Source of the DNA: a virus
Direction: 5' to 3' (one strand)
Virus record (IMG/VR): IMGVR_UViG_3300046170_000022
Span: 1 to 31,236 of that record
Length of the DNA stretch: 31,236 bases
Shown here: positions 1 through 31,236 of the stretch, one piece after another
Layout: the number at the start of each line of letters is the position of its first letter
How positions within the stretch are numbered: the first letter of the stretch is position 1
Position numbers and translations under genes: made by a program
Notes under the pieces: model-generated
Databases searched by the model: none
What the model was told of the DNA's origin: nothing
What the model saw: only the letters and a program-made list of their open reading frames with translations

Positions 1-188
1 CAATGCTTTTTGTTCTTCTTCATGTTTGAGATTGTAATAGGCTATCCACATAGAAAATTCTTCTACTGGCATTTGCATTATTTCGCTAATAGTTTTATGT
101 AGCTTTTCTGCTAAGAAAAAATGAAATCTGAAATTTGAATCAGAATTTAGTTTTTTTTTAAGTCTTTAGTATTCGTATCTGAGGAAAG
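1..188. repeat. Terminal direct repeat, left copy (circular-assembly overlap)
   Basis: These 188 bases are identical to 31049-31236. A reading frame (the T part of the tail chaperone) runs straight through the repeat and across the join, so the repeat looks like the overlap of a circular or circularly permuted assembly rather than a virion terminus. The unique genome is then about 31,048 bp. A true terminal repeat inside a tail gene would be unusual, but read-end mapping would be needed to exclude it. Confidence 0.9.
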
Positions 189-491
189 GATTTGACTAGC
201 AACTCTGCTAATAACATCTGGGTCAACAAACTTCTTCATTCTAATCTTACTTTCTAAATCAAACATTAACTCACCATCTTTTGTTTGTGCCTTTTTTACA
301 ATGACATCAATTAAGACAGTTAAGTCGTTATCACTAGAGCCTTTAAAGATTTCTGATTTTTCTAAAAGTGTAAATGGTTTAACATAAATGGCATCTTCGC
401 CTGTTAATCCCCATTCTTCTACTTCAATAATTTTAATCTCTTGGTGCTTAAAATGATTGATAGCACCTTCAAGATAATCTTTCTTGGGCAT
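147..491 (-). CDS. Tail assembly chaperone, gpG-like (frame 0 product)
   Basis: This 114-residue protein lies between the major tail protein gene and, across the circular join, the tape measure gene. That is the position of the lambda G gene, whose product coats the tape measure protein before tail tube assembly. The ORF ends immediately after an A-AAA-AAC heptamer (Leu-Lys-Lys-Asn-stop). The -1 frame stays open from this point for 60 more residues, with no start codon of its own near the shift site. I infer that the short protein is the main product and that a minority of ribosomes shift to make a longer G-T fusion. The call rests on position and the frameshift, because gpG-like sequences are poorly conserved. 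Confidence 0.8.
   Translation of the reverse strand: MPKKDYLEGAINHFKHQEIKIIEVEEWGLTGEDAIYVKPFTLLEKSEIFKGSSDNDLTVLIDVIVKKAQTKDGELMFDLESKIRMKKFVDPDVISRVASQILSSDTNTKDLKKN
150..156 (-). promoter_or_regulatory. Candidate -1 programmed frameshift site (A AAA AAC)
   Basis: Read on the minus strand, nine A residues followed by C contain the canonical slippery heptamer A AAA AAC in the correct phase, directly before the frame-0 stop TAA. Slipping back one base joins the frame to the T-like ORF. The same heptamer is present in the right-end copy at 31198-31204. Programmed -1 frameshifting in tail chaperone genes is well established in lambda-like phages. A homopolymer miscall could imitate the arrangement, but the canonical phase and location favour real recoding. 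Confidence 0.8.
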
Positions 492-496
492 ATAGA

Positions 497-886
497 TTAG
501 ACTGTTGTATGTGTGACGCCACCAGTAAATTGAACATTAAATGTTCTACTGATTACACCATCCATTGTCACTGCTACTGATGCACCTGTCACTAAAGCAG
601 TGCCAGTATAATAAGCATCACCGCTATCTGCACCTTCAGGATAAAGATTTAATGTGACAGAAGCACCGACATCAAGGCTTTCTTGACCTGATGAATCTGT
701 TTCATCCCAATGGCATTCAATAGTACCAGTGGCATCTTTTCTTAGTGCAATATAGGTTTTTGCAGTATCAGTTAATGATGTATCTTCAACAGTATCGTTA
801 GTTTCGTCAATGTTAAAACCTATTACTTCAGCTACAGTTGCTGATGCAATTTTGACTACTCCTGCGGTTCCGACGTGTGTTGCCAT
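497..886 (-). CDS. Major tail protein (tail tube)
   Basis: This 129-residue protein is Thr, Val, Ala and Gly rich with alternating beta-strand patterns and no membrane segment. It lies between the tail-terminator gene and the tail chaperones, which is the standard siphovirus position of the tube subunit. No sheath gene accompanies it, which argues against a contractile tail. The size is typical of compact tube proteins of small phages. The ATG at 886 has a GGAG ribosome binding site just upstream. The assignment rests on position and composition; I do not recognise a specific sequence family. Confidence 0.75.
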   Translation of the reverse strand: MATHVGTAGVVKIASATVAEVIGFNIDETNDTVEDTSLTDTAKTYIALRKDATGTIECHWDETDSSGQESLDVGASVTLNLYPEGADSGDAYYTGTALVTGASVAVTMDGVISRTFNVQFTGGVTHTTV

Positions 887-1044
887 TCGTTTACTCCTTC
901 GTTATTTGTTTCTACCTTTTTTTTAGATTTGGTAGGTTTTTTTTCTGCTTCTAGTTTATAACCATTAGCAAGAAACTTGTCTATATTATTATCCCATACT
1001 TCTATGGAATTACCATCTTTGTATAGCTTTACTCTTTTAGCCAT
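856..1044 (-). CDS. Small hypothetical protein between tail terminator and tail tube genes
   Basis: This 62-residue, lysine-rich protein begins with a short beta-like segment (MAKRVKLYKDG) and contains a FLANGYK motif, followed by a charged tail. Its start overlaps the stop of the tail-terminator gene at 1044. Its end overlaps the major tail protein start by 31 bases, which is long for this genome. Removing one G from the GG near 889-892 would give a stop just before the tail protein ATG, so a single-base error may have lengthened it. The function is unknown. It resembles in style the small protein at 2436-2597, which also precedes a structural gene. Confidence 0.6.
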   Translation of the reverse strand: MAKRVKLYKDGNSIEVWDNNIDKFLANGYKLEAEKKPTKSKKKVETNNEGVNEWQHTSEPQE

Positions 1045-1487
1045 TATGCTGTACCTCGTACAAATTCATAAAATACTCTTACCACAATTCTTATTCCACC
1101 CAAAGGATATAATGTGCCTTCATCTGAACTAACTTCTACTATTTGGCTATTAAGAGAATTACCACCTCTAGTCCTATCTACATCAAGTGTTTCCTCTATA
1201 ACCTCAATTAATTGATTGCGTTTTGTATCTAAATTAGTTTCTGTGCCTTTGACATAACCCACTAAAACATAATCTATTGTACCACTTCTTTTTCCTGCCG
1301 CAGTATCACCAAGAGTATAATCCTCTCGTACCTCGTCACCTGTAGAAATATAAATAGCAGGAAATTGAGGGTCAGCTAATTGTTCAGGTTCAAAAGGTTC
1401 TCTAGTAATTTTTTTTAATTCAATAGGTGAACTTACTGCATCTAATACAGTAATAATATTTGCCGCTATATCTTCTCTAATACTCAT
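1044..1487 (-). CDS. Tail terminator / tail completion protein (gpU-like position)
   Basis: This 147-residue protein is likely to cap the tail tube and join it to the head. It has the layout of minor tail U-type proteins: an N-terminal helix (IREDIAANIITVLD), an alternating alpha/beta core, and a conserved-looking C-terminal half with DRTRGG and YPLGGIRIVVRVFYEF segments. It sits after the neck protein at 1484-1948 and before the tail tube gene, as expected. It overlaps the upstream gene by four bases. The family match is from general recognition of this fold and gene order, not a search. Confidence 0.65.
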   Translation of the reverse strand: MSIREDIAANIITVLDAVSSPIELKKITREPFEPEQLADPQFPAIYISTGDEVREDYTLGDTAAGKRSGTIDYVLVGYVKGTETNLDTKRNQLIEVIEETLDVDRTRGGNSLNSQIVEVSSDEGTLYPLGGIRIVVRVFYEFVRGTA

Positions 1488-1948
1488 AATCTCAGTTCTC
1501 TTTCTAACACATTAAAGAATATCTTTTCAATATTTGTTTCTTCTTTTTTACTTATTCTAAAAAAGGGTCGGATAACTTTGCTTTTACCAACACCTGCAAC
1601 ATCATGAAAAAATGCTTTTTTATTAGCTGATGCTTGTCTAAAAAATAATTGACCTTTACTAGGGGTGACTTTGCTTGTTAATGAACTAAACATTTGTCCA
1701 GTATCAGTCAAATCAACAACACCAGATTCTTTAACTAATCTTCTTTTATATTTAGATGAATAAGGTTTAAATGCCCTCCCTCTAAAGTCTACGCCTTTGC
1801 TTTGGGTACGTTCTTTAATAGAAGAAATCTCAAAAGCTGTTGCATTAGCTAAGGCTCTTTTAATTGCTCTTTGTACTTGTTTAGAAACTTTTTTTACTGA
1901 TTTACTTACTTGAACAGAATTGTCCTTAATGCGAACATTCGCAACCAT
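1484..1948 (-). CDS. Neck / virion morphogenesis protein (HK97 gp10 or Mu gpG-like)
   Basis: This 154-residue, strongly basic protein has a helical N-terminal part (SKSVKKVSKQVQRAIKRAL), then an FRGRAFKPYSSKYK motif, a VDLTDTGQMFSSL motif and a C-terminal PFFRISKKE segment. These are characteristic of phage virion-morphogenesis or HK97 gp10-like head-closure proteins, which bridge connector and tail. Its start overlaps the stop of the connector gene at 1948, and it is followed by the tail terminator. The role is inferred from these motifs and from gene order. Confidence 0.7.
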   Translation of the reverse strand: MVANVRIKDNSVQVSKSVKKVSKQVQRAIKRALANATAFEISSIKERTQSKGVDFRGRAFKPYSSKYKRRLVKESGVVDLTDTGQMFSSLTSKVTPSKGQLFFRQASANKKAFFHDVAGVGKSKVIRPFFRISKKEETNIEKIFFNVLERELRL

Positions 1949-2436
1949 TAACGAACTAATCTTAATGTATGTATGGGTTCTTTTTCACTAGCGGTGACTG
2001 TATCATCACCATCTTCATTATATTCTACGCCATCACGCAATACGGCTTGGAACTCCTCTGAATATTTTGTTCTGTAGTGTGCCATTTGTACTTGAAATGC
2101 ATCTTGTCCATCACCACCCTGTGGGTCTTTCCATTTAGTCAAGATAGGATAAATATATTCTGCTAAAGCTTTATAAACTACACTTCTAGTCCATTGTGCA
2201 TTTGTTAATTTAGAACTATCTAATTCTAGTGTAGTGACTTTAGTAATATCTTTGTATCTAACTGTATGGCGGTATCTTTCCCACCATTCTTCTCTAATCT
2301 GTCTAATAACATCATTCTCAGCTTGTTGTAAGGGTGCATCAAAATCATTATTGCTATCTAGTAATCCATAGTCCTCTATATCTGGAACATAATTTTTAAT
2401 ATCTGTTATCGCTACTGAAAATTCTGTGGTTGCCAT
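1948..2436 (-). CDS. Head-tail connector (adaptor) protein
   Basis: This 162-residue, acidic, mainly helical protein lies between the major capsid block and the neck protein, the usual place for the gp6-like adaptor that docks beneath the portal ring. Visible features are an EEWWERYR motif and a KDPQGGDGQDAF stretch. Aromatic-rich helices of this kind are typical of connector proteins. The ATG at 2436 overlaps the stop of the small gene upstream as TAATG, suggesting coupled translation. The call is positional. Confidence 0.6.
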   Translation of the reverse strand: MATTEFSVAITDIKNYVPDIEDYGLLDSNNDFDAPLQQAENDVIRQIREEWWERYRHTVRYKDITKVTTLELDSSKLTNAQWTRSVVYKALAEYIYPILTKWKDPQGGDGQDAFQVQMAHYRTKYSEEFQAVLRDGVEYNEDGDDTVTASEKEPIHTLRLVR

Positions 2437-2597
2437 TAATCTTCTTTCTTCTTCCTAGTTCTTTTTGGTTTTTCTTCAGCAGGTTTATTATCTACTAAAT
2501 CAAATCCTCTTAATTTCCAATGGATTAAATTTTTTTCCCAATCAAATTTGGTTCTTGTAATTATTTTATCGCCTTTTTTTAATTTAACTGTTTGCAT
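2436..2597 (-). CDS. Small basic hypothetical protein downstream of major capsid gene
   Basis: This 53-residue ORF starts at ATG 2597 with a GGAG ribosome binding site and ends in TAATG, shared with the connector start. It begins MQTVKLKKGD, has a central NLIHWKLRGFDLV segment, and ends in a lysine/arginine-rich tail (KRTRKKKED). The compact start, good ribosome binding site and stop/start overlap support a real gene. Small proteins at this position in related marine phages are often uncharacterised, and I can assign no function. Confidence 0.7.
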   Translation of the reverse strand: MQTVKLKKGDKIITRTKFDWEKNLIHWKLRGFDLVDNKPAEEKPKRTRKKKED

Positions 2598-2615
2598 TAT
2601 AAACTCCTAATAGCA

Positions 2616-2634
2616 GGTGGGGATAAACCCCACC
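2616..2634 (-). promoter_or_regulatory. GC-rich hairpin after the major capsid gene
   Basis: An inverted repeat, GGTGGGG / CCCCACC with a 5-base loop, sits between the capsid stop (2647) and the next start (2597). It has no uridine run, so it is not a classical intrinsic terminator. A stable 3' hairpin after the capsid gene could protect the capsid mRNA or act as a processing or attenuation point. It is conspicuous because the surrounding sequence is AT-rich. Confidence 0.65.
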
Positions 2635-2646
2635 CACAAACATATA

Positions 2647-3492
2647 CTACTGGATTGATGAATCAAAGTGCATTTCTACACCATATGAATCATGTAATTC
2701 GCCTACACCATAAACAGCAGTAGCAACAATCTCGTCTGCTCTTAGAGAAGCATCTCTTTGAGTTTCAATCTTGATGTCCTGCATCATAGCTAAGGCTAAT
2801 GCATCCTTATGGAATACTGCACCTTTGTAATCACCTGCATTACCTGTATTAGCCATATTTGAAGTTTCAAATACTGTAATACCTGCAATCTGACCTACAT
2901 AACCTGAGCGTAGTGCTTCGTTCTGTAAATCACCTGCATTTGGATTTGCAAATGTGTTTGTTAAGTTTGCTTTTAAGTCATAAGCAATCTTTGGATGTAA
3001 TACTGCATAACACTCATTTGTTGGCAGTCCTGCCGCTCTTAGAGTTGATGCCGCATTGAAGATAGAAGAAGCCGCAATCGCTCCAGTTCCGTCACCTAAA
3101 GTGACTGAGAAACCATCAAATAATGCGATTAAATCTTCGTCCATTTTCTTTGCAATACCTTCACCAAATAATCTACCGATATCAGCCGCTACGTTTCTTG
3201 GTGCGGAGTTTCTCGCTAAATCAGTTAGTGTTGTCATTACGCCAACCTCAGATGCAGTGATTGTCACTGAACTTGGGTTTACTGCTGTGTTTGATAAATC
3301 AGTTGCTTCTGCTACACCTGCCGCCGCAATAGCTGAATAAATCGGTACTTCTACGGATTTACCACCACCTGCGATTGTGTAGTTCTTAACTAAGTTCTTC
3401 ATTATAGATTGCTCTTGAATTACGAACTCAGCTTCAGCAACGATTTCTGTATATAGTTCACTTAAAGTTGAACTTGTGCTTTCGTTTGCCAT
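2647..3492 (-). CDS. Major capsid protein
   Basis: This 281-residue protein directly follows the scaffold gene and precedes the connector block. The sequence is typical of small marine-phage coat proteins with the HK97 fold: an N-terminal helical arm (LSELYTEIVAEAEFVIQEQ), a segment resembling an E-loop, then a VPIYSAIAAAGVAEATDL stretch and a C-terminal half with HPKIAYDLKANL and KDALALAMMQDIKIETQRD. The protein lacks cysteine-rich or membrane segments. Codon use is richer in GC than its neighbours, as expected for a highly expressed gene. I see no separate capsid protease, so maturation may rely on scaffold release without cleavage. Confidence 0.85.
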   Translation of the reverse strand: MANESTSSTLSELYTEIVAEAEFVIQEQSIMKNLVKNYTIAGGGKSVEVPIYSAIAAAGVAEATDLSNTAVNPSSVTITASEVGVMTTLTDLARNSAPRNVAADIGRLFGEGIAKKMDEDLIALFDGFSVTLGDGTGAIAASSIFNAASTLRAAGLPTNECYAVLHPKIAYDLKANLTNTFANPNAGDLQNEALRSGYVGQIAGITVFETSNMANTGNAGDYKGAVFHKDALALAMMQDIKIETQRDASLRADEIVATAVYGVGELHDSYGVEMHFDSSIQ

Positions 3493-3509
3493 TGTTATTT
3501 ACCTTTCGT

Positions 3510-4220
3510 TTATTTTTTTAAGTTAATATGAGTGACACTGTCTCTAGATTTACGATACTCTGCGTATGCTTTTCTATCAGCAGGATTACTCATGTCTAAG
3601 TCCGAAATATTTAAAGTCTTATTCGTATTTGACTGACCCACATTAGCTACACTTCCGCTCCCAGAAGGAGTTGCGCTTTGAAAGTGTGCGTTATGCGTTA
3701 AAAACTCTTGTACAGCCTCATCAACTGTCAATAAGTCACCATCCTTGTTATATCTTGGAGTTCCAGAATTATCAACAACTTCTACTTTGCCATCTTTATT
3801 AAGATGAACACTATTCTTTAGTAGAGATTTGATTTGTTCTGGATTGATGGCTTTATGCTTTGAAGCGGCATTGATTAATTGCTTATCAACTCTTTCATCT
3901 CTGAGTTCTGCTTCTAACTTATTTAGTTTATCATTATATTCTTGAGTTTTCTTTTTGATAACTTCATCAAACTTACCTCGCTCAAGTTGTTTTTCTTCTT
4001 CAGCTTTTCTTCTTTCATCAATAGCTGATTTTACATCATCTAATGAACCTACTCCTAGTTCATTAAGGATTTTCTGTTCTTGACGATAAAGTCTGTCTTT
4101 GACTACTTTGTCAATATCAACTTGTTTTGGTTGAGGTTGTTCTACTGGTTGTTCTTGTTTTACTTCTACATTTTCTGTTGTTGTTGCTTCCACCTGTTCC
4201 GTTTTATTCTCGTCAGACAT
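3510..4220 (-). CDS. Capsid scaffolding protein
   Basis: This 236-residue, highly charged protein has an acidic, Glu/Gln/Thr-rich N-terminal tail (residues 1-35) and a long predicted coiled coil (roughly 45-115). A Ser/Gly-rich linker and a short conserved-looking C-terminal region (SNPADRKAYAEYRKSRD) follow. This layout and the location immediately upstream of the capsid gene are diagnostic of phage scaffolding proteins, which nucleate procapsid assembly and leave before DNA entry. A GGAG ribosome binding site precedes the ATG at 4220. Confidence 0.85.
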   Translation of the reverse strand: MSDENKTEQVEATTTENVEVKQEQPVEQPQPKQVDIDKVVKDRLYRQEQKILNELGVGSLDDVKSAIDERRKAEEEKQLERGKFDEVIKKKTQEYNDKLNKLEAELRDERVDKQLINAASKHKAINPEQIKSLLKNSVHLNKDGKVEVVDNSGTPRYNKDGDLLTVDEAVQEFLTHNAHFQSATPSGSGSVANVGQSNTNKTLNISDLDMSNPADRKAYAEYRKSRDSVTHINLKK

Positions 4221-4270
4221 AATTATAACTCCTTTATTAGTTATTTATTTAAGAGATATATAAAAAAATA

Positions 4271-5255
4271 CTATTCTTCAATCAAATTTTCCCATTCAGG
4301 GTCGTATGGGATAAAGGAATGACGACATCTATAGCCCACCTCTATTGATAAATGGGTCTGTTCCTGACTTTCCTGCCCATCTAGTAGAACCCCAAGTATC
4401 TATCGCTTCTTGCTCAGTAAAGACTTTATTGAGGTTGGCTCTACAAAAGGGTCTAGTAGTAATAATATTTGTGCCTGTGTATTTGTAAGATGTAATCCCT
4501 GCTTCATTAGCTTTGTACTTAGTAAACTGTCCGTCAAACTGCATTAAACTATCATGTGCCATTTGACTTGCGTATCTACGCATATTGTTTCCATAAACAT
4601 CAGAAGCATATTTAGATTGCAGTGTTTCTTTAGCAGTAGTGACTTGTGCTTTGATACTTGGGTTGTTGGAGTATCTATTCTTATCTATAAAATCTACTAG
4701 GTTGTTTATTTCTGTTTCATCACTTCTCTGGTAAACGCCATTTATCTTTGCTCTAATATTTTTAACCATTTGATTAAAGTCTTTGCCTACAATAGCTGAC
4801 TGATAAACCTCATTGGCTAATGTGTCTAGGTAGGTGTTTGCAATATCCTCAAACCCACTAAAAGATAAAAACTTTAGTTGGTTAATGACTTCAAGATTAG
4901 GTTTCGTTAATGACTTAAATCTTACAGGGATAGGTAGTGGTTTAATAAACTTTTGATATTCTTTTATAACTTCATCATATTCACTACGGATAATATTATC
5001 TACTTCCGATAAATAGTTTTCTTCAATTAATCTTTTAAGGTTGGGTCTTAGTTGAATGGCTAGTTGGGTGGTTAGCTTTTCACCACCTGCGGTTGACTTA
5101 GTTAAGTCAGCAATAATATCATCTTCAAGTTTTTTAAGTACGCCAATAACTCTTTCTTCGTGACTATCAATTAATTGTTTAGGATTTCCTGCTTTGCCAT
5201 TCATCTGTTTATATATCGGAAATCTAGCAGGTGCAAGAAGTGTGCCTAAGCACAC
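4271..5255 (-). CDS. MuF-like head morphogenesis protein (reading frame broken near the 3' end)
   Basis: The first 308 residues read in one frame to a stop at 4329-4331. The MuF-type signature TTRPFC (then RANLNKVFTEQEAIDTWG) is followed by FINRGG-L-stop. One base later the frame continues YRCRHSFIPYDPEWENLIEE to a stop at 4271, the normal MuF ending with the RGGyrCRH motif. Removing one G from the GGG at 4335-4337 restores a single ORF of about 327 residues. MuF proteins are minor head proteins near the portal, involved in ejection or assembly. The start could be GTG at 5255, which overlaps the upstream gene by 10 bases, or ATG at 5201. A homopolymer error is the simplest explanation for the break. 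Confidence 0.8.
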
Positions 5256-5902
5256 TCCCCTGCTAATTCTACAAAGTTATTCCAACTTGGTGATTTTACG
5301 GAATTTCCAGATTTTTTCATATTATGAAATCTAGTTGGAAATTTTAAGAAAAATGTTCCTCTACTACTAAAGTGTGTTTCTACTGTTGTAGAAATTTCTG
5401 CTTCTGCGTTAGAAGAAGTTTTTACTTTAATAACAGTTTCTGGATAGCTTCTACCACCAAGATAAACATTCTTTAATTCAAATGTTTTAATTTCAGAAGC
5501 ATCATTAACATCTTTTACCTTTTCAGATACTCTTGTTAAATAAAAATCAAAAACCTCGTTAGCATAAGTATCTGCTTTTGCGGTAATAATTTCAATTAAA
5601 CTTTCATCACTCTTAACAATAAATCTCTTATACCAAGTTGGTTTAAAATCTCTTTTTTCTTTAATAGTTCCGTCTTCAAAACAATCTTTAACTAAAAAAT
5701 AATTGTTAAAATAAGAAGGTAATGTTTTTTTAGCAATACCTATCCACTTATAAACAATAGAATTACCATCATGGGTAGCGTTTTCTTTGATAAATCTTTT
5801 AACATTATCAAATTCGCTTTTAATCCATTTTTCTTTAAATTGATTTTTTAAAGTTAAAACTTCCTCATTAAAGTTTTTAAGATAATTTGGGATATTAGCC
5901 AT
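5246..5902 (-). CDS. Hypothetical protein in the head-gene block
   Basis: This 218-residue protein starts at the ATG at 5902, which has an AGGAG ribosome binding site; an earlier in-frame ATG at 5929 lacks one. The sequence is rich in Lys, Phe and Asn with no signal peptide or membrane segment. Its C-terminal third is predicted to be beta-rich (VIKVKTSSNAEAEISTTVE, then FSSRGTFFLKFPTRFHNMKK). I do not recognise a family. It lies between a basic small-protein cluster and the MuF gene, so a virion or head-associated role is possible. A 48-base AT-rich gap precedes it. Confidence 0.65.
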   Translation of the reverse strand: MANIPNYLKNFNEEVLTLKNQFKEKWIKSEFDNVKRFIKENATHDGNSIVYKWIGIAKKTLPSYFNNYFLVKDCFEDGTIKEKRDFKPTWYKRFIVKSDESLIEIITAKADTYANEVFDFYLTRVSEKVKDVNDASEIKTFELKNVYLGGRSYPETVIKVKTSSNAEAEISTTVETHFSSRGTFFLKFPTRFHNMKKSGNSVKSPSWNNFVELAGECA

Positions 5903-5977
5903 TTTCTGTACTCCTGTTTTGTTAATCATTATAAATAATTTATATTTTTTTTATAATAATGCAACAGGAAAAATAAG

Positions 5978-6256
5978 CTATATTTTAAAACCTTTTTTCC
6001 AAGATTGAACTGCCCAATAAGCAGGTGATAGGTTCTTTTGACCTTTTACTTTGGCTAGTATGGGTCTAAATCTAGCCATGAAACTTCTTTGTCTAGCAGG
6101 AATATTTTTCTTTATAGATAGGTTAGGGTCGCCAAATCTAACAACTTTAACATTGCCAGTTGCTTTATTCTTTACATAAACACCAAACTTCTTTGATTTG
6201 CTTGGGGTTCTGAATGGCTTATTCAGCTTTACTTGACGACCTCTATAAGTAGCCAT
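5978..6256 (-). CDS. Small basic conserved phage protein (FGDPN motif)
   Basis: This 92-residue, very basic protein begins ATYRGRQVKLNKPFRTP and contains VVRFGDPNLSIKK and PARQRSFMARFRP motifs, then PAYWAVQSWKKG near the end. I recognise this pattern from small proteins encoded near head genes of marine phages and some large DNA viruses, where the function is not established. In those relatives the PARrrSFrARH region is often followed by cysteines, which are absent here. Its ATG overlaps the stop of the AT-hook peptide gene as TAATG. DNA or capsid binding is plausible from the charge only. Confidence 0.75.
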   Translation of the reverse strand: MATYRGRQVKLNKPFRTPSKSKKFGVYVKNKATGNVKVVRFGDPNLSIKKNIPARQRSFMARFRPILAKVKGQKNLSPAYWAVQSWKKGFKI

Positions 6257-6342
6257 TATTTCTTTTTCTTTTTCTTCTTCATAGTAGACTTCTTTGGCGG
6301 TCTACCTCTTTTACTTCCGTATGTTCCTTTTCCTTGTGGCAT
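6256..6342 (-). CDS. 28-residue AT-hook mini-protein
   Basis: This very short ORF (ATG at 6342, stop shared with the next gene as TAATG) encodes MPQGKGTYGSKRGRPPKK, then a short linker and seven consecutive lysines. The KRGRPPKK core is a textbook AT-hook, which binds the minor groove of AT-rich DNA. The AT-rich genome and the position within the head genes suggest a DNA-condensing or packaging-associated role, which is inference. The exact stop/start overlap and AT-hook motif make a chance ORF unlikely. Confidence 0.8.
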   Translation of the reverse strand: MPQGKGTYGSKRGRPPKKSTMKKKKKKK

Positions 6343-6502
6343 TGGCTTATCCTTTCTTCATAATGTTTAAAACATAATAGTTCTAACATACCATATCTAT
6401 AATTAAAACCTATACAGGCAAATTTACCACAAAAGCATTTCTTTTGTCCATGTTGTTGATGTGTCCAGTTATAGAAATCATTAACTGAAACAGTCTTGCC
6501 TT
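6279..6502 (-). CDS. Cysteine-rich reading frame, likely the 3' part of the DUF5824-type gene
   Basis: A protein-like stretch with no start codon of its own continues in the -1 frame after the stop of 6503-6742. It reads GKTVSVNDFYNWTHQQHG, then KKCFCGKFAC and MLELLCFKHYEER. The spaced cysteines and histidine look like a small zinc site. Adding one A to the A-run at 6513-6517 would fuse it directly to the upstream gene; removing one G near 6350 would end it at 6347, just before the AT-hook gene start. Both changes are consistent with indel errors seen elsewhere. Ribosomal frameshifting is possible but the heptamer is not canonical. Confidence 0.5.
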
Positions 6503-6742
6503 TTACTTCTTCTTTTTGCGTAAGTCTAAGTCGTGTTTCCGACTACCTCTTAGAAAGGAGTTTACTCTACCCATAGCCCAAGCAGCCATAGGAACTCTGC
6601 GACTACCTGCTGATAAAAATGCACCCTGTCCTCTGCGGTACACTTTAGCTAGTGTTCCATATGTATATCTTTTAGATGCCTTTGCTTTTCTTTGTAAGGT
6701 GGCTTTAACTGTAGCTGATAATGGTTTTCTTCTTACTGCCAT
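6503..6742 (-). CDS. Basic head-region protein, DUF5824-like
   Basis: This 79-residue, arginine/lysine-rich protein contains TYGTLAKVYRRGQGAFLSAG and WAMGRVNSFLRGSRKHDLD. This combination (VYrRGqGA followed by WA..RVNSF and a D-D-L ending) resembles DUF5824 proteins found in phages and large DNA viruses. Their function is unknown to me. The ORF ends in LRKKKK, but the -1 frame continues as a Cys-rich sequence, so the true protein may be longer. It is coupled to the basic protein upstream. Confidence 0.65.
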   Translation of the reverse strand: MAVRRKPLSATVKATLQRKAKASKRYTYGTLAKVYRRGQGAFLSAGSRRVPMAAWAMGRVNSFLRGSRKHDLDLRKKKK

Positions 6743-6927
6743 TATGCTTTAGTCCTTGAACGCAATAATGACATTGGGATGCGTTTCCCTGCTTTATATA
6801 ATGCTGATACTCTTTTGATTAGTGATGCACGTTTTTGTCTTTTAGCACCTTTAAGACCTGATAGATATTTCTTAGGTACTTTCGTTTTTTTATCTTTGGG
6901 AACTTTACGCTTCTTCAACTTCTTCAC
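6742..6927 (-). CDS. Small lysine-rich protein with KKYLSGL motif
   Basis: The coding part reads VKKLKKRKVPKDKKTKVPKK, then YLSGLKGAKRQKRASLIKRV and YKAGKRIPMSLLRSRTKA. The VPKKYLSGLkg..R..lIkR pattern resembles a small basic family that often accompanies DUF5824 proteins in phages; the function is unknown. I place the start at GTG 6927, because the longer frame to 6975 would overlap the portal 3' end out of frame. A TTG at 6918 is an alternative. The first codons still overlap the end of the repaired portal frame (stop at 6905). Confidence 0.6.
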   Translation of the reverse strand: MKKLKKRKVPKDKKTKVPKKYLSGLKGAKRQKRASLIKRVSALYKAGKRIPMSLLRSRTKA

Positions 6928-8328
6928 CCTCAATAGTTGGAGTTGAGAATTGACCAATAGTGATTGCCTTAGCATCTATTTCACTATCTATTGTATTAAT
7001 CTTTTCATCATCATCTACAACCTGCTCTTGCAATCTGTTTGTCTACTTCTTTTAAGAAGCTATCTGATTGAACACCACTAGCTTTTGCTTGTTGTAGGAA
7101 TTGTAAGTCACTAGCATAATCTCTAAGGTTGAAACTATCAGGATAAATAATTTCACCATCAAATGTTTGGTTCTGCCATTCAGCAAATAGTTTCCAGATT
7201 TGTTCTTCAGCATTTTGTAAGTAATCAGCTTTCTCAGATAATCTAGCGTTTAATAATTGAAACTCTGTTTGTAAAGCGATACCAGATTGTATTCTATCTT
7301 GGGTTGCTCTGACTGCACCCATATGTGTAATTCTATTAATAGCTTCTACCTTCATGTTAATATTATTCATGATGCCATCTAATGACTGTGATGATGGTTG
7401 GATAAGATAAGGTTTTAAATTAGGCTCTAAATCTTCTGGCATTTCAATAATAGAACCTGCACCTGCACTAGCCTCTACATTAGGTGTCTTAACTAAACTT
7501 GGGTGGTTAGATAATCTTACTAATTGTTCAATCTCGGAGTAATCATTATAGATAGCTTTTTGTAATTCAGCTACGTCATTAAGGTCAGACATACCAATGC
7601 CTCGTCTTTGTGATTTTTGATTGTAAAGAATAACCGCAGGAACTTTTCCTAATTGGTTTGGCATCTCATCAACAAGCATAGGTTTAGCAGTTGAATACCC
7701 TTTGTTAAAATCTTTTACTCTGTATGTAGAAATATCTTCCATTGTCCAAACTCTAATAGTTGCTACATCTTCAAATAAATCTTCTAGTAGTGTTAATGAT
7801 GTTAAAACATATCTACCATTGATTGAACGTTCAAAATTCCAATTTAAGACATTCTCAGGTGTGTAAAGGCTCATGTAGGGTCTGATGTCTAACTGTATTT
7901 CTTCTGCTCTAGTTTGAGTTTGTACCGCAGGTTTATCTAGTATTGCCCAACAAGTACCATAGATAGATGCATTGACCTTGCATTTCTCTAATGACGTTAT
8001 TGAAAGACCTTCCGTCTAAATCAGCATCATCAATAAAGCTTTGTAATTGTGCATCACCAGTTAATGAACCATAATCTCTTGTTGGTGGTACTCGGAATAA
8101 GAAAGACGAATAGATTTGCACCACATTTTTACAATGATTATCAATAGGGGTATTTTCTGCTCTTTTAAGATACTCCTCATCAGTTTCTAGGATGTATCTA
8201 TTTAGCTGATAGCCATCTTGATAGTCCTGTCCACCGAGATATGACATTAAATGAAAATGCCAATCCTTAAACTTTTCTTCGTAGTGTTTATGTCTTTCTG
8301 TTAAAAATTCTCTACTGTATAATGCCAT
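6905..8328 (-). CDS. Portal protein (reading frame broken at two sites)
   Basis: Three frames join into one plausible portal of about 473 residues. The first part (from ATG 8328, sharing TAATG with the terminase stop) runs to GRSFNNVIREMQG. The sequence then moves +1 at the CC of 7976-7977 and continues NASIYGTCWAILDKPAVQTQ into the long central part ending near KEVDKQIARA. A second +1 move at 7021-7022 leads to VVDDDEKINTIDSEIDAK and a stop at 6905. Removing one G (coding strand) at each site gives an open gene. The order terminase-portal-MuF and the length fit a siphovirus portal, the dodecameric DNA channel of the head. Sequencing indels are more likely than a true pseudogene, since a phage needs this gene. 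Confidence 0.85.
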
Positions 8329-9548
8329 TAACTCCACCTCTTGGGTTTGCTTGGTGTAAACTGTCTTTTGACTGGGTATAAATATTCCACTAAATATCCT
8401 AATGCATCATTCATATGGTCATAATTGTTGTCCTTGTCAGGCACAGTTGTTCCTTCTTTATAAATTTGTCTTTCAATGCTTTTTAACATAGTTTTACAAT
8501 TTTTGGCAACAAATAATGTTCGTTCACCTATTCCGTTCTTCAATTTAGTATTCACTGCATTTATTCTATCTCTAATCAGTGGATGATTGTTTCTTACTCG
8601 TAAATGAAATCCTGCATTTTTTAAGATAGCCAAATCAGTGACACCACCTGCTGATGTTTTTCTTTGCTTTGACGCAGGGTCAGGATAAATAAATATATGC
8701 TTATCCTTAAATCTATTTTTGATTTCTTGTACCATTTCGTCAGTATTAGAACTATAGATAACAATTTCTTCATAGAGATAAATATTATTACCTTTTAACT
8801 CACATATAACTGCGGACATTGGGTCTATATTGAAGTCCATGCCAATATGTATTTCATTAGTGTCAGGTACATAATTATCCATGACATTCTCTTTTCTATC
8901 AAAGTTGTAATAAATCTGTCCTGCATAATTAACAAATGAACCCATGTATTCTTGTTGGAATGTTCGTTCATCTAGGTCTGCTTTAGCTTGTTCTATTTCT
9001 TGTGGTGATACTCTGCCACCATCTAAGGTAGTAAATTGAAATGATGCCCAATTATCTGGGTCTTCATCAGCTTTGGTAAATAAGTTATAACTCCAGTTTC
9101 CATATCCTCTAGGTGTACCACAGAATAAAGCACTACCATTTCTATCACTTAAGGTGGGGCGGAGTATTTCGTACCAAGTATTTTCTCTAATATCTGCGAA
9201 CTCATCCATAATTAAAAAATCTAATCCTACACCTCTAAGGCTGTTCTCATTATCAGCACCCCTTAATGATATAGTTGAGCCATTTCTTAATGTGATAGTC
9301 AAGTCAGAGTTATTGACGGATTTTACCCATTTATGTGCAGTTAGTTTTTCTATTAAGTCAGTCCAAACAATCGTCTTAGCCATTCTATAAGTGGGTGCTA
9401 CATACCAGACTTTACGTTTTGGATATCTGCTAAACTTAGCTATCTCTGTGACGGATAAAAAAGTCTTACCCCATCTTCTTCCTGCTATGATTGTTCTAAA
9501 TCTTTTATCACATTCAAGAACTTGTTTTTGAGGTCTACTTAGTGGCAC
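8328..9548 (-). CDS. terL: Terminase large subunit (packaging ATPase/nuclease)
   Basis: This is the DNA-packaging motor. It shows an adenine-recognition motif (SRPQKQVL), a terminase-type Walker A (TIIAGRRWGKT), a Walker B (FLIMDEFAD) and coupling-motif region (FCGTPRGYGN). The RNase-H-like nuclease half has GMDFNIDPMSAVI, IYPDPASKQR and a late DHMNDALGY acidic/histidine motif. The start is uncertain. GTG at 9548 overlaps the GNAT gene by only 14 bases, while ATG at 9626 has an AGGA ribosome binding site but overlaps it by 92 bases. The adjacent small terminase and portal confirm the assignment. The protein is full length (about 406 residues) and looks intact. Confidence 0.95.
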   Translation of the reverse strand: MPLSRPQKQVLECDKRFRTIIAGRRWGKTFLSVTEIAKFSRYPKRKVWYVAPTYRMAKTIVWTDLIEKLTAHKWVKSVNNSDLTITLRNGSTISLRGADNENSLRGVGLDFLIMDEFADIRENTWYEILRPTLSDRNGSALFCGTPRGYGNWSYNLFTKADEDPDNWASFQFTTLDGGRVSPQEIEQAKADLDERTFQQEYMGSFVNYAGQIYYNFDRKENVMDNYVPDTNEIHIGMDFNIDPMSAVICELKGNNIYLYEEIVIYSSNTDEMVQEIKNRFKDKHIFIYPDPASKQRKTSAGGVTDLAILKNAGFHLRVRNNHPLIRDRINAVNTKLKNGIGERTLFVAKNCKTMLKSIERQIYKEGTTVPDKDNNYDHMNDALGYLVEYLYPVKRQFTPSKPKRWS

Positions 9549-10011
9549 TTTTTTCCCATCTAAACTTTTCTTGATAATAAACAGCTTGAGTATTTCTATT
9601 ATTTCTAGTTTCCCAACCTTTGGCATTTTTTCCTAATGGTTTTGTTGTATTGACATTATCCCAACCTGCACCCCTTAAACTAGCACCACCTTCAGATGTG
9701 AGAGTATAAGTTAATATTTTTTTACCACCCATTTGTAGCCATATATTCCAACATTTATTGTATAAAAAACTACAAGCATTTTTAGGTGAGGGTTCTTTAA
9801 TACACAATCTAGTTATTTCAGCAACTAAGGGTTTGTCTAATTTTCTAGCTATTGGTTTGCCTACAACAGCAATACCAACTAATTTATTATCCTTAATACA
9901 ACCTAAAGAAAACTTATGGGCAATAACCTTTTTATTATGCCTGTGATGTTCTGTGATAAATTTATTAGCTTCTTTAAGAGTAAGTGGAATTACTGAAAAT
10001 TCTTTAGCCAC
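9535..10011 (-). CDS. XF1762/Mom-like GNAT-fold protein between the terminase genes
   Basis: This 158-residue protein has the hallmarks of a GNAT-related phage family I know as XF1762-like and related to Mu Mom: TEHHRHNKKVIAHKFSLGC, VGKPIARKLDKP, EITRLCIKEPSPKNACSFLY and LTSEGGASLRGAGW. Mom modifies adenine in phage DNA and shields it from host restriction. A DNA-modification role here is inference from family. It starts with GTG at 10011, sharing TAGTG with the terminase small subunit stop, so it is translated with the packaging genes. A DNA methyltransferase gene lies just upstream (10378-11574), consistent with a modification theme. Confidence 0.75.
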   Translation of the reverse strand: MAKEFSVIPLTLKEANKFITEHHRHNKKVIAHKFSLGCIKDNKLVGIAVVGKPIARKLDKPLVAEITRLCIKEPSPKNACSFLYNKCWNIWLQMGGKKILTYTLTSEGGASLRGAGWDNVNTTKPLGKNAKGWETRNNRNTQAVYYQEKFRWEKSATK

Positions 10012-10313
10012 TAATCTACACTAAATGGTAGTGGTTCATTCTCATCAGATACCATTCCACCATCTGATTGACCCAGTTCATTCTTGCCTAGCCATATAGC
10101 CATAGTTGCATTTCCATTCTCAGCTATCTTCCATTGTATCTGTCTTAGACGTAGTTTTTTCAAACTTCTGCCTTTTGTAAGATATTCGGAATAACTCTTT
10201 CTAATAGTCGCTTCATTACAATTAAAGAAATCTGCAATCTCAACATTAGTACAACCAAATGAAGCTAATTTTTGAACTTCCTCCCCATTGATGTTTAGTT
10301 TCGGTCTTGCCAT
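10011..10313 (-). CDS. terS: Terminase small subunit
   Basis: This 100-residue DNA-binding protein has a helix-turn-helix-like N-terminal half (KLASFGCTNVEIADFF, then NEATIRKSY) and a C-terminal segment NATMAIWLGKNELGQSD that is typical of small terminase or terminase-like packaging recognition subunits. It would bind the packaging site and recruit the large subunit. It is the first gene after a candidate promoter and a palindrome, and a GAGG ribosome binding site precedes its ATG at 10313. An intervening GNAT gene separates it from the large subunit, which is unusual. Confidence 0.8.
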   Translation of the reverse strand: MARPKLNINGEEVQKLASFGCTNVEIADFFNCNEATIRKSYSEYLTKGRSLKKLRLRQIQWKIAENGNATMAIWLGKNELGQSDGGMVSDENEPLPFSVD

Positions 10314-10329
10314 TTTGTCCTCTTTTCAT

Positions 10330-10344
10330 GCGTAGAGTGTACGC
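10330..10344. promoter_or_regulatory. Palindrome GCGTA-N5-TACGC upstream of terS
   Basis: A perfect 5-base inverted repeat lies in the leader of the terminase gene, immediately downstream of a candidate promoter start. It is a candidate operator, leader hairpin or part of the packaging-recognition site. Five base pairs is a short match and function cannot be decided from sequence. Confidence 0.4.
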
Positions 10345-10351
10345 TAATTGC

Positions 10352-10381
10352 TTTATATCAATAATAGACACTATTAATCAA
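10352..10381 (-). promoter_or_regulatory. Candidate sigma70-type promoter for packaging and structural genes
   Basis: On the minus strand the sequence reads TTGATT, an 18-base spacer, then TATAAA. The -10 matches 5 of 6 and the -35 4 of 6 consensus bases, in one of the few intergenic gaps in the genome, just upstream of terS. The -35 overlaps the methyltransferase stop codon. AT-rich genomes produce such matches by chance, so confidence is moderate. Confidence 0.45.
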
Positions 10382-11574
10382 TTTATTTTTTCTGCCTTTT
10401 GTCCTGTAAAATCTTCCCACCTTTTAATAATTACATCTACATAATGAGGGTCAAGTTCCATTCCATAACATATTCTATCTATTTTTTGACAAGCAATTAA
10501 TGTTGAACCAGAACCTAAGAAACCATCATAAATAATTTTAAAATCAGTAAACTTTTTGAATATGTCGGTAAATAAAGCAACAGGTTTTTGGGTTGGGTGT
10601 ACTCTTGATTTTAATTCATCTTTTCTATTACCTTTTCTTGATAAACCATTCCATAGATGTCTAAATACTTTAACACCGCCTTTAGAAAATGAAGTCCAAC
10701 CCATTTCTGCTTCTGAAAAATTACCTGTCATTTCTTTATCCCATATAATCCAACATCTACTAGGGTATAAAAAATCTGTAAAATAATTACCACCCCATAA
10801 GATAATATTTTTTAATTCTAAACTATTACATATTTCATAAAACTTTTTTGCAGTTTCTGTTGTATTGTCACCTATTATTTTTGAATATGTTTTAGATGCT
10901 ATTATTTTTTGATTTCTATCTACAGCTTCTTGACCACCGCCTATTTTTCCAAATGTAGCAGGTTTATCACCAACTACTTTATTAGACCTAACTACATCAA
11001 TTCCGTAAGGTGGGTCTGTAAATACCAAATCTATTTTTTTATCTAATAATCTTTTTGTTTGTTCTAAATCTGTACTATCCCCACACATCAATCTATGTTC
11101 ACCAAGTTTATAAATATCGCCTAGTTGTGCTTGGGGTTCTTCTGGTGTTTCTGGAACTGCATCTTCATCTGTTAGTCCTTCTTTCTCACCTACAATTATT
11201 TTTTCTAATTCATCAGGGTCAAATCCTGTTAGTTCTAAATCATAATTATTATCTAGTAGGTCAGTAAACTCTTGAATTAATAATCCCATATCCCAATCAG
11301 AATATTCATTAGTTTTATTATCAGCTATTCTATATGCCTTAGCTTTTTCTGGTGGTAAGTCAGCAATAGTGACAGGAATAGTTTTTAGGTTTAAAGACTT
11401 AGCGGCTTCATACCTACCATGTCCGACTATAATCACTCCTGCTCTATCTACGACTATGGGTTGTTGAAATCCAAATTCTTTAATTGATTGTGCAACTTTG
11501 TTTATATCATATTTGTGTCTAGGGTTTTTCTGATAAGGCTTAATATCGCTTATCGCTTTATCTTGAACTATCAT
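10378..11574 (-). CDS. ParB-like domain fused to a beta-class DNA methyltransferase
   Basis: This 398-residue protein has an N-terminal ParB/Srx-like domain (about residues 1-125, with GHGRYEAAK at 51-59). A methyltransferase domain follows, whose catalytic motif IV, DPPY, is at 187-190 and whose SAM-binding motif I, FLGSGST, is at 352-358. Motif IV before motif I marks a beta-class (CcrM/DpnA-like) enzyme methylating adenine N6 or cytosine N4. The target site cannot be read from the sequence. ParB-methyltransferase fusions are common in phages and are thought to protect phage DNA or alter host recognition. No restriction enzyme partner is visible. The start overlaps the small gene upstream as TAATG. 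Confidence 0.9.
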   Translation of the reverse strand: MIVQDKAISDIKPYQKNPRHKYDINKVAQSIKEFGFQQPIVVDRAGVIIVGHGRYEAAKSLNLKTIPVTIADLPPEKAKAYRIADNKTNEYSDWDMGLLIQEFTDLLDNNYDLELTGFDPDELEKIIVGEKEGLTDEDAVPETPEEPQAQLGDIYKLGEHRLMCGDSTDLEQTKRLLDKKIDLVFTDPPYGIDVVRSNKVVGDKPATFGKIGGGQEAVDRNQKIIASKTYSKIIGDNTTETAKKFYEICNSLELKNIILWGGNYFTDFLYPSRCWIIWDKEMTGNFSEAEMGWTSFSKGGVKVFRHLWNGLSRKGNRKDELKSRVHPTQKPVALFTDIFKKFTDFKIIYDGFLGSGSTLIACQKIDRICYGMELDPHYVDVIIKRWEDFTGQKAEKIN

Positions 11575-11753
11575 TAGTGATAAGTGACTTCTGGTTGTAA
11601 TTTAAAACCCATCATATCCATAACATACTGTAAACTTTGTTCTGCATCTTCTTTGGTTTCAAATACTCCGTAATTAACAAAGGCGGAATAAGTACCATCA
11701 TCATTATTTACTATGATGTAATTCTGTGGTTTTTGCATATCTGATTTACTCAT
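11574..11753 (-). CDS. Small hypothetical protein upstream of the methyltransferase
   Basis: This 59-residue ORF starts at ATG 11753 and ends in TAATG shared with the methyltransferase. The sequence includes NYIIVNNDDGTYSAFVNYGV, then FETKEDAEQSLQYVMDMMG, giving a beta-hairpin followed by an amphipathic helix. No strong ribosome binding site is visible, so it is probably coupled to an upstream gene. I cannot assign a function. The stop/start overlap and ordinary amino acid composition support it as real. Confidence 0.7.
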   Translation of the reverse strand: MSKSDMQKPQNYIIVNNDDGTYSAFVNYGVFETKEDAEQSLQYVMDMMGFKLQPEVTYH

Positions 11754-11761
11754 TTAACAAT

Positions 11762-11953
11762 TTAAAGATAACAATTAATTCTTATATTCCAACCATGAAT
11801 GTTTACCATATTACTAACAAATCTATCAGTTTTTTTCTTAACTTGTTCAAGTTTGATACTGCTCCTAAAGGCATTGACCAGTTTGTAGAAGTAGAGTTTA
11901 GAAAGCAAGATAGGGAGTGGGCGAAACTCCATTTTATGTCTCGCCATTCGCAA
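11762..11953 (-). CDS. Uncertain small ORF after the replication gene
   Basis: This 63-residue reading frame would fill the gap between the replication gene and 11574-11753 and keeps the operon spacing (8 bases to the next ATG). It may begin at ATG 11944 (MARHKMEFRPLP). The composition is basic and hydrophobic without a recognised motif. The opposite strand also has a sensible-looking frame with ATG at 11793 (ending EFRKQDREWAKLHFMSRHSQ), so the coding strand is not settled. Strand uniformity of the genome favours the minus reading. Confidence 0.35.
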   Translation of the reverse strand: MRMARHKMEFRPLPILLSKLYFYKLVNAFRSSIKLEQVKKKTDRFVSNMVNIHGWNIRINCYL

Positions 11954-12734
11954 TAGCTTTATCTAGTTCTTCAATATAACTAACTGACCAAGATAAAGGC
12001 TTAATGCCTTTTTTACGCATATCTATATCACCTTTTAACTTCCATTCTCGCATTTCCTCATCTGATTTTTCTTTAACAGGTGTCACTTCAAGATATATCT
12101 TTTTCCTCAAGAACCGCTCTAGTGCCTTGTAATAGTCACCTTTTTGGTTTCTATAGGTGACGTACTTATCCCCTACTGATTGTTTTTGTGTATCATCTAG
12201 TTTTTTCCATTGTTGAAAGCTATCCCACTTTACTGACCTAGTATCTTTATAATCTAAAACATACTTTCGCCAGAAAGTATCAAACTCCTGCGTATATATA
12301 TTTGATTTATGATTAATGGTTGGTGTGTTAGTGTGTTCGTGTGTTAGTGTGTTAGCATTGCGTTCGGATATGCGTTCGTTATGCGTTCTCATTGCGTTTG
12401 CATCACCCCATCTAGCCTCTGCTGACTTGACTGCTTTTTGATGTTTATCTTTCGCTTTTTCTATCTCTAAGTCACATCTCTTGTTGCGAATTTTGCCATC
12501 ATCAATATAGATTTTGTCTTTGTTGATTAGTTCAGCTTTGATTTTAGCTATATCTTCATAAAAGGGTCTAGCCACTTGTTCCCAAGTCACTTCATCATCA
12601 AATAACTTATTATCCTGAACGTAAATTAAATCGCAAATTCTGCGATAGGCTAGTTCAGCTTTACCTGTAAGTGTAGAACAACCTGTCCACATGTCGTTTG
12701 GACAATATTGCACGAATATCATTTTCTTTGTCAT
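11934..12734 (-). CDS. DUF1376/YdaU-like replication initiation protein
   Basis: This 266-residue protein starts at ATG 12734, which has a strong GGAGG ribosome binding site; the frame is open further upstream without one. The N-terminal 110 residues follow the DUF1376/YdaU pattern: MWTGCSTLTGKAELAYRRI, a TWEQVARPF winged-helix region and a KIRNKRCDLEIEKA segment ending AEARW. A low-complexity linker (about 112-148) separates this from a C-terminal domain beginning FDTFWRKY. Phage proteins with this architecture act as replisome organisers that bind the origin and load the helicase, analogous to lambda O. The linker DNA carries repeat arrays that look like an origin, which supports the role. 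I see no separate helicase gene, so the host helicase is probably recruited. Confidence 0.75.
   Translation of the reverse strand: MTKKMIFVQYCPNDMWTGCSTLTGKAELAYRRICDLIYVQDNKLFDDEVTWEQVARPFYEDIAKIKAELINKDKIYIDDGKIRNKRCDLEIEKAKDKHQKAVKSAEARWGDANAMRTHNERISERNANTLTHEHTNTPTINHKSNIYTQEFDTFWRKYVLDYKDTRSVKWDSFQQWKKLDDTQKQSVGDKYVTYRNQKGDYYKALERFLRKKIYLEVTPVKEKSDEEMREWKLKGDIDMRKKGIKPLSWSVSYIEELDKAIANGET
12291..12399. repeat. Iteron-like arrays plus AT-rich stretch: candidate replication origin
   Basis: Two tandem arrays occur inside the replication gene. Four contiguous 8-bp units GTGTGTT(A/C) fill 12323-12354. Four TGCGTT(C/T) units start at 12359, 12371, 12382 and 12393, spaced 12, 11 and 11 bp, about one helical turn. 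Next to them 12291-12318 is almost pure A/T. Repeats plus an AT-rich unwinding region in the linker of an initiator gene reproduce the lambda O/ori layout. The repeats are seen directly; origin function is inferred. Confidence 0.65.
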
Positions 12735-12873
12735 AATTACCTCCGTTATAACATCTAATACATTTATGCTCATTTGTGTACTGTGAAATCTTTATAGACA
12801 TGAATTTAGTATATTTACGACTACAGTCTATACACTTCACAGATTCTTTTTGGCTTTTTGTAATTTTAGTCAC
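12661..12873 (-). CDS. Small CxxC zinc-ribbon-like protein
   Basis: This 70-residue protein has two CxxC pairs (CIDC at 14-17 and CIRC at 38-41) separated by a polar segment, the pattern of a small zinc ribbon. It starts with GTG at 12873, overlapping the upstream stop as TAGTG. The last 25 residues overlap the start of the replication gene out of frame, which is long, so the natural stop may be nearer if an indel is present. It could be a transcription or recombination accessory protein, but no specific family is recognised. Confidence 0.6.
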   Translation of the reverse strand: MTKITKSQKESVKCIDCSRKYTKFMSIKISQYTNEHKCIRCYNGGNYDKENDIRAILSKRHVDRLFYTYR

Positions 12874-13232
12874 TATTTTACTAAATCAGCGATAGGCACT
12901 AAAACCATATCAGAATTTTCACCACCATTGACTATATTGCCTTGTTGATAGTGATATTTAGCCAATATTTTTAGTTTCTCAGTAGGGATAAATATAATAC
13001 CTTCCGTAAATCCGTTAGCATCTAAGATAAAGGCGTGATATTCAGCTTGGGTGGTAGATATTCCAGATGGTTTTCCTCTAGATTTAAATTCAACAGCTAA
13101 CCTTCCAGATTTTTTCCAAATAGAATCAGTTTTAATTTCTAATTTATATTTACCTATAATATCTCTTAATTCTTTTTCTCTTATTTCAGCTTTTGCTAAA
13201 TCAAGGTCAAATCTGTTATCTTTATTAAACAT
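12873..13232 (-). CDS. Putative PD-(D/E)XK-fold nuclease-like protein
   Basis: This 119-residue protein starts at ATG 13232, overlapping the exonuclease stop as TAATG, with a GGGGGA ribosome binding site. Its core shows EIKTD (32-36), then AVEFK (46-50) and GKPSGISTTQAEY (53-65). The D36-x11-E48-x-K50 spacing with a following GKpSGI..T.A pattern resembles a phage PD-(D/E)XK family related to small resolvase-like nucleases. It is probably a DNA nuclease or a nuclease-fold DNA-binding protein working with the adjacent recombination genes. The fold assignment is from motif reading only. Confidence 0.65.
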   Translation of the reverse strand: MFNKDNRFDLDLAKAEIREKELRDIIGKYKLEIKTDSIWKKSGRLAVEFKSRGKPSGISTTQAEYHAFILDANGFTEGIIFIPTEKLKILAKYHYQQGNIVNGGENSDMVLVPIADLVK

Positions 13233-13997
13233 TAAATCCCCCAAATCTCTTTTCTAGCTTTATATAAATGTTTACTACGCCAAATAAAGTCATCCATTTT
13301 AGGTTGGTAGATATAAGCAAAGTCTTTCGGTGTATTACATAATTCTAAAACTTTGTTCATGCTTTTTAATCCATTGTTAATTTCAATCTCATATTCCTCA
13401 GTAAATTCTATAGGTTCAAGATGTGATTTAGCAGGAGTGACGATAAATAAAAAACATTCAACTTCCATTGGTATAGGTCTCTAGTAGAGCCTTACGATAA
13501 AACCATTGTTGTAATTTATCATAATGGTTGATAGCTCATTCTGCCTTTAGTCTTTAGGTCATACATAAAAAGTTTGTCATCTTTCTTGTAAACAAAATCA
13601 CTAAATCCTCTAAAAGGTATTCCAAGAACTTCTGTAAATAGTTCTTCTTGATAAGAATGTAATTCTTTATCAGCTACTATTTCTTTAAAAGCTTTAGTTT
13701 GTTCAAACATCTTAGGTATTAAATCAAGATATTTTTCTACATCATCTCTATTAGGGATAATCTAAAGTTTCTTTTTTAAATTTAGTTAAGTATTCAGCTT
13801 GATTAACTTCCTTACCATTTAGGTAGTCCATTAGCATAGGCTCAACAGTATTACCTGCCATAGCAGGTGGTGATGATGTACCTAATCTTTTATAGATTTT
13901 TTCTATAATAAATTGGACAAGTATAGTTTCTATATCCATTTAACTTGCTTGGTGACATAGGGAGTAAATCCCATTTCTTAAAGTTTTCTAGTTTCAT
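13232..13997 (-). CDS. RecB/Cas4-like PD-(D/E)XK exonuclease (reading frame broken at four sites)
   Basis: A single nuclease of about 253 residues can be followed through several frames. It starts at ATG 13997 behind a GGAGGAG site (MKLENFKKWDLLP, then MSPSKLNGYRNYTCPIYYRK). It moves +1 at the A-run 13897-13902 (IYKRLGTSSPPAMAGNTVEP), at 13754-13756 (PNRDDVEKYLDLIPKMFEQ), at 13526-13527 (HYDKLQQWFYRKALLETYTN) and at 13465-13466 (EVECFLFIVTPAKSHLEP). It then ends at 13232. Catalytic residues are visible in GFSDFVYKKDD and YDLKTKGRMSYQ, the D..DxK type. Removing one base at each site restores an intact gene, and no other stop interrupts it. It neighbours ERF and HNH genes, so it probably resects DNA ends for annealing recombination. 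Sequencing indels or recent decay could explain the breaks. Confidence 0.75.
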
Positions 13998-14247
13998 TAT
14001 ACTCCTCCCAGAGTTCATCTGCATAGACTTTTGGGTCTATATTTATTTCTTCCCAATATACTCTTTCACCTCTTTTATGAAAGATAGAATGACAAGTAAA
14101 ACATAATGGTATTCCTACACTGTCATCTCTAATCATAGCACCTACTCGGTACTTACCTTGCAAGTGATGAAATTGTAATTGAGAATAATTTAATCTTCCT
14201 TCTAAATTACAAATATAGCAGGGGTGATTTTCTACCACCCACTGCAT
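13978..14247 (-). CDS. HNH-type nuclease, Ref/RecA-dependent-nuclease-like
   Basis: This 89-residue protein carries a zinc-binding HNH layout: HPCYIC at 8-13, QFHHLQG at 25-31, and LCFTCHSIFHKRGE at 48-61, giving C10, C13, C49 and C52 as metal ligands and H27/H28, H53 and H57 near the active site. The AMIRDDSVGIPLC segment is typical of phage recombination-associated HNH nucleases such as the Ref/RecA_dep_nuc group. Position between a single-strand binding-like gene and the exonuclease places it in the recombination cassette. Its 3' end overlaps the exonuclease start by 20 bases. Confidence 0.8.
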   Translation of the reverse strand: MQWVVENHPCYICNLEGRLNYSQLQFHHLQGKYRVGAMIRDDSVGIPLCFTCHSIFHKRGERVYWEEINIDPKVYADELWEEYNETRKL

Positions 14248-14269
14248 ATATTTCTTATCCTTAATTATT

Positions 14270-14530
14270 TTAGAATGGCGGTTTGTCAGTTTTTTCTACC
14301 TTTACTTCACCTTCATTAATTAAGAATGTATTAGCTTCAATTTTAATTGAAACCATATCAGTAGGCTTCCCATTATTAGTTTGGTCTTTCTTCCATAAAG
14401 CTACTTCATAAGGAATACCTGCTGTTAAAGTGACATCACTATCAAATACAACTTTTGCATTTTTATATAGTGGTTGATTATCACCTTCTGTCTTTCTATC
14501 GTTCTTAAATAAATTTAACCAGTTTGCCAT
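14270..14530 (-). CDS. Small beta-rich protein with SSB-like tail
   Basis: This 86-residue protein has a beta-rich core (NAKVVFDSDVTLTAGIPYEV, then ALWKKDQ and PTDMVSIKIEA) and ends DKPPF. The last residues resemble the short acidic-Pro-Phe tail used by single-strand binding proteins to recruit partners. The gene follows ERF by one base and precedes the HNH nuclease, where a single-strand DNA binding protein is often encoded. I infer an OB-fold or SSB-like role; the core itself does not match a family I can name with certainty. Confidence 0.5.
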   Translation of the reverse strand: MANWLNLFKNDRKTEGDNQPLYKNAKVVFDSDVTLTAGIPYEVALWKKDQTNNGKPTDMVSIKIEANTFLINEGEVKVEKTDKPPF

Positions 14531-14962
14531 TTATAAACCTCCTTTGGTTTGTGTTGTTGGTTGTTGTTTAACATTTGATGCTATGTTCCCATCATCATCA
14601 AAATCTGCTTCTAAGTTCAGCATTGATTGAATGTGATATCTTCTAAAGTAAGTGATACCAGAGCCAATCTGTTGGGGTGTGCTTTGAATTGTACCGATAG
14701 CTGATTTAGAGTTTATAGATTCATCAGTATCAATATGCGTTATTGTTGTTGTTAAATACTGAATGTTATCTTCAAAGTTTAGAGTGTAATGTAAAGATAA
14801 TTTATTTTTGTAAAGTGCATCCTTACAAGATTTAAAAATATCTTCTAGTGTAGAATAAGTATGAACACCATTTTGTGTTTTAAAAAAATTATTCTTTCCA
14901 CTTTTTTCTAAAGTATTGAAGTTTTGTTTGGCGTTCTCTAACGCCTCTAGTAGTTTTGACAT
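14531..14962 (-). CDS. erf: ERF-family single-strand annealing protein
   Basis: This 143-residue protein carries the ERF core: HTYSTLEDIFKSCKDALYKN early on, GSGITYFRRY at 100-109 and LNLEADFDDDGN at 116-126. It ends in a short Gln/Thr-rich tail. ERF proteins form rings on single-stranded DNA and anneal complementary strands, driving phage recombination or genome circularisation. It is slightly short for the family but contains its conserved centre. An AGGAGG ribosome binding site precedes the ATG. The adjacent nuclease and SSB-like genes complete a recombination cassette. Confidence 0.9.
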   Translation of the reverse strand: MSKLLEALENAKQNFNTLEKSGKNNFFKTQNGVHTYSTLEDIFKSCKDALYKNKLSLHYTLNFEDNIQYLTTTITHIDTDESINSKSAIGTIQSTPQQIGSGITYFRRYHIQSMLNLEADFDDDGNIASNVKQQPTTQTKGGL

Positions 14963-14977
14963 ATTAGACCTCCTGTC

Positions 14978-15274
14978 TTAGTCATCTGATAATATACTAT
15001 GACCCCTATTAGTCATGCATTTATTTACCATTCGTTTATAGTCGTATTCCCACTTATCTGGAAACCAAAGAAGTGAGGGTCGCACATACCAGTTATAGAC
15101 AGCTTTACTAGCCTCAATAACATTTGATGTATTTTCTTTAGCGATTGCTCGGCAAGTTTGCAAATCATCATTAAAGCGATAAGCAACTTTCTCACCTTGA
15201 TTACCCCTGCTATCATTTATCGGAGTGTAAGTGCAAGATACTATTAGCAACATACTCACTAATAACTTTAACAT
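14978..15274 (-). CDS. Exported, probably lipid-anchored small protein
   Basis: This 98-residue protein begins with a short hydrophobic leader ending in cysteine (MLKLLVSMLLIVSC), compatible with a lipoprotein signal peptide and acylation at Cys14, although the lipobox is imperfect. The rest is polar, with two more cysteines near the middle and end and a LLWFPDKWEYDYKRM segment. Its location in the early block suggests an envelope function during infection such as superinfection exclusion; this is speculation from context. An AGGAGG site precedes ATG 15274. Confidence 0.65.
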   Translation of the reverse strand: MLKLLVSMLLIVSCTYTPINDSRGNQGEKVAYRFNDDLQTCRAIAKENTSNVIEASKAVYNWYVRPSLLWFPDKWEYDYKRMVNKCMTNRGHSILSDD

Positions 15275-15377
15275 CTATTTCCTCCTGTTTAAATCTGCAT
15301 AAGGGATAATGCTTATATCCATAATTAATATACAACTTAGCTATTAATGGGATAAATGATTTTAGTTCTGGTTTCAT
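15213..15377 (-). CDS. Small overlapping ORF with strong ribosome binding site
   Basis: This 54-residue ORF begins at ATG 15377 behind AGGAGG with 9-base spacing. It starts MKPELKSFIPLIAKLYINYG and continues with a basic, cysteine-containing segment. It overlaps the zinc-ribbon gene by 41 bases and the lipoprotein gene by 62 bases, which is unusual. The good ribosome binding site and sensible composition support it, the long overlaps count against it, and a stop shifted by an indel is possible. No function can be assigned. Confidence 0.45.
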   Translation of the reverse strand: MKPELKSFIPLIAKLYINYGYKHYPLCRFKQEEIDVKVISEYVANSILHLHSDK

Positions 15378-15501
15378 TGGGTATATCCTCCTGTTCGTCT
15401 ACATATCCTTGAATTACACATTCAGGACATTGATTAACATGATTATCTTCATCAATGTAATAATCATTTCCTAAACATATTTTACATACATCTTCTTTCA
15501 T
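15337..15501 (-). CDS. 54-residue CxxC zinc-ribbon protein
   Basis: The protein starts MKEDVCKICLGNDYYIDEDN and has a second pair, CPEC, at about 25-28, giving a C-x2-C...C-x2-C zinc-ribbon of the rubredoxin-knuckle type. It begins with TAATG overlap on the previous gene's stop at 15501. Such tiny zinc proteins are common in phage early operons and may act as host-takeover or nucleic-acid binding factors, but function here is unknown. It overlaps the 5' part of the ORF at 15213-15377. Confidence 0.7.
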   Translation of the reverse strand: MKEDVCKICLGNDYYIDEDNHVNQCPECVIQGYVDEQEDIPNETRTKIIYPINS

Positions 15502-15689
15502 TATTTACCTCCAAATGTATTGTTTACTGCAAACGTAAAAGCATCTGTTAATGTCATAGACAAACCCATTTGTTTTAAAGTTTCTCTAATCTTAACAACA
15601 TCTTTTTTTCTTACTTTAATGGTCGTAAACATTTCTGTAGTTGTTTGTTTACCACCAAACTTTAGTATTCTAGCTTTGATGTCAGTCAT
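15501..15689 (-). CDS. Small putative DNA-binding protein
   Basis: This 62-residue protein starts at ATG 15689 (MTDIKARILKFGGKQTTTE), overlapping the stop of the TM peptide as TAATG, with an AGGAGG site. An extended frame to 15734 lacks such support. After a beta-like EMFTTIKVRKKD segment comes a helix-turn-helix-like pair (VVKIRETLKQMG, then LTDAFTFAVNNTF). A strand followed by two helices resembles a ribbon-helix-helix regulator, which would suit its location close to the early promoter. The fold is inferred. Confidence 0.7.
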   Translation of the reverse strand: MTDIKARILKFGGKQTTTEMFTTIKVRKKDVVKIRETLKQMGLSMTLTDAFTFAVNNTFGGK

Positions 15690-15790
15690 TATTTCCTCCT
15701 TTCCCATATTAAATAAAACTCGTGTATTAACCATAAGAACCCTGCAATCATTCCTATGTGTGCGAATGTAGTTAGTGCTAAATTAATCAT
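15689..15790 (-). CDS. 33-residue single-pass membrane peptide
   Basis: The peptide starts MINLALTTFAHIGMIAGFLW, followed by a short charged end (WERRK). One hydrophobic segment of about 20 residues spans most of it, with a positive C-terminus suggesting an N-out, C-in orientation. It shares TAATG junctions with both neighbours, which strongly supports translation. Early membrane micro-proteins of phages often exclude other phages or disturb the host membrane, but that is inference. Confidence 0.65.
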   Translation of the reverse strand: MINLALTTFAHIGMIAGFLWLIHEFYLIWERRK

Positions 15791-16016
15791 TATTGTACCT
15801 CCCATTCTTGTTTATCTCTGTTGTAGTTCCATTTATCTTCTAATTTTACGTTATGGGGTATGAAGTTTTGAATGTGAACTTCTTTACCAGTAGCATCTAA
15901 TGCCCAAGTCATATCAACTTTAATTCTCTTTGGTGTGAAACCAACAACAACACAACCACCTATCCACATTTCGTGTTGTTTGTGCCATTTAACATAAACT
16001 TTATCTCGTTTTTCAT
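15790..16016 (-). CDS. First early gene: small hypothetical protein (frame broken near its start)
   Basis: A protein of 75 residues is readable: KRDKVYVKWHKQHEMWIGG, then VDMTWALDATGKEVHIQNF and a WNYNRDKQEWEVQ end. The AGGAG site and ATG at 16016 are one base out of frame with it (ATG AAA AAC versus ATG AAA AAA CGA). Adding one A to the run at 16009-16013 restores the start. No alternative start codon precedes the coding frame. Its stop overlaps the next ATG as TAATG. This is the first gene behind the strong early promoter; its function is unknown. A true -1 shift at the A-run is less likely than an indel. Confidence 0.65.
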
Positions 16017-16049
16017 TTTTGTTTCTCCTGTGTTTTTGTTCATATCTAT

Positions 16050-16078
16050 TTTATAATTTATTTATAACTATTTGTCAA
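16050..16078 (-). promoter_or_regulatory. Strong sigma70-type early promoter
   Basis: On the minus strand the sequence is TTGACA, a 17-base spacer, then TATAAA: a perfect -35 and a 5/6 -10 at optimal spacing. It directly precedes the first early gene, whose AGGAG site and ATG (16016) lie 34 bases from the -10. This is the best promoter match I found in the window and explains leftward expression of the early block. Confidence 0.8.
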
Positions 16079-16109
16079 ATCTTTTTATAACTTTTTTTAT
16101 AATTATTTG
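16050..16109. repeat. Phased TTTATAA repeats around the early promoter (candidate operators)
   Basis: Four copies of TTTATAA start at 16050, 16061, 16084 and 16096, spaced 11, 23 and 12 bp, close to whole helical turns. Two longer copies (16061-16074 and 16096-16109) match at 13 of 14 bases. One copy includes the -10 region and one lies in the promoter spacer. The arrangement suggests sites for a regulator binding one face of the DNA, or an AT-rich bending or unwinding element. Chance occurrence in AT-rich DNA cannot be excluded. Confidence 0.5.
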
Positions 16110-16193
16110 GTGATTGAATTTTTAAGAGAAAGTATTAGATTTTAGCTAGTGTTTTTAGTTTAAAACATTTTCTTTTAACACTATTCCTCCTGT

Positions 16194-16220
16194 GTGGGGT
16201 GATTTTAACAGTCACCCCAC
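16194..16220 (-). promoter_or_regulatory. GC-rich hairpin between the regulatory-region gene and the early promoter
   Basis: A perfect 9-bp stem, GTGGGGTGA / TCACCCCAC with a 9-base loop, lies just after the stop of the gene at 16239-16546. No uridine run follows, but the stem is very stable for this AT-rich genome. It may terminate or attenuate late transcription before the early promoter, or be a protein-binding palindrome. It shares the GTGGGG/CCCCAC core with the hairpin after the capsid gene. An AGGAGG motif follows it without a useful ORF. Confidence 0.6.
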
Positions 16221-16238
16221 TATAACCTCACAAAAAGA

Positions 16239-16546
16239 TTAAATGCCTACTGTAAGTGCCTTAAAAAGGGGTTTTTTGGGTATAATTATGGGTACTTCCC
16301 ACCTTAGTTCTCGTTCAATAGTAGACTTAATGATAGAATGTCCCAGAACCTGCACAATCTTGACCCCACATGGTCGTAAGGGAGTAAGCTATTTCATTTT
16401 CTTCTAGGAGTTTGCCTACTACCTTTCATAATGTTATTTTCTGGATTTAAGTCAGCTAAGATTTCTTTGTATTCTTGCCAAGAGTTGGTGGATGATGAAT
16501 GGTCGTAAAATTCTAGGTAGAGTATTGTTTCAGTTTTTTTTTTCAC
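16239..16546 (-). CDS. Small protein gene broken by two single-base shifts
   Basis: Starting at GTG 16546 (AGGA ribosome binding site), three frames join: KKKTETILYLEFYDHSSSTN to LNPENNIMK; then VVGKLLEENEIAYSLTTMWG; then HSIIKSTIERELRWEVPIII to a stop at 16239. Each join is a +1 move, near 16422-16423 (GG) and at 16342-16344 (GGG, coding strand). Removing one G at each gives 101 residues. The pattern of W...., VGkLl.E and VPiIIPKK resembles small phage proteins of unknown function that follow a similar strand order. It lies in the intergenic control region and may be regulatory. No complete ORF is present in the sequence as given. Confidence 0.6.
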
Positions 16547-16591
16547 TATAATAATCCTAACAAACGAAAGGAAAAGTTTGTGTATATAATT

Positions 16592-16623
16592 AAAGGCAAG
16601 GTGTTAATCATCTTGCCTTTTTT
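16592..16623. terminator. Intrinsic terminator closing the leftward late operon (bidirectional)
   Basis: A 9-bp stem (AAAGGCAAG / CTTGCCTTT) with an 11-base loop ends the run of late genes. Read on the plus strand it is followed by a strong T run; on the minus strand, where the genes lie, the following TTTAATTATATA tract is weaker. The stem overlaps the stop codon of the basic peptide gene. It marks the boundary between lysis genes and the control region. Confidence 0.65.
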
Positions 16624-16754
16624 AATTTACCTATTCTCAACTTGGGTTTCTTAATGGGTATTTTACCGAAAGTTAATTTTTTAAATGTTCTACCTTTACT
16701 ACCGATTATTCTAGGTTTGATTAAAACTGATAGGGTGGCGGTGGTGGTAATCAT
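16608..16754 (-). CDS. 48-residue basic peptide at the end of the lysis block
   Basis: The ORF begins at ATG 16754, overlapping the upstream stop as TAATG, and encodes MITTTATLSVLIKPRIIGSK, continuing with a lysine/arginine-rich tail (KIPIKKPKLRIGKLKKAR). A Thr/Leu-rich start followed by strong positive charge suggests membrane or nucleic-acid interaction. It ends inside the terminator hairpin. The tight coupling supports expression. No family is recognised. Confidence 0.55.
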   Translation of the reverse strand: MITTTATLSVLIKPRIIGSKGRTFKKLTFGKIPIKKPKLRIGKLKKAR

Positions 16755-16885
16755 TAGTGCATTAAGTTATGTCCACAATAGACAACTACTAACACAACAA
16801 TTAACTTCCATAGATTAGACCAAGTCCAATAAGGGTCTGCCCAATCAAGGAGTGCTTCTATAGGTTTCCAAATAAGTTTTTTCAT
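16754..16885 (-). CDS. 43-residue single-TM lysis-region peptide
   Basis: The peptide reads MKKLIWKPIEALLDWADPYW, then a Trp-containing segment and one hydrophobic stretch (LWKLIVVLVVVYC) near the C-terminus. It starts in an ATGA overlap with the 3TM holin stop. Location right after holin and lysozyme suggests an accessory lysis factor such as a pinholin, antiholin or small membrane regulator; this is positional inference. Too short for automated gene callers to find reliably. Confidence 0.65.
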   Translation of the reverse strand: MKKLIWKPIEALLDWADPYWTWSNLWKLIVVLVVVYCGHNLMH

Positions 16886-17295
16886 TTGCTTATACCTTTC
16901 TGTTTCTCATACGTTCTGAGTGTAGCCATGCCTAAGAGGCTCATGACCAATGGCATTAAAACACCCATATCTAAAGTTGGCAATGGTAAAGTTTCAACTT
17001 CAAATACTGCAAGGAAAAACATAATAAATTGTTTTAAAACAAATTCCCAAAAGATTGCTAAGGCACAACTGAATCCTATGAGGGGTCGCCAAATTCTTTG
17101 TAATAGTCCACCTAAACCTGTAGCAGTAGATTTAGCATCAGCAAGGTTTATATCTGTCTGTGCTTTGTTTAATGCGTTATCTAATTCTTTGAGTTTTATT
17201 TTTGCTTGTGCTTTTTCTTCTTCTGAAGTGTGAAGTTCATCAACTATCTTTCCAACACTATCTACTAAACCGCCACCTAATAATTTACTAAGCAT
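16882..17295 (-). CDS. Holin (GTA-type 3TM family)
   Basis: This 137-residue protein has an N-terminal polar/helical region (SEEEKAQAKIKLKELDNAL) and a RIWRPLIGFSCALAIFWEF motif at about 67-85. Up to three hydrophobic segments follow in the C-terminal half. This matches the 3TM holin family of gene transfer agents and related phages, where a conserved RP.IGw segment precedes the membrane part. It forms inner-membrane lesions that free lysozyme at lysis time. It overlaps the lysozyme gene by 8 bases, consistent with a lysis cassette. Confidence 0.85.
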   Translation of the reverse strand: MLSKLLGGGLVDSVGKIVDELHTSEEEKAQAKIKLKELDNALNKAQTDINLADAKSTATGLGGLLQRIWRPLIGFSCALAIFWEFVLKQFIMFFLAVFEVETLPLPTLDMGVLMPLVMSLLGMATLRTYEKQKGISK

Positions 17296-17734
17296 TTATC
17301 TCACCCATCTTATCTGATAAATTTTTTGCTCTTGCAGGAACTTGTCTTGCCCACTTACTATCAAGCATTTCAGATTTCGCTAATGAGAAATTATTTTCTT
17401 TTAAAGCGGCTTGGAACTTTCTAAAACCTGATAATCTTGGATAGCCTAATTGAAATGAAAGTTCTACGACTATTTCAAATGCTTCTTCTGGAATACTATC
17501 TTCATCAATAAATTTTTTTGCATCTTTAATAGCTACTTCAAGGTCACTATCTAATATTTTCATAACCTCATCCATAGTAAGTTCTTTTTCTAGTAGATAT
17601 TCTTCTTCAGGTAGTTTTATCAAATGTCCTACCGCAGTGGTCATGGCGGAAGCACCTAAAATGGGGTCGGCATAGGCTTTGTAGCGGATGCCTTCATGAG
17701 CAATAACGCTCTCTCTTAATCTATTAATATCCAT
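17288..17734 (-). CDS. Endolysin, GH24 (T4-type) lysozyme
   Basis: This 148-residue muramidase cuts the beta-1,4 bond between N-acetylmuramic acid and N-acetylglucosamine. The catalytic triad aligns as E14, D23 and T32 within HEGIRYKAYADP and TTAVGHL (T4 residues 11, 20 and 26), with a 3-residue insertion between D and T. The C-terminal WARQVPARAKNLSDKMGEI is typical of the family. No signal peptide or signal-anchor is present, so holin is needed for export. The start at 17734 overlaps the small upstream gene. Confidence 0.92.
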   Translation of the reverse strand: MDINRLRESVIAHEGIRYKAYADPILGASAMTTAVGHLIKLPEEEYLLEKELTMDEVMKILDSDLEVAIKDAKKFIDEDSIPEEAFEIVVELSFQLGYPRLSGFRKFQAALKENNFSLAKSEMLDSKWARQVPARAKNLSDKMGEINA

Positions 17735-17903
17735 TCTTCTTTTTAACCTTTGGTAGTAATTCTGTCAAAATCTTACTGATGTCTTGTTGTAAGACGTTCA
17801 AATAACCTATGTGCATATCTATGCTATTTCTTTCTGTTATTTCGTCTTTTTCTTCATTCGTCATTGTTAGTCGTATTTCTTTTCCTACTTTAATTATTCT
17901 CAT
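17724..17903 (-). CDS. 59-residue helical protein upstream of lysozyme
   Basis: The ORF begins at ATG 17903 with a strong GGAGG site 4 bases upstream and encodes MRIIKVGKEIRLTMTNEEKD, then a helix (HIGYLNVLQQDISKILTELL) and a lysine-rich end. It overlaps the lysozyme start by 11 bases. The protein is likely cytoplasmic and helical. Function is unknown; it may regulate the lysis genes through coupling. The strong ribosome binding site gives good support for translation. Confidence 0.7.
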   Translation of the reverse strand: MRIIKVGKEIRLTMTNEEKDEITERNSIDMHIGYLNVLQQDISKILTELLPKVKKKNGY

Positions 17904-17912
17904 TCTGCCTCC

Positions 17913-18254
17913 TTAATCTAATACTTCATTGAGAATGGTTGTTATTATATTATCACCTTCATAACTAATCAATTCACACATCTTATTTTCATAAACATAT
18001 AACAAATTGACATTAAGGCGTTTTTGTTCGTCTGATAATACCCTGCGGATAGTAGAACCCATCCTAGCACCGCTCATTCTAATACTAGCGGTTTTAACAT
18101 CTACTAAAAGAATTTCCCCTGTATCTGGTTTGATGGCTACTAAATCTACTGCGGATTGAACTGATTTTTTGGTATAAACAAAATATCCTGCTTTGGTTAA
18201 ATAATATTCAGCAATAAGTTCGGATGCTACACCTTTTTGCTGTTTCTCATCCAT
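17913..18254 (-). CDS. Holliday-junction-resolvase-like PD-(D/E)XK nuclease
   Basis: This 113-residue protein follows the compact PD-(D/E)XK plan: GVASELIAEYYLTKAGYFVY with E12, then AVDLVAIKPDTGEILLVDVK with D37 and D52-V-K54, followed by an arginine-rich segment. This resembles archaeal Hjc and small phage resolvase-like nucleases, which process branched DNA. A nuclease inside a lysis/late block might clear replication intermediates before packaging. Activity on junctions is inferred, not shown. Confidence 0.7.
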   Translation of the reverse strand: MDEKQQKGVASELIAEYYLTKAGYFVYTKKSVQSAVDLVAIKPDTGEILLVDVKTASIRMSGARMGSTIRRVLSDEQKRLNVNLLYVYENKMCELISYEGDNIITTILNEVLD

Positions 18255-18264
18255 TTAAAATTTT

Positions 18265-18450
18265 TTAATAAGTAGTTGGAGTAATATCAATACAGGATAA
18301 AAAATATTTACGAATATTTTGTTCATCTAACATAGACTTTAATTGTATTCCTTGATTTTTGCAATCCTCTACAGATTGATGTTGTTCGTTTACACTGACA
18401 CATTCACCATTAAGACAAAACCACCCTAATAGGAATATAATTTTAGACAT
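18265..18450 (-). CDS. Small exported cysteine-containing protein
   Basis: This 61-residue protein starts with a hydrophobic leader (MSKIIFLLGWFCLNGECV) and then a polar domain with two more cysteines (VEDCKNQGIQLKSML, then FLSCIDITP). It may be periplasmic with a disulfide, or a short membrane protein. It precedes the resolvase-like gene by 10 bases and its start overlaps the upstream stop. A spanin-like role is conceivable from location, but there is no proline-rich lipoprotein partner. Confidence 0.6.
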   Translation of the reverse strand: MSKIIFLLGWFCLNGECVSVNEQHQSVEDCKNQGIQLKSMLDEQNIRKYFLSCIDITPTTY

Positions 18451-18644
18451 TAAAGAAGTAAGTCTTTAACAAGCATAAATAATTGACTAAAAACACCTAC
18501 AGCAACAGTATAACCAACAATTTTTATATTACGGATATCAGCTTCAATATGCTTGAGGTGGTTTGTTTTGATAACTTGGATATCCTTTTGTATTAAGGCT
18601 ATCTCTTTATCAAGTTTATTTATTTTATCCGTTTGTGATGCCAT
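18450..18644 (-). CDS. XhlA-like coiled-coil membrane protein
   Basis: This 64-residue protein has a coiled-coil N-terminus (DKINKLDKEIALIQKDIQVI) and a single C-terminal membrane segment (IVGYTVAVGVFSQLFMLV). The layout and length resemble haemolysin XhlA-type proteins, which associate with the membrane and can act in lysis with holin and amidase. The similarity is architectural. It overlaps the upstream gene by 20 bases. Confidence 0.6.
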   Translation of the reverse strand: MASQTDKINKLDKEIALIQKDIQVIKTNHLKHIEADIRNIKIVGYTVAVGVFSQLFMLVKDLLL

Positions 18645-18936
18645 TTAAATTACTGTTTAACTTTACCTGAGCCTGTTTGTCAAATGTTTCTGCTATCTCA
18701 ATATCTTTAGCATATTTTTCTTTATATTCAGCTTTTGCTCTTTGCTTTCTTGCAACATCATCCATAGTCATTCCAGATATTTCTCTGTGTAAAGCTTGAT
18801 TTTTTTCTGCCCAATTATCTAATCTTTCAAGGTAGAGTTGTTCCCTAATCTTAGCTTCTTTGACTTCTTCCCTTGCTTCTCTTAATTCTTTTTTTGCTTT
18901 CTTTAGTTGTTCTTGTAGTTCTTCTTGTGTTGCCAT
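18625..18936 (-). CDS. Charged coiled-coil protein
   Basis: This 103-residue, highly charged protein is predicted to be almost entirely helical, with a Lys/Glu-rich coiled coil (QEQLKKAKKELREAREEVKE) and a second helix (KQRAKAEYKEKYAKDIEIAE). It has no signal peptide. It lies between two membrane-anchored coiled-coil proteins, so the three may assemble together. No family is recognised. Confidence 0.65.
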   Translation of the reverse strand: MATQEELQEQLKKAKKELREAREEVKEAKIREQLYLERLDNWAEKNQALHREISGMTMDDVARKQRAKAEYKEKYAKDIEIAETFDKQAQVKLNSNLNGITNG

Positions 18937-19383
18937 TTATTTTACTCCTGATAATGGGTTGTTTAATGCTTTTCTTATCTTATCATCTATTTCTTTTTCT
19001 AAAATCTTAAAATCAGTAGATATTTCTCTTTCATTCGCTTTTACTCTATCTTCAATATCATTAACTACTTTATCTATGGCTCTTATATCGGTTTTCATAG
19101 TCTTAATATCATCTCGTAAGTCATTCTTTAATGAAGTGGCTACATCATTAACCAAACTAACTTCTTCTAATACCATTGAAACTTCTGATTTAAGAACTGC
19201 AATCTGTTCATCAATATGGCTTAAATCTGGTGCAGTATATCCTTCTATCTTGGCTTTCATATCAAGGTAGTCATCATAGAATTTGTATCCTGTCCAACCA
19301 CCGCCAATAATTGCACCCATTAAAGATAAGATAATAAAGAACTTACCACCTTTAAACTTCATTCCTTGATATTCTACTTCCAT
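18937..19383 (-). CDS. Membrane-anchored coiled-coil protein
   Basis: This 148-residue protein has a short cytoplasmic start, one membrane segment (FFIILSLMGAIIGGGWTGY, about 15-33), and then a long coiled coil with repeating heptads (VSMVLEEVSLVNDVATSL to KILEKEIDDKIRKALN). The topology suggests a type II anchor with the coiled coil in the periplasm, able to span envelope distance like a spanin, though sequence resemblance to Rz is not evident. It is followed by the coiled-coil genes 18625-18936 and 18450-18644. Confidence 0.65.
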   Translation of the reverse strand: MEVEYQGMKFKGGKFFIILSLMGAIIGGGWTGYKFYDDYLDMKAKIEGYTAPDLSHIDEQIAVLKSEVSMVLEEVSLVNDVATSLKNDLRDDIKTMKTDIRAIDKVVNDIEDRVKANEREISTDFKILEKEIDDKIRKALNNPLSGVK

Positions 19384-20741
19384 TGTAAATCTACCAATTC
19401 ATTGTGTCCTAAATCATTATTCATAAACAAATTATACATCAAAATATTATTATCAATTATTTCACCATCTGGCAAAGTTCTATTGTCAAAAAATCCTTGT
19501 ATCTGTGGTAGCTGAGGTTGGTCAAAGAAACTTTTACTATCAGCTAATACCTGCATGACGATTAAAGTCTTTGTTTGATTGTTGGCATCATATTTACCCT
19601 TATCACCCATTTTCTTGACTATCTTGTTGGCTTTTTCTTGTTTGGTTTCTTTTACTTCTTCTTTGGGTTCTTCTTTTGTTTCTTCAACAGGCTCATCTAC
19701 AGGCTCGTCAACCTTTACAACTTCAACTTCTTCTACAGTTTCTTCTACAATTTCTTCTACGACTTCTTCCATTTCAACTTCTATGATTTCTTCCATAGGT
19801 GCTTCTTCTATTTTTATTTCTTCAATAACAGGTGCTTCTATTTCTGCTTCAATAGTTTCATAAGATATTTCCATTGGCTCAGCTTCTATAGGCTCAAACA
19901 TAATAAAATCATCTTGTTTAGATACATCATTGAATTTAAATACATCTTCAGCGACATCAATTAATTCTGGTTGGTCTAGGTTTAAAGCAATAAAAGTTTC
20001 TATCTTTGTAATTTCTTGAGTAATGATTGTTTCAATAACATTATATAAAACATTAATACTCACATCATCAAATAGAACTCCCACCGCTAGATTAATATCT
20101 CTACCCCCTACTTCAATAATGAGATTAGTTATCTTTCCTGAGAAATCAAAATTACCTTGATATTGTTGATATCCACTATTAAAACCTGAAGCTGATAAAA
20201 CATCAGTACCATTAAAGACTTCCGTATTTCCATTTCTACCAATGACTTTCATATAAACACTATCTTGTTCATCTTGTTTATCTACTTTGATTGTATATTC
20301 AGTAGTACCACCATAATTAATATCTAGTTCTGAAATATCTACTTGCTGATAAAAGGTGGTTAAATTACTGTCTGTAATCTCAGCACATTTATCTGTTCCT
20401 AATTCATTACAATAACTACCAGAAGGCATTGAGGCACTACCCTGCCCACCCCAATCAATATCCATATCACCCTCTTTTGATGTAGAAACAAATCCATTAC
20501 TGCCATCTAATATATCCCCACTATCTTCATTTGTGACTGTAGTTGTTGTTGTAGTGGTTGTGGTAGTTTCGGTTATATAGATACCTGTGCTATCAGTTTC
20601 TTCTTCAATGACTTTTTCTTCAGTAATTATATCTGTCACTAAGGGAGTACATAAACCTATAGTGTCAGTAGAGCAATCTTCAGCTTTAGAATATGAGAAG
20701 CAAACTAAGAGCCATAAGAGCAAAATTTTTAAGACCATCAT
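19374..20741 (-). CDS. Large exported protein with Thr run and acidic repeats
   Basis: This 455-residue protein begins with a clear signal peptide (MMVLKILLLWLLVCFSYSKA, with cleavage likely near residue 20). A run of about ten threonines follows (residues 58-68), then a cysteine-containing beta-rich domain (about 100-240) resembling a lectin or carbohydrate-binding sandwich. A long Glu/Val-rich repetitive region (about 300-370) is built partly of 12-bp EEVV, EEIV, EETV units, and a conserved-looking C-terminal domain ends the protein. It is likely periplasmic or surface exposed. Its start lies within the 3' end of the previous gene, so two hydrophobic segments are encoded in overlapping frames. 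Function is unknown; candidates are receptor masking, attachment or envelope modification. Confidence 0.75.
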   Translation of the reverse strand: MMVLKILLLWLLVCFSYSKAEDCSTDTIGLCTPLVTDIITEEKVIEEETDSTGIYITETTTTTTTTTTVTNEDSGDILDGSNGFVSTSKEGDMDIDWGGQGSASMPSGSYCNELGTDKCAEITDSNLTTFYQQVDISELDINYGGTTEYTIKVDKQDEQDSVYMKVIGRNGNTEVFNGTDVLSASGFNSGYQQYQGNFDFSGKITNLIIEVGGRDINLAVGVLFDDVSINVLYNVIETIITQEITKIETFIALNLDQPELIDVAEDVFKFNDVSKQDDFIMFEPIEAEPMEISYETIEAEIEAPVIEEIKIEEAPMEEIIEVEMEEVVEEIVEETVEEVEVVKVDEPVDEPVEETKEEPKEEVKETKQEKANKIVKKMGDKGKYDANNQTKTLIVMQVLADSKSFFDQPQLPQIQGFFDNRTLPDGEIIDNNILMYNLFMNNDLGHNELVDLQWK

Positions 20742-21234
20742 TATCTACCTCTTTTGTTTCTTGAACTGTTTGGGTTTTTTGGAATTGTGCTTTTACAACA
20801 CTACCTTCTGGAATTAATTTTTGTCCTTCTTCAGTCATCCAACCATCAACTGCGTCTTGTCCAATCAAACCACCTATGTAAGGACAACTTGTGCCAGAAA
20901 AATGCATAGCATCAAAAACTCTTGCGTCTTGGCATAGAATAGAAACACCTGCAACTTTCATTCCCATTGAGTAAAGACTTCGTGCTAGTTTAATTCTTTC
21001 ACAATTAAGGTCTGTTATTGTAGTGCCACCTGATGCACCAATATAAGGTAGTTGAATTGCACCAACACTTGAAGTCTTGCATACATCACTATTGACTATA
21101 TTGATAGCAGGTGAATTAGCAGTGGGGGGTGTGTTATTAACGACAGTAGAACTAACTGTATTCGTTTCAGCTTTAATATCTGTGAATGTTGCTACAAGAG
21201 TAAATAGAAATAAAATTGAAACTAATAGTTTCAT
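20686..21234 (-). CDS. Exported protein with C-terminal membrane anchor
   Basis: This 182-residue protein has an N-terminal signal peptide (MKLLVSILFLFTLVATFTDIKA), a middle domain with at least four cysteines (DVCKTSSVGAIQLPYIG, LNCERIKLARSLY, ILCQDARVFDAMHFSGTSC), and a C-terminal hydrophobic segment (LKNFALMALSLLLIF). The pattern predicts a disulfide-stabilised periplasmic domain tethered to the membrane. It lies directly after the tail-fibre cassette and overlaps the next exported gene by 56 bases. Known phage families of this shape are uncharacterised to me. Confidence 0.7.
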   Translation of the reverse strand: MKLLVSILFLFTLVATFTDIKAETNTVSSTVVNNTPPTANSPAINIVNSDVCKTSSVGAIQLPYIGASGGTTITDLNCERIKLARSLYSMGMKVAGVSILCQDARVFDAMHFSGTSCPYIGGLIGQDAVDGWMTEEGQKLIPEGSVVKAQFQKTQTVQETKEVDNDGLKNFALMALSLLLIF

Positions 21235-21238
21235 AGCC

Positions 21239-21547
21239 TTATGGCTTTGTTGGAAAGACTACTGCTTTTACTTCTTCAACAGTAGTAAGATTTTCTGTTA
21301 TATCTCTAAGTTCTTGTCTATATGTTTTCCAAGCAGTTGAGATTGTTGCACCTGTTTCTTTTGCTTTAATAACTATGTAATCAGTTTCAGACAATAATGT
21401 ATTTCTTTTTTGTCTTAAATTATCTAATGCTCTATCTAATGCTCCATCATTCCATGCTTTTTCTTCTGCTTGTTTTAATGCTAATTCTTCAGAAGTCATA
21501 TCTTCTACGACTGGTGTACCTAATCCAATGGCTGTAACTTTTTTCAT
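21239..21547 (-). CDS. Tail fibre assembly chaperone-like protein (Phage_tail_APC type)
   Basis: I place the start at ATG 21547 (MKKVTAIGLGTPVVED), which overlaps the fibre stop as TAATG; a longer frame to 21568 would overlap it more. The 102-residue protein has the pattern RQKRNTLLSETDYIVIKAKE, then TAWKTYRQELRDITENLTTV and a final VVFPTKP. This is characteristic of phage tail assembly chaperones (pfam Phage_tail_APC), with the conserved RN.LL..tDy, W..YRqeLRDi and FP..P elements. It would help fold or trimerise the adjacent fibre protein. Confidence 0.8.
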   Translation of the reverse strand: MKKVTAIGLGTPVVEDMTSEELALKQAEEKAWNDGALDRALDNLRQKRNTLLSETDYIVIKAKETGATISTAWKTYRQELRDITENLTTVEEVKAVVFPTKP

Positions 21548-22146
21548 TATTCTTTTATCCCCCAACATTGTATATCAACTGAATCACCATTACCTGTATT
21601 TTGAGTTAGTTGAAATCCGTCAAAAGAAGTTGTGGCATCAAACATTCCACCCCCGAAATGAAATCGCTTAGCTCCGTCTGAGCTCCTTTTATCATTAAAA
21701 GAAGCTGTAATATGTGTATAGGTAGCTGTACTAAAAGGATTAAATATATACATAAACCCTTGAGCACCTTGTGCATCTGTCGACTCAGAACTTTCAGCTA
21801 AACGAATATGGTCATTATTAGCATCATTTGAGTTTGCAATATTACCATCTTGAATACCAATTCTAAAATAAGCTTGGTAATTAGATTGTGAGTTTGTAGA
21901 GCCTCCAGTTCTAAATCTTAGTCTAAGGTCTTGACCATCAGCCGCCATTGAATATTTAAAAGTTACAAAATAATTTTTGTAAGTAGAACTAAAAACACTA
22001 TCCAAACTATAACTTCCTGCATCTGTAGTGCTTGTCAAAGAGCCTGTTTTAATTAAAGCACCTCCACCTGCACCTGTGACTGTACCTGTAAAGGTGTAGT
22101 CATCAGCTAAATTCATAGATTCAGATTTTATTTTAATTAATGCCAT
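21547..22146 (-). CDS. Tail fibre or receptor-binding protein 3
   Basis: This 199-residue, glycine/serine-rich beta protein begins with a short repeat-like region (TFTGTVTGAGGGALIKTGSL) and then a jelly-roll-like domain (SSTYKNYFVTFKYSMAADGQ, then LRLRFRTGG, and a final GDSVDIQCWGIKE). Such a Y(k)nY..tf.. domain is common at the ends of marine phage fibres. It is followed directly by a chaperone-like gene, completing the third fibre/chaperone pair. A host-recognition role is inferred. Confidence 0.7.
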   Translation of the reverse strand: MALIKIKSESMNLADDYTFTGTVTGAGGGALIKTGSLTSTTDAGSYSLDSVFSSTYKNYFVTFKYSMAADGQDLRLRFRTGGSTNSQSNYQAYFRIGIQDGNIANSNDANNDHIRLAESSESTDAQGAQGFMYIFNPFSTATYTHITASFNDKRSSDGAKRFHFGGGMFDATTSFDGFQLTQNTGNGDSVDIQCWGIKE

Positions 22147-22148
22147 AT

Positions 22149-22463
22149 TTACCTCTTAGGATATTTGTCCTTGATTGATTGTATTCTAGTCTGTTCTGCT
22201 TCTAAACCATTTTCTATAATATTTTCCATTTGGCTTTCAGCACTTCCGTATTCTGCTTTGCGTTTTGCAATTTGACCTAGATTATATTCATAATCATCTG
22301 CTTGTGTTTCTAATGCGTCTAGTTGTGCTTGTGTAGGTTGAGCAGTATCTAAATTCCATTCATCAATATATGCACCTTGTCCTTCATCTTTTAAAATTAC
22401 ATCAGATTTAAAATCAATATCTGCGTTTACATATAATTTAATTTTTGTAGATAATTCTGCCAT
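22149..22463 (-). CDS. Small tail fibre chaperone-like protein
   Basis: This 104-residue, mainly helical protein contains YIDEWNLDTAQPTQAQLDAL, a motif typical of small proteins encoded after tail fibres, and a coiled-coil-like C-terminus (MENIIENGLEAEQTRIQSIK, ending KYPKR). Its place after a fibre gene and before the next fibre suggests a fibre-assembly or attachment helper. Sequence resemblance to a family is partial. Confidence 0.6.
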   Translation of the reverse strand: MAELSTKIKLYVNADIDFKSDVILKDEGQGAYIDEWNLDTAQPTQAQLDALETQADDYEYNLGQIAKRKAEYGSAESQMENIIENGLEAEQTRIQSIKDKYPKR

Positions 22464-22464
22464 G

Positions 22465-23355
22465 TTATGCTCCTATTAGTTTATATCCACCAAACTGTGT
22501 ATAAATTGGATTTGATGGAAACGACTGACCAGTTATTGTAGTTCCACTACCAAAATCTGTATAAATTTGTACTGTAAAGTAATCATCTGTATCACTATCT
22601 ACTATACAAGAGGTATACATACTTGGGTTTCTATCTGAACTACTATTCAGTGCTATATGTTTTACCCTAGATAAAACAGTACTATCATTTTTTCTAATAT
22701 CAAATTCAGTAGTAGCTTGGTCGTGAATTGCTTGAATGTTACATTGTGCAAATAAAAAATATTTACCACTTTCCGTAGGTGTAAATTTATAAGTTGAAGT
22801 ATCAAATTTATTATCTGTATCATAAACTTCTGCATTAAATTGTACTTTAGTAGCAGTAGCGCCACTAACTGATTGTCCTGTATTTCTGTATGCTAAAAAT
22901 GAAGGTGTATTACTTCCACCAACACCTGTTAAGAAATTTGCTCTAGTCATTTTTCTAAGAGCAGTCGCACTATCATCATAAATTAATAAACTGTCACTAT
23001 CGTTAGCTGATGTTTCAGCAGTTTGACCTGTAATAGATGTAGTTGCTAATTTAGATGCTGAGATAGTTGCATCACTTGGTACTCCAATATCTAAAACATT
23101 TCCTAATGCCATAATAAAATCAATAGTGTCAGATGAACTTAATGCTGAAGCAAATGTAATTGTTGAACTGCTCACTGTAAAAGAATCAGTCGGTGCTTGG
23201 ATTACCCCATTTACAGATACGATTAAATGATTAACGCTTTCTGGAACAAAGTTAGCACTATCTAATTGCATAGTGTAAGCAGTGCTTCCGTCACAAGTAA
23301 TACTATCTAGCTTGTGATATGCTCCGATTTGGGGGGTACGACCTATATAACTCAT
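22465..23355 (-). CDS. Tail fibre protein 2 with C1q-like tip
   Basis: This 296-residue protein has an N-terminal domain (MSYIGRTPQIGAYHKLDSIT, then SVNHLIVSVNGVIQAPTDSF) that is widespread at the attachment ends of marine phage fibres. A SDATISASKLA linker typical of fibre shafts follows, and then a C-terminal C1q/TNF-like jelly roll (YKFTPTESGKYFLFAQCNIQ). A trimeric receptor-binding spike is the likely form. It overlaps the chaperone-like gene at 23352 by four bases. Function is inferred from domains. Confidence 0.75.
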   Translation of the reverse strand: MSYIGRTPQIGAYHKLDSITCDGSTAYTMQLDSANFVPESVNHLIVSVNGVIQAPTDSFTVSSSTITFASALSSSDTIDFIMALGNVLDIGVPSDATISASKLATTSITGQTAETSANDSDSLLIYDDSATALRKMTRANFLTGVGGSNTPSFLAYRNTGQSVSGATATKVQFNAEVYDTDNKFDTSTYKFTPTESGKYFLFAQCNIQAIHDQATTEFDIRKNDSTVLSRVKHIALNSSSDRNPSMYTSCIVDSDTDDYFTVQIYTDFGSGTTITGQSFPSNPIYTQFGGYKLIGA

Positions 23356-23642
23356 AATCCGAATGTGTCCTTTATCTCATCAACTGTCAAACCTAAATCT
23401 TGTAATTTTTGTTTAGCTGATGTTTTGTTGTTTTCTTTATCAATGATTGCTTGGTCATAGTCAGCTTGTAGCTGAGCCAATCCGTCAATACATTCTTGTT
23501 CTGTTGGTTTAGTTTTTGTGTCATCAAGGATAACTAAGTTTGCATAAATTTTGTTTTTACTATCACTCCACCCAAACCATTGTCCTAAATGTAAAGATAC
23601 TAAATAATCTTCAATATGATTTGGTCTAATTTTAACTTTCAT
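23352..23642 (-). CDS. Small tail fibre chaperone-like protein
   Basis: This 96-residue protein starts with a compact beta region (EDYLVSLHLGQWFGWSDSKN) and ends with a helical part (ECIDGLAQLQADYDQAIIDK, then QKLQDLGLTVDEIKDTFGL). Similar helical ends with a LGLt.dEi motif occur in accessory proteins of marine phage fibres. It lies between two fibre genes and overlaps the second by four bases. A chaperone role is inferred by position and by comparison with 21239-21547 and 22149-22463. Confidence 0.55.
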   Translation of the reverse strand: MKVKIRPNHIEDYLVSLHLGQWFGWSDSKNKIYANLVILDDTKTKPTEQECIDGLAQLQADYDQAIIDKENNKTSAKQKLQDLGLTVDEIKDTFGL

Positions 23643-23643
23643 T

Positions 23644-24270
23644 TTATGTATCTCCCAATCTAATAAAATTCATTCCTGTTAGTGTACTAGCAGTATCTCC
23701 TAATGTTTTAGCACCACTATAAGCTGCATTAATTCTAAACCTAACTTTATGTGTTGTGGTATTGGTAACATCAAAAATAAAAGATGAAAAAATACTAGTG
23801 TAATATTCTGAACCCATATTTGCTAATTGTGAATATGGTTCAGTTGCATTACTGTAGCTTGAATTATCAGTTGTAGTTTGTATTCCTGCTAAATGGTATT
23901 CTATATCCCCAGAACCTCCAGTGGCACTAACTGTAGCTAAAAAAGTAATGTAATAAATTCCTGTGCTTGGAAAAGTAAAAATACCTGATGATTGTGTCAT
24001 TCCAGTTCCTAATTGACCATACCCGTCTGTATCTACTCTTTCTAAATTAGAAGCAATAGGGTCAGCATCATCAGAAAAAGTAGTAGTCAATCTCCATGAG
24101 TCTGCCATAGTAATACCTGCTGATATATTTCCACTAGCACCCAAAGCAATAGATGTTCCATTAACAGTGACTGAAGAATTAGCTAAATCTGAATTTGTAA
24201 TAGTTCCGTCAGCAATATCAGTACCACTGAGGGGGATAGCAGTCGGAAAGTTTCCAATATAACCTGCCAT
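23644..24270 (-). CDS. Tail fibre protein 1 with C1q-like tip
   Basis: This 208-residue protein begins MAGYIGNFPTAIPLSGTDIA, a shaft-type start with DGTITNSDLANSSVTVNG repeats, and ends in a jelly-roll domain containing GIFTFPSTGIYYITFLATVS, the (F)P..GiY.i.f core of C1q/TNF-like domains. Marine phages use such fibres for receptor binding. It starts the first of three fibre/chaperone pairs and follows two small tail proteins. Confidence 0.75.
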   Translation of the reverse strand: MAGYIGNFPTAIPLSGTDIADGTITNSDLANSSVTVNGTSIALGASGNISAGITMADSWRLTTTFSDDADPIASNLERVDTDGYGQLGTGMTQSSGIFTFPSTGIYYITFLATVSATGGSGDIEYHLAGIQTTTDNSSYSNATEPYSQLANMGSEYYTSIFSSFIFDVTNTTTHKVRFRINAAYSGAKTLGDTASTLTGMNFIRLGDT

Positions 24271-24272
24271 TC

Positions 24273-24593
24273 TTAACTCACATCTGTTAGTAGTTGAAGG
24301 TGAATATCGCAGTTGCCAGAACTATCATCTGTTTGTGCTTGGATTTTATCAGATGTCTGTAATACAACTTTTGGTAATTCTAAAGATGAGCCACTTGGTA
24401 GTGGTACATTTTCAAATATAAATTTTCCTGCAGTTGCTGAATTATCATATTTTTTTATTGATACATTCATAGCAGTTGTGGTTGTGTTTGCTACTGTTCC
24501 TGCAATAACAAGTGATTTATTAGTTGCAGTATAAACATCAGTAAGTGTGGCATCTGTTAAACTTACTTGTGCGTCATTAAAATTATTAGCCAT
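24273..24593 (-). CDS. Small beta-rich tail-associated protein
   Basis: This 106-residue protein has the pattern LTDVYTATNKSLVIAGTVAN, then MNVSIKKYDN and a final NCDIHLQLLTDVS, a small beta-sandwich arrangement. Short proteins of this kind occur next to fibre genes in marine phages and may form a tip or decoration domain. The function is unknown. It lies two bases from each neighbour, so it belongs to the tail-fibre operon. Confidence 0.6.
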   Translation of the reverse strand: MANNFNDAQVSLTDATLTDVYTATNKSLVIAGTVANTTTTAMNVSIKKYDNSATAGKFIFENVPLPSGSSLELPKVVLQTSDKIQAQTDDSSGNCDIHLQLLTDVS

Positions 24594-24595
24594 AT

Positions 24596-24907
24596 TTAAC
24601 TCCCTAAAGCTACTGCAAATGGAATACTGTTTGGGTCACTTTCGGTGACGCTGATACCACTTGGCAGGGTTATTGCGTTTGTTGATGTGTTGATAGAAAA
24701 TAATTCTAAGCTATCAGCACCATCATATATCTTTACAGATAAAGTATTAGTAGCACTGTTGTCAATCCAAATTGTACCTGCTACTGCTGTTGTAGGTGCG
24801 GTATTACCAATATGCTGAGAATTAATTGCGTTTAATGTATCATTTAGATTACTTCTAAAAGTTCCAAACGCTACGTTATCTATTGTAATTTGAGAAACTT
24901 GCGACAT
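24596..24907 (-). CDS. Small tail fibre-type protein
   Basis: This 103-residue protein begins with a helical head (NVAFGTFRSNLNDTLNAINS), then TTAVAGTIWIDNSATNTLSV and KIYDGADSLELFSINTST, a pattern seen in phage fibre attachment regions (short helix followed by a TIWiDnS beta motif). It follows the large tip protein by 24 bases, so it could be the connection between tip and fibres. Assignment is by motif and context. Confidence 0.6.
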   Translation of the reverse strand: MSQVSQITIDNVAFGTFRSNLNDTLNAINSQHIGNTAPTTAVAGTIWIDNSATNTLSVKIYDGADSLELFSINTSTNAITLPSGISVTESDPNSIPFAVALGS

Positions 24908-24930
24908 TACTTTTTAATACCTTATATTCA

Positions 24931-27759
24931 TTATGATTTCAACCCATAACCATTAGCTTGATAGTCAAAAGTTCTTGAGATAGCAGAATTACTAGAATTA
25001 TAGAAAGTCACATCAAAGCCAGATGTAGATTTATTAGCTACTACAAAGTAATCTCCACTAGCCATATCTTGACCTGTAATATTGACATTAGGGTTAGCAT
25101 AGAATGGATTTGTGAAGGTGACATTATATGTTCCTGTTCCACTAGCTATATCATCACCTGTTTCTTGTCTATTCTGTAAGTTTAAAGATACAGTTAATCC
25201 TTTCACCAAGGCTCTTGATTGATTATTTAAGCTGATTAGTCTGGCTCTAAATTTAAAATATTTACCTTTAAATGTTCCCTGTTGGGCAACACTTGTAAAT
25301 GTAGAGATGTCATCAAGGCTAGTTTCACTTGCTCCTATCTGAATATTAGTTCCTGCATTTGTAGGTAGATTTCCGTCAAATGGTGCTTTGGCATTTTCAA
25401 ATAAATCCTCATTACGACCAAAATCAAATAAATCGTATGGGTCATCAGAAATCATATCTAATTGAATTTTAAATGTAGCATCATAAATAAATGGCAAAGT
25501 AAAAGTTGAACTAAAATCATAAAAACCACTTCCTATAATATTCTTATTAATGCCACCTGTTTCAAATACATAATTAGCGTCTACATCACCAAAATTACCC
25601 ACACCTTCATCAAACTTACTAATTGTGTCTAGGGTTATCACATTATCACCTGTAATAGTTCCTGTGTCTGTTCTTTTAAATGTGTTGGTAAAACTACCTG
25701 CAAAATTAGGGTGTTCTGATATAGAGTTAATTAACTTATATCCTTGAGTGGTGACATTTGAAGATACTATTAATGAAGGCTCTAAACTTTCATTACCTAG
25801 TTTATCAATAGCTTTAATACCTAATGTAAAAGGTGCATCAATTTTATTTAAGATAATACTGTTCGCACTTCTTCTAGGCACACGAACTAAATCAGTAGAA
25901 TTAAACCATTGATAACCACTAGATACTTTTTGATAGCGTATTTCATAGGATTCAACATCAAGGTCGGCAACAGGCAACCAAGATAACTGCATTTGGTCAC
26001 TACCTATTAATGATATTGAAAATTCTTCTACATTGGCAGGTGGCTCGGTAGCACCAATTACCTTCCTTGTACCTGTGATATAAGCTGATTTAACACCTAA
26101 ACTATTAATACCTCTTGCTCTTACTTCATAAGTTCCACCATCTACTGCATTTAATAATTGATACTCTAAAGACTTACCTTGAGATACTATTCTAAAATCA
26201 TCAACTACCGCATCACCATTCCTATTTAAAGTTTGTTTTACTTCAATTTCATAATCATCAACAAATCTGTCAGTAGAAGCACCCACAGTTATTAATAATC
26301 TAGTGATGACTGTTCCATCATTCAATTCTTGTAAATCATCAGATAAGGTTAATGACGAAGGTGGTTGTACTGTAAAGGGGTCTGGTAGGTTTGTATCACC
26401 AATAGTCACTACTTCGTTAATGGTGCTAAATGTGTACCAACTGTCTTGGTGTTCTTGCAAAGATAGACTAGCAGTAAAATTTGCATTTAGCGTCATACCA
26501 CTTACTCTAAATGGTTTATTTGTCATTCCTAATATTGTTGAACTAACATTAACGATATCACCAATAGCTAAATCTAATCCTTCATAATTAACAGTAAGTC
26601 CTAATTTTAAATTGTTTCTACTTCTTTGAAGCACAATTTTTCCAAATTCATGAGCCTGATAAGGTGAGTTAATTGTATCTAGTGTAATATTTCCTTCTTG
26701 TAAGAAACCACCATCAGCAGTTTTTAGTGTGTCATGGTCTGTATCATAAACAATGGTATCTGGTTGATAGTTCTTTTCAGGATTAACAAAGTTTACTAAA
26801 ACACGATTGTATTTTTGGTCTTTTCTTTCACTTTCTAATTTTACACCGCCTATAATATTATCTTCATTTAAAGTAAAGTTTGCAGTGCCTGTGCTTTCTA
26901 TTAAAAGTTTATATTGACCTTGAGCATAAGGCAATAAACCTCTCATACCTCTTAAAAGAGTTTTAACGTTATCTAATATTTTTTTATTAGTATTTAAGAC
27001 TGCATTACATTCAAATAATTTTCCTGTTGTTCCTGTGTAATAATTGACTGTTGTATCTGCTATTTGTGAAGCTGAATAAAAGCTAGGTATATCTAATTCA
27101 GTTAATGGAATACCTTTTCCATATCTTTCATTTCTCATAAAATCTAAAAGAACAAATGCAGGATTAGTAGAGTATTGTCCTGTGGTTTCATTACTACTAC
27201 CATCAAAAGTAGAAATCTTTTTACCTTGAACTTTTACTTTGATATTGGGAATACCTGAATATTTATCTGCATCCCATTCAAATCTGAAGGCTACATAACA
27301 AACTCCAGATAATTTATGATTACTACCCCAATTCGTAAGTGTTGATAATAAACTAGATGCTGATTGTCCATCTGTACCATAAAAAGGTTGCACCTTAATA
27401 GTTGTTCCATATTGACTATCGTTAGAAGTTATTTCTGTACCATTAGCAAAAACACCACTAAAAGTCACTGTATCATCATTAACTTGGATTTCTGTGACTG
27501 CATTAATCTCACCCTCACATAAAACTAATGCTATATAAAGGTAGGTATTATCATTTCCACTCGTCTCAATAAAACAGCGAGTACCTCCAAGTAATCTTTC
27601 ACCATAAACTACAGGGATTTGTGCATTATTAGACTGTTTATTAAGTAGAGTACCTCTAATTTCCTCTACTTCTGGTGTGTCTGGTATTTCAGGTATATCT
27701 ATAAACCAAGATACAACTTTCTGTGCGATTTGTTGAATACCTTTGACTATTTGTGCCAT
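24931..27759 (-). CDS. Large tail tip protein, gpJ-like (host specificity), with FN3 domain
   Basis: This 942-residue protein is the largest in the genome. The N-terminal part (IPVVYGERLLGGTRCFIETS, then LYIALVLCEGEINAVTEIQV) matches the start of J-type central tail-tip proteins. A middle region with GLDLAIGDIVNVSS is typical of the hub domains, an FN3 domain is visible near residues 575-670 (QLSWLPVADLDVESYEIRY), and the C-terminus has a receptor-tip-like beta domain ending FDYQANGYGLKS. It would close the tail end, contact the host and trigger DNA release. It follows the HlyC-like gene with a 13-base overlap. Confidence 0.88.
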   Translation of the reverse strand: MAQIVKGIQQIAQKVVSWFIDIPEIPDTPEVEEIRGTLLNKQSNNAQIPVVYGERLLGGTRCFIETSGNDNTYLYIALVLCEGEINAVTEIQVNDDTVTFSGVFANGTEITSNDSQYGTTIKVQPFYGTDGQSASSLLSTLTNWGSNHKLSGVCYVAFRFEWDADKYSGIPNIKVKVQGKKISTFDGSSNETTGQYSTNPAFVLLDFMRNERYGKGIPLTELDIPSFYSASQIADTTVNYYTGTTGKLFECNAVLNTNKKILDNVKTLLRGMRGLLPYAQGQYKLLIESTGTANFTLNEDNIIGGVKLESERKDQKYNRVLVNFVNPEKNYQPDTIVYDTDHDTLKTADGGFLQEGNITLDTINSPYQAHEFGKIVLQRSRNNLKLGLTVNYEGLDLAIGDIVNVSSTILGMTNKPFRVSGMTLNANFTASLSLQEHQDSWYTFSTINEVVTIGDTNLPDPFTVQPPSSLTLSDDLQELNDGTVITRLLITVGASTDRFVDDYEIEVKQTLNRNGDAVVDDFRIVSQGKSLEYQLLNAVDGGTYEVRARGINSLGVKSAYITGTRKVIGATEPPANVEEFSISLIGSDQMQLSWLPVADLDVESYEIRYQKVSSGYQWFNSTDLVRVPRRSANSIILNKIDAPFTLGIKAIDKLGNESLEPSLIVSSNVTTQGYKLINSISEHPNFAGSFTNTFKRTDTGTITGDNVITLDTISKFDEGVGNFGDVDANYVFETGGINKNIIGSGFYDFSSTFTLPFIYDATFKIQLDMISDDPYDLFDFGRNEDLFENAKAPFDGNLPTNAGTNIQIGASETSLDDISTFTSVAQQGTFKGKYFKFRARLISLNNQSRALVKGLTVSLNLQNRQETGDDIASGTGTYNVTFTNPFYANPNVNITGQDMASGDYFVVANKSTSGFDVTFYNSSNSAISRTFDYQANGYGLKS

Positions 27760-28133
27760 TTATTACTTACCTTCATAATTCTATTATTTCTAAATGCTTT
27801 TACCCAAATAGCATTATCATATTTTAATTGTTTAAAGAAATATCGTTTGCACCAATTAACCATATCTAAAATATTTTTACTACTAACAAAATTGGCTAAA
27901 CATAAATTGTCACCACAGTTCCAATTAGTTTGGTCTATAATTGCATGATTTATAAATTTTGTTTTTTGTATTTCATTTAAAAATGCCCAATTTACAAATC
28001 CTGTAATTTCATCATCTTTGAATATCTTATATTGATTGAGTTCATAACTAGGTTGTATGTGTGCTTTTAAATTTTCTTCAGAGTATTCTTGATATTCTTT
28101 AAATTTTTTTAAAAAATTAATAATTTCAATCAA
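27747..28133 (-). CDS. HlyC/RtxC-like acyltransferase homologue in the tail-tip operon (catalytic residues replaced)
   Basis: This 128-residue protein aligns with the toxin-activating lysine acyltransferase family. Matching elements are PSYELNQYKIFKDD (HlyC PAIQANQY), ITGFVNWAFLNE (pvayCSWAnL), TNWNCGDNLCLANF (dWtSGDrkWfIDw) and a final KAFRNNRIMKVS. By this alignment the catalytic His23 of HlyC corresponds to Tyr14 here and Asp92 to Asn81, so classical acyl transfer is doubtful. It occupies the position of the NlpC/P60-type K protein in lambda-like tips, overlaps both neighbours, and so is probably a structural or assembly protein. No RTX toxin substrate is encoded nearby. Family assignment is from motif order and is moderately sure. 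Confidence 0.6.
   Translation of the reverse strand: MIEIINFLKKFKEYQEYSEENLKAHIQPSYELNQYKIFKDDEITGFVNWAFLNEIQKTKFINHAIIDQTNWNCGDNLCLANFVSSKNILDMVNWCKRYFFKQLKYDNAIWVKAFRNNRIMKVSNKWHK

Positions 28134-31236: not shown

Follow-up and report, generated by a model that had tools for sequence, protein, structure and literature searches.

The window analysed here, the whole of a 31,236-base phage contig with a GC content of 33%, carries the G/GT tail assembly chaperone module of a long-tailed marine phage, in which the longer product GT would be made by a ribosomal -1 slip at TTA AAA AAA AAC; from the sequence comparisons described below, we put the probability of this reading at about 0.8. The gene for G (147..491, minus strand) encodes the zero-frame product of 114 aa, which ends in LKKN, and its 3' end reads GAC TTA AAA AAA AAC TAA. 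The slippery heptamer A AAA AAC (150..156, minus strand), which lies in the X_XXY_YYZ phase, adjoins the G stop codon TAA (149..147), in agreement with the initial annotation, which had a gpG-like ORF stopping right after this heptamer (the 114-aa ORF 491..147, ending in AAA AAC TAA). A second in-phase heptamer, A AAA AAA (153..159, minus strand), is located immediately upstream and overlaps the first, the two together making a run of nine A residues (A9; 151..159, minus strand) that is kept at this length or longer in all relatives of the window and HTVC026P groups. The -1 frame contains stops upstream and becomes open just 5 codons ahead of the C of AAC, the base at which T begins. The complete T extension (31019..31198, minus strand) has the 60 codons predicted earlier and the deduced sequence LNSDSNFRFHFFLAEKLHKTISEIMQMPVEEFSMWIAYYNLKHEEEQKALNKAKMQGKRR, and its stop codon TAA (31018..31016) shares its last base with the tape measure ATG at 31016.

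T appears twice in the window, at the two ends of the contig. Positions 1..188 are exactly identical to 31049..31236, and this terminal repeat is the contig overlap of a circle, with a unit of 31,048 bp after removal of the 188-bp overlap. At the left end lie G, the heptamer and the first 50 codons of T, which run off the window start (1..150, minus strand). Because the repeat is exact, the right end alone shows the entire T, with a second copy of A AAA AAC (31204..31198, minus strand) and all 60 codons, so that the initial annotation was wrong in stating that neither end by itself reveals the G/T frameshift. Its proposal that the circle was cut inside T was borne out: since the junction is spanned by contigs L003 and L004 (96–97% identity to the window) and the near-complete contigs of relatives have breakpoints elsewhere on the common map, the join appears reliable and the position of the cut arbitrary. 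The 188-bp repeat was also considered as a physical virion terminus, which is unsupported, as most contigs of relatives have no end repeats and their breakpoints lie at other places.

The neighbouring genes are those of a tail module. A major tail (tube) protein (497..886, minus strand; PHROG 10528, E=2e-10) is encoded directly upstream of G, and a tape measure protein of 580 aa (29274..31016, minus strand; PHROG 3336, E=1e-17), the ATG of which overlaps the T stop, follows, giving the order tail tube, G, T and tape measure, with two ORFs between the tail protein and the tape measure. G alone matched PHROG 16513, annotated as tail assembly chaperone, with E=4e-9, and G joined to T matched the same family end to end (residues 4–153, E=5e-17). 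T alone matched PHROG 337, annotated as tail protein (1.4e-5), and gave a weak hit at the far end of PHROG 16513; its match to the Pfam family Phage_tail_T (PF06223) was weak (E=0.19) and covered 14 residues only. No useful match to G was found in Pfam or NCBIfam, and a search of PDB sequences with the G profile found nothing. AlphaFold models were built with input rows from related loci only. For the model of G (pLDDT 84), the best solved match was the HK97 tail assembly chaperone 2OB9 (Foldseek probability 1.00; Z 8.2 in VIA, with an rmsd of 4.4 over 102 residues and only 16% identity), followed by YqbN (3KLU, VIA Z 6.0), and in the viral library BFVD it matched the tail assembly chaperone of RcRhea (E=1.8e-6). 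T was modelled as a short helical domain (pLDDT 90), for which no significant fold match was found in PDB. G and T are thus related in sequence or fold to known tail chaperones (PHROG 16513 across G and T; 2OB9, 3KLU and RcRhea), and the earlier assignment of a gpG-like chaperone with a gpT-like extension is supported, the joined protein fitting one chaperone family.

Among the 78 ORFs of the window, 9 in-phase heptamer motifs were located near gene ends, and a -1 extension of at least 40 codons followed only two of these, the G/T site and a CCCAAAC. In such an AT-rich genome, in-phase heptamers before an open -1 frame arise by chance and their rarity proves little; the G/T site is regarded as real because it is conserved in relatives. 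We compared 225 distinct loci, consisting of a window group (94), groups related to the Pelagibacter phages HTVC026P (65) and HTVC112P (65), and the Rhodobacter phage RcCronus. In 225/225 of these loci, from four lineages, the G stop directly follows an in-phase X_XXY_YYZ heptamer; this was the conservation that the initial annotation had wished to see checked. After the heptamer, the -1 frame continues for 46–60 codons, one contig ending inside T. In seven bacterial contigs (Rickettsia endosymbiont assemblies, Pseudovibrio, Roseobacter and one more), the heptamer abuts the stop in 6 and lies one codon earlier in 1. Searching with the RcCronus protein as seed returned no record but its own. 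Since the Rickettsia endosymbiont assemblies (L345, L346 and L347) hold relatives of the tail chaperone with a frameshift site, these endosymbionts may carry long-tailed prophages.

Such conservation bears on the possibility that a single gene only seems split because the A run was misassembled or misread. Homopolymers are error-prone and the window contains a broken portal ORF elsewhere, but the same frame relation is found throughout 225 distinct sequences from several lineages, both contigs and isolate genomes, with a run length that does not vary from 9/10 or 7, and it holds even where the slip site is G GGA AAC; all relatives agree, and this explanation is refuted for practical purposes. 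Neither a G/T fused frame nor a separate start for T, the latter named beforehand as arguing against a frameshift, was found in the relatives.

T could instead be an independent small gene or a decayed relic that does not form part of a fusion, given its location in a frame of its own past the G stop. This is very improbable. In the window, no ATG, GTG or TTG occurs among the first 24 codons of T, so that a start would be available no earlier than codon 25, the open frame starts just 5 codons before the slip point, and PHROG 16513 spans G and T as one protein. Moreover, the pN/pS ratio of T in the window group was 0.277 in the -1 frame vs 0.96 and 1.57 in the other two frames, and in the three groups it was 0.28, 0.32 and 0.25 in the -1 frame and 0.85–3.0 in the others. 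By this measure, purifying selection acts on the T protein when the -1 frame is read and in neither other frame, a further point against this alternative.

The homologues use two different signal designs. In the window and HTVC026P groups, a run of A9 or longer (A9/A10) was found in 159/159 distinct loci, and the context NTA AAA AAA AAN in all but one of them. The third base of codon -4, at which a change is silent, was A in 51/51 loci of the window group after thinning and in 14/14 loci at >20% divergence, against a background of A at the third base in 31% of the L/V/I codons of the same genes. The last codon of G also showed a preference, AAC and AAT occurring at 52:3 in the window group and 65:0 in the HTVC026P group. 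An exchange between AAC and AAT is silent in both the G and the T frames, and elsewhere in the HTVC026P group AAT is the common codon (105:21 over AAC). No stimulator was detected with this A9/A10 design in either group; in the window group, neither a downstream stimulatory structure (mean fold z about -0.5; RNAalifold -1.4 kcal/mol) nor a Shine-Dalgarno (SD)-like stretch near the slip site was found.

In the HTVC112P group the slip site is a single A AAA AAG, the run is A7 and codon -4 is unconstrained. Most of its members contain an SD-like stretch just upstream of the heptamer, and a hairpin with a 7-bp stem (AGCGACC...GGTCGCT; e.g. in L083, L085 and L317) begins about 4 bases past A AAA AAG, just after the G stop, with a mean fold z of -2.4. 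The stem codons AGG and TCG are fixed in 21/21 members, TCG accounting for only 1 of 206 Ser codons elsewhere. Judged by its elements, this is the layout recognised for ribosomal frameshifting. In the window and HTVC026P groups, the A9 run, by offering two slip sites in tandem, probably does the work of the SD-like stretch and hairpin of the HTVC112P group; the constraint on the run is measured, albeit over related genomes that are not independent samples, and the tandem-heptamer function is our inference. The pair of signals, a long A run alone in some homologues and a heptamer with putative stimulators in others, is a side result worth keeping.

Since the A9 run consists of two overlapping in-phase heptamers, slippage by RNA polymerase is a live alternative, in which GT would come mainly from transcripts of the A9/A10 run with one extra A, which places T in the G frame. 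Many bacterial RNA polymerases slip on runs as long as A9, and in dnaX Thermus uses A9 and E. coli uses A AAA AAG with stimulators (PMC1088944); both designs of the T. thermophilus and E. coli dnaX genes recur here among homologues. The run never falls below 9 A in the 159 loci, codon -4 always ends in A, which is more than a single heptamer requires, and stimulators were not found in the window group. A conserved homopolymer of 8–9 or more bases, as used to recognise programmed transcriptional slippage, is therefore present in the window and HTVC026P groups, the HTVC112P group having A7 only. Long runs also look costly, as they are scarce in coding DNA. Outside the slip gene, 5 runs of A≥9 were seen vs 16 expected from synonymous shuffles in the window group, and 12 vs 27 in the other groups; for T≥9 in the window group, 0 were seen and 7 expected. 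A similar under-representation relative to synonymous shuffles was observed for A≥8 and T≥7 runs in the coding DNA of 15 related genomes (G002–G015 and the window).

Several observations do not fit the polymerase. The run always lies in the X_XXY_YYZ phase and adjoins the stop, every A9 site also holds two ribosomal heptamers, and homologues work with A7 or G GGA AAC and no long run; the preference for AAC over AAT is likewise not expected from transcriptional slippage. The depletion of A≥9 runs, moreover, is strongest in the two-heptamer phase (3 seen vs 17.1 expected, compared with 14 vs 25.9 in the other phases; P about 0.05), as translation predicts. Long A runs thus appear to be costly, and more so in the phase that is slippery for the ribosome. 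The literature searched contained no account of a phage tail chaperone made by transcriptional slippage. In view of the phase-biased depletion and of the homologues without a long run, ribosomal -1 frameshifting is most likely the source of GT; polymerase slippage may contribute, and as the main route it is an unlikely, though serious, competitor. It is equally doubtful, on the same evidence, that the locus is a tail-assembly counterpart of the Thermus/E. coli dnaX pair, with polymerase slippage in the window group and the ribosome with a hairpin in its relatives.

A -1 slip that gives short and long chaperone forms is used by most long-tailed phages, and Xu, Hendrix and Duda reportedly described the conserved G-T frameshift of these phages in 2004. 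In the window, most ribosomes would translate G and end at the TAA after AAC, while a minority would slip back one base on TTA AAA AAA AAC, the tRNAs on A_AAA_AAA or A_AAA_AAC shifting their pairing upstream by one base, and would read 60 more codons to give GT. We infer, beyond the arrangement of the sequence, that this shift occurs, that the ribosome is the agent that slips and that it does so with low efficiency. Lambda-like roles are predicted by analogy, with the functions of lambda G and GT as the model (PMC5009743): G, in excess, would coat the tape measure protein, and the rarer GT would also bind the tail-tube protein through T and start tube polymerisation, the slip setting the G:GT ratio.

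The window resembles lambda in the order of tail tube, G, T and tape measure, in the -1 shift near the end of G and in a T without its own start. The lambda slip site is G GGA AAG, whereas the window has A9 with two tandem heptamers, a stop directly after the heptamer and a T of 60 codons. Closest in design are the Pelagibacter phages HTVC026P and HTVC202P, in which the site reads GTA AAA AAA AAC TAA, a -1 frame of 56 codons then runs to the tape measure, and the G proteins are 37–38% identical to that of the window; in their records G is a "putative tail protein" or a hypothetical protein and T is unannotated. The Pelagibacter phages HTVC111P and HTVC112P share a homologous G, a heptamer abutting the stop and a T of 59–60 codons, but have the single A AAA AAG and the conserved hairpin, with an SD-like stretch in most of their group, in place of a long A run. 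The tail assembly chaperones of the Rhodobacter phages RcCronus, RcRhea and RcSaxon are homologous in G (29%) and T; in RcCronus the frameshift is already annotated as a joined CDS, and the slip site, unlike that of the window, is G GGA AAC TGA with no homopolymer. By these comparisons, the G/GT site itself appears to be an ordinary, strongly conserved member of its family, with a small novelty only in the unusually long slippery run, which seems to act without helpers.

These results correct the annotation of a widespread marine phage group, in which T has gone unannotated, Pelagibacter phage isolates included. They also offer a natural comparison, as homologous genes appear to keep one frame shift with two different signals, and make it testable how AT-rich phages set a low fixed ratio of two tail proteins and whether it is the ribosome or the polymerase that slips.

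Other features of the window are also worth noting. A small protein of the HlyC RTX-toxin acyltransferase family (27747..28133, minus strand; Pfam PF02794, 3e-10) is encoded between the tail-tip genes and a J-like fibre gene, and HTVC026P gp47 is an annotated counterpart at the equivalent position. A Mom-like DNA modification protein (9535..10011, minus strand; PHROG 1384, 1e-33; Pfam Mom, 1.6e-7) is encoded by a gene that overlaps the terminase gene, and a fusion of ParB-N with an N6/N4 DNA methylase is located nearby at 10378..11574. The portal gene (7011..8337, minus strand) reads as two ORFs in different frames, through either a sequence error or a real break; near 7976, one extra base is present in the window and in the related genome G003 and absent from G002, and near 7022 the window has another extra base relative to G003.
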